Source: Oscillatoriophycideae cyanobacterium NC_groundwater_1537_Pr4_S-0.65um_50_18 (lineage in GTDB: Bacteria > Cyanobacteriota > Cyanobacteriia > Elainellales > Elainellaceae). Taken from it: a stretch of 64,000 nucleotides of DNA. Positions within the stretch are counted from its first letter, which is position 1; every line of letters starts with the position of its first letter. Under the pieces are notes generated by a model that did no database searches, was not told the DNA's origin, and saw only the letters and a list, made by a program, of their open reading frames with translations. Below are positions 1-64,000 of this stretch, piece after piece. The stretch is taken from contig JACQYI010000006.1 of NCBI GenBank assembly GCA_016208305.1, positions 1 through 64,000 of the forward strand, read 5' to 3'. A program made the position numbers and the translations under genes.

Positions 1-1
1 C

Positions 2-118
2 TTGTTAGTACCATTGCGTCCAAATCGAGTTGAGCCTAGAGTTGTTAAACGCAGACCCAAACCTTTTCCCAGGATGCAGCAGCCTCGTTCAATGCTGAAA
101 GCTAAACTGGCTGCTTAA
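2..118 (+). mobile_element. IS4-type transposase, C-terminal end (partial)
   Basis: Frame 2 is open from the window start to a TAA at 116-118 and encodes about 38 residues, ending in a very basic tail (RPNRVEPRVVKRRPKPFP is the core). Basic PRVVKRR-type tails are typical of the C-terminus of IS4-family transposases. Only the end is inside the window, so completeness and the insertion-sequence borders cannot be judged. No inverted terminal repeat can be paired because the left half is missing. Confidence 0.7.
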
Positions 119-403
119 TTCTGCTTCCGTCAGTGCCATTCTACCATAGGCCTATTCTAGCTTTGGAGACTTGAGAGTGGGCGCATCTAGCCGTTGGGGG
201 AGCCTCTAAATGTTATGAGAGCAGGAGGGTAGGATGATGCGATCGCCGTTGTTCACTTCTCCCATCATCCCACTCTCGCATGACTCAAAATATCTGCTCC
301 CATAACGACAAGATGTACCCCTTGAGAGCCTGTTATTCTCTGACCACACTGATGGAAGAGCGTTACTAAGTCTTTAAACTCAACAAATAGCTCTTTATGG
401 ACA
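119..403. other. Intergenic stretch with an imperfect hairpin
   Basis: No gene is supported here. An imperfect inverted repeat pairs 225-239 with 263-277 (13 of 15 positions) around GCGATCGC. It could be the outer end of the element whose transposase tail precedes it, or a terminator-like hairpin between that gene and the converging VOC gene. No T-run follows it. Confidence 0.3.
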
Positions 404-829
404 TCAAGCATTGCGCTGGTTGAGTTGCAGCTCAAGCTGCTCATCCCAGAAAGAGGCTTCTATCTTATGTCCATCGGGATCGCGCACAAAGCAGCCGTAA
501 TATGGCTCACTATAGTCGGGTCTGCCACCGGGGGCACCTTCGTCTTTGCCGCCTGCCGCTAATGCTGCCTCATAGAAAGCGTGGACGGCTTCTTTGGTAG
601 GTGCGATAAAGCCAATGTGAGTACCGTTACCAACCGTTGCAGGTTGTCCGTCAAATGGCGTTCCCACCCAAAATTCGGGATATTGTTTGCCGTAGGCGAT
701 CGCTCCCGGATGCTCCATCAGTCGATTACAGCCCAACGTCGGCAACACAGCATCATAGAAGGCGATCGAGCGCTCAAAATCATTGGTGCCAATCGAAACG
801 TGCGAGAGAATGCTGGGGTTGTTATCCAT
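404..829 (-). CDS. VOC family protein (glyoxalase/bleomycin-resistance fold)
   Basis: The 141-residue protein starts with the typical VOC opening (LSHVSIGTNDFERSIAFYD) and ends with a second half-module carrying the DPDGHKIEASF signature. His near residue 10 and Glu near 125 are candidate metal ligands. VOC proteins are metal-dependent lyases, isomerases, dioxygenases or drug-binding proteins; the substrate cannot be read from sequence. It is divergent from the AraC gene at 1078, and a palindrome at 933-949 lies between them. Length is normal for the family. Confidence 0.88.
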   Translation of the reverse strand: MDNNPSILSHVSIGTNDFERSIAFYDAVLPTLGCNRLMEHPGAIAYGKQYPEFWVGTPFDGQPATVGNGTHIGFIAPTKEAVHAFYEAALAAGGKDEGAPGGRPDYSEPYYGCFVRDPDGHKIEASFWDEQLELQLNQRNA

Positions 830-932
830 GTCTGAAATTCTCCATAAGTTGAGTTGGACGTGGGTGCGCCAAAGAGTCGATCAGTGCTTTGATGTGCCCT
901 AACAAAGCTGAATGAAACGATTGGATTATAGC

Positions 933-949
933 AGTACTTTTGTACTAAA
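933..949 (-). promoter_or_regulatory. Palindromic operator candidate TTTAGTACAAAAGTACT
   Basis: Read on the minus strand, the site is TTTAGTAC-AAAA-GTACT, with 5-bp arms AGTAC/GTACT. A nearly identical 20-bp palindrome occurs at 3889-3908, beside the sigma/YciI promoters. Position between divergent VOC and AraC genes fits an operator. The protein that binds it is unknown. Confidence 0.45.
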
Positions 950-1077
950 TTGACTCATTTTCTCTTACCTTTTGTTAAGTTACAAGTTCACTCTGTTGAA
1001 GCAGTAATTATTTCCTATTTAACGCCATCATGGATACTTGACCCTGTATCTAAAGCAGATAATCAGGAGGCAGAAGT

Positions 1078-1746
1078 ATGATCTTTTTCTTTGAGGAAAG
1101 AGTATCTGACTCGTCTTTTGTTGAAACGATCTGGCGGACTCGCAGTGAAAATGCTGGTTCTTTTATCTCTCGTGCCGTGAGCCACTGGGAAATCGTCGTG
1201 ACGAGACAGGATGGCAAGACGACGCTAACACTGCGGGGGCCAGAGACAAAAGCAACACCTGCTCCCTGCCCCGCAAACGCTGAGTTTTTAGGCATCCAGT
1301 TTAAGCTAGGCACCTTTATGCCTCATCTGCCTGTCAGTAGCCTGGTGGATAGTGCGGCAACTTTGCCAGAAGCAACGAGCCAATCCTTCTGGCTGCATCA
1401 TTCGGCGTGGCAATTTCCCAGTTATGATAATGCCGATACCTTTGTGGATCAGCTCGTGCGCGAGGGGCTACTGGTGCGGGAGCCGATCGTGGATGCTGCA
1501 TTACGTGGACAACTGCAAGGGCGATCGCTTCGCTCCGTTCAGCGTCACTTTATCCAAGCCACCGGATTAACGCATTGCACCATCCAGCAGATTGAACGGG
1601 CACGACAGGCAGCAGATCTGCTGGAACAGGGTGTATCTATTCTCGATACGGCTGAACAAACAGGCTATGCGGATCAGTCTCATTTGACGCGATCGCTGAA
1701 ACGCTTTATCGGACAAACTCCGGCTCAAATGAGTCATGAACGATAA
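1078..1746 (+). CDS. AraC-family transcriptional regulator
   Basis: 222 residues. The C-terminal 100 residues form the double helix-turn-helix of AraC/XylS activators: RSLRSVQRHFIQATGL in the first unit, then the second-unit pattern ILDTAEQTGYADQSHLTRSL and the terminal RFIGQTPAQ. The N-terminal ~120 residues are a sensor domain of the short form found in DUF6597-type AraC proteins. ATG follows AGGAGGCAGAAGT, a good ribosome site. It is divergent from the VOC gene and precedes a reductase-like gene; its targets are unknown. The effector cannot be inferred. Confidence 0.9.
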   Translation: MIFFFEERVSDSSFVETIWRTRSENAGSFISRAVSHWEIVVTRQDGKTTLTLRGPETKATPAPCPANAEFLGIQFKLGTFMPHLPVSSLVDSAATLPEATSQSFWLHHSAWQFPSYDNADTFVDQLVREGLLVREPIVDAALRGQLQGRSLRSVQRHFIQATGLTHCTIQQIERARQAADLLEQGVSILDTAEQTGYADQSHLTRSLKRFIGQTPAQMSHER

Positions 1747-1899
1747 ATTCTGAACATCTGTCGTTTTTGTTCAAGACGGTTCCTTGCGGTTGTAGGTAGA
1801 GTTGTGGAGATGTCAGGCCGCCTCGCTAGAGCAGATCAGCAAAAGCAGGAATTTTTCATAACCAAGGCATTCATCGCAAAAGTCATAATAAGGGCTAAC

Positions 1900-2478
1900 A
1901 TGACCATGAGAAAATTAAAACTTCAAGTCCAGATGACCGTTGATGGATACATTGCAGGCTCCAATGGTGAGATGGACTTTATGGTGTGGAATTGGGATGC
2001 TGCATTAAAACAGTATGTCGAAACGATTACTGCTCCGGTTGACTGCATTGTCCTAGGGCGAAAACTTGCCGAAGGGTTTATTCCTCACTGGGCAGGTGTT
2101 GCGGCGAATCCGGATGATGAGGATTTTACTGCCGGAAAGAGATTTACAGACACCCACAAAGTTGTTTTTACTAAAACGCTGAACCAGTCAGAGGGGAACA
2201 ACACGGTGTTAGCCAAGGGTGACATTGTAGACGAAATGACTCAACTTAAAAACCAGCAGGGGAACGATATTATTGCTTATGGGGGTGCGGCTTTTGTATC
2301 GGCGCTCATCCAACATAGACTGATTGATGAATTTCATTTGTTCGTTAATCCAGTTGCCATTGGCAACGGAATGCCCATTTTCAAAGAACTCGACCATAGA
2401 CAAGATTTGACATTAGTCAAATCAGCATCATTTGAATGCGGTGTTGTTGTTCTGAATTACGAGCTGAAACACAATTAG
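1900..2478 (+). CDS. Dihydrofolate reductase family protein (RibD C-terminal-like)
   Basis: 192 residues from ATG 1900 (a second ATG at 1906 is equally possible). The frame stays open to a GTG at 1804, but the family opening, LQVQMTVDGYIAG, sits directly after 1900. Later signatures are DCIVLGRKLAEGF, the nucleotide-binding IIAYGGAAFVSALI and FHLFVNPVAIGNGMPIF. The fold is that of the RibD reductase domain. These stand-alone proteins are often called deaminase-reductases, but the true substrate is unknown and trimethoprim resistance should not be assumed. A distant homologue is at 19245-19817. Confidence 0.85.
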   Translation: MTMRKLKLQVQMTVDGYIAGSNGEMDFMVWNWDAALKQYVETITAPVDCIVLGRKLAEGFIPHWAGVAANPDDEDFTAGKRFTDTHKVVFTKTLNQSEGNNTVLAKGDIVDEMTQLKNQQGNDIIAYGGAAFVSALIQHRLIDEFHLFVNPVAIGNGMPIFKELDHRQDLTLVKSASFECGVVVLNYELKHN

Positions 2479-2537
2479 AAGATGCAAAACGTAAATAATT
2501 TTTGTATCGTTTGCCCCATCTAACCTGTTACACATCT

Positions 2538-3815
2538 CTAATCAGATTGGATATTAGGCTGAACTTCGCACAACCGACGCTCTAGAAAGCGACGCTCACT
2601 CTCATTTGTCACCAGTTCCAGTGCCCGTGTATAGCTCTGGGTCGCGTTCTCAAATGCGCCAACACGCCGGAATAAATCTGCACGGGTAGCGTGAAAGAGA
2701 TGGTAGTTGTCCAGGTCTGGGGCGAGGCTATCAATCAGTTCAAATGCTGCTAGTGGACTCTCTGCCATGGCGATCGCCACTGCCCGATTAAGAGCCACAA
2801 TGGGCGAAGGCTGCAAGCGTTCCAGCACCTCATAGAGTCGCACAATCTGTGCCCAGTCTGTGTCTTCTGCCCGTGCCGCCTGACAGTGGAGAGCAGCGAT
2901 CGCTGCCTGCAAGGCATACACCCCCGTTCCACCCCGCAACGCTTCTTCCACCAGGGGTAACGCTTCAGCAATTTGGGGGTGGTGCCAACGACGCCGATCT
3001 TGATCTTCCAGCAGAATCAGATCGCCTGCTTCATTCAAACGGGCATCGCGCCGTGAGTCGTGGAGTAACATCAGCGCCACCAATGCGGTGACTTCAGAGG
3101 GGGGTTGGGGTGCCAGCAATTGCCTCAGCAGTTGCCCTAGCCGAATCGCTTCGGTGCAAAGGTCTGCTCGTGCCATCAAATCTCCTTTGGTTGCGGCATA
3201 CCCTTCATTAAAGATGAGATAGATAACGGTCAAGACTGCCTCTATCCGAGGATTGAGATCGGTTGTCTCTGGTACTTTATAGGGAATGCCTGCATCTCGA
3301 ATTTTGCGTTTGGCACGGACTAATCGTTGTGCCATCGTTGCCGTAGGAACCAGAAAGGCGCGGGCGATTTCATCGGTTTCCAGTCCACCCAACATGCGCA
3401 GGGTTAACGCCACCTGCGTCTCCGTTGCCAGTGCCGGGTGGCAACAGGTAAAGATTAATCGCAGGCGATCGTCTCCAATTTCATCACTGTCGTAGGTGGG
3501 TTCTTCGCTCGATGGAATCAGCCCTGATGCGGCGTACCATTCTAGTTTTTCAGTCAGGCGTGTCTTTCGTCGCAGGCGATCGATCGCCTTATATCGGGCA
3601 GTGCGGATAATCCAGGCGCGAGGCAGATCGGGAATACCATTGCTTTCCCACTGATTTACTGCCGCTGCAAACGCTTCTTGTGCGGCTTCTTCAGCCAGAT
3701 CAAAATCTCCCACCAACCGAATTAGAATGGCGACAATGCGCCCCCATTCAGTGCGATATACAGAGGCGATCGCCTGAGCCACATCGGATTTTGAGGTTGA
3801 AGCCATACTTGCCAT
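2538..3815 (-). CDS. ECF RNA polymerase sigma factor, ECF42-type with C-terminal TPR-like extension
   Basis: Sigma-2 lies at the N-terminus (FDLAEEAAQEAF, then WIIRTARYKAIDRLRR). Sigma-4 follows near residues 130-190 (TDEIARAFLVPTATMAQRLV). A long C-terminal domain then carries the conserved IFNEGYAATKGD and helical repeats, as in the DUF6596/ECF42 class. No anti-sigma factor is adjacent; in this class the C-terminal extension is reported to control activity. The frame is open to a GTG at 3863, but the extra 16 codons coincide with a copy of the promoter repeat. ATG 3815 (or 3806) is therefore chosen. It is divergent from YciI/VOC genes, the known ECF42 context. Confidence 0.88.
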   Translation of the reverse strand: MASMASTSKSDVAQAIASVYRTEWGRIVAILIRLVGDFDLAEEAAQEAFAAAVNQWESNGIPDLPRAWIIRTARYKAIDRLRRKTRLTEKLEWYAASGLIPSSEEPTYDSDEIGDDRLRLIFTCCHPALATETQVALTLRMLGGLETDEIARAFLVPTATMAQRLVRAKRKIRDAGIPYKVPETTDLNPRIEAVLTVIYLIFNEGYAATKGDLMARADLCTEAIRLGQLLRQLLAPQPPSEVTALVALMLLHDSRRDARLNEAGDLILLEDQDRRRWHHPQIAEALPLVEEALRGGTGVYALQAAIAALHCQAARAEDTDWAQIVRLYEVLERLQPSPIVALNRAVAIAMAESPLAAFELIDSLAPDLDNYHLFHATRADLFRRVGAFENATQSYTRALELVTNESERRFLERRLCEVQPNIQSD

Positions 3816-3873
3816 AAAAATTTTTGCCGGGGTGTCGATCTGAGCCATTGCTGTTCGACTCACTTACAAGGGA
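3816..3873 (+). promoter_or_regulatory. ECF-type promoter unit, copy 1
   Basis: AAAAATTTTT (3816-3825) precedes TGTCGA (3833-3838), 17 bases, then CGAC (3856-3859), then TTACAAGGGAA. The same arrangement recurs at 3929 and 4012. As I recall, TGTCGA at -35 with a CGA-containing -10 is the predicted ECF42 target signature. It reads towards the YciI cluster and overlaps the extended N-terminal frame of the sigma gene. Confidence 0.6.
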
Positions 3874-3888
3874 ATACAATGATGATAA

Positions 3889-3908
3889 TTTAGTACAATA
3901 GTACTAAA
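3889..3908. promoter_or_regulatory. Perfect palindrome TTTAGTAC-AATA-GTACTAAA
   Basis: Eight-base arms with a four-base centre lie between promoter copies 1 and 2. The site shares TTTAGTACAAWAGTACT with 933-949. Two such sites near related VOC-type genes suggest a common repressor or activator not identified in this window. Confidence 0.5.
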
Positions 3909-3924
3909 AATTAAGTTTTTTAAT

Positions 3925-3974
3925 GAGGTGTCGATCCGAGCCATTCCTGTTCGACTGAATTACAAAGAAGGCAA
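3925..3974 (+). promoter_or_regulatory. ECF-type promoter unit, copy 2
   Basis: TGTCGA (3929-3934), 17 bases containing GAGCCATTCCTGTT, CGAC (3952-3955), then TGAATTACAAAGAAGGCAAAC, a ribosome-site-like string that is not followed by a start codon. It reads as a duplicated promoter-plus-leader unit lacking a gene. Confidence 0.6.
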
Positions 3975-3993
3975 ACCTCGATCGTACTCAATC

Positions 3994-4056
3994 AAAAATT
4001 TTTCAGTGCAGTGTCGATTTGAGCCATTCCCATTCGACTGAATCATAAAGGAGGCA
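3994..4056 (+). promoter_or_regulatory. ECF-type promoter unit, copy 3, with RBS for the YciI gene
   Basis: AAAAATTTTT (3994-4003), TGTCGA (4012-4017), 17 bases, CGAC (4035-4038), then AAAGGAGGC (4048-4056) six bases before the ATG of the first YciI gene. This is the copy best placed to drive the seven-gene cluster. Confidence 0.65.
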
Positions 4057-4061
4057 ACCCA

Positions 4062-4421
4062 ATGAAATATTTGCTGCTGATCTATATGGATGAAACCGTT
4101 CTAAGTGAAACCGAGCGAGAGCATTGCTATGGCGAATCTGCTCAACTCGCTCAGGAATTGCATAGTAAAGGACAATTTCTGGCAACGGCTCCACTCCATC
4201 CCGTCGCAACGGCAACCAGTGTCCAAGTCCGAGATGGCAAATCCCTGGTGACGGATGGGCCGTTTGCCGAAACCCGCGAACAATTGGGCGGTTTCTTCCT
4301 CGTCAATGCTCAAGATTTGGATGAAGCCATTGCAATCGCCACCCAAATTCCAGGAGCACGAGTTGGCACTGTCGAGATTCGTCCTGTGATTGAAGTTGCG
4401 GGATTACCAACACAGTCATAA
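4062..4421 (+). CDS. YciI family (DGPF) protein
   Basis: 119 residues with the opening MKYLLLIYMDE, central TATSVQVRDGK, and the namesake motif TDGPFAETREQLGGFF. It ends with VEIRPVIEV. The fold is a ferredoxin-like alpha-beta barrel; enzymatic activity is unproven for most members. DGPF proteins are the standard partner of ECF42 sigma factors, and this is the first gene after three putative ECF promoters. RBS AAAGGAGG is optimal. A second, more divergent YciI protein is at 5101. Confidence 0.93.
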   Translation: MKYLLLIYMDETVLSETEREHCYGESAQLAQELHSKGQFLATAPLHPVATATSVQVRDGKSLVTDGPFAETREQLGGFFLVNAQDLDEAIAIATQIPGARVGTVEIRPVIEVAGLPTQS

Positions 4422-4453
4422 CCATCTTCAACCGCTTGAAAAGGAGAACCCTC

Positions 4454-4951
4454 ATGCAAAACAATCACACAATTACACCCTGCTTGTGGTTTGATCATCA
4501 AGCTGAAGCCGCCGCTCAGTTTTATACATCGATTTTTCGCAATTCAAAGATTGTGCATATCAGCCGATACGGAGAAGTTGGGCAAGACATTCACGGCAAA
4601 CCAGCCGGAACCGTCATGACCGTCAGCTTTGAACTCGATGGTCAGTCATTCACAGCGCTGAACGGAGAACCCAACTTCAAATTTAACGAGGCAATTTCCT
4701 TCCAGGTCTTTTGTGATACCCAGGAGGAAGTGGACGATTACTGGCAAAAACTGTCTGCGGGTGGAGATGAAACCGCACAGCAATGCGGCTGGCTCAAGGA
4801 CAAATATGGCGTTTCCTGGCAAATTATTCCTCGCATTCTGATTGAGTTACTCAACCATCCCGATGCGGCAACAACTCAAAACGTTACCACTTCCATGCTG
4901 CAAATGAAGAAAATCGAGATTGATGAACTCAAGCGGGTTGCTGCTGGTTAG
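4454..4951 (+). CDS. VOC family protein, PhnB-like
   Basis: 165 residues from ATG 4454, chosen because AAAAGGAGA lies just upstream (an in-frame TTG at 4436 would put the RBS inside the gene). The sequence ITPCLWFDHQAEAAAQFYTS, then FTALNGEPNFKFNEAISFQV, CGWLKDKYGVSWQIIP and the tail MLQMKKIEIDELKRV define the PhnB/3-demethylubiquinone-methyltransferase-like group. The methyltransferase name is historical; these lack a SAM fold. A close family relative is at 47562-48047. Thirty-two bases separate it from the YciI gene, so co-transcription is likely. Confidence 0.9.
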   Translation: MQNNHTITPCLWFDHQAEAAAQFYTSIFRNSKIVHISRYGEVGQDIHGKPAGTVMTVSFELDGQSFTALNGEPNFKFNEAISFQVFCDTQEEVDDYWQKLSAGGDETAQQCGWLKDKYGVSWQIIPRILIELLNHPDAATTQNVTTSMLQMKKIEIDELKRVAAG

Positions 4952-4963
4952 CAATCGCAAACT

Positions 4964-5030
4964 GTACGGGCGGGTTTAGCAGACCAAACTGCACTCCGTA
5001 ATAGATTTGACAGCAAAACCCGCCCCTACC
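4964..5030. repeat. Inverted-repeat element with GGGCGGGTTT / AAACCCGCCC ends
   Basis: GTACGGGCGGGTTTAGC (4964-4980) pairs with GCAAAACCCGCCCCTACC (5013-5030) around a 32-base centre. It sits between two genes of the ECF cluster. Elements with such GC-rich ends resemble dispersed palindromic repeats of cyanobacteria. It might also act as a hairpin that tunes expression of the downstream genes. Confidence 0.5.
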
Positions 5031-5100
5031 AAACATCGAACTTATTGAATTCTCATTCCTCAGCTATCCACCTCAAAACGACTCAACAGGAGATTTCACA

Positions 5101-5532
5101 ATGAAAGTCATGGTCTTCGTCAAAGCAACTCAAGACTCCGAAACTGGGATTATGCCGAGCACAGAGGTGATGACTGAAATGGGGCAGTTCAACGAAGAAT
5201 TAGCCAGGGCAGGGATCTTACTCGCGGGTGAGGGGCTTCATCCTAGCTCAAAAGGGGTGCGAGTTCACTTTTCAGGGACGGATCGCACCGTCACCCAAGG
5301 CCCCTTCACGCCGGCGCAGGAGCTAGTGGCAGGGTACTGGCTGTGGCAGGTGGACTCAATGGAAAAGGCGATCGCCTGGGTGAAGCGCTGCCCCAACCCA
5401 ATGCCAGGAGATTCCGAAATTGAGATCCGTCCCGTATTCGAGGCAGAAGATTTTGGTGAAGCCCTGACCCCCGAATTAAGGGAGCAGGAAGACCGCATTC
5501 GTGCCCAGGTTGAAACACGGCAGTCAGAGTAA
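5101..5532 (+). CDS. YciI family protein
   Basis: 143 residues: MKVMVFVKATQDSETG opening, a GVRVHFSG segment, TQGPFTPAQELVAGYWLWQV as a variant of the DGPF region, and IEIRPVFEAEDFGEAL. It is longer than the first copy, with a charged C-terminal helix ending REQEDRIRAQVE. This corresponds to the larger YciI subgroup often adjacent to ECF sigma genes. RBS CAGGAG lies 8 bases before ATG. The intergenic repeat at 4964-5030 lies in front of it. Confidence 0.92.
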   Translation: MKVMVFVKATQDSETGIMPSTEVMTEMGQFNEELARAGILLAGEGLHPSSKGVRVHFSGTDRTVTQGPFTPAQELVAGYWLWQVDSMEKAIAWVKRCPNPMPGDSEIEIRPVFEAEDFGEALTPELREQEDRIRAQVETRQSE

Positions 5533-5591
5533 ATTCATCTACGCCCGATCAACTCATCACAATACAGAATCGATGACTCAAGGAGAAATTA

Positions 5592-6002
5592 ATGAAACTC
5601 AATTCTTACCTGATGTTCGATGGCAACTGTGAAGCTGCATTCAAGTTTTACGAGCAATGTTTGGGCGGCAAAATCACCATGATGATGACGCATAAAGAAG
5701 CACCCTCCGCAGAAAATATCTCACCAGAGTGGCAGGACAAAATCATGCACGCCAGTCTTGAGCTAGAAGATCGCCTCCTGATGGGATCTGATTGCCCACC
5801 AGGCTATTTTGAAACCCCTCAAGGCTTCTACGTACAAATTAGCGTGCCTGAAGTCGCTGAGGCAGAACGGATTTTTCACGCTCTGGCAGAAAACGGCAAG
5901 GTGAAGATGGCGATCGCCCAAACCTTCTGGTCTGTTCGCTTTGGCATGTTGGTTGATCAGTTCGGAACACCTTGGATGGTCAACTGTGAGCAAGTAGTTT
6001 AA
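5592..6002 (+). CDS. VOC family protein, PhnB-like (short form)
   Basis: 136 residues beginning MKLNSYLMFDGNCEAAFKFY and containing LGGKITMMMTHKEAPSAE, MGSDCPPGYFETPQGF and the closing VDQFGTPWMVNCEQ. This pattern is typical of the short PhnB-like VOC proteins found with DGPF proteins. AAGGAGAAATTA precedes the ATG. The molecular function is not established for this subgroup. Confidence 0.92.
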   Translation: MKLNSYLMFDGNCEAAFKFYEQCLGGKITMMMTHKEAPSAENISPEWQDKIMHASLELEDRLLMGSDCPPGYFETPQGFYVQISVPEVAEAERIFHALAENGKVKMAIAQTFWSVRFGMLVDQFGTPWMVNCEQVV

Positions 6003-6067
6003 GCCTTCTACGACTCTCTCTTTTCCACTTTCCGCAGACAGATTCAAAACACTACACAGGAGAAACC

Positions 6068-6502
6068 ATGAGTACTCAAATTTTCGTCAATCTTCCTGTC
6101 AAAGATCTCCAGCAATCGATCGCGTTTTTCACAAAACTTGGCTTTCAGTTCAATCCACAATTTACTGATGAAACTGCCACCTGCATGATTGTTGCTGAGA
6201 CCATCTTTGTGATGCTCTTGACCCATGAGAAGTTCAAAACATTCACGCCGAACCCGATTTGTGATGCCACGAAAAGTACTGAAGTGTTGACCTGCCTATC
6301 GATGGAGAGCCGAGAAGCGGTTGATGATCGAGTTCGTAAGGCGATCGCCGCTGGTGGTACCACTTATAACGAACCTCAAGACTACGGATTTATGTATGCA
6401 CATGGGTTTCAGGATTTAGATGGTCACATTTGGGAACTGATGTACATGGATGCCAGTGCGATCGCTCAGGCTGATTCTGCCAAGGAAAAGGTGGAGGTGT
6501 AA
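6068..6502 (+). CDS. VOC family protein (extradiol dioxygenase-like)
   Basis: 144 residues: IFVNLPVKDLQQSIAFFTKL opening, a variable centre with MIVAETIFVMLLTHEKF, and closing FQDLDGHIWELMYMD. The Glu in IWELM would be a metal ligand in catalytic VOC members. It has the ACACAGGAG ribosome site and lies 65 bases after the previous gene. Fourth VOC or YciI partner in the cluster. Confidence 0.92.
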   Translation: MSTQIFVNLPVKDLQQSIAFFTKLGFQFNPQFTDETATCMIVAETIFVMLLTHEKFKTFTPNPICDATKSTEVLTCLSMESREAVDDRVRKAIAAGGTTYNEPQDYGFMYAHGFQDLDGHIWELMYMDASAIAQADSAKEKVEV

Positions 6503-6559
6503 GCCATCACAAAAACAGGTTTTTGATCGAGTTCAACCATTGCATTATGGAGATTCAAA

Positions 6560-7288
6560 ATGATTCAGAACACAATTGCACATCCCAATGTTACTGGAAA
6601 AGACGAATGGCTAACTGCTCGCAAAACATTGCTTGAGCACGAAAAAGAGTTGACGAAGCAGCGCGATCGCATTAACGCCGAACGACGCAGGCTACCGATG
6701 GTCAAGCTTGAGAAAGAATATATCTTAGAAGGTTCAGAGGGTTCCGCAAAACTCATTGATCTGTTTGAGGGACGCACCCAACTGATCATCTACCACTTCA
6801 TGTTTGCTCCAGAGTGGGAGAAAGGCTGCATGGGTTGTACAGGCTTTGTGAATTCGCTGGGTGATCTATCGCTGTTGAATCAGCGTGATACAACTTTCGT
6901 GATGGTTTCCCGCGCCCCGCTTCCCAAGCTAGAAGCTTACAAGACGCTGAAGAAATGGACGCTTCCCTGGTATTCCTCCTTTGGCAGCGATTTCAACTAC
7001 GATTTCCACGTCACTCTGGACGAAACCATTGCACCCACCGAATACAACTATCGAGCCAAGGCAGAGTTAGAGCGATTAAACGGCCCCAATGTAATACAAG
7101 GCGAAAGCCACGGACTCAGCGTGTTTTTCCGCTTAGGTGATGATGTGTTCCACACCTACTCAACTTACGCCCGTGGCGTTGAATCCCTGACCGATTCCTA
7201 CAGCCTGCTGGATATGACTCCTTACGGACGGCAGGAAGACTTTGAAGACTCACCCCCTGGATATCCGCAAAAGCCGACGTATGGGTAA
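6560..7288 (+). CDS. DUF899 (thioredoxin-like) family protein
   Basis: 242 residues. The N-terminus has [20 protein letters not shown] followed by [18 protein letters not shown], then a CxxC pair in [14 protein letters not shown], and [17 protein letters not shown]. This is the conserved layout of DUF899, predicted to have a thioredoxin-like fold. The C-terminal [14 protein letters not shown] is also characteristic. No activity is known with confidence. GGAGATTCAAAATG supplies the start. These proteins repeatedly occur with DGPF and ECF genes. Confidence 0.92.
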
Positions 7289-7358
7289 AAACGTGACACT
7301 TCTCCGTTAACTCTACGGCGATCGCAACTCTCAATCATTCATCATAAGGAGACAAAAA

Positions 7359-7874
7359 ATGGAAACGATCCAAACCGAACAAACTTCCCCCATGCCTGCT
7401 CAACCTCAAAAAGAACATCAGTGGCTTCAAAAACTTGTCGGTGAGTGGACTTATGAAACCGAAGTGATGATGGAACCCAATCAACCCCCCGTAAAATCGA
7501 CGGGAACAGAAACAGTGCGATCTTTGGGTGGACTCTGGTTTCTGGCAGAAGGACAGGGTGAGATGCCGTGTGGTGGTGCTGCAACAACGCTGATGACCCT
7601 TGGCTACGATCCCCAGAAGCAACGTTATGTGGGTACCTGGATCGGCTCAATGATGACGTATCTTTGGCAATACGATGGTGAATTGGATGCAGCAGCAACT
7701 ATACTGACGCTCAACGCCGATGGCCCTGCCATGACGGGTGAGAAGAAACTAGGAAAGTACAAAGATGTGATTGAGTTCAAGAGCGACGATCACCGAGTTC
7801 TGACATCCCATATGTTGGGAGATGACGGGCAATGGCAGCACTTTATGACTGCCCATTATCGGCGCAAGCAATAA
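7359..7874 (+). CDS. DUF1579 domain protein
   Basis: 171 residues. After a short Pro/Gln-rich N-terminus, the DUF1579 core begins at HQWLQKLVGEWTYETEVMME and continues with the TLGYDPQKQRYVGTWIGSM signature and DDGQWQHFMTAHY end. The domain is a lipocalin-like beta barrel of unknown role. ATAAGGAGACAAAAA is a strong ribosome site. It is the last gene of the ECF42-linked cluster; a converging remnant follows it. Confidence 0.92.
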   Translation: METIQTEQTSPMPAQPQKEHQWLQKLVGEWTYETEVMMEPNQPPVKSTGTETVRSLGGLWFLAEGQGEMPCGGAATTLMTLGYDPQKQRYVGTWIGSMMTYLWQYDGELDAAATILTLNADGPAMTGEKKLGKYKDVIEFKSDDHRVLTSHMLGDDGQWQHFMTAHYRRKQ

Positions 7875-7879
7875 GATGT

Positions 7880-7985
7880 ATTGCTCCATTGATGAAACCA
7901 AGTTCTGCATCAAAACATAGCCTCCATGCGATACTCAATAGGATTTGCCATTTGGGTATCGCGTGGATCTTTCGTTTCTACTCTG
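7880..7985 (-). pseudogene. Remnant of a second serine-hydrolase 3' end
   Basis: The strings TTGCTCCATTGATGAAACCA and TCCATGCGATACTCAATAGG followed by ATTTGCCATTTGGGT align with 9279-9310 and 9431-9490, the 3' part of the serine hydrolase gene, in the same orientation but with about 120 bases missing between them. No open frame remains. It is best read as decay of a duplicated copy or of a recombination event that brought the 7986 gene in between. Confidence 0.5.
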
Positions 7986-9227
7986 TCATCTAAATGCTGG
8001 ATAATCAGGGAGAGAAGGTGTACCTCGCCAACGTGGCTGTAACAGATCTAACAGCCTGATAGCAGTGCCGCGTAAACCAGGCAGTTGATTGAATTCTTGC
8101 GCTATTGTAATGAAGGCTTCTAAGCGAGCCAAAATTCGTTGGCGGGTCGTAGAAATTCTCCAATTCAGATCTTTTCGTAAAGCAGATTCAAGATGTCGCG
8201 TTAAGGTATTCAACATCCAGTAGCCACAAGCTCTGACTAAAGCGGTTTCAAAGATTGAATCACTCTCTACACTTGGACATTGCTGGATGAGGATCGCGCG
8301 ATAGGCATTTTCCATTTGTTGCACCACTGTATGCGGTAAACGGTTAGCACACCAGCAACTCGGAAACATCATCCTGCCATAAGCAATATCAATAAAAGCA
8401 TGACCAAAATGACCCGTTTCAAAATCAATTAATCGTAATCCTTCACCCGTATCCAGAACGTTGTCGGGACAAGCATCGGCATGAACATAAGCTAAAAAAT
8501 TGCCGGGATGGTTCATTGCCTCATCAATCATATTTAAATCATGCAGCCAACTGCTTTCAGGCTGAATTTCTAAACGATTCAATAGGCGTTGTTGTTGGGG
8601 AATATCCACACTTTCTCGCATAAATTGCGCCTTGGGAACAATCTCTCTAGCAAGTGCCTCAAATTCTGCTGCTTTACCGAGGGTATCCACATGGAGTTGA
8701 GCCAAACACGCTGCATACTGAAGCAATGCTCGTTCTGCTTGATGGCGATCGCCTCCTAAAAGAGATTCAACTAAACGGGCATGATGCGGCACATCCTCCA
8801 GAATTATGAAGCCTAATGTCCGATCGCCACCGTAAAAGCGAGGACTATGCTGATACTGATCAGAGAGGGTGCTGAGGAATTGCGCACCGATCCAATCTCT
8901 GAAGAAACGTAAGGTGTCCCACGAGTTTAGATTATCTGGATTATAGGAATTTGCTTTTACCTTTTTGATAATCAAGCTAGGAGGCAAACCAGTATCCGAG
9001 GGACAATGACATCGGAGTAATAAATTTCTTCTGCCTCGTTCGGAAATAAACTCAACTTGTGTCAATTGAATTGGATGATCAACCACCGTTGAGAGTATTC
9101 CCTCAGCCGTCGCAACAATCAGCGGATCGACTCTTCTAGGTACATGGGCACGGATAAAGCGAATCAATCGAAGCGGCAAAGCTTTCAAGGGAAACCTGGA
9201 ATTTCGTGCCGTGTCAGGCTTGCTCAT
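7986..9227 (-). CDS. Aminoglycoside-phosphotransferase/choline-kinase-like protein
   Basis: 413 residues with the APH-type kinase fold. LIIKKVKANSY is the nucleotide-binding Lys region, YVHADACPDNVLDTG the catalytic loop (D with following N), and LRLIDFETGHFGHAFIDIAYG the metal-binding DFE region. The family covers antibiotic kinases, choline or homoserine kinases and unknown small-molecule kinases, so the substrate cannot be assigned. It is longer than most APH enzymes. It lies 12 bases downstream of the serine hydrolase and is likely co-transcribed. Confidence 0.82.
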   Translation of the reverse strand: MSKPDTARNSRFPLKALPLRLIRFIRAHVPRRVDPLIVATAEGILSTVVDHPIQLTQVEFISERGRRNLLLRCHCPSDTGLPPSLIIKKVKANSYNPDNLNSWDTLRFFRDWIGAQFLSTLSDQYQHSPRFYGGDRTLGFIILEDVPHHARLVESLLGGDRHQAERALLQYAACLAQLHVDTLGKAAEFEALAREIVPKAQFMRESVDIPQQQRLLNRLEIQPESSWLHDLNMIDEAMNHPGNFLAYVHADACPDNVLDTGEGLRLIDFETGHFGHAFIDIAYGRMMFPSCWCANRLPHTVVQQMENAYRAILIQQCPSVESDSIFETALVRACGYWMLNTLTRHLESALRKDLNWRISTTRQRILARLEAFITIAQEFNQLPGLRGTAIRLLDLLQPRWRGTPSLPDYPAFR

Positions 9228-9239
9228 CTTTCACTTTCC

Positions 9240-10727
9240 TTACGACTGCCTATTATTGGCATAAGCGATCAGACGTATCGTTCCGTTGATCAAACCCAGT
9301 CCTGCACAAAGACTCAGCCACAGCATAACATCCAGCATGGCTCGGAATAGTTGAATGTAGTTGAAGATGCGATCGCTCACCGTTCCCACCAGCCAGGGCA
9401 TCGCCAGCAATACAACGACAGGAAAAAACATCCATGCGATGCCCAAAACCATTTGCCATTTGGGTGCGGTGTGGATGTTCTGCTTCCACTGGGGAAAATA
9501 CAGCAGGCTGCGAATTGCCAATGCTGCACCAAGGGTGGTTAACACTGCGAGACTGATACCCCACCGATTAATGCTGAAACCTTCTGGAGGGAGTGTTCCA
9601 TCCGTGAGTAATTGGATTAATCCGGTTTTGATTTGGGGTAGGGCAAAGGCAATCAGCGGCATTGCACTGATGTTGTAGAGCAGAGCAATCCCATATTTTT
9701 CATTCGGCAACACAACAGTATCCGCATAAACGGTAGACAAGATGCCATTGTGTTGAAGTATTTGTCTACCATTTTCCGTTGCGGCAAACCATCCCATTGC
9801 GTAAGAACTATCAATCTGTGGGGGTGGCTTGTGCATTAAAGTCACGCTATCTGGAGTGAGTAGTTGTGTGTTCTCAAACTGTCCGTCATTGCTGTGCAGA
9901 ATCAGATACTTTGCCATATCCTCTGCCGTAGAAATCACGCCAGCATTGCCGCCTAAATAACCTGATAGTTCTTGAGCCACAATCGGAATCGCAAATGCCA
10001 TCAAATGACCCGTTGCCAAGTGTTCTGCTCGTTGCTTTGCTTCAGTCATCGTTGTCACATGGAAGGTCTGGGACATCTGAAGCGGGATGAAAAGGTGCGA
10101 TCGCAAATACTCCTCAAACGATTGACCGCTAACCACTTCCACCACTCGCGCTAAGACATCGTAGTTGGGATTGAAATAGTGAAATTCAGTTCCAGGAATC
10201 GCAACAGGGCGGGCATTATGGAGGCTATTGACTTGTGCTGCATTCGTAGTGGGTTGAGGGAGAAGTGCTTCTGAGAAGCCCAGATCAGATAATCCACTGG
10301 TGTGATTCAGCAAGTGCCGAATTGTGATCTGATCAGCCGTTTGGGGATCAGTCAGGACGAACTCAGGCAAGTATTGTTTTACTGGCGTATCCAAATCAAT
10401 TTGTCCGGCTTCCACTAATTGCATCACTGCGATCGCCGTAAAGGATTTACTCAGTGAGGCGATCGGGAATTGGGTCTGAGACGTTACGGGTTCTTGTGCA
10501 TTCGCTTTGCCATAGCCTTTAACGTGCATCACCTGATCTTCGTGGGTAATGGCTAAAGCTAGACCAGGAATGTGTTGAGTGGTCATCTGGTGGGTAATGA
10601 AGCGATCGATTTTTGTCTCAAGGGTTGGTTGAGCGGCAATTGTCCTGAGTGGGAACGTTAGCAGGATCAACATGCCTAGCAGAAGCAACCCGTAGCGTAG
10701 TCGAAGACGCATTCTTTTGGTCATCAT
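9240..10727 (-). CDS. Serine hydrolase, class C beta-lactamase family, with C-terminal membrane segments
   Basis: 495 residues from ATG 10727, which follows AAGGGAATAAA; the frame is open to 10784. A signal or anchor helix (LLLLGMLILLTFPL) precedes the catalytic domain. The catalytic SxxK is SLSK near residue 91, YFN near 184 replaces the YxN motif, and HNG (LQHNGIL) is the third motif. The last ~130 residues contain about three hydrophobic segments. Such fusions are membrane-anchored peptidases or esterases (CubicO type) rather than proven beta-lactamases. Confidence 0.88.
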   Translation of the reverse strand: MMTKRMRLRLRYGLLLLGMLILLTFPLRTIAAQPTLETKIDRFITHQMTTQHIPGLALAITHEDQVMHVKGYGKANAQEPVTSQTQFPIASLSKSFTAIAVMQLVEAGQIDLDTPVKQYLPEFVLTDPQTADQITIRHLLNHTSGLSDLGFSEALLPQPTTNAAQVNSLHNARPVAIPGTEFHYFNPNYDVLARVVEVVSGQSFEEYLRSHLFIPLQMSQTFHVTTMTEAKQRAEHLATGHLMAFAIPIVAQELSGYLGGNAGVISTAEDMAKYLILHSNDGQFENTQLLTPDSVTLMHKPPPQIDSSYAMGWFAATENGRQILQHNGILSTVYADTVVLPNEKYGIALLYNISAMPLIAFALPQIKTGLIQLLTDGTLPPEGFSINRWGISLAVLTTLGAALAIRSLLYFPQWKQNIHTAPKWQMVLGIAWMFFPVVVLLAMPWLVGTVSDRIFNYIQLFRAMLDVMLWLSLCAGLGLINGTIRLIAYANNRQS

Positions 10728-10786
10728 TTTATTCCCTTGCTGATCTCCCTCCACCTTAAGAGTAGCGAGGTTGCCAGTACTCAAGA

Positions 10787-10957
10787 CTATCCGCCCTGCC
10801 CATTAAAGGACTCATGGTATGAAACAAGTCCAATCGGTATGAATGCGTCGAATGAAATCGCTTGAAAGTATTCAGGTGGAACATTGGGTAGAACAAGGTT
10901 TGGTGCCGTCTTGAAACCAAAGCGGCCATAGTACTCAAGCTTCCCTTTTAGATCAGT
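10787..10957 (-). pseudogene. GNAT acetyltransferase 3' remnant
   Basis: Directly after the TGA of the DJ-1 gene, and in the same frame, the minus strand reads LEYYGRFGFKTAPN, then VPPEYFQAISF and GLVSYHESF before a TAG at 10787. This is the C-terminal motif set of YhbS-type GNAT acetyltransferases (YY-RFGF then Y-EAF). The N-terminal two thirds are missing, and the DJ-1 gene occupies that position. It is a truncated pseudogene or a fusion scar. Confidence 0.6.
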
Positions 10958-11587
10958 TCACTCGGAAATAGGTGAAGTGGTGAGTTGCTCTAGCGTGAAG
11001 TAGTATGAAGCATCCCCCGTTTTGAACAATCCATACCAGGCTTCCAGAACAGGAGCTTCGTAGAGGTCGAGTTTTTTGAAGATGTGGTAGGCAAACTCAA
11101 GAGGTGCGGTGGAGTTCGCTGTAATCACGTTGCCAGAAGTGACAACGGGTTGATTTTGATACAGGGCTGCTCCTCGATAGTGGGTTGCTTGCAGATACTC
11201 TGGGGCATTACTGGTGTGCTGAATATCATCCAAAATGCCAGCACGCGCCAGTCCTGCAGTTGCGCCACAGATAGCGGCAACGGGGATATCCGCTGCCAAA
11301 AGTGCTTTCGCGGACTCCAGAATTTCTGAGTTTTCACCCCTATCCCAGGCTTCACCCCCCGGCAAAATCAACATCGCGCCAGGTTCCAGTTCATCGAGGG
11401 TGAGGTCAGGAAGAATCGTGATGCCGCCGATCGTAGTGACAGGTTCAGCCGTTAAACCAACCGTTTGAATCTGATACCGTCCGGGCTGTTTTTGCATATC
11501 TGGATTGTTGATTCCGGCAACAGCATATCCCGTTTCCCAATCGGCAAGCGTATTAAATACAAACAGATGAACAATTTGCTTTTCCAT
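10958..11587 (-). CDS. DJ-1/PfpI family protein
   Basis: 209 residues. MEKQIVHLFVFNTLADWE opens the flavodoxin-like fold; AMLILPGGEAWD carries the conserved Glu region, and the nucleophile elbow is VAAICGATAGLA with Cys near 107. PVVTSGNVITANSTAPLEFA completes the domain. It belongs to the class I glutamine amidotransferase-like group; members are proteases, chaperones, glyoxalases or regulators. RBS AGGAGTTATCCG precedes ATG. Confidence 0.9.
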   Translation of the reverse strand: MEKQIVHLFVFNTLADWETGYAVAGINNPDMQKQPGRYQIQTVGLTAEPVTTIGGITILPDLTLDELEPGAMLILPGGEAWDRGENSEILESAKALLAADIPVAAICGATAGLARAGILDDIQHTSNAPEYLQATHYRGAALYQNQPVVTSGNVITANSTAPLEFAYHIFKKLDLYEAPVLEAWYGLFKTGDASYYFTLEQLTTSPISE

Positions 11588-11678
11588 CGGATAACTCCTG
11601 ATCGAGCTTCAAACAAACTCTAGCGAAACTCATTGAAATACTTTGATTTTTATCTTCGAAAACATAATTGCAATACTT

Positions 11679-12230
11679 TTACAAAGAAAATAAACGCTCC
11701 CATGATTCTCTTGTAAACCGCCATTCAATCTGATTCCACCCTCGCACATGCATCCAGTCAGAACCCGGTTGGGTAGCGATCGCCTGGAATCCGTAACGTT
11801 CTGCTAGTCGGGCTACTCTCAGGTTAGCACTCACAGAAATACCGAGAATTTCCTCTAAGCCCAAATCACGGAACCCAAAATCAATCAGAGCTTTCCCAAC
11901 TTCGATCGCATAGGCATAACGTCCCCAATACTGGGGTGCTAGCTCAATTCCAAGTTCTGCCTGTCCAGCAGCATAGCCATCCTGCCGCAATCCGCCACAG
12001 CCGATTAACTCCAGAGTGCGCCGATCGGCGATCGCCAACTGGTAATTGCATCGGGGAACTTCGGTTGCCCACTGCATGAACCGTTGCAGCAACTCATGAG
12101 TAAATTCGGGTGTCACTTCTTCTGACGAACAAAACTCGGCATAGCGAGGATCAGCGTGATAGGCAAGGAAGGCAGGCTCATCCTCCTGAACAAAATCACG
12201 GAGAAGAAATCGTTTGGTGATAATCTCCAC
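11679..12230 (-). CDS. GNAT family N-acetyltransferase (RimJ/RimL type)
   Basis: 183 residues. ITKRFLLRDFVQEDEPAFLA opens like RimJ/RimL-type enzymes; LGIELAPQYWGRYAYAIEVG is the acetyl-CoA motif A region and ISVSANLRVARLAERYGFQ is motif B. The acceptor may be a protein N-terminus or a small molecule. No ribosomal gene is near, so a ribosomal-protein role cannot be inferred from context. Confidence 0.88.
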   Translation of the reverse strand: MEIITKRFLLRDFVQEDEPAFLAYHADPRYAEFCSSEEVTPEFTHELLQRFMQWATEVPRCNYQLAIADRRTLELIGCGGLRQDGYAAGQAELGIELAPQYWGRYAYAIEVGKALIDFGFRDLGLEEILGISVSANLRVARLAERYGFQAIATQPGSDWMHVRGWNQIEWRFTRESWERLFSL

Positions 12231-12312
12231 AGTTTCCTATCCTTCGATTGTTTGATATGAGTGCTTCAACTCTTAGCATTCACCTATTCTTTCGGTTTGT
12301 GCATCAACAGCC

Positions 12313-13461
12313 TCAAGCTATCGGATTACCTTCGACATGAGCCTGAATTGGCAGAAATCCTGTCTCGTTAAGCAGCAGTCGTAGTTTGGCATGAGGGAAT
12401 TGCGTGTCCTTCTGGTCGTTTTCCCACATTTCAGCAAAGAAGTCTTGCATCAGTGCAATAATGCCACGGTATTTAACGATGCTGGAAACATAAAATTCAT
12501 CTAAAACCAGGTCTCCATCCGTCTGAATCTGCTGAATGTTATCGAGCAATATGGCTCCTACTTGATACAGTCGTAAACCGTCTTTGATGCCATATTTTTT
12601 CATAATCCTGTACTTGCCCTTCTCAGCACATGCGTTATAGGGCGATCGAATCAAATGTCCCAAATTTCGCAGGACTTCCCCATAGTCATACAAGCTGTTT
12701 TGCTCAAAGAAGATTTCTTCCTCTTCTGTCAACGCAAAACCCTTGTCTAGTGCCAAGCCAAAATCAGTCAAATAGATCTGTTCACCGTCCGTCAGAATAT
12801 TACGGAAATGTGCATCGAAGTGGATGATTCCTTTCGTTCTTAGGAAGGCGATCGCCCTCCATAAACCATTAAGCATTTTCTCAAGTTGGTTGGGGTTCTC
12901 TTGCAGCCATGTTTCCAAAACGTGGGGAATGTACTCCAGAAATAGAACCAACTCATACCTGGCATTTATCCTGTCTGACGCATATCTTTTAATACTGGCA
13001 TGATTGCCCCAACGTTCTATGTCAATCTCTAATGCTGTACGCTCTTTAGCAGAAGGAAGAATCCGATAATGATACATCAGTGGAAAATTGGTGCAAGCTT
13101 CGCTGTTGCCAGAGGCGATCGCTCTTTCCAGTACCCAGTGAGTTGTTTTGAGATGAGTGATAAGCTCACGGAAGACTCCTAACCCAGTAGAATTGATGCC
13201 ATAGCTACAACCAGTAGGAAGACCATAAAGATTTTTGGTGGAAAACAGGTTGCTATATTCAATATCTGTGAGCGGAACACGTTTCACAAACACTTTGGAT
13301 TCTCCAAAGACAATCATGTGATTCATGCCCCAACCAGTACTCGATTCATTGGACTCACTCTGCTCAAATAATAAATTTAGCTTCCTATTATCAAGCCGAG
13401 AAATGAGTGAACTAATTTCAAAATATTTCTGCTTTCTAAGTTCTAAAGAATTGTTAGTCAT
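12313..13461 (-). CDS. Protein-kinase-like protein
   Basis: 382 residues. The C-terminal half contains a kinase catalytic loop, IIHFDAHFRNIL (HxDxxxxN), followed by IYLTDFGLALDKG (DFG). N-terminal VKRVPLTD holds a possible ATP-binding Lys, but a glycine-rich loop is not obvious. The closest type is the eukaryotic-like or lipopolysaccharide-kinase-like group. Substrate is unknown. It starts 6 bases after the cupin gene and is probably in the same transcript. Confidence 0.7.
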   Translation of the reverse strand: MTNNSLELRKQKYFEISSLISRLDNRKLNLLFEQSESNESSTGWGMNHMIVFGESKVFVKRVPLTDIEYSNLFSTKNLYGLPTGCSYGINSTGLGVFRELITHLKTTHWVLERAIASGNSEACTNFPLMYHYRILPSAKERTALEIDIERWGNHASIKRYASDRINARYELVLFLEYIPHVLETWLQENPNQLEKMLNGLWRAIAFLRTKGIIHFDAHFRNILTDGEQIYLTDFGLALDKGFALTEEEEIFFEQNSLYDYGEVLRNLGHLIRSPYNACAEKGKYRIMKKYGIKDGLRLYQVGAILLDNIQQIQTDGDLVLDEFYVSSIVKYRGIIALMQDFFAEMWENDQKDTQFPHAKLRLLLNETGFLPIQAHVEGNPIA

Positions 13462-13467
13462 TGATAA

Positions 13468-13875
13468 CTACTGGGGCTGCGAGAGCGATCGACTCTGAGT
13501 TCCTTCACCGGGCGTAATAAATAACACCGAACTGGAGGTATGAACCTTTGCCGTATGCCATACTCCGCGTGGCACCAAAATGTACTGACCGGGGGTGTTG
13601 AGAGACACGACTTCTTCACCTCCATCTTGCTCCAGAACGAAATCAATCTGTCCGGATAGCAGACACACAAATTCCTCTCCCGCAGGATGCCTTTCCCAAC
13701 TATCCCAGTCTTGCTCGAATGTGTAGTAGGCAATCAACCGTTTTCCCTTAAAATCTCCAAATTGCTGATCTAACTTTTCGTAGAAGCGATCGCCCACCGC
13801 GATCGGAATGGCATTGTTTGCGTCATCAAGCACAACAAACGTTGAGTTGATATTTTGTGGGGTGGCTTCAGTCAT
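13468..13875 (-). CDS. Cupin domain protein
   Basis: 135 residues with a single cupin barrel. DWDSWERHPAGEEFVCLLSG is motif 1 (H and E ligands; spacing shorter than the classic form) and PGQYILVPRGVWHTAK is motif 2 with His. It may bind a metal and act as an isomerase, dioxygenase or sensor. It precedes the kinase-like gene by 6 bases. Start ATG 13875 follows AGGAGTAATCAAATC. Confidence 0.88.
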   Translation of the reverse strand: MTEATPQNINSTFVVLDDANNAIPIAVGDRFYEKLDQQFGDFKGKRLIAYYTFEQDWDSWERHPAGEEFVCLLSGQIDFVLEQDGGEEVVSLNTPGQYILVPRGVWHTAKVHTSSSVLFITPGEGTQSRSLSQPQ

Positions 13876-13907
13876 GATTTGATTACTCCTGTCGTAACTA
13901 TGAACGG

Positions 13908-14312
13908 CTATCCATTTGTCAAATCAAAATGGGGATTCCAGGCGACTTCCCACAGGTAACCATCTGGATCAGCGAAGTAGCCAGAATATCCGCCCCAATC
14001 AGCATCTTGTGCGGGTTTGAGAATAGTAGCCCCTGCCGCTTTTGCCTGTTCAAGAACGGAATCGACCGCTTCCTTCGACTGCACATTGTGTGCCAAAGTA
14101 AATCCTGAAAAACCATTCCCTGCTGCTGAAACATGAGCATCGGCTGCAAGTGCCTCACGGGGATAAAGAGCCAGCCAGGTTCCTCTGAGATTCAAAAACG
14201 TCACGCCCTCAAACTCTTCTTTCGCAGGTAAACCCAACCCCTGTTTGTAAAAGGTGGTGGAGCGAACAAGGTCAGAAACTCCGAGCGTAATCAAGCTGAT
14301 GTATGGTTCCAT
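13908..14312 (-). CDS. VOC family protein
   Basis: 134 residues: MEPYISLITLGVSDLVRSTT opening, the duplicated half-module FTLAHNVQSKEAVDSVLEQA and the C-terminal WGGYSGYFADPDGYLWEVAW. The Glu in LWEVAW is the usual metal-ligand position. It is an ordinary single-domain glyoxalase-like protein, 27 bases after the methyltransferase gene in the same direction. The substrate is unknown. Confidence 0.92.
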   Translation of the reverse strand: MEPYISLITLGVSDLVRSTTFYKQGLGLPAKEEFEGVTFLNLRGTWLALYPREALAADAHVSAAGNGFSGFTLAHNVQSKEAVDSVLEQAKAAGATILKPAQDADWGGYSGYFADPDGYLWEVAWNPHFDLTNG

Positions 14313-14338
14313 AAGTTAGATGGTTCGTCATGTACTCG

Positions 14339-15097
14339 TTAAGTTCTATCGCGGGCTGGCGAAGCGTGAATTGATTTATGCGCTGAAATAAACAGGAAAA
14401 GAGGAATTCTCAACCGTCGCTCATATTCTTGCTGACTTGAAAAATTTTGGGGCAGAGGCCGTGATTCTCGGATACGTTCTAGCTTAAAGCCAGTCATTGT
14501 GATCAGATCAAAGTACTCTTCTAGCGTGCGGTGATACTTCGTCACCTCATGTCCAAGCCATTGATGCACTCTTGCACCCGGTTTGAAGTAATCGTCTACA
14601 AGCCAGTTGGTACGACGACCCTCTGCTAGACTTGCAAAGTTGGAGGTAATCACAGGATGCTCTACGGAGAAAATCATTCGACCACCGGGACGAAGGGCTT
14701 GATACGCTTCGCAAAAGACAGGTTCGAGGTTTTCAACATACTGGAGAGCCAGTCGCGAAGATACCAAATCCACCTGTTCGCTCTGTGCCTTCCAGGTTTC
14801 TAGTCGCCCATGATGCACTTTCCCTAATGTATTGGTTAGTTGCACTAAAGCAAGGTTAACCATTGCGCTAGAGGCTTCGATACCGATGTAAGAGCTTGCC
14901 CCTTGTAAGAGCGCTTCTTTTCCAAACGATGCATCTCCACAGCCGAGATCAATGATGTCAAGCTGGCTGAGATTGCCTACAAGTTCCAGAAAAATGGGAC
15001 GCTCAAGCGTGTCGTTAGGATTGTCAGGTTGAGTACGACGGGCAATATATTTTGCTCTGATATCTGGATTGTCGTAAAACTCTTCATGGTTTGACAT
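14339..15097 (-). CDS. Class I SAM-dependent methyltransferase
   Basis: 252 residues. SAM motif I is LDIIDLGCGDASFGKEAL, the acidic beta-2 residue is in IGIEASSAMV, and post-I motifs are VDLVSSRLALQYVENLEPVF and LRPGGRMIFSVEHP. The N-terminus FYDNPDIRAKYIARR is typical of the Methyltransf_11 group acting on small molecules. The acceptor is not predictable. Confidence 0.9.
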   Translation of the reverse strand: MSNHEEFYDNPDIRAKYIARRTQPDNPNDTLERPIFLELVGNLSQLDIIDLGCGDASFGKEALLQGASSYIGIEASSAMVNLALVQLTNTLGKVHHGRLETWKAQSEQVDLVSSRLALQYVENLEPVFCEAYQALRPGGRMIFSVEHPVITSNFASLAEGRRTNWLVDDYFKPGARVHQWLGHEVTKYHRTLEEYFDLITMTGFKLERIRESRPLPQNFSSQQEYERRLRIPLFLFISAHKSIHASPARDRT

Positions 15098-15147
15098 AAA
15101 GCCCTGATAAGTCAGTCACAAGTATCTGTGGAGGAATAATTTCTTCG

Positions 15148-15432
15148 CTAGCGATTGGTTTGTTTAAATAGTCCGGCAGATAGAAAAACAATACCCGTTA
15201 AGAAAACATAGACGTTTTGAAGGAGATAGCTGTCAGCAATGATTCTTCTTAAAGCAATGATCTCTGGACTGTCCGTTATGACTCTACCGCGTTGATTAAC
15301 CAGTGATGAGATTAATATATTGAGACGAAGGCTAACCAGTGACGGCAGGAAAAACAGCATGATGAAGGCGATCGCAATCAAAATGATGCCAATTCTAATT
15401 AAGTTGGAACTGGAAGAAAAACGTCTCATCAT
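15148..15432 (-). CDS. Small membrane protein, unknown function
   Basis: 94 residues with two predicted transmembrane helices (IGIILIAIAFIMLFF and VYVFLTGIVFLSAGLF) separated by a polar loop. I do not recognise the family. Start could be either of the first two Met codons. It stands between the methyltransferase and the epimerase, both on the same strand. Confidence 0.6.
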   Translation of the reverse strand: MMRRFSSSSNLIRIGIILIAIAFIMLFFLPSLVSLRLNILISSLVNQRGRVITDSPEIIALRRIIADSYLLQNVYVFLTGIVFLSAGLFKQTNR

Positions 15433-15510
15433 GGTCGATTTGCCGGAAAATGAGAACCTGAGGGAGTAATCTTTGATCTGTATCCCACCGCTTTATCTTC
15501 TGCTAAGTGA

Positions 15511-16482
15511 TCATTGCTCTAGGCTGGTTGTGGTCATGTTTTCTTGCTCCCATGCGATCGTTTGCTGCAACGCTTCCGCTTCAGGTATGGGTTCAACATA
15601 GCCTAACTCTTCTCGAAGCCGAGTTGTATCCATCGCCAGATGATACTGCCACTGTAAATTCATTTGTAAATGAGAGGGGAGCTGATCTTTGGGAAGCGTG
15701 ACTATCTCCCCATGCCAATTCACCAGGTTTCCTAGCGTCTGAATCCGCTCCAATAAGGTTGGGGTGGATGCTTCACCCAGGTTGTAGATGCGTCCGGCAG
15801 CGCGATCGTCTGTGACCGCTAGGGCGATCGCTGCTGCAATATTCTCCACATAGCCATGAGAGAAGCGCCAACGGGCTTGTTCCTCTTCCAATAAAATGGG
15901 TTGCTGGTCAACCATCTGCTGAAGATAAGGCAGAAATCGATGTTGGCGATCGCCAGCACCATACATGGCTGGTAACCGGAGAATCGTCCAGTAGATGTCT
16001 GGATGCTCCATTAGCACCTGTTCCACCAGAATCTTGTCGTAATCCTGCTGAAACTCAAAGTCTAAACCCTCCAAGTCTCGATAGGGGTATCGCGTTTCCC
16101 GCAGCGGTGCATCTTCAGTTAGGGGAACTGCATCAGGGGGACGGTTGCCTTGCCCTTGCAAACCTTCATAGTTTCGGTAAACGTCTCCACTGCTAATAGC
16201 AACAATGCGCTGAAGAAAACCGCCGAACACTGGAATGATATCCTGTGCTTGTGCTTCTGTAAAAGGGATGATATCGAGCACAACATCGGGAGCAAATTGT
16301 TCAAATTGGGCTTTAAAGTCGGGTAGCTGATTGCGTGTGCCATAGAAATGGATAAGTGAATGCAAGTCTCTGGTAGTGGTGTCCCCTCGGTGAAACAGAG
16401 CAACTTGATGCCCCTGACCCATTAATTGTCGAGTGACCCGTGAGCCAACAAAACCCGTTGCTCCAATAGCAAGAATTTTCAT
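15511..16482 (-). CDS. NAD-dependent epimerase/dehydratase family protein (extended SDR)
   Basis: 323 residues from ATG 16482, chosen because MKILAIGATGFVGSRV places the Rossmann GxxGxxG motif at residue 7 and GAGGGAAGCACAACTACC lies upstream; the frame is open to 16554 within the GFA gene. AISSGDVYRNYEG holds the Ser/Tyr region, although the canonical YxxxK is not clear. LRLPAMYGAGD and RIYNLGEASTP are typical of sugar-nucleotide-epimerase-like proteins. It lies 16 bases after the GFA gene. Confidence 0.85.
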   Translation of the reverse strand: MKILAIGATGFVGSRVTRQLMGQGHQVALFHRGDTTTRDLHSLIHFYGTRNQLPDFKAQFEQFAPDVVLDIIPFTEAQAQDIIPVFGGFLQRIVAISSGDVYRNYEGLQGQGNRPPDAVPLTEDAPLRETRYPYRDLEGLDFEFQQDYDKILVEQVLMEHPDIYWTILRLPAMYGAGDRQHRFLPYLQQMVDQQPILLEEEQARWRFSHGYVENIAAAIALAVTDDRAAGRIYNLGEASTPTLLERIQTLGNLVNWHGEIVTLPKDQLPSHLQMNLQWQYHLAMDTTRLREELGYVEPIPEAEALQQTIAWEQENMTTTSLEQ

Positions 16483-16498
16483 GGTAGTTGTGCTTCCC

Positions 16499-16903
16499 TC
16501 AAAGATATCTGGTTTCAGCTGGGGGTGACTCCCAGTTGTCGTTACGTCCGTCAAAATAACGAATGGGGAGATTTGCTAGCTCCACATCGCTGATATTGTC
16601 CAAGCAAGCAACATTAACGGTGTAAAATGCCCTACCCTTCCTCTCAGAATAACCATGCCAGAAGACGTGAACTCCGCAGTGCTGGCAAAATCGATGATGG
16701 ATCTTATGGGCACCAAACTGATAGTCATTCAAGTCTGCTCCACCCGCAATTAAACGAACCGCATCAGGGCTGAGAACAACTCCCCATATCCGAACCTTGG
16801 AGCAGATGGAACAGTTACACTTACCCGTTCCTAGACTCAAATCAATATCGGCTTCAAACCGAACTTTGCCACAGTGACAGCCTCCCTGATATGTTTTCTC
16901 CAT
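16499..16903 (-). CDS. GFA family protein (Gfa/CENP-V zinc fold), copy 1
   Basis: 134 residues with the CENP-V/GFA cysteine set: [20 protein letters not shown], then FCQHCGVHVFWHG. The fold binds zinc; formaldehyde activation was shown for one member only, so the name is nominal. It is the closest relative in the window of the gene at 18825 (same length, ends SPPAETRYL against SPPAETRHL), and a third copy is decayed at 36434. Part of a minus-strand operon. Confidence 0.93.
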   Translation of the reverse strand: MEKTYQGGCHCGKVRFEADIDLSLGTGKCNCSICSKVRIWGVVLSPDAVRLIAGGADLNDYQFGAHKIHHRFCQHCGVHVFWHGYSERKGRAFYTVNVACLDNISDVELANLPIRYFDGRNDNWESPPAETRYL

Positions 16904-16969
16904 GCGATCATCTCCTGGTGTTCAAAGCTGTTTTCTGTTCACCAATAAATACATTATTGAGTTTAATCT

Positions 16970-17530
16970 TCATCTCTCCTGCTCCCAAAGTTGAGGATAA
17001 TGAGCGATCGCTCCATAATCATCCACTTCTAAAACATCGGCATAGCCTGCCTCTGGCGATGTGTACTCGTAGCGATCGTGGGATAATCGGTGGTAGTGTT
17101 GTTCCAATCGTTTCAGCGTGAAGTCTGGGAAATCTAGCCATGCAGCAGGGGCTTGCGATCGCGCTCCAATCGCTAAAGCTAACCGACGAATGGCAATTAA
17201 ATTGGTGGCTGGAGTAAACCCCAGATCTAGATCAATACAGTCTGCGGCTTCCTGTAATTCTATATCATTGATGCTCCAACGATGATTTGGAGTACGAGCG
17301 ATCGCCAGAGTAACGATGAATTTACCGACATAACCTGAGATACTCGCAGTGCAGGTTTCCCAGTTAATATTAGTACTCACTTCATAGGATAAAAGACAGG
17401 GCTTCTGGTCAAACAGGAAGATGGCTGTCCCCGATAATTGCCAACCATCCCTAGTCTTCCAAAGACAACAACTATCATGTCCAGAACAATCTAATCTGCG
17501 CCAAAGAATCGTATGTTCCAGTGAATTCAT
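16970..17530 (-). CDS. Putative glycolipid-binding family protein (PF06475-type)
   Basis: 186 residues. Opening ILWRRLDCSGHDSCCLW, central LLSYEVSTNINWETCTASIS and final YADVLEVDDYGAIAHYPQLW match the putative glycolipid-binding (former DUF1089) family. The function name comes from a structural proposal and is unproven. It lies 5 bases downstream of the DUF1772 membrane protein and is probably translated from the same message. Confidence 0.82.
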   Translation of the reverse strand: MNSLEHTILWRRLDCSGHDSCCLWKTRDGWQLSGTAIFLFDQKPCLLSYEVSTNINWETCTASISGYVGKFIVTLAIARTPNHRWSINDIELQEAADCIDLDLGFTPATNLIAIRRLALAIGARSQAPAAWLDFPDFTLKRLEQHYHRLSHDRYEYTSPEAGYADVLEVDDYGAIAHYPQLWEQER

Positions 17531-17535
17531 CTACC

Positions 17536-18048
17536 CTACGCACTCACTGAAATCGCGATCATGATCATAATCAGACTCATTAGGGCAAACCCTGTACGAA
17601 TAACATGAGAATATTCCCATTGGTTACGTAAGTCTGTCCATTGAACTGAAGACATTTCAGGATGCTGTGAGTGATTAGTACCGAACGAGAAAAAGCCAGC
17701 ACTAAAACGGTTCAAATTTTTACCTTCTAGCCAAAATTGGTTGACTGGATGCGTGACGAACCAATACACCAATTGCATTCCAATGAGTCCCAACAACGCT
17801 ACCAGTGTCAGCCAAAATTCTGTGCTTCCCCGACGGGTCAGGAATAACAAGATCAGGGTGACGATTACCCCACCAAACTCTCCAATGCCTCCTCCAATGG
17901 TGAATCCTGGATAATAAATGGGCTGCATGGCAAAATAAGTTTCTTTCGGGAGACGCATCTTTCCTGGCAATTCCAGTGCATGAGCAAGCGCCATTGCCAT
18001 TGCTATCGCGATCAGAATGGCGGTCAAAATTTGTAGGGTATCAAACAT
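17536..18048 (-). CDS. DUF1772 family membrane protein
   Basis: 170 residues from ATG 18048, preceded by GGAGGGATTACTC; the upstream open frame to 18138 would run into the MarR operator and is rejected. Four hydrophobic segments; conserved AHALELPGKMRLP after the first helix and FVTHPVNQFWL before the last two are the DUF1772 (anthrone-oxygenase-like) signatures. First gene of the minus-strand operon and divergent from the MarR gene. Confidence 0.85.
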   Translation of the reverse strand: MFDTLQILTAILIAIAMAMALAHALELPGKMRLPKETYFAMQPIYYPGFTIGGGIGEFGGVIVTLILLFLTRRGSTEFWLTLVALLGLIGMQLVYWFVTHPVNQFWLEGKNLNRFSAGFFSFGTNHSQHPEMSSVQWTDLRNQWEYSHVIRTGFALMSLIMIMIAISVSA

Positions 18049-18134
18049 GAGTAATCCCTCCTGATATGTCCTTGCATCCTCTTGAAAGAGGCTGGCTTGC
18101 AATATGCAAATAACTTCCAGTAGCTGCCATACTA

Positions 18135-18162
18135 TCAATATGGCAATTAGTTGTCATATTGA
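18135..18162. promoter_or_regulatory. MarR-type operator candidate
   Basis: TCAATATGGCAA-TTAG-TTGTCATATTGA is an inverted repeat with 12-base arms and one mismatch, located between the divergent DUF1772 operon (start 18048) and the MarR gene (start 18212). A further half-site, ATTAATTGTCG, follows at 18165. This is the classic position for autorepression and control of the divergent operon. Confidence 0.6.
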
Positions 18163-18211
18163 CTATTAATTGTCGTTTGTAAAGTATCAACTTTTGTAAA
18201 AATAGACATCA

Positions 18212-18679
18212 ATGGTCAACCAGATAATTTATAGAACCCAAGCAGGACAAGCAATCGAAGAATTGATCGTGGAAATAGTAGCAACCTTCTTCCTGCTGCG
18301 GGCGCAAGGAATGCGAATCGGAGTGGTTTCCTCTTCAGGAGAAGGTTACTGGAGTGTGTTGCGGTTGCTCAATATCAAAGGTTCTCAAACCGTGCCGCAA
18401 CTGGCTCGATATCGTTATGTGCCGCGCCAGAGTGTCCAAAAACTCGCCAATGAGATGCTGAATGATGGAGTGATTGAATTTCTCAACAACCCCGCGCACA
18501 AACGATCGAAGCTTTTACGCCTCACCCCAAAGGGAGAAGCCGTGTTTCAGGAAATGAGCGATCGCATAGCGACACTTGCTGAAACCCTTGCCGAACAACA
18601 AGATACAGATCAATTACAAAATGCAGCAAATATTATGAAACAATTACACGAGCAACTGAGAACGATGTTGAATCAGTAA
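18212..18679 (+). CDS. MarR-family transcriptional regulator
   Basis: 155 residues. The winged helix spans about 55-120: VPQLARYRYVPRQSVQKLAN is the HTH and KRSKLLRLTPKGEAVFQEM the wing with the Asp/Arg-type turn. N-terminal helices would form the dimer interface. It is divergent from the DUF1772 operon and shares the palindrome at 18135-18162, so it probably represses both. The ligand is unknown. Confidence 0.9.
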   Translation: MVNQIIYRTQAGQAIEELIVEIVATFFLLRAQGMRIGVVSSSGEGYWSVLRLLNIKGSQTVPQLARYRYVPRQSVQKLANEMLNDGVIEFLNNPAHKRSKLLRLTPKGEAVFQEMSDRIATLAETLAEQQDTDQLQNAANIMKQLHEQLRTMLNQ

Positions 18680-18824
18680 ATTGCCCACACTCTACAGTGT
18701 TGTGGGCGTCATGCTTGCCAGCGTGAATAAAGCTGCTGCAAGAGTAATTTTACTCTCACCTGGTTGGGCGAGGTGGATTGGAAAGACAATTGCTACGCTA
18801 GGAAAACTGTGACGAGATGAACTC

Positions 18825-19229
18825 ATGAATAAGACATATCAAGGAAGTTGTCACTGTGGTAAAGTTCGCTTTGAAGCAGATCTTGATTTAAGTGCAGGCA
18901 CAGGTCGATGTAACTGCTCAATCTGCTCCAAAAACAGATTATGGATGGTCATTGCCAAACCTGATGCATTTCGTCAACTATCCGGTGAAGCGGATCTGAG
19001 CGATTATCAATTTGGCTCCCAGAGTGTCCACCATTTGTTTTGCAAACACTGCGGTACGAGATCCTTTGGGCGTGGATACCTGGAGGAAATTGGTGGAGCA
19101 TTTTACTCAGTCAATATTGCTTGTCTGGACAACGTGAATGACGAAGAATTTGCAACAATTCCTGTTCACTATAGTGATGGGCGTAACAACAATTGGCAAT
19201 CACCTCCAGCAGAAACCAGGCATTTGTAG
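18825..19229 (+). CDS. GFA family protein, copy 2
   Basis: 134 residues with zinc-ligand cysteines in [18 protein letters not shown] and [11 protein letters not shown]. Clear duplicate of the 16499 gene. The 100 bases upstream contain LSPGWARWIGKTIATLGKL in a frame ending in TGA, which resembles the sequence just before the decayed copy at 36434, so the copies share upstream context. ATG is close after GACGAGATGAACTC; no strong ribosome site. Confidence 0.92.
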
Positions 19230-19244
19230 GCGAGGATATTGTGC

Positions 19245-19817
19245 ATGGCTAAACTCATTTATTTGGTCGCCTGTACGGTCGATCGCTTTATCGCTCTCAA
19301 GGATGGCTCGTTTGACTTCTTTTTAATGGAAGGAGAACATGTTGCAGATTTGCTTTCTGCTTTTCCTGAAACGATTCCAGCTCATTTGCATGGGGCGTTA
19401 GGCATTACGGCTAATAATCAGCACTTTGACAGCGTTTTGATGGGACGCAGAACCTATGAAGTTGGCGTTAAAGAGGGGATTACAAACCCCTACCCTCACA
19501 TGAACCAGTATCTTTTTTCTCGTACTCTCCAGCAAAGCCCCGACCCTGCTGTTGAATTGGTTTCATCTGGTCCAATCCCATTTGTTCAAGAACTCAAGCA
19601 GCGATCGGGCAAAGATATTTGGTTGTGCGGCGGTGGCGATTTAGCAACGGTTCTTTTTCCAGCGATCGATGAGATCATTTTGAAAGTACATCCCTTTCTA
19701 CTTGGCTCAGGAATTCCACTCTTCTCAGGAACAATTCCACTTACCGCATTGCAATTAATTGACAGCAAAATTTACAAGAATGGTTTTATGTTGTTGCACT
19801 ACCGGATGAATCATTAG
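19245..19817 (+). CDS. Dihydrofolate reductase family protein (RibD C-terminal-like)
   Basis: 190 residues from ATG 19245 (GCGAGG upstream; a TTG at 19239 is also in frame). KLIYLVACTVDRFIA is the family opening, VLMGRRTYEVG the substrate-side helix, DIWLCGGGDLATVLF the NADPH loop and VHPFLLGSGIPLFS the final strand. Same fold as the gene at 1900 but a different subgroup. It follows the GFA gene by 15 bases and is likely co-transcribed with it. Actual reaction unknown. Confidence 0.87.
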   Translation: MAKLIYLVACTVDRFIALKDGSFDFFLMEGEHVADLLSAFPETIPAHLHGALGITANNQHFDSVLMGRRTYEVGVKEGITNPYPHMNQYLFSRTLQQSPDPAVELVSSGPIPFVQELKQRSGKDIWLCGGGDLATVLFPAIDEIILKVHPFLLGSGIPLFSGTIPLTALQLIDSKIYKNGFMLLHYRMNH

Positions 19818-19818
19818 G

Positions 19819-21360
19819 TCATATCACTTCAAAATTATCCATCATGCCCAGATCCTCATGCTCTAGCATGTGGCAATGGTAGATGTATTTACCCCGGTAG
19901 GGGGTGAAACGAGCGATAATTCGCACCATTTCTCTGGGGCCGACTCGCACCGTATCTTTCCAGCCAACATCCGTGGGCGCAGGGGCTTGGTTATTGCGGG
20001 AGAGAACCTGGAAGTGTGCCAGATGCAGATGAAATGGGTGGGGAATGTCGGCAAACACTTCCCAGATTTCAGTTGAATTCAGACGCGGACGAATCTCGAC
20101 ACGATCGGGATCAAATTCTTTTCCATTAATCCGAAACCGCTTTCCAGCACGAGTCAGGATCACGCGTCGAGTCACTTCAGCCTCGGTTGGGTTCAGGGAT
20201 TCTGCATCAGGGAGTAGTCGATCGGGAATGGTGCTGTCATCGGATTGTGACCTGACCACATCAAAGCGCATCACCTGTGAAGTTGTGCCGTTCCCATCCA
20301 GATTCTTTAGGACAATTTGAGTGCCGATCGCATAACGAGAAAAATCGATCACCACATCAAAGCGTTCCGCAGGGGCAATGATGAGTTCAGTTTGCGGAAC
20401 CGGAGCAGGCAATAATCCGCCATCACTGCCAATTTGGATAAACGCAGTTCCTTCTGATGATGATGGATCGAGGGCAAGTTTGTAAATCCGACGATTAGAA
20501 GCATTCAAAAACCGAAAGCGGTAACGGGTATTGGAAACCTTTAGGAAGGGAAAGGGCGCACCGTTGACCAAAATCGTATCTCCCTGCACACCCTCATGGT
20601 ATCCATCCTCTAATCCCTCTTCATGCAGCATTGGATCAAGGGAGGGATAGAAGAAAGAGCCATCTTCGTTAAAAATATGGTCAGTAATCATTAGGGGAAT
20701 ATCTTTGTCGCCTTTTGGCAACGGTAATTCATCCTCGATCGCATCATGAATCAGATAAAAGCCTACCAATCCTCTGTAGACTTGCGCTCCTGTAAACATA
20801 TCTCGATGATCGTGATACCAGAGGGTGGCGCTGGGTTGTTCGTTGGGATAGGTATAGTCCTTAAAGCCCTGTCCAATTCCCCCGACGGTTGTATGCCCTG
20901 TGTGGGCTGTAGCCGCGTGGCTTGGGTCAGCAGGCAAGATTAGGTCAGTGGGATAACCATCACTCTCTGGGGGCGTTTTACCGCCATGCAGGTGAACCAC
21001 AACAGGGACGGGTAACTCGTTCCGGTGGCGCACTACCACTTGTCGCCCGCTCCGAACAGCGATCGTGGGGCCAGGAAACAGGCCGTTATAGCCCCAAATG
21101 GGGGTACGGAGTCCCGGTAGGATTTCGACCTGACTTTCCTTCTGAGTCATCTCATAGTAATCCGTGTTGTCATCGGTGCGGATGGGCTGAAGAATCGGCG
21201 GTATGGGCAACGGCACCTGAAAGGGTGGTACGACGATCGCTGAAGTTCTGCTTCTGCTACCTAATTTGCTGCATGATGCGATCGCCAGTGAACTTAGAGG
21301 TACGGTGATACCTGCACCCATCGCAAGCTTTAAGAACGCCTTGCGAGTTATCATTGACAT
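19819..21360 (-). CDS. Multicopper oxidase (CueO/laccase-like)
   Basis: 513 residues from ATG 21360 (MSMITRKAFLKLAMG); the frame opens at 21375. The N-terminus looks like an export signal with a possible lipobox, SLAIASC. Copper ligands are visible in order: HLHGG (about 123-125), WYHDH (183-185), HPFHLHLAHF (about 450) and HCHMLEHEDLGMM (Cys 496, the T1 ligand, and Met 506). A periplasmic laccase or cuprous oxidase is expected. It lacks an obvious Met-rich insert. The neighbouring DUF6220-type membrane gene is on the same strand. Confidence 0.93.
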   Translation of the reverse strand: MSMITRKAFLKLAMGAGITVPLSSLAIASCSKLGSRSRTSAIVVPPFQVPLPIPPILQPIRTDDNTDYYEMTQKESQVEILPGLRTPIWGYNGLFPGPTIAVRSGRQVVVRHRNELPVPVVVHLHGGKTPPESDGYPTDLILPADPSHAATAHTGHTTVGGIGQGFKDYTYPNEQPSATLWYHDHRDMFTGAQVYRGLVGFYLIHDAIEDELPLPKGDKDIPLMITDHIFNEDGSFFYPSLDPMLHEEGLEDGYHEGVQGDTILVNGAPFPFLKVSNTRYRFRFLNASNRRIYKLALDPSSSEGTAFIQIGSDGGLLPAPVPQTELIIAPAERFDVVIDFSRYAIGTQIVLKNLDGNGTTSQVMRFDVVRSQSDDSTIPDRLLPDAESLNPTEAEVTRRVILTRAGKRFRINGKEFDPDRVEIRPRLNSTEIWEVFADIPHPFHLHLAHFQVLSRNNQAPAPTDVGWKDTVRVGPREMVRIIARFTPYRGKYIYHCHMLEHEDLGMMDNFEVI

Positions 21361-21409
21361 TAAATCTTCTCCCAATTATCCAATACTGCACCTCGATCGT
21401 TTCGCCAGG

Positions 21410-21862
21410 TCAGGAGTGAACCTGTTTTGAACCTGTAACCATGCGTTGAGTGTTCTGGGCGATCGTCGTTGCCGTCCAAAACAGGAGTAAGGCATTAACC
21501 GGATGGAAGGCAGTTCCTAAAGATAACGCAGGGGAAATGAGGGATAGATTCGCGCTACTGCCCTGTACGAAAAATAGGATATTCATCAGTCCGGTCAAGC
21601 GCCAAATTGCTGTTGGAAAGCGTCCAAATAATGCCATCAGAAGCAAGATGAATCCCAGAACACCGATAACATGGGAAAACAGAACGTGATTCGTCCACCA
21701 GGATGGATCGATAAATACAGCCATGCCAACGGTAAAGAGTTGAAACAGCAAACCGACAACGAACAGCCAGATACCAACGAGAAAAATGGTTTTCAGCCAT
21801 TGTTTGCCACCGGAAACTGAACCCATCGTTGATGGGCGTTTTGATGTGTGTTGAGTGGTCAT
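21410..21862 (-). CDS. Membrane protein, DUF6220-like
   Basis: 150 residues from ATG 21862 (MTTQHTSKR); the longer frame to 21994 overlaps the WYL gene and is rejected. Four hydrophobic helices: TIFLVGIWLFVVGLLFQLFT, HVIGVLGFILLLMALFG, TGLMNILFFVQGSS and HPVNALLLFWTATTIA. The HPVNAL motif in the last helix is typical of small integral proteins of the DUF6220 or cytochrome b561-like type. Function unknown. It directly precedes the multicopper oxidase gene in the direction of transcription. Confidence 0.7.
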   Translation of the reverse strand: MTTQHTSKRPSTMGSVSGGKQWLKTIFLVGIWLFVVGLLFQLFTVGMAVFIDPSWWTNHVLFSHVIGVLGFILLLMALFGRFPTAIWRLTGLMNILFFVQGSSANLSLISPALSLGTAFHPVNALLLFWTATTIAQNTQRMVTGSKQVHS

Positions 21863-21968
21863 AATCTTAGGATTTAGGTGGAATGGTCTCAGTGTAGCGA
21901 TCGCCCCAGGACAAAAACTTTTCCATCTTTGTTCAAACTGTGTCAATCTTGCACTGAATTGGATGAAT

Positions 21969-22934
21969 TTATTCAACATCCGTATACAGGGCAATCGTCT
22001 CCTTTGCTGCTTGCAAAACGCGATCGCGTAACTCTAAAGGTTCAATCACTTCCATCTGTGCACCAAATCCCAATACATAGGCGCAAGCTGCTTTCTCGAT
22101 GTCAAACCGCATAGCGATCGGAATCCAGCCATCCGCATCAGGGGGATGAATCTGTTCAATTCGAGCAAAGTACCCCGCATAGCGTAACCAGGACATTGCC
22201 TCTGGAGCGACCCGCACCATTACGCCGTAGTAAGGTAGGTTGGCTTTGAACTCCACCATCGATCGCTGCCAATAGTCGGCTAAATCGAACCCCACTGGAC
22301 GAACACAATGAGAATCCATCAACACTGCATTCTGAACCCGTGAAATACGGTAAGAACGCACATCTTTTTCCACTGCCGCGACCAAATACCAGACGCTCCC
22401 TTTGGCAACCAATCCCAGGGGATTAATCAATCGTTCAACCCGCTGACCATTGCCGCGTTCATAGTCCAAAAAGACTTGCCGCTCTTGCCAGATCGCGGTT
22501 TGCAACACCGGAAATGCTGACATCTCCTCATCCCAATGCTGCCATCCGGTAGGGTCAACGTGAATGCGCTGACTCACCAGTTCTGCCTGGTGACGATTTG
22601 CGGCGGGCAATGCGGCTAGAAGCTTAAGTAATGCGGCTTCAAACGCCTGACTCCATCCTAAATCCGCGAGTAGATGAGTCGATTTTGGCACAAATAATGC
22701 CTGAATTTCTGCCAGGTTGAGTCCGGTCAGCGTGGTTTGATATTGCTCTAGCAACCCCCATCCGCCGCCCTTGCCCCGTTCTGCCACCACCGGAACCCCG
22801 GCACTGCTGAGGGCATCCATATCCCGATGAATAGTACGCTCAGACACTTCCAGGCGTTCTGCCAGTTCTCGTGAGGTTAACCGGGCATGAACCTGCAACA
22901 GCATCAGAATAGAGAGGAGGCGATCGGCACGCAT
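21969..22934 (-). CDS. WYL-domain transcriptional regulator with DeoR-type HTH
   Basis: 321 residues. ADRLLSILMLLQVHARLTSRELAERLEVSERTIHRDM (residues 3-40) is a winged HTH of the HTH_11 type; the WYL domain begins near 140 with VFLDYERGNGQRVERLINPL and GSVWYLVAAVEKDVRSYRIS carrying the WYL triad. The C-terminal WCX module follows. Such proteins often sense nucleic acid or small ligands and regulate stress and defence genes. Divergent from the SnoaL/SDR pair. Confidence 0.93.
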   Translation of the reverse strand: MRADRLLSILMLLQVHARLTSRELAERLEVSERTIHRDMDALSSAGVPVVAERGKGGGWGLLEQYQTTLTGLNLAEIQALFVPKSTHLLADLGWSQAFEAALLKLLAALPAANRHQAELVSQRIHVDPTGWQHWDEEMSAFPVLQTAIWQERQVFLDYERGNGQRVERLINPLGLVAKGSVWYLVAAVEKDVRSYRISRVQNAVLMDSHCVRPVGFDLADYWQRSMVEFKANLPYYGVMVRVAPEAMSWLRYAGYFARIEQIHPPDADGWIPIAMRFDIEKAACAYVLGFGAQMEVIEPLELRDRVLQAAKETIALYTDVE

Positions 22935-22999
22935 AGCAATTTCTAGAACCCTCGCAACTTCTTTTACATTACCGCTGAAATAGTAATCTCAAGTGGGTA

Positions 23000-23036
23000 T
23001 GAGAGTTGGGGCGGGCTGCGCCCGCCCCAACTCTCA
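23000..23036. repeat. Strong GC-rich hairpin, 17-bp perfect arms
   Basis: TGAGAGTTGGGGCGGGC (23000-23016), loop TGC, and its exact complement (23020-23036). It lies between divergent genes, so it is not a normal terminator. It resembles dispersed palindromic elements of cyanobacterial chromosomes. Confidence 0.6.
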
Positions 23037-23121
23037 CAAATTATTTAGAACCGCTGAAATATGACAAAGGGTGTCATGAAGTCACCTTTATGCTGTGAGC
23101 ATGACTGTTGGAGGAAAGCAA

Positions 23122-23556
23122 ATGACGACAAATCACACGCTCGATCGCAACAAAGCCATCTATCGGCGGTATATCCAACAGGTGTTCAACGAGGGGCAAG
23201 TGGATCTGCTGGATGAGCTTTTAGCTACACCCTATGTGTACCACGAAGCACCGCCTGGAACATTACCGGGGGCGGATGGGATTAAGCAAGTCGTTTCTAT
23301 GTTTCGTGCTGCGTTCCCTGACTTGGAGATTACGATCGACGACCAAATTGCTGAGGACGATAAAGTTTGCTCACGAGCTACCACACGCGGAACCCACCAG
23401 GGCGAAATCTTTGGCATACCTGCAACAGGTAAAGTTGTGACAATGACAGGAATGACGATCGTGCGGATTGTTGACGGTCAAATCACGGATAGCTGGGTAA
23501 AAAATGACGTGACGGGGTTAATGAATCAACTCGGTGCTGTCTCTACACCTCAATAA
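23122..23556 (+). CDS. SnoaL-like polyketide-cyclase/ester-cyclase family protein
   Basis: 144 residues from ATG 23122, which follows GGAGGAAAGCAA; an in-frame start at 23095 would place this site inside the gene. NKAIYRRYIQQVFNEGQVDL opens the NTF2-like cone, PGADGIKQVVSMFRAAFPDL and FGIPATGKVVTMTGMTIVRI are SnoaL family hallmarks. Catalytic role is not predictable. An SDR gene follows at 66 bases. Confidence 0.9.
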   Translation: MTTNHTLDRNKAIYRRYIQQVFNEGQVDLLDELLATPYVYHEAPPGTLPGADGIKQVVSMFRAAFPDLEITIDDQIAEDDKVCSRATTRGTHQGEIFGIPATGKVVTMTGMTIVRIVDGQITDSWVKNDVTGLMNQLGAVSTPQ

Positions 23557-23621
23557 GCCAGTGTAGTTCACCTCATGACGACGAATTTAATTTGCTATCT
23601 AAATAATTTTGAGAGGTCATT

Positions 23622-24530
23622 ATGCAACCCTTGAAGGATAAAGTGGCGATCGTGGCGGGAGGCACTCGCGGCGCAGGACGAGGCATTGCGACAGAACTCG
23701 GTGCCGCCGGAGCGATCGTTTATGTGACAGGACGCAGCACTCGCACCCAAAGATCAGACTACGATCGCCCAGAAACCATTGAAGAAACCGCAGAGTTAGT
23801 GACTCAGGCAGGCGGACAGGGCATTGCAATTCAGGTGGATCATTTAGACCCCGAACAGGTGCGATCGCTCATCGCTCGTGTTGAGCGAGAACAAGGAAAA
23901 TTAGATATTTTGATCAATGATATTGGAGCAGAACATTTTGCCGAGTTTGACAAACCCATTTGGGAAGTTGATCTGGAGCGAGGATTACGTCTGTTACGAT
24001 TGGCGATCGAGACTCACCTGATCACCAGTCACTTTGCCCTGCCACTGCTGATCCAGAAACCAGGAGGATTAGTCATTGAACTCACGGATGGAACGGCAGA
24101 TTACAACGAGGGGCACTATCGGCAAGCTTTAATTTATGACATTGCCAAGAATGCAATCATTCGTATGGCGTGGGCACTGGCGCAGGAGCTTCAACCGCAT
24201 AACTGTACGGCGGTGTCCCTCACTCCAGGCTGGTTGCGATCGGAAATGATGTTAGATCATTTCGGGGTGAGTGAAGCCAACTGGCAGGATGCCACTGCCA
24301 AAGAACCACAATTCATCATTTCCGAAACACCGCATTTTGTTGGACGTGCCGTTGCTCATCTTGCGAGCGATCCAGAAGTAGCTCGTTGGAAGGGTCAGTC
24401 ACTTTCTAGTGGTCAACTTGCCAAGGTGTATGGCTTTACCGATCTAGATGGTTCTCAACCGGATGCATGGCGCTACATCCAGGAGGTGACAGAGATGGGG
24501 AAACCTGCTGATGCGACTGGATATAGATGA
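23622..24530 (+). CDS. Short-chain dehydrogenase/reductase
   Basis: 302 residues. VAIVAGGTRGAGRGIATEL is the Rossmann glycine motif and VYVTGRSTRT supplies NADP-binding basic residues. The catalytic Tyr-x-x-x-Lys is YDIAKNAIIRMAWALA. ELTDGTAD replaces the usual Ser-containing strand. LDILINDIGAEHF replaces the NNAG motif. It is probably an NADP-dependent oxidoreductase of unknown substrate; it may be co-transcribed with the SnoaL gene. Confidence 0.9.
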   Translation: MQPLKDKVAIVAGGTRGAGRGIATELGAAGAIVYVTGRSTRTQRSDYDRPETIEETAELVTQAGGQGIAIQVDHLDPEQVRSLIARVEREQGKLDILINDIGAEHFAEFDKPIWEVDLERGLRLLRLAIETHLITSHFALPLLIQKPGGLVIELTDGTADYNEGHYRQALIYDIAKNAIIRMAWALAQELQPHNCTAVSLTPGWLRSEMMLDHFGVSEANWQDATAKEPQFIISETPHFVGRAVAHLASDPEVARWKGQSLSSGQLAKVYGFTDLDGSQPDAWRYIQEVTEMGKPADATGYR

Positions 24531-24690
24531 AATCACCATTGAATTTGGAGAAAATAAGGTTTCCAGCAAACCTGAGATGCAGTTCGTGCTCTTTCAGCGA
24601 TCGGTGCTTCCAGTTTCTTACATTCAGAGATATTCTCGCGACCTTGAGATCCCATCTTCACCCCTCTAAGTGAGATGCAGTCCATTAATC

Positions 24691-25233
24691 ATGAATAGTA
24701 ATCAGCATTTTGCAAACTATCAGCCACGAATCCTTTTGATTACTGGAAACATGGCGGCGGGAAAATCGAGTGTTGCCCAAGCTTTAGCTGAACAGCTACC
24801 CAAAAGCGTCCATCTGCGGGGAGATATCTTCCGTCGCATGATTGTGAATGGACAAGCAGAAATGACATTGAATTTGTCAGCAGAAGCCTACCAACAACTC
24901 TATTTGCGCTATCACCTGGCTGTAACGGTGGCACATCAATATTTTCAGGCGGGTTTCACAGTTGTTTATCAGGATATCATTATTGGTACAGCATTGACTG
25001 ATGTTATTGCAATGTTTCAGGATATACCGCTGTCTGTGATTGTTTTATGTCCTGAAGCAGAAACTATCGCTGCACGAGATGCGGAACGGACGAAAACAGG
25101 ATATGCCGATGCCACTGTTGTTCATGCCTTCGATCGCATTCTCCGGGCTGAAACGCCTCGCCTCGGCTATTGGCTAGATTCAACAAATTTAACGATTCAA
25201 GAAACTGTTGATCAAATTTTGGCTCTTCTATAG
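24691..25233 (+). CDS. P-loop small-molecule kinase-like protein
   Basis: 180 residues from ATG 24691 (a GTG at 24670 is in frame). Walker A is GNMAAGKSSVAQAL; VYQDIIIGTALTDV provides an acidic strand, and ERTKTGYADATVVHAF a lid-like Arg region. The layout resembles chloramphenicol phosphotransferase, zeta-toxin-like and shikimate-kinase-like proteins; no substrate can be chosen between these. No antitoxin-like gene is adjacent. Confidence 0.8.
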   Translation: MNSNQHFANYQPRILLITGNMAAGKSSVAQALAEQLPKSVHLRGDIFRRMIVNGQAEMTLNLSAEAYQQLYLRYHLAVTVAHQYFQAGFTVVYQDIIIGTALTDVIAMFQDIPLSVIVLCPEAETIAARDAERTKTGYADATVVHAFDRILRAETPRLGYWLDSTNLTIQETVDQILALL

Positions 25234-25443
25234 AGATCTGTAGAAGTAACAACCAGAAAATGGCACGATTAATCCGTCGCTGATGTCTAGATTGTGTTCT
25301 TTACAACTTTCGCTTAACCCAATTTCTAGCGGGTTCGATACGATCAATAAAGAAGCAACTTCTAAGACTCAAGCGATCGCTTCCAGGCTCTAAATTTTCA
25401 GGATCACAATTAATCGACAAGCTCAAATGTGGAGGCATCAGTC

Positions 25444-25602
25444 ATGCGACATTCACAACGCAGTATGGGTGCGAGTATTACTCTGGGTTTATCTATTGGA
25501 GTTGCAATTGGATTAATCGTAGAAAATCTTGTTTTTGGAATTGGCATTGGTTTAGCCGTTGCGATCGCTCTTAACCTGGTGCTTGAACAACGCCAAAGAT
25601 AA
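25444..25602 (+). CDS. 52-aa glycine-zipper-like membrane peptide
   Basis: A 53-codon frame starts at ATG 25444 with GTGGAGG eight bases upstream and ends at TAA 25600-25602. After MRHSQRSMGA the peptide is hydrophobic with regularly spaced Gly (LGLSIGVAIGLIVENLVFG, then GIGLAVAIALNL) and a charged tail, LEQRQR. The frame lies 20 bases before the M23 gene. The codon pattern and ribosome site argue that it is real. A GxxxG or glycine-zipper helix hairpin is plausible. Confidence 0.6.
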   Translation: MRHSQRSMGASITLGLSIGVAIGLIVENLVFGIGIGLAVAIALNLVLEQRQR

Positions 25603-25622
25603 ATCTCAATGGAAGCTACATC

Positions 25623-26579
25623 ATGTTTTTTGCCATTGGACTGCTCCTCATTACTCACCTGGTTTTTCCTGTTGCTGGTTTAGTGTGGCTATGGCGAGGA
25701 AATGAACTCAGCAAACTTGAATGGCTTCTCAAACTCAGCATTGTTCTACTTTATGGTATTCAAATCTTCCTGATCGGACGCTGGGATTTTTTGAGCTACT
25801 TTCTGCGATTTGGGGTAATTGCCCTGTTGGTTGTGGCAGTGTACATCAGTTTCATCAAAGCAAAGTCTCTACCTTTTTATCCAACCCGCAAGCTGAGTAA
25901 CTACGTCTCTGTAGGAATCAGTAGTTTAGTCATTCTGGTTCTCCTGTCCTCACTCAGCAGTCATATCCCACGAGGATATTCTTTCAACGGTGAATCTGTT
26001 CAATTAAACTTTCCATTGCAGCAGGGGACTTACTATGTCGCTCATGGCGGCAATAGCCCTGCAATCAATTATCACAATGTCAATCCGACTCAGCAATATG
26101 CGTTAGATATCGTTAAGCTGAATGCGGTAGGAACCAGAGCCAATGGACTTTATCCGCGATCGCTAACAAACTATGCCATTTGGGGAGAACCGCTCTACAG
26201 CCCTTGTGACGGCATAATCCGCGAGACAAGGAATAATTTGCCTGATCTGATTCCGCCCCAAAGTGATCCTCCAAATCCTGCGGGCAATCATATTTTGATT
26301 CAATGTCAGGGGGCTGATGTTTTGATGGCTCATCTTCAACGGGGCAGCCTCGTGGTTCAAGACGGAGAGACGGTTGAGGCTGGACAGGCGATCGCTAAAG
26401 TTGGCAACTCTGGCAATACTACCGAACCCCATCTACACATCCATGCTCGCAGAGCAAATACAGGTCAGTCACCGTTAGAGGGCGAAGGACTACCAATCAC
26501 ATTTGATGGCAGGTTTTTGGTGAGGAATAGTTTATTCGTAGACAAAACTAATTTTGGAAATTCTAATGTTCCGAGTTAG
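25623..26579 (+). CDS. M23 family peptidase with N-terminal membrane segments
   Basis: 318 residues. The first ~115 residues hold four hydrophobic segments (for example FAIGLLLITHLVFPVAGLVW). The C-terminal LytM domain has QQYALDIVKL as the His/Asp-ligand region (His missing in the usual HxxxD spacing), LYSPCDGIIRETRNN and the terminal HxH in TEPHLHIHARR. It probably trims peptidoglycan peptides outside the membrane. The zinc site should be judged by structure, since the first ligand His is not evident. Confidence 0.85.
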   Translation: MFFAIGLLLITHLVFPVAGLVWLWRGNELSKLEWLLKLSIVLLYGIQIFLIGRWDFLSYFLRFGVIALLVVAVYISFIKAKSLPFYPTRKLSNYVSVGISSLVILVLLSSLSSHIPRGYSFNGESVQLNFPLQQGTYYVAHGGNSPAINYHNVNPTQQYALDIVKLNAVGTRANGLYPRSLTNYAIWGEPLYSPCDGIIRETRNNLPDLIPPQSDPPNPAGNHILIQCQGADVLMAHLQRGSLVVQDGETVEAGQAIAKVGNSGNTTEPHLHIHARRANTGQSPLEGEGLPITFDGRFLVRNSLFVDKTNFGNSNVPS

Positions 26580-26633
26580 TTTTGAATGCTCTAGAGTAGG
26601 CGATCGCAAGCAACTCCGATCGCCCACTTCTCA

Positions 26634-27374
26634 TTACTCTGCTTGCTCCAGAGCAGCCCTGGCTCTACCCAGATATTCCATCACTGTTGCATCGATCGCC
26701 CCTCGACTGGCAACTTCAGGCTGCTCCTGCTGATACATCCGGTTTAAGGATTGTTCAATTCCAGGATCACCCCCTGTAAACGCTTGAATCAGTTCAATCG
26801 ATCGGCGAGCAAGAGCTTTGACGGGTTCGCTGGCTGGATCAGCCCCCTTCGCCATCTCTGCCCGGACTTGTTCAAACAAATCTTGCCAATCAGTTTGCAC
26901 TTGCCTGATCTGCTCTTCGCCTAACAATTCCTGCCGTTGCTTAAGGGATTCTAACTGTTCAGAAGTGTAGTATTTTTCCAACATGTTCATCGCCTCGATG
27001 GTTTGAATGAGTGCTTCCACAGATACGGTCTGCATCGAGCTAACCGCTTGAGCGATCGCTTCCAGGCGATTGAGCAATTTTTGAGAGAGTTCAATTTGCT
27101 CACGCAGGCGGGCAGTGTGAAGTTGAATCACGCGATCAAAGGAAAAACTTTGTTGCTCCAGGCATTCGCGGATTTCTTCGAGAGAGAGGCCAATTTGCCG
27201 CAGCGATACGATTTGCTGCAAGCGAAGGATATTTTCCTTGCCATACAGTCGATACCCTGATTCAGTACGGTGAGAGGGCGAAAGTAAGCCGATTTCGTCG
27301 TAGTAATGCAACGTCCGTACCGAAACCCCTGTTTGCTTCGCCAAATCACCTACCTTGAGCGCAGTCGATTGCAT
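26634..27374 (-). CDS. MerR-family regulator with TipAS-like domain
   Basis: 246 residues. LKVGDLAKQTGVSVRTLHYY is the MerR HTH with the second wing DEIGLLSPSHRTESGYRLYG; a long coiled-coil dimerisation helix runs from about 75 to 120. The C-terminal half (YTSEQLESLKQRQELLGEEQ, then LARRSIELIQAFTGGDPGI) matches the TipAS thiopeptide-recognition domain. The protein would respond to a hydrophobic drug-like ligand. Ligand identity is inferred from family only. Confidence 0.93.
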   Translation of the reverse strand: MQSTALKVGDLAKQTGVSVRTLHYYDEIGLLSPSHRTESGYRLYGKENILRLQQIVSLRQIGLSLEEIRECLEQQSFSFDRVIQLHTARLREQIELSQKLLNRLEAIAQAVSSMQTVSVEALIQTIEAMNMLEKYYTSEQLESLKQRQELLGEEQIRQVQTDWQDLFEQVRAEMAKGADPASEPVKALARRSIELIQAFTGGDPGIEQSLNRMYQQEQPEVASRGAIDATVMEYLGRARAALEQAE

Positions 27375-27474
27375 CTCCTACTCCTTACCCATTACAGACA
27401 ACCTTATCTGTGAATAAATCTATGGTAAGAACCTCACGTTACGTCAGGGTCAAGGGGTAAAGCAGAAAAATAAT

Positions 27475-28008
27475 TTAGGCACGATATTGGTATTTGAATT
27501 GTTCATGTAAGTTTTGTGTTTCAATTTCACCAAATGATGTTTTGGCAAGCGCAAAACTCGAAAAGTCTTTGGGTCGCCACTCGCTTTGTGGAACTTCTTC
27601 GATGTAGTAAAAGTAGTCCCAGAGAATGGCTTCCCAACTGGTGCAACGCAGTAATTTGCCGCCAAGACTTCCTGTAGGTTCGGGTGGACAGGTTCCCGGA
27701 GGTAAGCCTTCTAGCTCATAGCTGTCTCCGACACGAGTACAGGGTTCGCAGTCCAGGAGAATGCCCTGCATCTCTGCCAGGAAGCCATAGGAAGTCTGTT
27801 CCGTAACGACGCCACCGAAAGAATGTAGCAGTGCCAAAAAATCTGGGGAGCGATCGCCCGGATAGGCAATATCAATATCCTCATGCTCACGGGTGATGCG
27901 ATGTAATTTGGCATCGATCGCCCAACCGCCCTGCAACCACAGAGGCAGGTTGAGCAGGTCTGCTGCCGAAAATAACTGATGAATCAACTCAATATGGCGA
28001 TCGTTCAT
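27475..28008 (-). CDS. ANT(2'')-Ia-like aminoglycoside nucleotidyltransferase
   Basis: 177 residues, the same length as the clinical aminoglycoside 2''-adenylyltransferase as I remember it. LPLWLQGGWAIDAKLHRITR leads to EHEDIDIAYPGDR with Asp 44 and Asp 46 (metal ligands), and LLDCEP supplies Asp 86, the catalytic base position. CTSWEAILWDYFYYIEEVP corresponds closely to the same region of ANT(2'')-Ia. The enzyme class transfers AMP to the 2''-OH of gentamicin or tobramycin. Native substrate here is unknown. It is 9 bases downstream of the AraC gene. No integron cassette structure is visible. Confidence 0.87.
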   Translation of the reverse strand: MNDRHIELIHQLFSAADLLNLPLWLQGGWAIDAKLHRITREHEDIDIAYPGDRSPDFLALLHSFGGVVTEQTSYGFLAEMQGILLDCEPCTRVGDSYELEGLPPGTCPPEPTGSLGGKLLRCTSWEAILWDYFYYIEEVPQSEWRPKDFSSFALAKTSFGEIETQNLHEQFKYQYRA

Positions 28009-28017
28009 GGGACACCG

Positions 28018-28914
28018 TTATCGCTGCTGCCGAAATGCTTTGGGAGTCGTTCCAGTCGAACGCCGAAAGACTTGACTAAAGGCACTGGGGGTTGCAAAGC
28101 CAACGTGCAGAGCAATCTCTGTAATGGGTAATTTGCTGTGCCAGAGCAATTCCTTCGCCCGCTCAATCCGTCGTTTGGTGACATATTGATGAGGCGTAAT
28201 CCCCATTGATTGCTTAAACTGACGACAGAAGTAAAACACGCTCATCCCCAAGGTATCGGCAACTTGATCGAGGGTAAAGGACTGACTTAAGTGAGATTCG
28301 ATAAAGTCCAGAGCACGATCGCGCAGATAGGTTGGCAAGCCACCTTGAGAAGAATACTGAGCCTTCCAAACCGTATGATTTTGCAGTAGCCGAGCCGCAA
28401 GGGCGATCGCCAAGGAATCCCCAAAGAGTTGTCCGGTTGGATGTTCCACAATCATGTCGGCATGGAGGGACAACAAAATTTGCTGGATCAGTGGATCGAC
28501 CAGAATCAGCTGCGGGAGGAGTTCAATCTGGGTGGCTTTAGTTGATTCTCGTGCAATTTTCTCCAAGAAAGATGGCGCAACGCCCAGCAGCAAAAACTCA
28601 TGCGGCTCCTGCCAAACGGCCCAATAACTTACGTGAGCCGGAATCACCATGATTTCATGGCTATGATAGCTGTGTTGATGAAACGTTCCACCCAATCGAT
28701 GCTCTACAGTCGCAGGTGATCCAGCCTCCCCAATTCCAATCAAATGCTGCGTCCATTGATGCTCCTGAAACTCACAGGGAGAATGGTGGCAGTGTGCTAA
28801 AGAAATTCCATTCCACTGGGCAAACTGCCTTGCAGGGTTGGAACGGCCAGAGATACGTTGGCTCATCGTTTCCAGTTGAGCCAGGTCTGCAATGAGGGGT
28901 TCTTTGCTAAACAT
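28018..28914 (-). CDS. AraC-family transcriptional regulator
   Basis: 298 residues. N-terminal ~170 residues form a cupin-like sensor domain. The C-terminal double HTH runs from FTLDQVADTLGMSVFYFCRQ through QSMGITPHQYVTKRRIERAK to IALHVGFATPSAFSQVFRR. Same subgroup as the AraC gene at 30783. It is preceded by a 75-aa gene, and a direct-repeat site at 29340-29370 lies upstream of both; the ANT(2'')-like gene follows by 9 bases, so all three may be one transcript. Confidence 0.93.
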   Translation of the reverse strand: MFSKEPLIADLAQLETMSQRISGRSNPARQFAQWNGISLAHCHHSPCEFQEHQWTQHLIGIGEAGSPATVEHRLGGTFHQHSYHSHEIMVIPAHVSYWAVWQEPHEFLLLGVAPSFLEKIARESTKATQIELLPQLILVDPLIQQILLSLHADMIVEHPTGQLFGDSLAIALAARLLQNHTVWKAQYSSQGGLPTYLRDRALDFIESHLSQSFTLDQVADTLGMSVFYFCRQFKQSMGITPHQYVTKRRIERAKELLWHSKLPITEIALHVGFATPSAFSQVFRRSTGTTPKAFRQQR

Positions 28915-28934
28915 CGTGCTCGCCTTTGAGAGAA

Positions 28935-29162
28935 TTAGAGATTAGAAAATTTCTGCTCTAACCATTGTCGTACCTCTTGCTCAGTGGTAAATCTGAAGTG
29001 GCGATCGCGAATGGGATCATAGACATGCCAATACACTTCACCAAAACGATCGCGTTTTTGCCAAATACGCGGCTCATCCGATAAAGATGTAGATATTGTA
29101 TCCCAAATAAGAGCTAAAATCGATCGCAGAGTAGAAGCGATTACCTTAAATTCTTTTTCCAT
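28935..29162 (-). CDS. Small conserved hypothetical protein (75 aa)
   Basis: 75 residues with a central DRFGEVYWHVYDPIRDRHFRF rich in aromatic residues and a C-terminal EQEVRQWLEQKFSNL helix. The N-terminal 20 residues (IASTLRSILALIWDTI) are amphipathic. I recognise a type of small cyanobacterial protein but no function. It starts just after a modest purine-rich site and precedes the AraC gene by 20 bases. Confidence 0.7.
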   Translation of the reverse strand: MEKEFKVIASTLRSILALIWDTISTSLSDEPRIWQKRDRFGEVYWHVYDPIRDRHFRFTTEQEVRQWLEQKFSNL

Positions 29163-29339
29163 ATTAAATTCTTTTTTCCATTCTTCTACCCCGTTGCAGT
29201 CGAAAAAAGGGCAGGTTGGATGCTTTCAAGCTCGGGGTAAAGAAAGTAAATTATTGCGAATTTTCCAGAGTCAACGATTAGTAATTACGTAGACTGCCAG
29301 AAGTTTAGGTTAATCGGAAATTTATCCTCGTGCTGTCTA

Positions 29340-29370
29340 ATTCTTGTGCAATTGTTAAAATCTTGCGCTC
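29340..29370 (+). promoter_or_regulatory. Direct-repeat regulatory site A
   Basis: ATTCTTGTGC and AAATCTTGCGCTC half-sites, offset by 19 bases. The same arrangement is found at 30682-30712 (19 bases) and 34414-34443 (18 bases). It lies upstream of the 75-aa/AraC/ANT transcript. AraC proteins commonly bind tandem direct repeats. Confidence 0.5.
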
Positions 29371-29415
29371 AATTTTGAAAACTGAGCGTAGAAACTGGCG
29401 ATCGTCAATACAAGA

Positions 29416-29910
29416 TTAATAGTAAGGATTGTAGGGAAGATCTGTGCTGCCATAATCAATCCCCATTTTGTGTAACTCTGAGGTGATTTGGCTGCGATGA
29501 TGGGTTTGATGGTTGAAGAGCTGCATATAATAGAACGATCGCGGCATTCTACTATGACGGTTGAGTCGCTTACTCCAAAATTCAATAACTTCATTCAGCC
29601 AATCTTGAGAACATTGAGAATCTTGAATCAAAATTTCATCAAATTCAAAACGAGCAGATTTCAATTCATTATACTCAGCATAAAGAATAACCGTTAAATC
29701 AATGGCTGGAAGGGTTTTGGTATGGATTAGAGTGTGAATTGTTTTATCTACATAGAGAATATGATTGAGGGTCTTGAAAATGGAACCAAAAAACATTTTT
29801 CGCTCTACATAGAGTTGCTCATGACTCAAATCATCACAAATGTGGAGTAACGTCTCATTTTGCCACTTGTTATAGAGAGCCATCATTTCTAAAAACTTTG
29901 GAGTGATCAT
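29416..29910 (-). CDS. DinB family protein
   Basis: 164 residues. MALYNKWQNETLLHICDDL opens the four-helix DinB/YfiT bundle; metal-ligand histidines are expected in LNHILYVDKTIHTL (first His) and MQLFNHQTHHRSQITSEL (the HxxxH pair). The closing DLPYNPYY is a common DinB ending. Role is uncertain: metal-dependent thiol transferases and damage-induced proteins belong here. Length is normal. Confidence 0.92.
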   Translation of the reverse strand: MITPKFLEMMALYNKWQNETLLHICDDLSHEQLYVERKMFFGSIFKTLNHILYVDKTIHTLIHTKTLPAIDLTVILYAEYNELKSARFEFDEILIQDSQCSQDWLNEVIEFWSKRLNRHSRMPRSFYYMQLFNHQTHHRSQITSELHKMGIDYGSTDLPYNPYY

Positions 29911-30033
29911 AGATTATTTAATAGCGATCGGCAAAAAATCAGTTGAGGGGAATTCAGAATTAACCCTGTGTCCTGCAATACTTCATTTGTGGACTAGCGC
30001 AAGATACGAAACGACTCAGAGATGCGATCGATC

Positions 30034-30507
30034 TTAGTTGCAGGATGAAGCAGCAATGCCTCTGGCCTGCCATTTGAGTGAACGAATACCCGGATGTGGA
30101 AAGCGAGATAAGGCGATACGATATCCGTTGGCCCGTTGCTCTAGAAGCTTTGCCCCAATATGACTTAGCTCAACAGGAAGTATCAACTCCGGTGGAGAAG
30201 CATAGGGTTTTGGGTAAAATACATCCGTTTCTCCCACTCCCAATAAAGCGGATAAATCACCGGATTGCGTCAGTAATGCATTATCTTCTTTTCCACATGC
30301 AATACCTACTTGACGACTTTGCAACGTTGCGATTTCAGTTTTTAATGCTGCGGCTTTAGCCTCTGTCGCAGCAAGCTTAACCTGTGCCGCAGCAAGCTTG
30401 GCCTCCAGTGCCTTAAGCGCTGTGTTATCTGTAGGAGTACTGCATGAGGTTAACTTTGCAACACAAACGGCAGCAAGAAATACTCGGTGCAAGGAAGAAT
30501 TAAACAT
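30034..30507 (-). CDS. Putative lipoprotein with coiled coil
   Basis: 157 residues. The N-terminal signal ends in a lipobox-like LTSC (VCVAKLTSC), followed by a heptad-rich helix of alternating Ala, Lys and Glu (LEAKLAAAQVKLAATEAKAA). The C-terminal domain (SHIGAKLLEQRANGYRIALS) is unassigned. Probably anchored in a membrane of the envelope. No homologue is recognised with confidence. Confidence 0.65.
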   Translation of the reverse strand: MFNSSLHRVFLAAVCVAKLTSCSTPTDNTALKALEAKLAAAQVKLAATEAKAAALKTEIATLQSRQVGIACGKEDNALLTQSGDLSALLGVGETDVFYPKPYASPPELILPVELSHIGAKLLEQRANGYRIALSRFPHPGIRSLKWQARGIAASSCN

Positions 30508-30681
30508 TGCTTTAAATACGTTGGAAGCAGATTAAGGCGATCGCTTTTCGGTCGCGGCTTTGATATCCACCCAAACAAAATGATTTGTAGAGAGAAGATT
30601 GCTAGATATTGTTTTTCCCATACGATGCCCATCCTGATGACTTTTTCTAGAATAGAGCAAATATTGACGCTTAAGTATCTG

Positions 30682-30712
30682 ATTCCTGCGACACTATCAA
30701 AATCTTGCGGTC
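30682..30712 (+). promoter_or_regulatory. Direct-repeat regulatory site B
   Basis: ATTCCTGCGAC and AAATCTTGCGGTC half-sites, offset by 19 bases, 71 bases before the AraC gene at 30783. The downstream half (AAATCTTGCG) is identical to site A. The position fits autoregulation of the AraC gene. Confidence 0.5.
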
Positions 30713-30782
30713 AATTTTCAAAATCCGGAACGAATAATACAAAAGTGATTACAATCGAAATTAGGCGAGTTGGTTCAACAAG

Positions 30783-31661
30783 ATGAATATTCCCTCTAGC
30801 CCTTGCGCTGAAACAGATGCTTCACTCATTCTGTCCAGTCAAAATCAGGGCTGGGAAAACCTTTTAATAGAGCAATTTCGTGAGCCTCCTGGGGAAGGAA
30901 GCTGTCACCATAGTGATGAACACACGATTTGTTTAGCGCTAGACACTCGTCCGATTCATCTGTTACAGATCCGTGAAGGAAAAACGTACACCGGGATCTA
31001 TGCCAAAGGTGATCTTTCCATTACGCCTGCTCAAATGCCCTTCTTCGCTCGTTGGGAGGGTGAAGATCATTACCTCAAAATTCGTTTGCCCTCCCGATTT
31101 ATTCAACAGATCGCGAGAGAAGCTTTAGAAATGGATGGCGATCGCCTGGAATTACTGCCTCAAGCCCGAATTCGTGATCCTCAGATAGAAGCGATCGGGA
31201 GGCTGCTCCTGAGCGAGCTACACCGGGGGCAGCCAACGAGTAGGCTTTACGTTGAATCATTAGCCAATGTTCTGGCAGTGCATCTGATTCGGCAATATAC
31301 CAACGTCCAACCAGTACTGCTAGGCTATGAAGGGGGTTTACCCCACCATCAATTGATACAGGTGCTGGATTATGTCGATGCTCATCTCCACCAAGACATT
31401 AAATTAGCGGATTTAGCAGCACTGCTGAGCATCAGCCAATTTCACTTCAGTCATCAATTTAAGCAAGCAACTGGAATTAGTCCTTATCAATATTTACTAC
31501 AGCAGCGCATCGAACGAGCAAAACAGTTGTTGAAACAAAGCGATCGCTCCATTGCAGACATTGCTGTGCTGTGCGGATTCAACAGTCACAGTCATCTCAG
31601 CAAACAGTTCAGACAGTTGACTGGAACCACGCCAAAAGCATATCGGCTGCATTCGTCGTAA
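30783..31661 (+). CDS. AraC-family transcriptional regulator
   Basis: 292 residues. N-terminal sensor of the AraC_N type, then double HTH: IKLADLAALLSISQFHFSHQ, FKQATGISPYQYLLQQRIER and IAVLCGFNSHSHLSKQFRQL. Same subgroup as the AraC at 28018. A hydrolase-like gene starts 24 bases downstream and is probably co-transcribed. The direct-repeat site B is upstream. Confidence 0.93.
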   Translation: MNIPSSPCAETDASLILSSQNQGWENLLIEQFREPPGEGSCHHSDEHTICLALDTRPIHLLQIREGKTYTGIYAKGDLSITPAQMPFFARWEGEDHYLKIRLPSRFIQQIAREALEMDGDRLELLPQARIRDPQIEAIGRLLLSELHRGQPTSRLYVESLANVLAVHLIRQYTNVQPVLLGYEGGLPHHQLIQVLDYVDAHLHQDIKLADLAALLSISQFHFSHQFKQATGISPYQYLLQQRIERAKQLLKQSDRSIADIAVLCGFNSHSHLSKQFRQLTGTTPKAYRLHSS

Positions 31662-31685
31662 ATCTCTCAAACCACTGGAGGACTC

Positions 31686-32369
31686 ATGGTTTGGCAAGCA
31701 GTACCTGAAAATAGCAACGTATGGGTTTATGAGTATGTTGCCAATGGATATAAAGCCAATGCATTTGCCTTTGTACTGGATAGCAATCATCTAGCAATCG
31801 TTAGTCCCCCCACTGGACTTTCCGAGGCGGATTTTGCAGCGATCGACGCAAAGGGAGAGGTAGCCGCCTTAATTGCGCCCCATTCAGGTCATGATTTAGG
31901 CCATGCAGCATGGCAGACTCGTTATCCTAATGCCATCTCCTATGCTCCAGAAATTGCGTTGAAACAAATTAATCAGGATGGACTCCGCCCCTTCCTGCCG
32001 CTCTCAAAACTTGCAGCTCCCCAGGTGGAATTTCGAGAAGTTCCGGGTACAAAAAAAGGAGGAACCATCGCGATCGTGCGAAGAGGAGAACGTCCGGTTG
32101 TGTATCTAGATGAAATTGTAAGTAACTGGACATCTTTACCTGACAACTGGCTGGCAAAGTTTTTGTTTTGGTCAACGGGTAGTGCGCCCGGACTTAAGGT
32201 AAATCGGGTATACCTGAAAGTGCTTTGTCCAGATGTTCAAGCCGTAGCGCAGACTGTACTGGATGCTTTAGTCGATGATCCAGCGATCGTGCCCGCCCAC
32301 GGCAAGCCTCTGGTTAATTCAAATGATGCAGAGCGAGTGCGATCGCTCGTTGAACCATTTGCAAAATGA
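31686..32369 (+). CDS. Metallo-hydrolase-like protein (DUF4336-like)
   Basis: 227 residues. The N-terminal YVANGYKANAFAFVLDSNHL and ALIAPHSGHDLGHAAWQTRY resemble an MBL-fold opening, but the HxHxDH motif is replaced, so an active zinc site is doubtful. IVPAHGKPLVNSNDAERVRS near the C-terminus carries a His of the MBL type. It is 24 bases downstream of the AraC gene; regulated co-expression is likely. A non-catalytic member is possible. Confidence 0.6.
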   Translation: MVWQAVPENSNVWVYEYVANGYKANAFAFVLDSNHLAIVSPPTGLSEADFAAIDAKGEVAALIAPHSGHDLGHAAWQTRYPNAISYAPEIALKQINQDGLRPFLPLSKLAAPQVEFREVPGTKKGGTIAIVRRGERPVVYLDEIVSNWTSLPDNWLAKFLFWSTGSAPGLKVNRVYLKVLCPDVQAVAQTVLDALVDDPAIVPAHGKPLVNSNDAERVRSLVEPFAK

Positions 32370-32412
32370 ATTTATCCATTTACGCAGTCTTCTCGTTGTC
32401 AGATACCGTGAT

Positions 32413-32797
32413 CTACTGAACCAGTTGAATCACGACACCATTCGGATCTGTGACTTGAAGGAACCGTTCACCCCAAGGTTTAGTCTCAATTGGAGTTGCA
32501 ATGGATACACCTTCCGCTTGCAGTCGTGCATATTCGGTGTCAATATCATCGACAACAAATGCGATCAGCAAACCATCGGCTCGATGTTCAGGCATATAGA
32601 TGGGTTTGAAGCTTGCCAATCCCGTTCTTGAAACCCGTTTTCAGAAAACCCAGGTTGAAGCCAGCATCTTCTCTCGCAAGAGATACAAAACCATCGGCTG
32701 ACATTTGCTCGCTGAAACCAAAATACTGTTTGACAAAGGTAGCTGATGCTGTGACATCATCAACGTTCAACGAAATAGCGGAGGCGGTAATTTTCAT
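32413..32797 (-). pseudogene. VOC family gene broken by a 13-bp insertion
   Basis: The N-terminal half (MKITASAISLNVDDVTASAT, from ATG 32797 to about 32625) and the C-terminal half (about 32620 down to TAA 32413, ending DPNGVVIQLVQ) are in different frames. The junction reads AAAACGGG-tttcaagaACGGG-ATTGGCAAGC: removing 13 bases that repeat ACGGG restores a single VOC protein of about 124 residues with FLKTGLASFKPIY across the join. It is a recent-looking inactivation or an assembly artefact. No function is likely as it stands. Confidence 0.75.
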
Positions 32798-32848
32798 TTT
32801 TTCCTCAATAGGATGATGGACGGCGATCACAATGATTCATTCAGCCCG

Positions 32849-33766
32849 TCAGTTTTGTGTGTTCCCGCAAAGCGACTGTATAGCCATTTGTTTGTACTCA
32901 TCTAACCCCGACTTGAGCGCGAATTCAGCAAGTTCTATAGCAAAAGTAGCGTTCAGTTCAATTACGTGGTCTGCCATCCTTGACCACGTGCGCCCCCCTG
33001 CTTCTGCATAGCCTGAGATCAGTTTATTGAGAGCGTCTTGACCAAACGTGCGGTAATGAGCGACAAAATCTCTGGCGGGGTCAGCGACAGATGCCTCAGT
33101 CCAATCGATGAATCCGGTCACCTGCGCCTGTTCATCGATCAGAATATGTCCAGCATGTAAATCACCGTGGGTTAATGTCGTTTCCTGCATCCAAATTTCA
33201 TCGTTATGAAGCCAGTTTTGCCAACGCTCCCATAACGTCTGATCAACACCAAACTCACGCTTGACGGCATCCATTCTCTGCTTCATATCAACTCTTACGG
33301 CTTCAGCAGTTTTAATCGGAAGACCACTTGCACGGACTCTCTCAATGCTGATTTGATGTAGAGAAGCTAACCCCTTAGCTAGCGACTGATGGAATTGATC
33401 GGGTACATTTGCCGGATCAATTTCCCACACATAGGCTTTTGCTTTTGGATCGATCGTGCCCATGGGTACACCGTCTAATGCTCGATAAGCAATCAGTTCA
33501 TCTGTACAAATCGTCCATTGTGGCACTTCCACACTTAAAAGCGGAGCAATCAGTTCTAACGTTCGCTTTTCCTTATCTATTGATGGCAAAACATCCTCTC
33601 GTCGAGGAAGACGCAAAATCCAACATTCTCCATCAATGTCTGTTGCCAGAACAACTAGGAAATCAAGACCCGACTCATTAAATTGAAGTGAACCTTCCTG
33701 GAGGATCAAACCGTTCTTATCAGCTAACTCCAACACTTCTTGCTGTGATTGGGTACTTTCGACCAT
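32849..33766 (-). CDS. Mph-like macrolide 2'-phosphotransferase
   Basis: 305 residues, close to the ~300 of Mph(A)/Mph(B). Distinctive matches to Mph(B) as I remember it are LQFNESGLDFLVVLATDIDG, WILRLPRREDVLPSIDKEKR, KQRMDAVKREFGVD, and the catalytic loop LTHGDLHAGHILIDEQAQVT followed by GFIDWTEASVADPARDFVAH. Members phosphorylate 14- to 16-membered macrolides with GTP. Whether this one does is untested; it may have another substrate. The N-terminal Met context is weak. Confidence 0.88.
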   Translation of the reverse strand: MVESTQSQQEVLELADKNGLILQEGSLQFNESGLDFLVVLATDIDGECWILRLPRREDVLPSIDKEKRTLELIAPLLSVEVPQWTICTDELIAYRALDGVPMGTIDPKAKAYVWEIDPANVPDQFHQSLAKGLASLHQISIERVRASGLPIKTAEAVRVDMKQRMDAVKREFGVDQTLWERWQNWLHNDEIWMQETTLTHGDLHAGHILIDEQAQVTGFIDWTEASVADPARDFVAHYRTFGQDALNKLISGYAEAGGRTWSRMADHVIELNATFAIELAEFALKSGLDEYKQMAIQSLCGNTQN

Positions 33767-33834
33767 GCCTCCTACCTCTGACTCAAAATGCTTAATCCTG
33801 CTGTATACCTGTTAACCTATCAGCGATGGAAGTT

Positions 33835-34329
33835 TCAGCCTTCAGATTTCATTACAGGCGGAACGGGCTCGTCTGCCCAATAGTCAGTACCTTCAAACTT
33901 GCCGACCTTACCAATCGATCTCGATAGCCACTTGTCTGAATCTGGGTAGTAACAAACTTCATAGGGAAGGTTTTCGCCCATCATCAAAATATCAACCGTC
34001 TCCTCAGTATGGTTATAAAACTGATGAGCAACTCGTTCACCGCGTGGAAATGAAATCGCATCACCTTCTTTAACTTCAATCGTCTCGTCACCATAGCGCA
34101 GCATTGCCTTACCGCTCAGAATCAAGCAGAATTCATCTTCATGGACGTGATAGTGGAAAGGACAAGAAAGCGATCGTGGCTTCAGGCGTTCAACAACAAC
34201 CCCAAGATGTCCTTGCTTACGATCCATTCCAGGAGTCAATCGTTTTGACCAACCTGTGTAATGTTCAGAATAGGTTGCATCTTTCCATTCCAACTCGTTC
34301 ATATTCACAATCTTTAAAGCATCAGTCAT
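33835..34329 (-). CDS. Cupin domain protein
   Basis: 164 residues. The cupin core has LSCPFHYHVHEDEFCLILSG (H-x-H with the E ligand) and YGDETIEVKEGDAISFPRGE followed by VAHQFYNHT (His of motif 2). It ends with a long tail containing WADEPVPPVM, seen in cupin proteins annotated as transcription-linked. Site C lies 84 bases upstream of the start. Start ATG follows GGAGGAAACGGT. Confidence 0.9.
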   Translation of the reverse strand: MTDALKIVNMNELEWKDATYSEHYTGWSKRLTPGMDRKQGHLGVVVERLKPRSLSCPFHYHVHEDEFCLILSGKAMLRYGDETIEVKEGDAISFPRGERVAHQFYNHTEETVDILMMGENLPYEVCYYPDSDKWLSRSIGKVGKFEGTDYWADEPVPPVMKSEG

Positions 34330-34413
34330 ACCGTTTCCTCCAAAATTACTGAACGTCGTTCTTAAAGTTTCTCTTCTTCCAAACTAGGCAAACATGATGT
34401 ATTGAACTGTTTA

Positions 34414-34443
34414 ATTCTTGTGCTACTTTAAATTCTTGTGACC
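34414..34443 (+). promoter_or_regulatory. Direct-repeat regulatory site C
   Basis: ATTCTTGTGC and AAATTCTTGTGACC half-sites offset by 18 bases, upstream of the cupin gene. The upstream half is identical to site A. Confidence 0.45.
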
Positions 34444-34470
34444 ATTCACCACATTGGTAGTACCGTAACC

Positions 34471-35526
34471 CTAACATCCATAGCCTGCGCCTTCAAAGAC
34501 TCGGTTGAGTTGTTTGTTTTTATACTCATAGATTTCAAAACTGGTGCTTTCATAGCCTGTGCGTTGCACGATCGCTTCTTGCACTCCGTCGCCATTAATA
34601 TCAATCGTTTCCAGTAGCTCGTAGGGAAATCGCTGCGATCCTGTTAAACTCACAGAAGCCTGAGTGGTTTCCAGCAGTTGAGGTTGACCTGCTTGATCGG
34701 AAAACCAGACTGCTGCAAATCCGGTTGGGGTTCGGGAGGGTGAATTTGCAGAATTTCCTTGTTTTACTGTGCTAAAAATCTCTGGTGAGCCGTCCTGGTC
34801 AAGGTCAACGACTTGTACCGATTCAACCACTGCCTCACCCGGAATAGCTCCACCGTTTGCCACTGCCGCGATCGCAGTTTTCCCAAACGCTAATGCGGCT
34901 TCTCGGTAGCGCGTTAAATCCGCATCGGAAGGGGCAGGAGGTTTAGAAATTTCGGGAGCTTGCGAGAGCGCGATCGCAGTTCGCCAGGTTTCATCAAGCT
35001 GCTGGGTTCCCCCAGAAAACCCGCCTGTTCGGGATTGTGGAAGCTGATCAAAGATAGCTTGCAAGGAGGTTTGACTTTGAAAATTGCCTTGACCTGTGAT
35101 GATGGAAGAACAGCTAAACTGGCTGATGATCGGTTTCTCGACTTGGAATTCGCCTAGCGTTTGTCCATTGCTGACCACTGTAAAGTTCTGAATTGCATTC
35201 GTCACAACGCGCTGATTATTTAAGCTAAGAATTCGAGCGCGACCCGCAGCATCAAGATTTCCAAAATCGCGTAGATCTCGTGTTAGATCTGTACCTATCT
35301 CTAGATAGCGATCGTTCAATAGCAATGCGATCGGATAAATTTCACCCCGAAGCTCATTCTTGAGATTATCTTTTTTGACGAACAATAAGGCAACTAAATT
35401 AGTCGGTGCTTTTTCTGGGACTGGGCTTTGTGAGGCAGGCGTTTGAGGTAGATTGCACGCTGCAAGAGTCATGAGTAGAGCAGTAGCGATCGCCTGCCCA
35501 AAGGAGTTTGGATAGATAGATTTCAC
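34471..35526 (-). CDS. Lipoprotein with C-terminal VCBS/FG-GAP-like repeats, unknown function
   Basis: 351 residues from GTG 35526, chosen because AGGAGG lies 5 bases upstream. The signal ends in a lipobox, MTLAAC. After a variable region, QVVDLDQDGSPEIFS and ETIDINGDGVQEAIVQ are Asp-rich calcium-binding repeats of the FG-GAP/VCBS type. Probably a surface or periplasmic lipoprotein. I do not recognise the family beyond this. Confidence 0.7.
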   Translation of the reverse strand: MKSIYPNSFGQAIATALLMTLAACNLPQTPASQSPVPEKAPTNLVALLFVKKDNLKNELRGEIYPIALLLNDRYLEIGTDLTRDLRDFGNLDAAGRARILSLNNQRVVTNAIQNFTVVSNGQTLGEFQVEKPIISQFSCSSIITGQGNFQSQTSLQAIFDQLPQSRTGGFSGGTQQLDETWRTAIALSQAPEISKPPAPSDADLTRYREAALAFGKTAIAAVANGGAIPGEAVVESVQVVDLDQDGSPEIFSTVKQGNSANSPSRTPTGFAAVWFSDQAGQPQLLETTQASVSLTGSQRFPYELLETIDINGDGVQEAIVQRTGYESTSFEIYEYKNKQLNRVFEGAGYGC

Positions 35527-35732
35527 AAAAACCTCCTGACGCCAATATGATATCCAAAAGTGCAAAACTATTAGCTAACACAGATCTCTCAGCTTCAATT
35601 CCGTATAGTTGACCACATCTGTACCTGTAGAGATAGTGACTGCTCAATCAGCGAAGAATAGACTTTTTATCTAAAAAAATAAATTAATGAATGTTAAGAG
35701 GATGTTAGAAAGGTGCCGATTGCTACTCAAAC

Positions 35733-35880
35733 AGTCCCCTAATTCTGGGGAACTTTGAACAAGGATGAGTTACGTGCTTCATACACATGAGCGAATGAAA
35801 GTCCTCCAAAATTTGGGGGTTGGGGGGGCAAATTTAGAACTTTTGATACTTTTCAAACATCCTTTAATTGACCTTGTTTC
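35733..35880 (+). repeat. Intergenic repeat-like sequence
   Basis: CAGTCCCCTAATTCTGGGG (hairpin CCCC/GGGG) followed by AAAGTCCTCCAAAATTTGGG, then GGGTTGGGGGGGCAAATTT and TTTTGATACTTTTCAAACAT. Such AAAGTCCCCCAAAATTGGGG-like blocks are, as I recall, dispersed in cyanobacterial intergenic DNA. A dispersed copy number cannot be shown in this window. Confidence 0.35.
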
Positions 35881-36433
35881 TCTGTCTAAAAGGAATTTAA
35901 TTGGATCAAAATAGTATTTCCTATTTTCAGGAGGGGGGAATGGTTTGGCAGAAGCTATTACGGAAGTAATGCTTGAGCTTATGAGTACTCTTTTAAACAT
36001 TTTTAGACATTAATGACATTACCGCTTAGATATACTACAATAACACTACAAACATAGGTTTTACCATTCAAAGTTTTGGCGATCGCATCAAAATAGCTCA
36101 GGAGATCGAGTATCTACCTGCTACTCACCATTTGCATAAAACTGAGTATGCGTCGATTTGGATACTACATTGCTTACCATATCTTCAGAAGACTTGATTT
36201 TTACCTGCTCAAGTTCTGGAAACCTGGTGTGAATTGTTTAAGGCTGGTAATTGAGTCTACTTTAGCACGGTGCAAAAATTGGCGGTCTAAAAATTTTGTT
36301 AGCAAAAATCTGTCAAATTTACCCGACTGGGTGAGGTGCAGAGCAGAAACGATCGCTACTCTAAAAAAGCTATATCAGATAGAGGACCCATGATTTTCTA
36401 TCGCTCTACTCTTCTCAGTTAATCTCAGAAACC
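35881..36433. other. Decayed intergenic region upstream of GFA remnant
   Basis: About 550 bases without a convincing gene. An 81-codon frame (36148-36393) contains LPDWVRCRAETIATLKKL, which resembles the text preceding GFA copy 2 (LSPGWARWIGKTIATLGKL). I read it as the remnant of a shared upstream segment. Confidence 0.35.
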
Positions 36434-36589
36434 GAATATATAGATGAAATGAGTGGATTGTTCTACTCGACTCGTATTGCTTATCTAGACCATGTGAGTG
36501 ATGAGGACTTTGCGAACATCCCTATTCACTATTGCGATGGACGCAACAATAACCGGGAGTCAGCTCCTGCTGTAGCCGGACACCTCTAA
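36434..36589 (+). pseudogene. GFA family remnant, C-terminal third (copy 3)
   Basis: In the frame ending at TAA 36587-36589, EYIDEMSGLFYS, YLDHVSDEDFANIPIHY and DGRNNNRESAPAVAGHL align with the last ~50 residues of the GFA copies at 16499 and 18825 ([44 protein letters not shown]). The zinc-binding cysteine half is not in the sequence upstream. It is a truncated third copy and not functional. Confidence 0.7.
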
Positions 36590-36631
36590 CGCACTGCTTC
36601 ATCTCACCTGAATTGAGGTGTCTTGCTCATT

Positions 36632-37978
36632 ATGAAGACTTCTGAATCGCAAGCCTCTGAGTCTCAAGACTCATTGAAAAACATTTCAGTACATCGTCGT
36701 TGGTTGCGATCGCCACTGGTGTTACTTACACTTCTGTTATTGGCTGGTGGTGGTGTCCTGACATGGCGCATGCTAACGCCTGCCAGTGATTCTCCGCCTG
36801 AAATGGCGCAAGGGATGCCCCCAACTCCCGTACAAACTGCCCCTTTACGGCGAGGTAAAGGGGTTCAGCTTGTTCAGTTACTAGGACAGGTTGAAGCGAC
36901 TCAAAGTGCAACGCTTCGGACTCAGACGGCTGGTATTGTTCAGCAGGTTTTAGTTGAGGTGGGCGATCGCGTCACACCGGGAATGACCATTGTGATTCTG
37001 GATGATGCCGATCAACAGCTTGCCCTAGCGGAAGCGCAGGCAAGACTGGCACAGGAGCGCAGTGAATTAGCCCGGTTGGAGGTGGGAACTCGACCGGAAA
37101 TTATTGCCCAGCGTCAAGCCGAACTCCGCGCTGCTCAGGCACGAGAACGTGAGGCCCAGGACAACTTGAGACGCAACTCAGAGTTGGCCCAGGAAGGAGC
37201 GATTTCACAGCGATTGTTGATCGAAGCGCGTGCGGATGCGGATGCGGCCCAGGCAGAACAGCTACAAACGCAAGCCACTTTAGCAGAAGCCACAGCAGGC
37301 CCCACTCGCGAAGAAATTGCCGCTCAACAGGCTAGCGTTGCGGCGGCTGTCTCCGCTGTCAATCAGGCGCAACTGACTCTCGCCCGAACGCAAGTGAAGG
37401 CAGCAACCGGAGGCATTGTGCGATCGCGTGAAGTGAGTACGGGTGATCGGGTGGAGGATAATGATCCTGTTCTAACGTTGGTCGATAGCAATGAGTTAGA
37501 TGTGTTTCTGGAATTACCAGAGCAACTCAGTGGTAGTATCACACCCGGTTTGCCGGTTGAATTGGCTGCTCGCGCTCTTCCCAATTGGCGACAACGCGCC
37601 ACGATTAGCGGTGTCGTTCCGGCGGCCAACGCCACGTCTCGACGACAACTGGTGCGGGTCGAATTACAGAATCCGCCACCGAACTTGTTGCCCCAAATGG
37701 CGATTGCTGGAGAACTTCAGTTACAGGTTGCACCCAATAGTTTTGTCGTGCCCCGCGATGCACTGGTGCAGCGAGGGGAGACCTGGTTGGTTTACACAGT
37801 TGTCAACGGTAAAGCCGCAGAAATAAAAGTGAATTTGGTTGCGGATATGGGTGAAACGGTGGCGATTTCCGGGAGCCAATTACAGGCTGGACAACCCGTA
37901 GTCGTGAGAGGGGGTGAAGCACTGATGGATGGCGCACCCGTGCAGATTGCTGAATCAACTACAAAGCAAGAATCATGA
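36632..37978 (+). CDS. RND efflux periplasmic adaptor (HlyD/MFP family)
   Basis: 448 residues from ATG 36632. One TM anchor follows a short N-terminus (VLLTLLLLAGGGVLTWRML). The lipoyl half-domain begins RTQTAGIVQQVLVEVGDRVT, then a long Ala/Gln/Glu-rich hairpin (residues about 125-255), then the second half (VKAATGGIVRSREVSTGDRV) and a beta-barrel. It connects the inner membrane pump to an outer membrane channel. Its stop overlaps the next ATG by 4 bases (ATGA), so the operon is tight. Confidence 0.93.
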   Translation: MKTSESQASESQDSLKNISVHRRWLRSPLVLLTLLLLAGGGVLTWRMLTPASDSPPEMAQGMPPTPVQTAPLRRGKGVQLVQLLGQVEATQSATLRTQTAGIVQQVLVEVGDRVTPGMTIVILDDADQQLALAEAQARLAQERSELARLEVGTRPEIIAQRQAELRAAQAREREAQDNLRRNSELAQEGAISQRLLIEARADADAAQAEQLQTQATLAEATAGPTREEIAAQQASVAAAVSAVNQAQLTLARTQVKAATGGIVRSREVSTGDRVEDNDPVLTLVDSNELDVFLELPEQLSGSITPGLPVELAARALPNWRQRATISGVVPAANATSRRQLVRVELQNPPPNLLPQMAIAGELQLQVAPNSFVVPRDALVQRGETWLVYTVVNGKAAEIKVNLVADMGETVAISGSQLQAGQPVVVRGGEALMDGAPVQIAESTTKQES

Positions 37979-40900
37979 ATTTTATTGAAACGGCTGTGCG
38001 CTGGCGACACGGCACTTTTGTTTTATTCTGTCTGCTGACGATGTTTGGGTTCATCGCCCTGTTTCAATTGCCGCTAGAACTGCAACCCGGAGGCGATCGC
38101 CCTGAAATTACAATTACCACACCCTACATTGGTGCTGCCCCGGCTGAGGTAGAAGATTTGATCACGCGCCCGATCGAAGATCTGCTGGAAGAAATTGAAG
38201 GCGTTCAGGAAATTACCAGTCAGAGTTTAGCGGGTATCAGCACCATCACCCTGGAATTTGAATGGGGAACGGATGTGGATGCCCGTCTGCTGGATGTGCT
38301 GAACAAATTGCAGCAGGTGGAAGAGCTACCCGACGAAGCTGGTGAGTCGGATGTGCAGGTCGCCAGCGGTAACAATAATCCGATGATGTGGATTGTGCTG
38401 AAACCAAAACCGGGTTATCAGACGGACTCCAATGGTTACCGTGACCTGATTGAAGAAATTGTTGAACCTGCCCTGCGACGAGTGGAAGGCACAAGCCGAT
38501 TCTTTATTGTGGGCGGTCAGGAACGGGAAGTGGAAGTATTGGTTGATCCAAAAGCGTTGTCCGATCGCAATCTTACCCTTGCAGATGTCACAGATACCTT
38601 AAGCACCAACAATCGTGATATTCGGGGTGGGCCCCTAGTGCTGGGTAGACGCGAATATCAGGTGCGCACGGTGAACCGAGCCCAGGAACTGGAGCAATTA
38701 GAAACCTTTGTGCTGCGGCGAGATCAGGGAGGAACCGTCTATCTACGGGATGTCGCAACGGTAGAAATGGGACGCAAGTTTCAGGACAGTGTATTTTTGT
38801 TCAACGATGTTCCCTCCGCTGGCGTGGGCATTATCCGGCGGGTGGGAGCGAATGTACCCCAAGTGGCTGAAGGGGTTCGAGCCGCACTGGCAAAATTGCA
38901 AGTCCAGTTCGATCGCCAGAATCAAGGGGTTGAGTTTGAGGTGGTCTACGACGAAAGTACCTACATTGATCAATCCGTTGAAAACGTGCGGGGCGATTTG
39001 ATTGTGGGTGGTGTGTTGGCGATCGCTGTTCTGCTCCTATTTCTCGGCTCGCTGCGGACGGTTGTGGTCGTTGCCATCAGCATTCCAGTCGCGATGATTG
39101 TTGTGTTTATTGTGAGTGCGATCCTGGGGCGATCGCTCAACATTATCAGTTTGGCAGCATTGGGGTTTGCCGCAGGGATGGTGGTTGATAACGCGATCGT
39201 TGTGGTCGAAAATATCTTCACCCACATGCAGCAGGGCAAAAGTCGATTACAAGCAACCATCGATGGAACCCAGGAGGTGGGCGGAGCAATTTTGGCCGCA
39301 ACCCTGGCAAATGTCGCCGTCTTTGCGCCCCTAGTGTTGGTGACAGGTGAAGTCTCGGCACTATTTGTCGATATGGCAATCACGATTACGGCAGCAGCGG
39401 TCTTATCCATGTTTGCGTCGTTAACGCTACTGCCCATGTTAGCGAGCCTGTTTCTCAATCCTGCCGAAGCTCAGCAAACCTTTCAGTTGGGTGACGATAA
39501 CGATACGGAGCCATTGCAGGGAAACTGGTTTGAGCGATCGGTGATGCGAACCTCGCTCGTGTTTCGACGGCTCCAAAGCAAATTAGAGCGATTTTTGCTG
39601 GCAACGGTTGGTTGGGCGTTAGGACCGCACCGACTCAAGCGACGGTTGGCATTGCTCTCGGTTCCGATCGTGTTGCTAGTTTCCAGTATTGTCTTATTGC
39701 CACCCGCCGATTATCTGCCGGAAGGCAACCTCAATTTTATCTTTTGGTTAACCGAGACATTTCCCGGCACCAGCGTCCCAGAAGCAGTTGAACTCTCTGC
39801 ACCCGCCAGAGCTTTCCTCCAAGAGCAACCCGAAATTGAAACTACCTTTTTTGCCAACTTCCCTCAGTTTCGAGGCATTGGTGTCAGTTTGAAACCGGGA
39901 GCCGCAACCGGGAGCGGACTGACAGAAATGCAACAACGGTTAACGGGCATGAGCTTCGGCTATCCGGGCTACAAATTTATGTTTCCAATCCGATTCCCGA
40001 TTTTCAACGATCCGGGTAAATCGTTTGAGGTGCAGATTATCGGTCCAGATTTGGATCGACTGAATCAACTAGAACAACAATTGACGCAGCAAATCTCTGC
40101 TCTACCGGGAGTTGCCAATGCGCGTGCCGATTCGGTAAATGGTGCGCCACAACTGCAAGTCATTCCCGATCGCATCCGCTTAGCAGAAGTGGGCTTATCA
40201 GAATCAGACGTTGGAGCGATGGTGGAAGCCGCATTGGGAGGACGTTTTGCGTCTGAATTTGTGGATGGCAAAGAAGAATTGGATGTCACTGTGCAATTGC
40301 AAAATGTCTTTGTCAAAACTCCCGAACAGTTGCGGCAGCTATCGCTGTACAGTTCGCAGATTGCTCAGGCTCCGTCACCCGACGACGATGAGGCTAATGC
40401 TTCAATAGCAAACGGTGGACAGGTTCAGTTGGCGGATATCGCAACGGTACAAGAAACAACTGGCCCTGGCGTCATTAACCATGTGGATTTAGAACGCTCA
40501 ACCACTCTGACCGTCAGCCTGACTCCCGATGCACCCCTCGGTCAACTGGTGAATCAGACCGAGACGCAAATTCTGGCACCGTTGCGAGCCACATTACCGC
40601 CCGAATTTCAGGTGGAATTGGCTGGTTCAGCCGATCGCCTTGCTGAAACGGTAGGACAACTTGCATCTGCTTTTGTCTTTTCAGTCATCATTACCTATTT
40701 GCTATTAGTTGCTCTGTATCGTTCATTTCTCTATCCCTTAGTGATTATGGCAACTGTGCCAATGGGATTGACTGGCGCGCTACTCAGCCTGGTCATTGTC
40801 AACTGGATTCCGGGTATGATTGTGCCCCTGGATATGATTACCGGATTAGGATTTCTGATTCTAACGGGAGTAGTTGTAAACAATGCCATCTTGATTGTAG

Positions 40901-41193
40901 AGCGAGTCCTCCAGCTTCAGGAGGAGGGACAGAAGTACGATGAATCCTTATATAACGCAACGCGCGATCGCCTCCGCCCTATCTTTATGTCTGCTGGAAC
41001 CAGCGTCTTAGGCATGGTTCCCCTGGCTATCTTTCCGGGACAGGGATCGGAACTCTATCAGGGGCTGGGAATTGCTTTGACTGGAGGATTAGCCTTTTCC
41101 ACAATTCTGACTCCCACGGTCGTTCCCGCATTGATGGCACTGTTGCAGGACTTGAATGTCCGTCACCGCAACCAAAGGAAATTTGAACCGTAA
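37975..41193 (+). CDS. RND-family (HAE1-like) multidrug efflux pump
   Basis: 1072 residues, the family's usual length. The 12-TM layout includes TM1 (FVLFCLLTMFGFIALFQLPL) and the TM4 signature LGFAAGMVVDNAIVVVENIF, with the second half GLGFLILTGVVVNNAILIVE. Two large periplasmic loops are present; the HAE1-type proton-relay acidic residue in TM4 is plausible in MVVDNA. Cooperates with the adaptor at 36632. No outer membrane factor is in the window. Substrates may be drugs or metals; sequence does not decide. Confidence 0.95.
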   Translation: MNFIETAVRWRHGTFVLFCLLTMFGFIALFQLPLELQPGGDRPEITITTPYIGAAPAEVEDLITRPIEDLLEEIEGVQEITSQSLAGISTITLEFEWGTDVDARLLDVLNKLQQVEELPDEAGESDVQVASGNNNPMMWIVLKPKPGYQTDSNGYRDLIEEIVEPALRRVEGTSRFFIVGGQEREVEVLVDPKALSDRNLTLADVTDTLSTNNRDIRGGPLVLGRREYQVRTVNRAQELEQLETFVLRRDQGGTVYLRDVATVEMGRKFQDSVFLFNDVPSAGVGIIRRVGANVPQVAEGVRAALAKLQVQFDRQNQGVEFEVVYDESTYIDQSVENVRGDLIVGGVLAIAVLLLFLGSLRTVVVVAISIPVAMIVVFIVSAILGRSLNIISLAALGFAAGMVVDNAIVVVENIFTHMQQGKSRLQATIDGTQEVGGAILAATLANVAVFAPLVLVTGEVSALFVDMAITITAAAVLSMFASLTLLPMLASLFLNPAEAQQTFQLGDDNDTEPLQGNWFERSVMRTSLVFRRLQSKLERFLLATVGWALGPHRLKRRLALLSVPIVLLVSSIVLLPPADYLPEGNLNFIFWLTETFPGTSVPEAVELSAPARAFLQEQPEIETTFFANFPQFRGIGVSLKPGAATGSGLTEMQQRLTGMSFGYPGYKFMFPIRFPIFNDPGKSFEVQIIGPDLDRLNQLEQQLTQQISALPGVANARADSVNGAPQLQVIPDRIRLAEVGLSESDVGAMVEAALGGRFASEFVDGKEELDVTVQLQNVFVKTPEQLRQLSLYSSQIAQAPSPDDDEANASIANGGQVQLADIATVQETTGPGVINHVDLERSTTLTVSLTPDAPLGQLVNQTETQILAPLRATLPPEFQVELAGSADRLAETVGQLASAFVFSVIITYLLLVALYRSFLYPLVIMATVPMGLTGALLSLVIVNWIPGMIVPLDMITGLGFLILTGVVVNNAILIVERVLQLQEEGQKYDESLYNATRDRLRPIFMSAGTSVLGMVPLAIFPGQGSELYQGLGIALTGGLAFSTILTPTVVPALMALLQDLNVRHRNQRKFEP

Positions 41194-41206
41194 AAACAGC
41201 TAACAA

Positions 41207-42514
41207 ATGACTAAAACCTTTTACGCCATCTTAGCCAACTCACTGGTGGCTGCACTGACCAACACCTTTGTCTGGTTTGCAGTCACCTTTTGGGTTTTTC
41301 TACAAACTCGATCCGTGCTGGCAACCTCGGTGATGGCAGGTGTGTATGTAGGGACGGTTGCCCTCTCTGGTTTCTTTCTCGGATCGCTGGTCGATCGCTA
41401 TCGCAAGAAAACTTCGATGCTACTGTCCAGCATCTGTTCTCTCATCTTATACATACTCGCTCAAATCATTTTTAGTTCCACGTCACCCGCTGTTTTTACC
41501 GACGTATCCAGCATTCCACTGTGGATTTTTATTGTGCTAACGCTGATGGGGGCGATCGCTGGAAACATCCGCACGATCGCTCTACCAACCCTCGTCACCT
41601 TGCTGATTCCTGAAGCCGAGCGAGATAAAGCTAATGGTCTGGTGGGTACTGCAAACGGTGTATCATTTCTCATTGCTTCTATCTTTAGCGGATTGGCGAT
41701 CGGTTTTTTGGGGGTCTATTGGGTGATGGTGTTTGCGATCGCGCTGACGGTTGCCGTCATCCTGCATCTGGCAATCCTCCCTATTCCCGAACAAACGATC
41801 GTTCATTCAGACCATCACACCCAACATATTGACGTTCGGGGGACGATTCGGGCGATCTCGCTCGTCCCCGGATTATTTGGCCTGATTTTCTTTAATTGCT
41901 TCAACAACTTCCTGGGTGGGGTCTTCATGGCCCTGATGGATGCCTATGGTTTGTCCCTGGTGTCAGTGCAGGTGTGGGGAATTTTGTGGGGGCTGTTAAG
42001 TCTGGGATTTATTGTGGGTGGTTTGGTTGTTGCCAAGCGAGGTTTGGGGAACAGTCCATTACAAACCCTATTTCTGGCAAATATTGTCATGTGGGTGATT
42101 GCTACTGGCTTTACAATTCAAGCCTCTGTCGTATCATTAGCCGTTGGCATGTTCATTTATCTTTGTCTGATTCCAGCGGTTGAAGCCGCAGAACAAACAA
42201 TCCTACAAGCCGTCATTCCATTGGAGCGCCAAGGGCGTGTCTTCGGCTTTGCCCAGAGCATTGAGCAGGCGGCATCCCCCCTGACCGCTTTCATGATTGG
42301 GCCGATCGCTCAATTCGTTTTCATCCCATTCATGACCACGGGGGCAGGTGTAGATCTGATTGGTGACTGGTTTGGCACGGGAGCCAATCGCGGCATTGCC
42401 CTTTTATTTACAGCGACCGGATTAATTGGGTTAATCGTGACGTTGCTGGCAATGCGATCGCGTGCTTACCAAAAGTTATCTGCAAAGTATCAAGAACATG
42501 GGTTAACGGATTGA
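41207..42514 (+). CDS. MFS transporter (DHA3/macrolide-efflux-like)
   Basis: 435 residues with twelve hydrophobic segments. TFVWFAVTFWVFLQTRSVLA opens the DHA3-type N-half, GSLVDRYRKKTSMLLSS is the MFS motif A loop between TM2 and TM3, and GRVFGFAQSIEQAASPLTAF marks the C-half. The relatives include the Mef-type macrolide exporters, but many are uncharacterised. It follows the RND gene by 14 bases and is likely in the same operon. Confidence 0.92.
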   Translation: MTKTFYAILANSLVAALTNTFVWFAVTFWVFLQTRSVLATSVMAGVYVGTVALSGFFLGSLVDRYRKKTSMLLSSICSLILYILAQIIFSSTSPAVFTDVSSIPLWIFIVLTLMGAIAGNIRTIALPTLVTLLIPEAERDKANGLVGTANGVSFLIASIFSGLAIGFLGVYWVMVFAIALTVAVILHLAILPIPEQTIVHSDHHTQHIDVRGTIRAISLVPGLFGLIFFNCFNNFLGGVFMALMDAYGLSLVSVQVWGILWGLLSLGFIVGGLVVAKRGLGNSPLQTLFLANIVMWVIATGFTIQASVVSLAVGMFIYLCLIPAVEAAEQTILQAVIPLERQGRVFGFAQSIEQAASPLTAFMIGPIAQFVFIPFMTTGAGVDLIGDWFGTGANRGIALLFTATGLIGLIVTLLAMRSRAYQKLSAKYQEHGLTD

Positions 42515-42606
42515 GTGGATAGCGTACCCACAAACATCATCTCGCTATTTTCTGGAATCTCCTTCATCTTCAATGTAGTCCTGCAAGTTCGATCATGTGA
42601 GGGAAA

Positions 42607-43491
42607 ATGCGTCTACCCAAGTTCATCAAATCCTTTTGGTTTAGCCGTGGAGCGATCGCGCTGCTGTTGATTTGTAGTCTGGTCAGTCTTTCCGCGCGTT
42701 CGGCTCTGTCCGGTTCCCCAGGATTGCAAATCGCATCTACCCAGAGTGCTCCTGCTGCTGAAATCGCACAAACTCCCAACTTTGAACAAGCATTTCAGGA
42801 ACTAGGTATCGACGGTGCGATCGTCATTTACGATAAAAATAATCAACGCTTTTACGAACACAATCCATCTCGCAACACGACTGCCTTTTTTCCTGCCTCT
42901 ACATTTAAAGTCTTGAATGCGCTGATTTCCCTGGAAACAGGAGTTATTCGAGATGATGTCTCAGTGCTAACCTGGGATGGCATTACTCGCGAAATTCCAG
43001 CCTGGAATCGAGATACAAACCTGCGTCAAGCCTTCAAAGATTCTACGGTTTGGTTTTATCAAGTCCTTGCTCGTAGAAATGGACATGAACGAATGCAGCA
43101 GTTTGTCGAGCAGGTGGGCTACGGAAATCAGCAGATTGGCACGCCAGATCAAATTGATCATTTTTGGTTGGATGGCCCCTTGCAAATTACGCCAAAGCAA
43201 GAGATTGAGTTTTTGCAGCGCTTAGAGCAAAACGATTTACCCTTTTCGCAACGCACGATCGATCTGGTCAAAGACATCATGATTATTGAGAAAACGCCCG
43301 ACTATACCCTGCGTGGCAAGACAGGTTGGATCAATAGCGTCAATCCTAATGTTGGCTGGATTGTGGGCTATCTGGAACAGAACAACAATGTCTATTTCTT
43401 TGCCACAAATATTGTGATACGTAATTCGCAAGATGCTGCCAAGCGATTAGAAGTCACTCGTCAAAGTTTTCAAGCTTTAGGACTGCTGTAA
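42607..43491 (+). CDS. Class D (OXA-type) beta-lactamase
   Basis: 294 residues with a signal sequence (IALLLICSLVSLSARSALSG). The active-site Ser-x-x-Lys is FPASTFK (Ser 98, Lys 101), the second motif is STV at 146-148 (KDSTVWFYQ), YGN occurs at 172-174 and KTG is KTGW at 238-241. These are the defining class D motifs. A carbamylated Lys is expected at 101. GTGAGGGAAA precedes ATG. It could be a chromosomal species enzyme or mobile. The neighbouring acetyltransferase and rifampicin kinase make the context notable. Confidence 0.93.
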   Translation: MRLPKFIKSFWFSRGAIALLLICSLVSLSARSALSGSPGLQIASTQSAPAAEIAQTPNFEQAFQELGIDGAIVIYDKNNQRFYEHNPSRNTTAFFPASTFKVLNALISLETGVIRDDVSVLTWDGITREIPAWNRDTNLRQAFKDSTVWFYQVLARRNGHERMQQFVEQVGYGNQQIGTPDQIDHFWLDGPLQITPKQEIEFLQRLEQNDLPFSQRTIDLVKDIMIIEKTPDYTLRGKTGWINSVNPNVGWIVGYLEQNNNVYFFATNIVIRNSQDAAKRLEVTRQSFQALGLL

Positions 43492-43548
43492 GTCAATTTT
43501 AGTGGCACTTTAAAGTCACCTCTCTCCCATTCAGAACTTATCCTTGCG

Positions 43549-46669
<3,121 letters not shown>

Positions 46670-46738
46670 TAGGGAAGATGTTATCTTCTCTACCTCAAAT
46701 CATAGCTGCATCCTGTTGAGGAAGATGATGTATTGCGT

Positions 46739-47041
46739 CTACTGAATTTCGGATTGTTTCCAATGCTTCATTTCTTCATCAATGAAGTGATTCACTAAAT
46801 CCTGATACATTTTTTCGATCACATCTGCATCTAATCCTTCCTCTTCTGCCCAGACCCGACGTTGCTGCAACATCGCTTGCAAGCGTTCAGGTGCTCTGAC
46901 TGTCATTTCACTCGTCTTAAATTTAGAGGCAGCTTTAACATAGGCGAAACGCTGACCCAGAAGCGCAACAACTTGACGGTCTAACCGATCGATTTCGGCG
47001 CGAATGTCCACCATACTCTCACATTGTTCGGGTGTCTTCAT
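46739..47041 (-). CDS. pchB: Isochorismate pyruvate lyase / chorismate-mutase-like protein
   Basis: 100 residues from ATG 47041 (the frame continues upstream without support); PchB is ~101. MVDIRAEIDRLDRQVVALLG is the AroQ first helix with Arg near 14, FAYVKAASKF has the catalytic Lys region, RLQAMLQQRRVWAEEEGLDA and YQDLVNHFIDEEMKHWKQS finish the all-helical fold. It would turn isochorismate into salicylate plus pyruvate, or catalyse chorismate-prephenate. No isochorismate synthase gene is adjacent. Confidence 0.85.
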   Translation of the reverse strand: MKTPEQCESMVDIRAEIDRLDRQVVALLGQRFAYVKAASKFKTSEMTVRAPERLQAMLQQRRVWAEEEGLDADVIEKMYQDLVNHFIDEEMKHWKQSEIQ

Positions 47042-47173
47042 CGGCTTGCAAAGGGTAGAATCATGACAAACTCTGAAATCGGAGCGATCGCGTGGTTGGA
47101 GTACTTTCCAACTCGCCATTGAAAAGGCAAACAGCAAGGGGCTAAACGCCAGCTTGTCCACTGGATCACGGGG

Positions 47174-47557
47174 TTATGCACCGAGGTCGGACGATGGTAG
47201 GGGACAGACTTCCATCGCTTGAATCAAGCCACGCTCAAGGGTGAAACGGTGGCCTACCTGCTCATCGGCAAGCATGGCTCCGGCTAGATCGCGCACGACC
47301 TGATGTACCTCGACTAAGATTTGCCCAGCATCTTCTACGTGAAAGGCAACTGGCTCAACGTGAGGATTGATCTCGCCCCACTGCTCTGTCCAGTAAGCGC
47401 GGACTTCTTCAGGCCCACGGGCAAAACCACCTTTAAAGGCTTTCGGCCAATGCACGTTGGGAGTCATGAGGGCAAGGGCAGCATCAATGTCACGCGCGTT
47501 GAAGGCTGCGTATGCGGCACGTAGCAGTTCGATTTCTAGGGCAGGTTGATCTGGCAT
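47174..47557 (-). CDS. SnoaL-like NTF2-fold protein
   Basis: 127 residues. LEIELLRAAYAAFNARDIDA begins the cone fold, MTPNVHWPKAFKGGFARGPE and YWTEQWGEINPHVEPVAF carry the typical SnoaL pattern, and QILVEVHQVVRDLAG the closing strand. Function unknown. It follows the VOC gene by 4 bases in the same direction; base composition is more GC-rich than many neighbours. Confidence 0.88.
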   Translation of the reverse strand: MPDQPALEIELLRAAYAAFNARDIDAALALMTPNVHWPKAFKGGFARGPEEVRAYWTEQWGEINPHVEPVAFHVEDAGQILVEVHQVVRDLAGAMLADEQVGHRFTLERGLIQAMEVCPLPSSDLGA

Positions 47558-47561
47558 AAGC

Positions 47562-48047
47562 TTAACCGTTCTGTGCTGCCTCGATCGCAGCGATGTCTAT
47601 CTTTTTCATCTGCATCATGGCATCGAACGCACGCTTGGCGGCAGCAGGATCGGAACCGGCGATCGCTTTTGTCAGGGCGATCGGCGTAATCTGCCAAGAC
47701 AACCCCCATTTGTCCTTACACCAGCCGCAGGCACTCTCCTGCCCACCATTGCCGACGATCGCATTCCAGTAGCGATCGGTTTCAGCTTGGTCAACGGTTG
47801 CAACCTGAAACGAAAACGCTTCGTTGTGTTTGAACGCAGATCCGCCGTTGAGTCCGAGGCAGGGAATTCCCATCACGGTAAATTCGACGGTCAACACATC
47901 CCCTTGCTTCCCCGATGGAAAGTCTCCCGGCGCGTGGTGCAGTGCATCGACGGACGAATCGGGAAAGGTCTCGGCGTAAAACCGTGCTGCTTCCTCAGCG
48001 GTGCCATTGTACCAGAGGCAAATCGTGTTCTTTGCTGGCTTTTCCAT
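47562..48047 (-). CDS. VOC family protein, PhnB-like
   Basis: 161 residues from ATG 48047, with GGAGAAGTGAC before it (the frame opens at 48074). NTICLWYNGTAEEAARFYAE, FKHNEAFSFQVATVDQAETD and CGWCKDKWGLSWQITPIAL define the same subgroup as the gene at 4454; the ending MMQMKKIDIAAIEAA is also shared. GC-rich codon use differs from the flanking AT-richer genes, which suggests transfer. It pairs with the SnoaL gene. Confidence 0.9.
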   Translation of the reverse strand: MEKPAKNTICLWYNGTAEEAARFYAETFPDSSVDALHHAPGDFPSGKQGDVLTVEFTVMGIPCLGLNGGSAFKHNEAFSFQVATVDQAETDRYWNAIVGNGGQESACGWCKDKWGLSWQITPIALTKAIAGSDPAAAKRAFDAMMQMKKIDIAAIEAAQNG

Positions 48048-48222
48048 GTCACTTCTCCATATAAGATGAGCCACCCGAAGCCGGAGTTAACGATATGCTC
48101 AGTCGAAGAGGATTGGCTCGGACGACATTTCCGCCCATTCTAGCGCGGCTTCACTGTGCCTCACATCGGCGGGATAGCGGTGAGGTTAGCTGGCTGGCAA
48201 TACACGATCGTGACAGAAAAGA

Positions 48223-48248
48223 TACTTATAGTCCGTAGACTTATAGTC
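48223..48248 (+). promoter_or_regulatory. Two C-boxes of a controller protein
   Basis: TACTTATAGTC (48223-48233) and GACTTATAGTC (48238-48248) match the known C-box consensus GACTNNNAGTC, with CCGT between, as in C.AhdI/C.Esp1396I-type operators. They precede the controller ATG by 31 bases. This is the autoregulatory site for the C-R transcript. Confidence 0.85.
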
Positions 48249-48279
48249 ACCTACCGCGATTTACTGCTGCATAGATACT

Positions 48280-48522
48280 ATGCAGCTTACTAACGAAGAC
48301 AAGGTAATTTTGATGCTTTTTGGAGAGCGGGTACGTGCTCTCCGATTATCTCGTGGTCTTTCTCAGGAAGCCTTAGCATTAGCCGCAGGGTTAGACAGAA
48401 CCTATATTGGCGGCGTTGAACGAGGTGAACGTAATATCAGTCTTATCAATATACGAAGAATAGCTTGTGCCCTTGAGGTCGCTCCTGCTGATCTACTTTT
48501 GTTTAACTCTGAGGCAGGATGA
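48280..48522 (+). CDS. Restriction-modification controller (C) protein
   Basis: 80 residues. Single HTH of XRE type: VRALRLSRGLSQEALALAAGLDRTYIGGVERGERN then LINIRRIACALEVAPADLL. Size, fold and the C-boxes upstream identify a C protein that first activates and later limits the endonuclease. The start codon is very close to a -10-like TAGATACT, so a nearly leaderless message is possible. The stop overlaps the endonuclease ATG by 4 bases. Confidence 0.9.
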   Translation: MQLTNEDKVILMLFGERVRALRLSRGLSQEALALAAGLDRTYIGGVERGERNISLINIRRIACALEVAPADLLLFNSEAG

Positions 48523-49169
48523 TGAGAGAGCCAGCATTAAATGGATTTGTAAATTCAAATGCACTAGAACGTATTGGCTTAAACCATCAAATACTACGAG
48601 AAGCAATTCGTGATACATATCAACTGCTTGATCAAATAGATGCAACCCTCGAAATTGCAGGAGTTTTTCCTCTAAGTCAAACAGTTGAGCTAGCTAACCT
48701 CTCTTCAATGATCGGAAACATTTTTGCTTCAGCAATAGCAAAGCATTCACAGGACTTACTGAGACGTAACGGACCTCACAAGTATCCCGATTTACTAACA
48801 ACAGGACTCTTGCCTCAAGTGCCAGATTTAGAGTTGAAAATGGCTCTTGAGACAAACAAACCCAAGGGGCATCTTGCCAAAGAGGGTCACTACATCACAA
48901 GCCGCTACGTATTGTGTCAACCTGATGGTGCCTTGATAATTGGTAAGGAAAATCGTGGTGTTAAGCCTTACATTTGGGAAGTGCGATGTGGCTATCTGCT
49001 GAGAGAGCATTTCAATATTAGTAATACAGAGGGTGATTCTGGGAAGACTGCTGTTGTGAATGCTGCGGGAATGGAACTTCTTGAAGTAGTTTATTGTGAC
49101 TTAGATCGTGCTCCTTTATCACGCAAGGGAAAAACTTATCAAAGCTATAAAAGATTTTTTGATTTTTAG
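48519..49169 (+). CDS. Type II restriction endonuclease, PD-(D/E)xK type
   Basis: 216 residues. Candidate active site is YPDLL (Asp 91) followed 13 residues later by PDLELKMAL (Glu 105, Lys 107), the PD-X-ExK layout. The remainder is helical at the N-terminus and includes GALIIGKENRGVKPYIWEVR. Specificity is unknown; I do not recognise a named relative. It shares 4 bases with the C gene and 4 with the converging methyltransferase stop (49166-49169). Confidence 0.75.
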   Translation: MMREPALNGFVNSNALERIGLNHQILREAIRDTYQLLDQIDATLEIAGVFPLSQTVELANLSSMIGNIFASAIAKHSQDLLRRNGPHKYPDLLTTGLLPQVPDLELKMALETNKPKGHLAKEGHYITSRYVLCQPDGALIIGKENRGVKPYIWEVRCGYLLREHFNISNTEGDSGKTAVVNAAGMELLEVVYCDLDRAPLSRKGKTYQSYKRFFDF

Positions 49170-50578
49170 TCACTCTCTAAAATTCCTTGTGCTATTACAT
49201 TTCCAAGCAAAGGTGGTACAGCATTTCCAATCTGTTTGACGATCTGAGAGCGTGTACCAACAAATTTAAATGTATCAAAAAAGCCTTGTAATCGCGCACC
49301 TTCTCGTGGAGTTAATGCTCGATCTTGGGTAGGGTGAATACAACGGTTAGAAGCTGGATGAACAAAATTAACAGTTAGGGTTACACTTGGTTCCTCTCCG
49401 TTTAATCTACTGTAACAGGAACTAAAACCACTTGAAACCATTCCATCAGGTAAGGCATAAATATTTGTTCCTGCTTGCCGGATTATTTCCAACATCCGGT
49501 TAGAGTGCGCCGTTGCTTCGTGCATTGTTAATTGACATGTTTGATTACGAATAAAAGTTTCATATGGTGTTGGTTCAGCATCATCTCGATAAGTAGTTGC
49601 ACTTTCTCCGGCTCCAACAGGAGGAAGATCATGAATTGCTTCATTCACCGTAACCGCAGGTTTTAATTCTTGGGAGAACAGCCCCCCTAACGGTTTAAGC
49701 ACAAATTTTTGATGCCCAGCCATACTCCTATACTCACACCAGTGTGTAGGCTCAAACCACTTAAAAGATTTACCTCGCTTGTTACCTACAATAATGAGTC
49801 GTTCTCGACGCTGTGGTAATCCATAATAAGCAGCGTTTAAGACTCTATAACTAGTTCTATATCCTAGTTCCTCAAATGATCCAATGACGCTCCTTAAAGT
49901 CCTTCCCTTTTCATGTGTGAGCATTCCAACCACATTTTCAAAAACAATCCATTCAGGCTGTAACTCATGAACAATTCGACAGAATTCTTCTACCAAATTG
50001 TTTCTTGGGTCATTACGCTCTACATTCCGGAATGGACGAATAGATGAAAACCCTTGACATGGAGCACCGCCCACAATAACAAATGGACGAGGATTTTCAT
50101 TGTCTAAGAGGTCAGTAGAAATAGCACGGATATCTTGACCATAAGCATTTGCAGAATGATGATTGTTTGAAAATGTTTGTAGTCGATCGGTAAGAAGATC
50201 AACACCCGCAACCACCTGAAATGCTTCATTCATTTCAAACCCAAATGAAAAGCCTCCAACACCACAGAATAGATCAAGAACAGCTTTCTTTCCTACGTCA
50301 AGCCCTTCTCTACGTGGGATGGTAGTACTGCCTTTAGGTTGAGATGTAACATACCCCTCCCCGGTTAAGGGATTTTGGCAAAATCTGTCTTGTCCGATGA
50401 TAAGCTGCTCGACATCCATTTCTAAGCAGATGGATATTTGCTGAAGCAGTTTTTTGGGAGGTGTAACAAGCCCTCGCTCTAGTTTCATAAGCTCATGTAC
50501 AGAAATCCCAACAGCAGAGGCGAGATCACGCTGCCTCATTTTGCGAACTTGTCTTGCTGCTCGGATGTCTAATACCAT
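49166..50578 (-). CDS. DNA C5-cytosine methyltransferase with N-terminal HTH
   Basis: 470 residues. Residues 1-60 are an XRE-type HTH (RKMRQRDLASAVGISVHELM). The C5-methyltransferase begins near 98: motif I VLDLFCGVGGFSFGFEM, motif IV GGAPCQGFSS with catalytic Cys 174, motif VI FENVVGML, motif VIII QRRERLIIVG, motifs IX-X LTPREGARLQGFFDTF and QIGNAVPPLLGNVI. The target-recognition region is near 270-380. N-terminal HTH in such enzymes usually mediates repression of its own gene. It protects DNA against the adjacent endonuclease. Confidence 0.95.
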   Translation of the reverse strand: MVLDIRAARQVRKMRQRDLASAVGISVHELMKLERGLVTPPKKLLQQISICLEMDVEQLIIGQDRFCQNPLTGEGYVTSQPKGSTTIPRREGLDVGKKAVLDLFCGVGGFSFGFEMNEAFQVVAGVDLLTDRLQTFSNNHHSANAYGQDIRAISTDLLDNENPRPFVIVGGAPCQGFSSIRPFRNVERNDPRNNLVEEFCRIVHELQPEWIVFENVVGMLTHEKGRTLRSVIGSFEELGYRTSYRVLNAAYYGLPQRRERLIIVGNKRGKSFKWFEPTHWCEYRSMAGHQKFVLKPLGGLFSQELKPAVTVNEAIHDLPPVGAGESATTYRDDAEPTPYETFIRNQTCQLTMHEATAHSNRMLEIIRQAGTNIYALPDGMVSSGFSSCYSRLNGEEPSVTLTVNFVHPASNRCIHPTQDRALTPREGARLQGFFDTFKFVGTRSQIVKQIGNAVPPLLGNVIAQGILESD

Positions 50579-50611
50579 GCCAATCTAGACCCTAAGTAAA
50601 AAGTCCAATAC

Positions 50612-50636
50612 AGTGATGATACATATAGTCATCACT
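50612..50636. promoter_or_regulatory. Palindrome upstream of the methyltransferase
   Basis: AGTGATGA-TACATATAG-TCATCACT, 8-base perfect arms, 34 bases before the methyltransferase start. It is a good candidate operator for the enzyme's own HTH. The centre also carries ATATAGTC, like the C-box half-site. Confidence 0.5.
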
Positions 50637-51014
50637 TCTATCAAGCTTTTCTAGAAGTTTAGATTGTGTAATGCTTTACCCTCTACAATTAGCCTTTCGA
50701 CTGCGTCCCTGCCAAGAAACGAAGCAGCTAACAACTATTAGACTGGATGATTCCGCCTAAGATCCCATTTTAGGGGGACAGGCAGAGTCATGCAGCATAA
50801 GTTCGACTTCAACATCAAACAGGGTATTTGGTTAAGCGACATGGTGCTGATGCATGCTGAATGGCAGGTGTCTGCGCCGCAGCAGATGACGATGCAGGCG
50901 ATCGCATGCTCTGATTCGATCGATGGAACCGAAACAAGCTGCTGAAGGAATGCAGTAATTTCTTGAAATGAAATTTAAGTAGATGGTCTGAAATCTAAAG
51001 AATTCAACAGAGCA
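50637..51014. other. Intergenic region without supported genes
   Basis: About 380 bases between the methyltransferase and the RTX region. A 51-codon frame (50790-50945) lacks any recognised pattern. Nothing else was seen. Confidence 0.4.
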
Positions 51015-51218
51015 TTACACTGCCAGCCGTCGATCGCCATACCACGGGCTTAATTTCCGCTCCATCTCATCTAAAATAGCGATCGCCTCCCTGATCGATT
51101 CTGTATCGGCTTGAATTTTGACTGAGGCGCGATTGAGAAATTTGGCTAAAGATTCAAGTAGTTGCAGAGGCCATATAGTCGGCAACAAAGCTAACGCCAG
51201 ATAAACTGGGCTTCCCGT
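51015..51218 (-). other. Overlapping open frame, protein-like tail
   Basis: This frame runs opposite in register to the RTX gene's C-terminal frame and overlaps it at 51154-51218. It encodes about 67 residues, including LLESLAKFLNRASVKIQA and LDEMERKLSPWYGDRRL, which look like a real helical protein end. No start with a ribosome site was found. It may be the tail of a lost gene. Confidence 0.35.
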
Positions 51219-53267
51219 TCAACGTCGCCACCTGTCCGCCTCCGCCCCACCCAGGAGCAGCACCGTTGGGATTGTAGAATAGATTGCCTGTGGCACGACT
51301 ATAGCCAATCACGGCTGCCTGGGTAGCGGCACTAGCATCGTCAGAAACACTGGCAAACGATCGCCCTGCCCTAAAAGTTTGCGGATCAAGGACGATTCGA
51401 TCTTGTCCAGTCTCAAAATGCAGGGTGTCTACCCCTAAATCTTCTGACTTAAAAGTGCTCCAAGAATCGAATAGATAAACATCTTGGCCTGCACCCCCGT
51501 TGAGGGTGTCATTGCCCCACCTTTGCTGAGTAATGTATCGTTGTTGTTAGTGCCGTTCAGGGTATTGCTTTCAGCAGTACCCCGCTGAAAACTACCCACC
51601 TGAGTAGCAGAAATGGGTTCGTTCCACCAGCGATCGTGCGTATTAATAAAGTTCATCAAGGCATCATATTTAGCAGAACTCACCTGATCAACTTTTTCGA
51701 GTGCCCCCCAACTGCCCCACTTGCCAGAAGCATACACATCAACAAAGTGATTGAATAACGTGCCGCCAGCTTGCTTCCAGCCTTCAAGCAATTGCTTGTA
51801 AAGCTGTCCCATTTCAGGACGACGATTCAACGCTGTAAGGAAATTCGTCATCTTGGAGTCATTTTCAATGCCGCTGATGCCAACAAGATGCTGCCCGCCT
51901 TCGTAAGCGACAAGCTTTAGCCCGTGAGCTGTGGCAACTTGGGCATGGTACTTGAACCGATCGATCACATCCGCAACAGATTCGTGGGTAGGCAGCAAAC
52001 CACCCGATTGGAGCTGCTGAAAAGCTTTGCCAAAGCCCCCATCCGCATCAGAAAGCCACGATCGCACCACGTTTGCATTGCCCGGCGTACCCAAATCGCC
52101 ACCAAAATAACCTGTAATGGCATACTCATCTACCGACTTGTAGGCAGACGCATTCCCTTCTGCCACCCAGGCAGGTGTATTCAGAATCTGCTTTTCTAGC
52201 CCTCTCCATCCTGCTTGGGTACTCATCACTGAAATCACGCGGTTTCGAGCGCTACCAAAAGTATCTTTCCAAATTTTTGACATCTGCGCTGTCCGCAAGC
52301 CATACCACTGCATCCAGCCACCACCCCCCACCGGATTTTTACCCCAGCGCTTTTCGGCTTGTTGCACGGCATAGTGAGACTGGGGAAACTGCCAATTCCA
52401 TACCTCATTGGAAAATTCGACGCGGACTTTGAGGCTCGGATCAAGATGGTCACGCACATAGGCTGCAAACTGAGCCATGTATTCATCTGTAGCAGTCACA
52501 GGCATATTGAACCAAGGAGATGTCCCCGTTTCATTCGCTAGAGCAACCATAACCTCTACAGGGATACCCTTTTCAGTCCAACTCGTCTGGCTTGGCTTGG
52601 GGCGATCGCTCCAAGGCTTTTGAGCTGAGCCGTTGGTATGCATCCAGTCCATAAAGCGCAACGTGCCAAACGATTTGATGTTGTCAATAAATTCTGGATT
52701 GAATGTCGCGCCCAACTCTACCAGTGGCAAATCATCTTCGTGGTAAACGCGAATGTTGCGAATGTAGTCACCCGTTTTTTGGGGATCGGTTTCGGTAATT
52801 TTGATATAGATGCCATTGCCTTTGCTGCTATCCACTTGCAGCACATCGCGACCCTTGACAGAATCGGCTGCTATCTTAGTTGCATCAAAGCTGTAATCAA
52901 TTTTGCCTGTGCCGTCATACATCACAACATAGCGACCCGAACGATAGGCGTTTGCCATATCTCGTGTCAGTAAAGTAGCAACTTTGTTGTAGGCCGGAGC
53001 GCTGCTCGTGGCTGGACTGGATGTTATAGAACTGGATGTTGTAGAACTGGATGTTGAAGTGCTGGGAGTCAAAGGAAGCGATCGCACCCAGCCGTCTTGA
53101 TCAAGATTCAAAAGTTTTCCTTCATTGGTATCCCATTGGGTATTGCTTTGGGTAAACCAGCTACGCGAAGTCTTGAATAGATCAACAAACGGCATCTGCG
53201 TAGAGTAGTAAGATACCTCCCCCAAACCAATGCCCAGGGACTTTTTCTGATTAGCAGGCTCCGACAT
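51154..53267 (-). pseudogene. RTX-type calcium-binding protein with glycosidase-like region, frameshifted
   Basis: ATG 53267 with AGGAAATTTCATC upstream. Residues ~60-480 contain a TIM-barrel-like region (LRFMDWMHTNGSA, RVEFSNEVWNWQFPQSHYAV and KLVAYEGGQHLVG), as in proteins of secreted calcium-binding type. The C-terminus begins RTX-like NTLNGTNNNDTLLSKGG, then shifts frame at the CCCC run (51515-51518). One extra base would continue as NDTLNGGAGQDVYLFD, and further as TGNLFYNPNGAAPGWGG to the TGA at 51154. Either a broken gene or a sequencing slip. Glycosidase activity is inferred only. Confidence 0.75.
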
Positions 53268-53929
53268 GATGAAATTTCCTGAATGATTTTCCTGAGTGAT
53301 TTTTCTAGGCAAATGAGCAGACAAATTTCGCCAGAGCACAACTGTGACTCGGCATAAATTCGTTGAATTAAGACATTGAGGTTTGCGGTAGAGGTAAGCT
53401 TTGGGGTATAGGCGCTCTACTGAAGAGTAAGAAGGTACCGATCGCAAGTAAGCGCCCAGCCGAATGGGTCAGTCTGAGTACATCAGGCTGAATGCAAAGG
53501 TGTATAGAAATAGATAAAAACTTTTGCCGCTAACGCAAATAGTTCCTAGAGATGCAAATAGACAACTTCAAACAAAGAAATATGATTCTCAAAGTTCCCA
53601 ATAAATGTAGTGGCTTTAATACTTTGAAAAAGCCGAGAGAGAAATCCATTGAGAATACGTTAACAATGACAGGCAGATGCGGAAAATACTTCTTTCTCAA
53701 AAGTCTAGATTTAGGCGGGCTATTCCTAAAACTTAGGCATTTCGTGAAATACAACGACTCATGCAGACTTTCTTCAATTCTGTGAATCTATAGCTGTAAT
53801 ATATGAAATTCTGATGAAGGCTCAATCCGTGCATTCAACGATTTCTACGATCGTCCTCACGGATAAACCCGTTAGTCACCTCAGCAATTACCGAAAAAGA
53901 TAGTTTTAGGGACATAGATAGACCCTAAA
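53268..53929. other. Intergenic stretch
   Basis: 660 bases upstream of the RTX gene; some short frames in both strands, none supported. Its role may be regulatory only. A terminator hairpin follows at 53930. Confidence 0.4.
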
Positions 53930-53974
53930 AAAGGGTGACAAAAGCCTTGTGTAGCGCTGCTTTTGTCACCCTTT
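53930..53974 (-). terminator. Rho-independent terminator of the methyltransferase gene
   Basis: AAAGGGTGACAAAAG (53930-53944) and its exact complement CTTTTGTCACCCTTT (53960-53974) form a 15-bp stem with a 15-base loop. On the minus strand the stem is followed by TTTTTTAGGG. It lies 67 bases after the methyltransferase stop. Confidence 0.75.
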
Positions 53975-54040
53975 GATTAAATTCAGAAAACCACTGAGTT
54001 CGATTACGTATATTCCGTAGGGCTTTATCTTATTCCTTTG

Positions 54041-54772
54041 TCAGAACTTTACTTTGTACATTTGAAATAGTTCGCCCTGCTGCTGTCTCACAATCTGAGC
54101 GCCAGATGCCTTAATCAGCTTTTGCCAATCTTCTAGAGGTTCTAGAAACACCTCCGCACTCAGGTAGGTTTCTAGAATTGCCCAATTTTCAGCCATTTCT
54201 GCATCGGGAGCGATCGCATCAAACACAAAAAATCCCTCAGGCTTGAGAACACGCTTCACGGCGGTCAGCACTTCTGCCCAGTAACTCAGCGGGTAGTAAA
54301 AGCTAAAGCCTGTCGCAATGACCAAATCAAACAGATTTTTTTCGTAGTTCAGTTCATGAGCGCCGCCAAGCTGTACGCCTTTAAACAGCTTAGAGTTGAG
54401 CTGAGAACCCCTAGAGGTGAGAAAGTCACGGGCGACCGTGCTAATTTCCTGTCCGTAGAACAGGGCTTCCCATTCTCGCCAGGGATAAATCATAAAGCTA
54501 AACCCACAGCCCAGATCGAGACATTTTTGCTGCTTCTTGGGTTTTGCCAAGTCCCAGAAGGGTGAGGCAATTTTGTTTGTTAACGATCCAGACACCCACT
54601 CTTGAAAGATGGGCATTGCTTCAACTTCGGGCGGCAGATTAAAGGATTCTTTGCGGTACTCCCGATTAAACCGCAGGGCGATCGCATCTAGCTGAGGCTC
54701 CCATGCAGAAGAGCGATCGCCCAAAAACTCCGATAGCTGGGGCTTAGCGCCCTGACCCTTATCCTTTGCCAT
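54041..54772 (-). CDS. Class I SAM-dependent methyltransferase
   Basis: 243 residues. KCLDLGCGFSFMIYPWREWE is motif I, YGQEISTVARDFL the acidic strand, FDLVIATGFSFYYPLSYWAE motif II and LKPEGFFVFDAIAP the post-motif. N-terminal 75 residues (AWEPQLDAIALRFNREYRKE) are conserved in cyanobacterial relatives I recall. Substrate unknown. The terminator at 53930 ends the transcript. Confidence 0.85.
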   Translation of the reverse strand: MAKDKGQGAKPQLSEFLGDRSSAWEPQLDAIALRFNREYRKESFNLPPEVEAMPIFQEWVSGSLTNKIASPFWDLAKPKKQQKCLDLGCGFSFMIYPWREWEALFYGQEISTVARDFLTSRGSQLNSKLFKGVQLGGAHELNYEKNLFDLVIATGFSFYYPLSYWAEVLTAVKRVLKPEGFFVFDAIAPDAEMAENWAILETYLSAEVFLEPLEDWQKLIKASGAQIVRQQQGELFQMYKVKF

Positions 54773-54954
54773 CCCAAGTTTGTCCTTTACGCTTGATCTT
54801 TACGCTTGATCTGGTTCTGTAGCACAACGGCTGCACAAAAAATGCTACACAAAAATAGAGGGCTGCACTGACCTACTTTTGCTACTTTAGCCGATCGCGC
54901 CTTGCCTGCTCTGATTTAGCACTCGTGATTAGAACCAAGGCTCCTAACAAAATT

Positions 54955-54993
54955 AAAGCTTGAGCGCTACCCAATGGGCGGCACTCAAGCTTT
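54955..54993 (-). terminator. Terminator-like hairpin after the 58-aa gene
   Basis: AAAGCTTGAG (54955-54964) pairs with CTCAAGCTTT (54984-54993). On the minus strand a T-rich stretch follows. It is 37 bases past the stop of the gene at 55030-55206. Confidence 0.6.
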
Positions 54994-55029
54994 AAGCTTT
55001 ATGGGGCTATACGATATGACTTCACATGA

Positions 55030-55206
55030 CTAGCCTTTCAAGGCTTTAGTGAAATTTTGTCGGTAGGGCTTAGAGATCATATAGACCGGCCAAAGTAGCG
55101 ACAAATGGACTTTTCCTTGACTGAAGTTGGTGCGATCGAACCCTGTCCAAAATTTCCAAACCCCGCCGACGTAGACCACTAGTGCAACAAACCCTAAAAA
55201 TCCCAT
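55030..55206 (-). CDS. 58-aa cyanobacterial membrane protein
   Basis: A frame from ATG 55206 (RBS GGAGGTCTAG) to TAG 55030 encodes MGFLGFVALVVYVGGVWKFW and a basic second half (KVHLSLLWPVYMISKPYRQN). One transmembrane helix precedes a conserved-looking FSQGKVHLSLLWP. It resembles a small hypothetical protein of cyanobacteria. The better-known 60-codon frame on the same strand is not the gene. Function unknown. Confidence 0.7.
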   Translation of the reverse strand: MGFLGFVALVVYVGGVWKFWTGFDRTNFSQGKVHLSLLWPVYMISKPYRQNFTKALKG

Positions 55207-55588
55207 CTAGACCTCCTGACAATTTTTGACGCAGAACAACAGAATATTGCACGCTTTACTCTCAGTGTAGGTTAGCGAACTGAAGTGTTGCCACACAACG
55301 AATTATGTTCAAATTAAGGTTTTCCTTTAGCGATCAAACATTTAAAAGAACAGACGAGTTTTCAGTCAGCTTTGAAGATTTATAAATAAATATTAAGTAT
55401 TTTGCGAAATCAAAGCTGCAACTGTCGCAAAGGGCAGCGTGCGATCGCGCTCCATGATATCAAGCATGAGATTGAATATGAGACTAGATTAAAAGAGTCT
55501 GGCACAAGTCAAGGGCATCTGCGATTCTGGGCAGTGATACGGGCAGCAAAATGGGCACAGGCAAAAACGGAGTCGGGAAGGAGGATTT
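55207..55588. other. Intergenic region upstream of the mannose-1-phosphate guanylyltransferase
   Basis: About 380 bases. A 100-codon frame overlaps the next gene and is not supported. GGAGGATTT at the 3' end is the ribosome site of the next gene. AT-rich 55320-55410 may hold promoters for both divergent genes; no clear -10 was chosen. Confidence 0.4.
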
Positions 55589-58147
55589 ATGAGAGCAGTG
55601 TTGATGGCAGGTGGATCGGGAACAAGGCTAAGACCGCTAACCTGCGACTTGCCCAAGCCTATGGTGCCAATTCTGAACCGTCCGATCGCCCAACATATTA
55701 TTAATTTGCTGCGGCGGCATGGCATCACCGAGGTGATTGCAACCCTGCATTACCTGCCCGATGCCATGCGAGACTACTTTCAAGATGGCAGCGACTTTGG
55801 TGTACAAATGACCTACGCCGTTGAAGAAGACCAACCGTTGGGCACGTCGGGCTGCGTCAAAAATGTGGCGGAATTACTTGATGACACCTTTATTGTGATT
55901 AGCGGCGATAGCATCACCGATTTTGACTTAACCGCCGCCATTCGCTTTCATCGCGAAAAACAGTCAAAAGCCACACTCATTCTCGCCTGTGTGCCTAACC
56001 CGATCGAATTTGGCGTGGTGATCACCGATGAAGAGCAGAGAATTCAGCGATTTCTAGAAAAACCCTCCAGCAGTGAAATTTTCTCCGACACGGTCAACAC
56101 AGGCACATACATTCTGGAGCCAGAAGTGCTGGACTATCTGGCGGCTGACCAGGAAAGCGACTTTTCCAAAGATCTCTTTCCGCTGCTGCTAGAAAAAGGT
56201 GAGCCGATGTATGGCTACGTGACCCAGGGCTACTGGTGCGATGTCGGTCACCTAGATGCCTACCGCGAAGCTCAGTATGCCGCCCTCTACCAGCGCGTCA
56301 AGCTGGATATGGACTACATGGAGCGATCGCCCGGTCTTTGGGTAGGGCAAAACACTTTTATTGATCCTTCTGCCCATCTAGAAACGCCTGCCCTAATTGG
56401 CAACAACTGCCGCATTGGGGCACGCGTACAAATTGCAGCAGGTACCGTCATCGGCGATAACGTCACGGTCGGAGCCGATGCCGATCTAAAGCGCCCTATT
56501 ATTTGGAATGGCGTGATCGTAGGCGAAGAATCGCAGTTGATCGCCTGTGTAGCCGCCAGAGGCACAAGAGTCGATCGTCGGGCACAGGTGCTAGAAGGAG
56601 CGGTCGTGGGATCGCTCTCGACCGTTGGCGAAGAGGCTCTCGTCACGCCCAATGTGCGGGTCTGGCCCAGCAAAAAGATTGATCCGGGGGCAACCCTCAA
56701 CATGAACTTGATCTGGGGACATGCCGCCCACCGCAATTTATTTGGTCAGCGTGGGGTTTCAGGACTGGCGAATGTCGATATCACGCCAGAGTTTGCCGTC
56801 CGACTGGGAGCTGCCTACGGCTCGACCCTCAAGCCCAATGCCCATGTCACCGTCTCTCGTGACCAGCGGCCAATATCGCGCATGGTGACCCGATCGCTAA
56901 TTGCAGGGCTAATGTCAGTCGGGGTTAACGTTCAGCACCTAGAGGCGACCTCGATCCCGATCGCTCGCACCGCAGTGCCTACGCTGGCCGTGGCAGGCGG
57001 TATCCATGTGCGCGTTCACCCCGATCGCTCTGATCATTTGCTGATTGAATTTTTTGATCAAAAAGGGATTAATCTTTCCAAAACGCGAGAAAAGAAAATT
57101 GAGGGAGCCTACTTCAAAGAAGACTTTCGACGGGCGCAGATTCAGGAAATCGGCAATGTTGCTTACGTACAGCAAGTCACCGACCTCTACAGCGCCAGCT
57201 TTGAGCGCTACCTAAACGCCGAGGCCATGCGCAACAGCAAGCCCAAGATTGTGATTGACTACGTTTATGCTCTGTCGGGGGCAGTCTTACCGCAGCTCTT
57301 GGGCAAATTTGGCTGCGATGCCGTCGTACTCAACGCCAGCCTCAGCCACACGATTCCCTCAAATGCCGATCGCGAGGTGCTGCTGAGCCAGTTAGGTCAC
57401 GTCGTTGAGGCGCTAAAGGCCAGCTTGGGAGTGCAGGTTTCTGCGAACGGAGAGCAACTCATTTTGGTGGATGAGTCAGGTAGCGCCATTCGAGGCGAGA
57501 TGCTGACGGCACTGATGGCGCATATGATGCTGATGGAGCATCCCCGCGGCATGATCGTGGTGCCCGTCAATGCCTCAAGTGCCGTTGAGCAAATTGCCCG
57601 AAGACATGATGGCAGCGTCCTGCGAACCAAGGCCAATCCTACAGCGCTAATGGAGGCTTGCCACACCAATGCCAATGTGGTGCTGGGGGGCAGCGGCGAA
57701 ATGGGGTTCATCTTTCCGCAAATTCATCCCGGTTTTGATGCCATGTTTTGCATTGGCAAGCTGATTGAAATGCTGTCGCTGCAACATCGCGATCGCTTCA
57801 ACATGCCCCGCACGCTGGGTCAAATTCGCTCTGAGCTACCTCGCGTTTCTCACCGAACGCTGACGGTGCGCTGTCCTTGGGCCGTCAAGGGAGCCTTAAT
57901 GCGGCACTTGGTCGAAAACCACCCGGTCGAAAATCTCGACCTGACCGATGGCGTAAAAATCTTTAACTCGCAACATGATAGCTGGGTGCTGTTACTGCCT
58001 GATGCAGGCGAGCCGCTGGTGCATCTCTATGCCGACAGCCACGATCGCGGTTGGGTAGATGAAACGCTGCGGGAATACCGCTCGTTTGTGCAAGATTTTG
58101 TCGATCGCGATCACGGATTGGACGAAAGCCAAATGCAAATAGAATAG
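55589..58147 (+). CDS. Nucleotidyltransferase/phosphohexomutase fusion (mannose-1-phosphate guanylyltransferase type)
   Basis: 852 residues. N-terminal NTP transferase ([20 protein letters not shown], active Lys in LPKPM), then left-handed beta-helix repeats about 250-350 ([20 protein letters not shown]) and a mutase-like domain after residue 380. The mutase domain has [10 protein letters not shown] in the substrate region, but the phosphoserine loop (TASHNP) is replaced by [12 protein letters not shown], so mutase activity is doubtful. It would make GDP-mannose or a related NDP-sugar for polysaccharide. RBS GGAGG. GC-rich, codon use like housekeeping genes. Confidence 0.92.
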
Positions 58148-58310
58148 TCCTAGCGATCGCCAATTTCAATACTGTATTAAACCCTTATCGCCAGTAAGCT
58201 AAACAGCAGCAAAGTATTGATATCCATCCCTTGAATTTGGTTTAAGCTCAAATTACTCGCTCAATTGCTAAATTCGACAGATTAATAACTGCCTGATTAG
58301 GAGATACCCC

Positions 58311-59090
58311 ATGACACAGTCTCAAACCGAACTGACCGACACCCCAGCAGCGACACAGCCCATGATCATCGCCGAAAATGTTGAAAAGTGGTACGACAAT
58401 AACTTCCATGTGCTGCGGGGTGTCAGTATGACTGTCACCAAAGGTGAGGTTGTGGTCGTAATGGGGCCTTCTGGATCAGGCAAATCGACCTTTATCCGTA
58501 CCTTCAACGCGCTAGAAAGCTATCAAAAAGGGAGCATCACGGTAGATGGCATCAAGATCTCCCATGACTTGAAAAATATTGATGCGATCCGCCGAGAAGT
58601 GGGCATGGTGTTTCAGCAGTTCAATCTATTCCCTCACCTGACCGTTTTGCAAAACGTTACGCTGTCGCCCATCTGGGTGCGCCGATGGCCTAAGGCAAAA
58701 GCCGAAGAAGTGGCGATGCAGCTTTTGGAACGCGTCGGCATCCTGAGTCAGGCTCAAAAATACCCCGGTCAGCTATCTGGCGGACAGCAACAGCGGGTGG
58801 CGATCGCCCGTGCTCTAGCCATGCAGCCTAAAATTATGCTGTTTGATGAACCGACTTCAGCGCTCGATCCAGAAATGGTGCGTGAGGTCTTGGATGTCAT
58901 GCGTACCCTGGCAGATTCTGGTATGACGATGGTTTGTGTCACCCATGAGGTGGGCTTTGCTCGTGAAGTAGCCGATCGCGTTGTGCTGATGGCGGATGGG
59001 CTATTGGTAGAGCAAGGCACACCAGATATGTTCTTCAGCAATCCTCAAGAAGAACGGACGAAAAAATTCCTGTCGCAAATTCTCCATTAA
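58311..59090 (+). CDS. Polar amino acid ABC transporter ATP-binding protein
   Basis: 259 residues. Walker [19 protein letters not shown]-loop region [18 protein letters not shown], signature [16 protein letters not shown], Walker [18 protein letters not shown]-loop [20 protein letters not shown]. The sequence is of the GlnQ/HisP class. The N-terminal 20 residues are extra. No permease or binding protein is adjacent. AGGAGATACCCC precedes ATG. Confidence 0.95.
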
Positions 59091-59132
59091 CGCCTCATTT
59101 AGCAATCCTCCAGCAGCACTACACACTGGATT

Positions 59133-59177
59133 TTATGTTTTGGAAAAGGTTGCACAGCCTGCCTTTCCAAAACATAA
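59133..59177 (+). terminator. Hairpin after the amino-acid ABC ATPase
   Basis: TTATGTTTTGGAAAAGG (59133-59149) pairs with CCTTTCCAAAACATAA (59162-59177), one base bulged. It is about 43 bases after the stop. No long T-run follows, so termination may be partial. Confidence 0.45.
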
Positions 59178-59289
59178 ATCGCGGCTTTGAACCGTCATCT
59201 CTTCAGCAACAGAGGCTAGAATTGAGGACATGGCAACCGCCCAGGATGTTTATTGTTGCTGATTCCTTACGCCCTGGCATCTGGTTCGA

Positions 59290-59754
59290 ATGGCAACTTC
59301 TGAACTCCCTCTACAGCCGCTTGCTTCGACTCGTGAAGTGGGCGATCGCGATTTCAACGCTCACGTTCATGAGCACTCAGGTCAGGATCACGCAGATCAC
59401 GAACATCCAGATCATGAACATTCAGATCATGAACATCCAGAGCACGATCACCTAGCCCAGGATGGCGAGACAACCCATATTCATGTCCATAGTGATGAGT
59501 CGCTGCGGCGAATCGTCAATCGCCTCTCGCGCATTGAGGGGCATATTCGCGGCATCAAAGTCATGGTGCAAGAGAGTCGCCCTTGTCCAGATGTGCTGGT
59601 GCAAATAGCGGCAGTTAGGGGAGCGATCGATCGGGTTTCTCGCATCATTCTCGATGAACATCTCACCGAATGCGTCGCGCGAGCCGCCAAAGAAGGCAAC
59701 ATTGAGGCAGAAATCGAGGAACTTAAGGCCGCCCTCGATCGCTTCTTGCCCTAA
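59290..59754 (+). CDS. CsoR/RcnR-family metal sensor, InrS-like, with His-rich N-terminus
   Basis: 154 residues. Residues 25-67 carry 15 His (DHADHEHPDHEHSDHEHP). The CsoR-type core begins about 70: HSDESLRRIVNRLSRIEGHI, then Cys 99 (RPCPDVLVQI), His 124 and Cys 128 (LDEHLTECVARAA). The spacing 25 and 4 equals that of Cys 53, His 78, Cys 82 of Synechocystis InrS as I remember it. Likely a nickel or cobalt sensor that binds DNA as a tetramer. No exporter gene is next to it. The ATG context is weak; a shorter start is possible. Confidence 0.85.
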   Translation: MATSELPLQPLASTREVGDRDFNAHVHEHSGQDHADHEHPDHEHSDHEHPEHDHLAQDGETTHIHVHSDESLRRIVNRLSRIEGHIRGIKVMVQESRPCPDVLVQIAAVRGAIDRVSRIILDEHLTECVARAAKEGNIEAEIEELKAALDRFLP

Positions 59755-59758
59755 GATT

Positions 59759-60766
59759 TCAAGACACTATCCCGGCTGAGTCGCGGATATGCTCTAGCGT
59801 GAGAATACCAACAGGCAAACCCTGATCTAGCACCGTTAGCTTTTTGGCACCCGTTTTTAAGATAAGAGATAAGGCGCTTCGCAAACTGTCCTGCTGCTCA
59901 ACAGTCGGCTCTCCGTTGAGAGATGATTCGGGCAGCCGTTTCATTGCAGTCTCGACGCGCAGTAAACCTAACTGGCGCACCATATCATCGGCACCCATCA
60001 ACTGATAAACGAACTCGTTAGCAGGCTGGGTCAACACGTTAAAAGGCGTATCGTACTGAACAATGCGCCCCTTCTCCATAATGAGGAGGCGATCGCCCAG
60101 CCGCAACGCCTCCTCAACGTCATGCGATACAAACAAAATGGTTTTCTGAAGCTGGCGCTGAAGCCTCAGCATCTCATCTTGGAGACTGGTACGAGTAATC
60201 GCGTCGATCGCCCCAAAGGGTTCATCCATCAACATCACTGCCGGATCGCCCGCCAGTGCCCGTGCCAAACCCACCCGCTGCTGCTGCCCCCCCGACATCT
60301 GCGCCGGATAGCGATTGCGGTATTCCAGAGGCGGCAACTGCACCAGGTGCAGCAGTTCATCAATTCGCTCTTGAATGCGGGGACGCGACCAGCCTAGTAG
60401 CTTGGGCACAACTGCCACATTTTGCGCCACCGTCATGTGGGGAAACAAACCCGACTGTTGAATCACATAGCCAATTTGCTGCCGCAGCTTTGTCACCTGC
60501 ATCTGGCGAATCTCTTGTCCATTCAGGTAGATTCCACCCGATGTCGGTTCATAAAGCCGATTAACCATCTTCAACAGCGTCGTCTTGCCACAGCCTGAAG
60601 GCCCCAAAATTACGACTAATCTGCCTGTGTCAATCTCACAGCTACACTGATCCACTGCCGGACGAGCTGCACCGGGAAACTGGAGAGAAACTTGGTCAAA
60701 ACGGATAGCACTCACAGAGGAAGGGGGATAGAGGTGGCTAGCTACAGACTGGAGAAACTCGTTCAA
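59759..60766 (-). CDS. Osmoprotectant (glycine betaine/choline) ABC transporter ATP-binding protein
   Basis: 335 residues. Walker A GPSGCGKTTLLKMVNRLYEP, signature [16 protein letters not shown], Walker B AVMLMDEPFGAIDAITRTSL, H-loop FVSHDVEEALRLGDRLLIME. C-terminal ~100 residues form one partial CBS-type module (SLILKTGAKKLTVLDQGLPV). This is the OpuCA/ProV pattern. The substrate-binding gene lies 25 bases upstream on the same strand. Confidence 0.93.
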   Translation of the reverse strand: MNEFLQSVASHLYPPSSVSAIRFDQVSLQFPGAARPAVDQCSCEIDTGRLVVILGPSGCGKTTLLKMVNRLYEPTSGGIYLNGQEIRQMQVTKLRQQIGYVIQQSGLFPHMTVAQNVAVVPKLLGWSRPRIQERIDELLHLVQLPPLEYRNRYPAQMSGGQQQRVGLARALAGDPAVMLMDEPFGAIDAITRTSLQDEMLRLQRQLQKTILFVSHDVEEALRLGDRLLIMEKGRIVQYDTPFNVLTQPANEFVYQLMGADDMVRQLGLLRVETAMKRLPESSLNGEPTVEQQDSLRSALSLILKTGAKKLTVLDQGLPVGILTLEHIRDSAGIVS

Positions 60767-60791
60767 GTCAGCTTTATGAGCTTTAAACAGG

Positions 60792-61733
60792 CTAGATCAA
60801 TCCGGCTTGAGTCAAAAATTCTTTAGCAACTTCCGCAGGCTCTCGCTGCTTGCCGCTGACTTCGTAGTTGAGTTGCTGCATGGTTTCGTTGGTCAGCTTA
60901 GGAGCCAAAGCATTAAGCGCTTTTGCGAGATCAGGGTTTGCGTCTAGCGCTTGCTGGCGAACAACAGGCGCAACCTGGTAAGGAGGAAACAGCTTTTTGT
61001 CGTCTTCCAGTACCACGAGTTTAAAGGCGCTGATTTCGCCATCTGTTCCATAGGCAACGGTCACATCCGCTTCGTTGTCTGTTAGACCTTTATAGCGCAA
61101 GCCAGCATCCACAGCTTTGTAGGACTTAAGCTTGAAGTCACCGTATTTCTGTTTAATACCCGGTAAGCCATCTTCTCGGACTTCAAACTCAGGGGCACCA
61201 ATCATGGTGAGTTCGCTAGCCTTCGCCACCATGTCCGAGATAGTGCGAATGCCATACTTTTCTGCTCCAGCAGAGGTCATTGCCAAAGCCTGCGTATTGT
61301 TCATGGGTGCTGGATCGAGCCAGACCAGATTGAACTGCTTTTTATACTCACCCGCCACCGTCTCAAACACCTGCTTAGAATCGCTGCTAACAGGCAGCTT
61401 CAGGACGGTGAGCAGTCCGGTACCTGTATATTCTGGATAGAGGTCAATCTCGCCACTGACCAGAGAGGCTTGTGCGACAGGAGTTCCACCCAGGTTTAGC
61501 TTACGCTCCACGGGATAGCCCGCTTTTTCCAGCACAAGCGCATACATTTCACCCAAAATGAACTGCTCGGTAAAGTCCTTAGAGCCAACTTTAATGGGCG
61601 CTTCGGCGTTCGGAGCGCCCCCACCTGCACAGGCAATCAGGATAGATGCCGTGACGATCGCCAGAAGCGGCAGGATCAGCAAGCGACGGAGATTTTTCAT
61701 ACGCAGCATTCTCAGCGAAGATAAGCTAGACAT
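60792..61733 (-). CDS. Osmoprotectant ABC transporter substrate-binding lipoprotein
   Basis: 313 residues (a start at 61700 giving MKNLRRLLILPLL is plausible too). Signal with lipobox SILIAC, then IKVGSKDFTEQFILGEMYAL, the OpuBC/OpuCC binding fold, LYPEYTGTGLLTVLK and the later NEADVTVAYGTDGEISAF pocket strand. It captures glycine betaine, choline or a similar compound outside the membrane. The usual permease genes are not between it and the ATPase, and none is on the flanking side either. Confidence 0.92.
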   Translation of the reverse strand: MSSLSSLRMLRMKNLRRLLILPLLAIVTASILIACAGGGAPNAEAPIKVGSKDFTEQFILGEMYALVLEKAGYPVERKLNLGGTPVAQASLVSGEIDLYPEYTGTGLLTVLKLPVSSDSKQVFETVAGEYKKQFNLVWLDPAPMNNTQALAMTSAGAEKYGIRTISDMVAKASELTMIGAPEFEVREDGLPGIKQKYGDFKLKSYKAVDAGLRYKGLTDNEADVTVAYGTDGEISAFKLVVLEDDKKLFPPYQVAPVVRQQALDANPDLAKALNALAPKLTNETMQQLNYEVSGKQREPAEVAKEFLTQAGLI

Positions 61734-61903
61734 TAGCGGCCAAATACAGCGACCAGATACAGCGACCAGATAGAGCAGCTAGACATGAGCAAGGGTTATT
61801 GTTGAACATCATACTGGACTCAGCTCTAAAGCCAAACCTTGCCAGAGAAGATGCTGCCCCGAACCTATTCAAATCAGGTGACAACGGCTATAGATTCCCA
61901 ATT

Positions 61904-63433
61904 TTAGGGTAACCAGCGCGGACGCAGACCCATTAGCCCTACCTCTTGAGGCTCTGCCGCTAGGGGTTTGCCTTGTTCATCTTGCAAGACCGGAACAAAC
62001 CAAAGTTTGCTCGTGGCGATCGCCTTACCATCACTACCCCGCACGGCACCATCTTCCTTAGCGTCTGCGGCATCCGTCGCTTGATCAAACAAGATGCCAA
62101 GACCATCTGGCGAGAGGCTCATCTGCACATCGCGTTGCAAAGGTAGCTGAAGCAAATCAATCACCTCAGATGTGGGGAGATGAATCGCCGTCAGATAAGG
62201 CTGTTCTTGATAGACATCCCCCGGAATTCGGCGGGTGATCAGACAATAAAGATTCTGCTTGGTCGGATCAAATTGGGCGCTGAGAATCGCCCCGTCGGTT
62301 TTCAATAACTCTTTGTCTGTGCCCTGGTTGTTCACCAAAAACAGCGATCGCGTGGGGTTGGTAGGGTCGGTGTTGAATTTCACCATAGCGGCTGCCGAAC
62401 CGTCTCTAGCAAAGGTCAGCACGACTCCAAATTTGGGCAAAAAGTCTAGCGCTTCCGCCGTTTCGGCCAAAGGCAAGATAGCCATTCCCTGCCCCTGCGA
62501 CATCGCCAATCCGGCGCTGTCGGGTGTGATGATAAAATCGCCACCCGGTTCAGTCTTAATCGGTGTAGGGGGTGCGCCGGGCTTCAGCAGCCACAGGCCA
62601 AATTGCCCCAGATCTTGCCGATTAACCCGCTGCACAATAATGCTCTGACCATCAGGAGAGAGGTCGAATTTGAGATTTTGAAATTCTTTGTTGTCTAAAA
62701 TCAGCTCTACTATTTTGGCGGGCTGGGCAGGACGTGGAGCGATATCGGGCGCTGAGCTGATACCCGGCGTACTGGCCGTTGCCTGAATTTGGATGCCTGT
62801 CGTGACCGTATACAGCTGTTGATCCAGCAAACCCGATGCAGGGGCACGCTCGATCGCCGAAAACAAAATCCGATCGCCTTCGGGGTAAGGCTTAAAGTCC
62901 ATCACCACCAAGTTTTCGGGCGTTAAAACCTGCTGTTGCTGCGTCGTCAGGTTCTGCAAAACTAGCCGTCCGGCCTCAGCGCCCTCTACGCCTAGATAGA
63001 TAAACGCCCGATCGCGGGTGCGAAACTCTCCCGTAAACGGCTGCATTTGGCTACGAGCATCCTCAGCTTTGCTAAAGCGATCGCGTGCGCCCTGCAACTC
63101 TAGCCTAAAGGTTTTGCCGTAGGGGGCGGGTGTATTGAGCGTGTAGGCCATGCGCCGCCCTGCCCAGCTCACTTTTCCGGGGACAGGAGGGTCAATGCGC
63201 AGGTTTTGCTCCACGCTAGTCTGATCCATCGGGCGACTGAAGGTGAGGACAAACGCTGTATCTTCTGCACCCACTTGCCGATTTTGCCAAGTAAACTCCC
63301 GCACTCTGGGAGCCGTGCGATCGCCCTTCAAGACCAGTCCGCCAATTAATAGGCTCAACAGCAAAATCAGTAGGATCGCAGCCCGATCGAGCGGCTGGAG
63401 AGATTTTCGCAGGCTGGCTACAGGCTTAAACAT
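61904..63433 (-). CDS. Membrane-anchored protein with Ig-like and beta-propeller-like regions
   Basis: 509 residues. One N-terminal TM segment (AAILLILLLSLLIGGLVL); residues ~45-140 resemble a bacterial Ig-like (SbsA/Big_5) domain (AFVLTFSRPMDQTSVEQNLR). The rest has TolB-like short strands (FDLSPDGQSIIVQRVNRQDL, then LSPDGLGILFDQATDAADAK). It is periplasmic or on the surface. Function unknown. It sits between the osmoprotectant genes and the oxygenase. Confidence 0.75.
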   Translation of the reverse strand: MFKPVASLRKSLQPLDRAAILLILLLSLLIGGLVLKGDRTAPRVREFTWQNRQVGAEDTAFVLTFSRPMDQTSVEQNLRIDPPVPGKVSWAGRRMAYTLNTPAPYGKTFRLELQGARDRFSKAEDARSQMQPFTGEFRTRDRAFIYLGVEGAEAGRLVLQNLTTQQQQVLTPENLVVMDFKPYPEGDRILFSAIERAPASGLLDQQLYTVTTGIQIQATASTPGISSAPDIAPRPAQPAKIVELILDNKEFQNLKFDLSPDGQSIIVQRVNRQDLGQFGLWLLKPGAPPTPIKTEPGGDFIITPDSAGLAMSQGQGMAILPLAETAEALDFLPKFGVVLTFARDGSAAAMVKFNTDPTNPTRSLFLVNNQGTDKELLKTDGAILSAQFDPTKQNLYCLITRRIPGDVYQEQPYLTAIHLPTSEVIDLLQLPLQRDVQMSLSPDGLGILFDQATDAADAKEDGAVRGSDGKAIATSKLWFVPVLQDEQGKPLAAEPQEVGLMGLRPRWLP

Positions 63434-63479
63434 ACGGAAAGTTAACGAGTAGAGAATGGAAGAGATGGGGAAGGGGTAG

Positions 63480-64000
63480 ATGAGAGATAATAACGTATCG
63501 CATCCATCCTCTACGAGCGATCGGCTGATGACTTCTCAAATTCTGACCCCGTTAGGCCACGAAATTTTTTTGGTTAAGCAATTGCTAGATGCCTCTGTCT
63601 GCCAGCAGATCATCCAGGTGGCTCAGCAATGCCAGCTGCAACAGGCTGATATTTTAATCGAAACGGTTGATAATCAGGTTCGGAGTAATGACCTCTTGCG
63701 GTTAGGGGGTTCTGATCCACTCCTACAGTCTACAAATCAGCTTTTGTTCAGCAAGCTGGCGATCGTGCAGCAGCTCCTGCGGCAAACCTACGGCGTCAAT
63801 TTTCCCTTTGCTGAACCCTGCACAGTCTTGCGCTATCAGGAACGGCAGTTTTACAAGCGTCATATTGATAATATTTTGCTGGGTAGCCGCTTTCAAGAAC
63901 TCGATCAGGGCATTCCCACCCGTGATATCAGCATTGTGGGTTACCTAAATGATGATTTTGAGGGAGGTGAAACTTATTTCGATCGCCAAGACCTAAAGGT
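63480..64000 (+). CDS. 2OG-Fe(II) oxygenase, partial
   Basis: The frame is open from ATG 63480 (AAGGGG upstream) through the window end without a stop. ATG 63528 (MTSQILTPLGHEIF) is in the same frame and may be the true start. It has FYKRHIDNILLGS with the iron ligands of the HxD motif, and later YLNDDFEGGETYFDRQDLK, typical of prolyl-hydroxylase-like enzymes. The C-terminal His ligand lies beyond the window. Substrate is unknown. Confidence 0.85.
   Translation, partial: MRDNNVSHPSSTSDRLMTSQILTPLGHEIFLVKQLLDASVCQQIIQVAQQCQLQQADILIETVDNQVRSNDLLRLGGSDPLLQSTNQLLFSKLAIVQQLLRQTYGVNFPFAEPCTVLRYQERQFYKRHIDNILLGSRFQELDQGIPTRDISIVGYLNDDFEGGETYFDRQDLK

Follow-up and report, generated by a model that had tools for sequence, protein, structure and literature searches.

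The stretch of DNA analyzed here (the window) corresponds to positions 1-64000 on contig C4, part of a cyanobacterial genome of 6.94 Mb that is 98% complete. On its minus strand, at 27475-28008, lies a gene for an ANT(2'')-Ia-like nucleotidyltransferase (the ANT gene), identified by its reading frame, by profile and alignment matches and by an AlphaFold model. The frame is open throughout, from an ATG start to a TAA stop, and encodes 177 amino acids. The codons for Asp44, Ile45 and Asp46 at 27871-27879 (minus strand; Asp44 at 27877-27879, Asp46 at 27871-27873) form a D-x-D motif with the expected metal ligands, while Asp86, the expected third carboxylate or catalytic base, is encoded at 27751-27753 on the same strand; all three aspartates are invariant in 15 of 15 aligned sequences. 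The protein also contains SWEAILWDYFYY, for which its counterpart from plasmid pR55 has SWEAIIWDYFYY, with 11 of the 12 positions the same. Contig C4 also carries recA, at 440 kb, and the ANT gene is therefore chromosomal; its GC content of 49% is similar to that of the surrounding DNA. In all these respects, namely position, length, numbering of the aspartates, nearness of SWEAILWDYFYY to the clinical sequence and chromosomal location, a first-pass annotation of this DNA proved right.

Upstream of the ANT gene, 9 bp before its start, lies a gene for an AraC-family regulator (28018-28914, minus strand; Pfam), and the shared strand and short gap make it possible that both form one operon. At one other cyanobacterial locus (L004), a 74% identical AraC homologue is found upstream of the ANT gene with two open reading frames in between. 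Downstream, the gene at 26634-27374 (minus strand; Pfam) encodes a regulator of the MerR family that carries an antibiotic-recognition domain of the TipAS type. MerR-type operators consist of an inverted repeat between promoter hexamers that are about 20 bp apart. An inverted repeat, AACCTCACGT / ACGTCAGGGT, was noticed by eye at about 27430-27455, between the ANT and MerR-TipAS genes; it is flanked by promoter-like hexamers about 20 bp apart and resembles a candidate operator of this type. A scan of 26500-29500 for sigma-70 promoters returned 0 sites, and the window contains no Rfam match at the gathering threshold and no tRNA genes.

Further away, the window encodes several proteins with a predicted role in drug handling. 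A homologue of macrolide 2'-phosphotransferases, 5 kb from the ANT gene (32849-33766, minus strand), shares 52.4% of its residues with clinical Mph(B) and 77% with the product of a gene carried by a Nostoc plasmid, and scores 376-377 bits against the NCBIfam models MphB and MphM, below both cut-offs. A CPT-like small P-loop kinase (24670-25233, plus strand) reaches 26.4 bits at a Pfam cut-off of 22, although AAA_33 scores better. Candidate genes for an RND permease (37975-41193) and an MFS protein with weak macrolide-efflux matches (41207-42514) both stay below the curated cut-offs. Together with the MerR-TipAS gene, the CPT-like and Mph(B)-like kinases suggest that the neighbors of the ANT gene are of the drug-handling type. 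Among 36 genomes of the same family, one (G020) has a 76% identical Mph without ANT, another (G013) has ANT without a close Mph, and a third (G019) has a 75% identical Mph and an ANT fragment on separate contigs.

No gene was found to accompany ANT at all of the loci examined. Pfam matches among 20 flanking open reading frames of eight loci include the glyoxalase, MarR, alpha/beta hydrolase, LysR, RlaP and TRAP-transporter families, and neighbors of the AraC, SDR and MerR types recur at some loci. Apart from the window, a MerR gene was seen beside ANT only in L002 and L013, with several loci incomplete at their edges, and comparison of the Deinococcus ficus MerR with that of the window revealed no link (best E 0.042 over 20 residues). 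In one animal-symbiont genome (L010), the ANT gene at 3001-3534 is situated between the TRAP-transporter genes DctP and DctQ on the same strand; a second one (L011, 2220-2753) has the same layout of open reading frames, with flanks that are 94-95% identical. At another locus (L008), the ANT copy is preceded by two RlaP-family genes.

Similarity to Clinical ANT(2'')-Ia

The window protein aligns with ANT(2'')-Ia of plasmid pR55 over its full length without gaps, with 86 of 177 residues identical (49%; BLASTP, single-pair E = 9e-67). A phmmer search of PDB sequences retrieved three distinct ANT(2'')-Ia sequences with E-values of 6e-55 to 7e-55 (4wqk, 6e-55), and the lincosamide enzyme 4fo1 with 2e-4. 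The protein scores 89.5 bits with PF10706 (Aminoglyc_resit), above the Pfam gathering cut-off of 21. With the NCBIfam model for ANT(2'')-Ia (NF000064) it reaches 185.2 bits and misses the cut-off of 350 by 165 bits; it is therefore a relative of ANT(2'')-Ia and not ANT(2'')-Ia itself.

An AlphaFold model built from 12 aligned family members (mean pLDDT 92.6, pTM 0.88) leads to the same family. In a fold search it was matched by five ANT(2'')-Ia entries with TM scores of 0.92-0.95 and an rmsd of 1.1-1.4, and the predicted structure recovers the two-domain fold of 4wqk and 5cfs at this level; the next-best match was LnuA, with a TM score of 0.61. The homology to the clinical enzyme that the first-pass annotation had proposed thus holds in sequence, in PDB matches and in predicted fold, and the identity of 49% across the protein stays above the limit of about 30% under which that annotation would have counted as refuted.

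Compared to ANT(2'')-Ia (aadB; PDB 4wqk, 4wql, 4xje, 5cfs, 5cft, 5cfu, 5kqj), the window protein has the same length, catalytic aspartate positions and fold, and the C-terminal motif SWEAxxWDYFYY and the gap-free alignment are common to both. The window gene differs in its limited identity, in its chromosomal location without attC, in its score below the NCBIfam cut-off, and in its acidic residues: 15 of the 33 acidic positions of the clinical enzyme are non-acidic in the window protein. LnuA (4fo1) and Lnu(D) share the N-terminal nucleotidyltransferase domain with its D-x-D motif, but Lnu(D) is only 22% identical to the window protein and lacks the C-terminal motif.

Conservation was assessed in an alignment of 15 sequences (the window protein, eight cyanobacterial, two symbiont, two Deinococcus and two clinical ones). 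Forty-six positions are invariant in all 15, including D44, D46, D86, E88, D131, Y132, Y135 and K147, and the C-terminal pattern SWEAxxWDYxxY is kept between window and clinical proteins. In the next group out (L014 and L020), W130, D131 and Y132 are conservatively replaced by F, E and F; that these three residues are common to the window and clinical proteins but changed there speaks for a similar substrate site. The clinical enzyme has 33 acidic residues; 12 of these are identical in the window protein and 18 are Asp or Glu there, so the acidic surface of the window protein may be weaker.

Occurrence in Other Genomes

A scan of the genome collection with six exact peptide patterns from the window protein identified 16 loci, 12 of which are cyanobacterial, the nearest in Leptolyngbyaceae. 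Eight intact cyanobacterial copies (L002-L009) occur in seven other genomes and are 77-86% identical to the window protein over the full length, with best segments of up to 89%; the C-terminal end of the L002 copy differs. At four of the 12 cyanobacterial loci (L012, L013, L015, L017), the gene is broken or incomplete. The remaining loci include copies of 62-64% identity in animal-symbiont genomes of the Thiodiazotropha type (L010, L011), a more distant copy from a genome of the Abditibacteriaceae (L014) and a disrupted copy in a bin labeled as Gracilibacteria (L016). In Phormidium sp. LEGE 05292, a single contig carries two ANT copies separated by about 9 kb (L008 and L009), whose full-length identity with the window protein is 81% and 77%, respectively.

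Samples of related genomes show how sparsely the gene is distributed. In the family of the window's genome, 4 of 36 genomes matched: its own, one with an intact copy (81%), one with a 66-residue fragment and one with a weak match over 24 residues. A draw across the phylum gave 3 matching genomes out of 386, comprising its own, one with two partial pieces of 77-78% and one with a weak 31% match that groups with the Lnu-like outgroup in the tree described below. Of 98 relatives, 7 matched including its own, with an intact copy (81%), L020 (43%) and otherwise fragments or weak matches. Among the Gammaproteobacteria, the class of the symbiont, 2 of 369 genomes matched the clinical protein: the gene-bearing genome that had been picked as the center, with the sole full-length match, and one over 72 residues. 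In the phylum of the L014 genome, 6 of 251 genomes matched, at full length only in the center genome. The cyanobacterial ANT genes form a rare and sparse clade, and their absence from most sampled relatives, together with the broken or partial state of 4 of the 12 loci, indicates that the gene is dispensable. The phage records searched contained no close relative of the window protein; four had Lnu-like genes (24-28% identity over 66% of the query). Likewise, a search of viral contigs with the clinical protein gave no confirmed relative.

Selection and Horizontal Transfer

The cyanobacterial copies are under purifying selection: of the 36 pairs among nine copies, 34 yielded a dN/dS, always within 0.03-0.16, and between the window copy and the eight other intact ones it is 0.035-0.151. 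The two symbiont copies, with a dN/dS of 0.34, are under weaker constraint. Synonymous divergence (pS) was compared with that of recA in seven genomes (without that of L004) and of gyrB in six (without those of L004 and G013). Between Anabaena subtropica and Nostoc parmelioides, pS is 0.75 for ANT and 0.32 each for recA and gyrB, whereas between the window genome and Anabaena it is 0.47 for ANT, 0.80 for recA and 0.82 for gyrB. As ANT appears to predate the host split in one pair but to postdate it in another, horizontal transfer is the best explanation. The pS of ANT is lower than that of recA in 19 of 21 pairs, so the gene itself, and not transfer, may account for part of the low values; the Anabaena-Nostoc pair is unaffected by this. 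There is thus good evidence for horizontal spread of the gene among cyanobacteria, with which its varied neighbors agree.

Relation to the aadB Cassette

ANT(2'')-Ia figures prominently among the causes of resistance to gentamicin and tobramycin, and its natural source is not known to have been found. The first-pass annotation had suggested that environmental relatives as close as the window gene would be informative about the origin of the aadB cassette. The gene is indeed a relative within the family, but closer ones exist: among the matches listed, plasmid genes of Deinococcus sp. QL22 and D. ficus (WP_249394941, WP_027463697) are 59% identical to clinical ANT(2'')-Ia, while the window protein is 48-49% identical to the clinical enzyme and to both Deinococcus proteins. 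These plasmid genes, likewise environmental and with the three aspartates kept, are annotated in their records either as ANT(2'')-Ia or as an aminoglycoside nucleotidyltransferase. The plasmid searches listed 40 of 600, 60 of 475, 12 of 476 and 12 of 475 matches, and more environmental relatives are possible.

In a maximum-likelihood tree of 21 sequences, clinical aadB joins the Deinococcus genes in a branch with 100/100 support, and the cyanobacterial copies fall outside. The tree does not resolve their own branching order. Of its 18 inner branches, 5 are well supported, and it is to be read with its thin taxon sampling, two plasmid records for the Deinococcota and flagged long outgroup branches in mind. 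It was built without broken or partial copies (L012, L013, L015, L016, L017, L019, L021, L024, L036), without L018 (whose ANT frame equals that of L007), L025 (a near copy of L022) and L001 (the window itself), and without the repeat loci L029-L035 and L037 and the weak matches L023 and L046-L050.

A pattern scan of 14 sequences detected no attC-like pattern within 200 bp 3' of the window gene, while the same scan found one behind clinical aadB (L026). Loose matches with repeats about 100 bp apart occur 47 bp (L005) and 36 bp (L009) past the stop and were given no weight. The reading of the window gene as an attC-bearing cassette was hence rejected. The genome has six partial matches to integron integrases, all below the cut-off of 265 and none of them on C4; the best lies at C41:425829-426257 (170.5 bits, one internal TGA), and C62:383-577 scores 65 bits. 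Matches below the cut-off were present in all 14 control genomes as well. GC and GC3 are 49% and 48% in the window gene and 58-59% and 62-64% in clinical aadB.

Judged by sequence, an identity of 49% is remote for a cassette source. With closer genes in Deinococcus and no attC, the window gene illustrates the reach of the family and not the origin of the cassette, and its placement in the tree makes it a second-line relative of aadB. We consider it a genuine but ordinary environmental member of the family, and the claim regarding the origin of aadB a weak one.

Proposed Function and Alternative Explanations

The roles of Asp44, Asp46 and Asp86 in ANT(2'')-Ia we take to resemble those of the corresponding residues in AadA. 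In AadA, Asp47, Asp49 and Glu87 bind two Mg2+ together with ATP, and Glu87 serves as the base (PMC6065190). By this analogy, the window protein would be a small enzyme of the ANT(2'')-Ia type that uses ATP for O-adenylylation, in which Asp44, Asp46 and Asp86 may hold Mg2+ and ATP and Asp86 may take the proton from the sugar hydroxyl. The sugar oxygen would then attack the alpha-phosphate of ATP and pyrophosphate would leave, yielding an adenylylated drug that would bind poorly to the ribosome. The likely substrate would be a 4,6-disubstituted 2-deoxystreptamine aminoglycoside, like kanamycin, gentamicin or tobramycin in type, or a closely similar natural compound that competing microbes would produce. 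For the window gene, we infer catalysis, substrate, resistance and co-expression with the AraC regulator in this sense. Homology, conservation, purifying selection and predicted fold indicate that it probably encodes an O-adenylyltransferase of aminoglycosides or aminoglycoside-like compounds; the window copy is apparently a functional cousin of the hospital gentamicin-resistance enzyme, with about half of its residues identical.

The most serious alternative is that the cyanobacterial clade applies the same chemistry to a different amino sugar or aminocyclitol, either a metabolite of its own or the product of a competitor, with weak or absent activity on aminoglycosides. Half of the residues and many acidic positions differ from the clinical enzyme, lincosamide nucleotidyltransferases come next among the named relatives, and the branch that unites clinical and Deinococcus sequences does not include the cyanobacterial copies. 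The C-terminal motif that is altered in L014 and L020 is nevertheless kept between window and clinical proteins, and changing neighborhoods and absence from most sampled genomes fit resistance better than metabolism, so that we regard a different substrate as less likely than an aminoglycoside-type one. The window copy might also be an inactive remnant heading for loss, like the broken or partial copies in its relatives (L012, L013, L015, L017), but its full open frame, three aspartates and low dN/dS (0.035-0.151) render this very improbable.

Two further readings have hardly any probability left. The fold search also retrieved MenT1 structures (TM 0.45-0.58), and an AbiEii Pfam match has an E-value of 0.007, below its cut-off, as might be expected of a nucleotidyltransferase toxin of the MenT or AbiEii kind that acts on tRNA; ANT(2'')-Ia matches far better (TM 0.92-0.95, 49% identity), the loci examined have no constant partner gene, and with weak matches only the toxin reading was rejected. 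Slighter still is the chance that the aadB cassette descends directly from a gene of the window type: equal length and a gap-free alignment at 49% identity would agree with it, but the closer Deinococcus plasmid genes (59%) and their 100/100 branch with clinical aadB, the different GC and GC3 and the lack of an attC-like pattern do not, and it was rejected on the tree and the identity.

Implications

Aminoglycoside-resistance genes, among others, have been predicted in cyanobacterial genomes (Timms et al., 2023, as cited in PMC12195311). Given these predictions and the Deinococcus relatives already named ANT(2'')-Ia, we do not claim an unpublished clade. The cyanobacterial, Thiodiazotropha-type and Deinococcus branches show that this type of enzyme reaches far beyond its usual clinical hosts, and according to the tree, Deinococcus-like relatives are the better lead for the origin of the cassette. 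The divergent enzymes also provide a natural set for asking which residues determine drug specificity. Tentatively, and with more doubt than confidence, we propose that cyanobacteria own a mobile clade of true aminoglycoside 2''-adenylyltransferases, which moves between orders under purifying selection and is found here in a chromosomal neighborhood of putative drug defense with an Mph(B)-like kinase, a TipAS-type sensor and efflux pumps. If this is true, phototrophs that face antibiotic producers would have possessed resistance of the ANT(2'') type for a long time.
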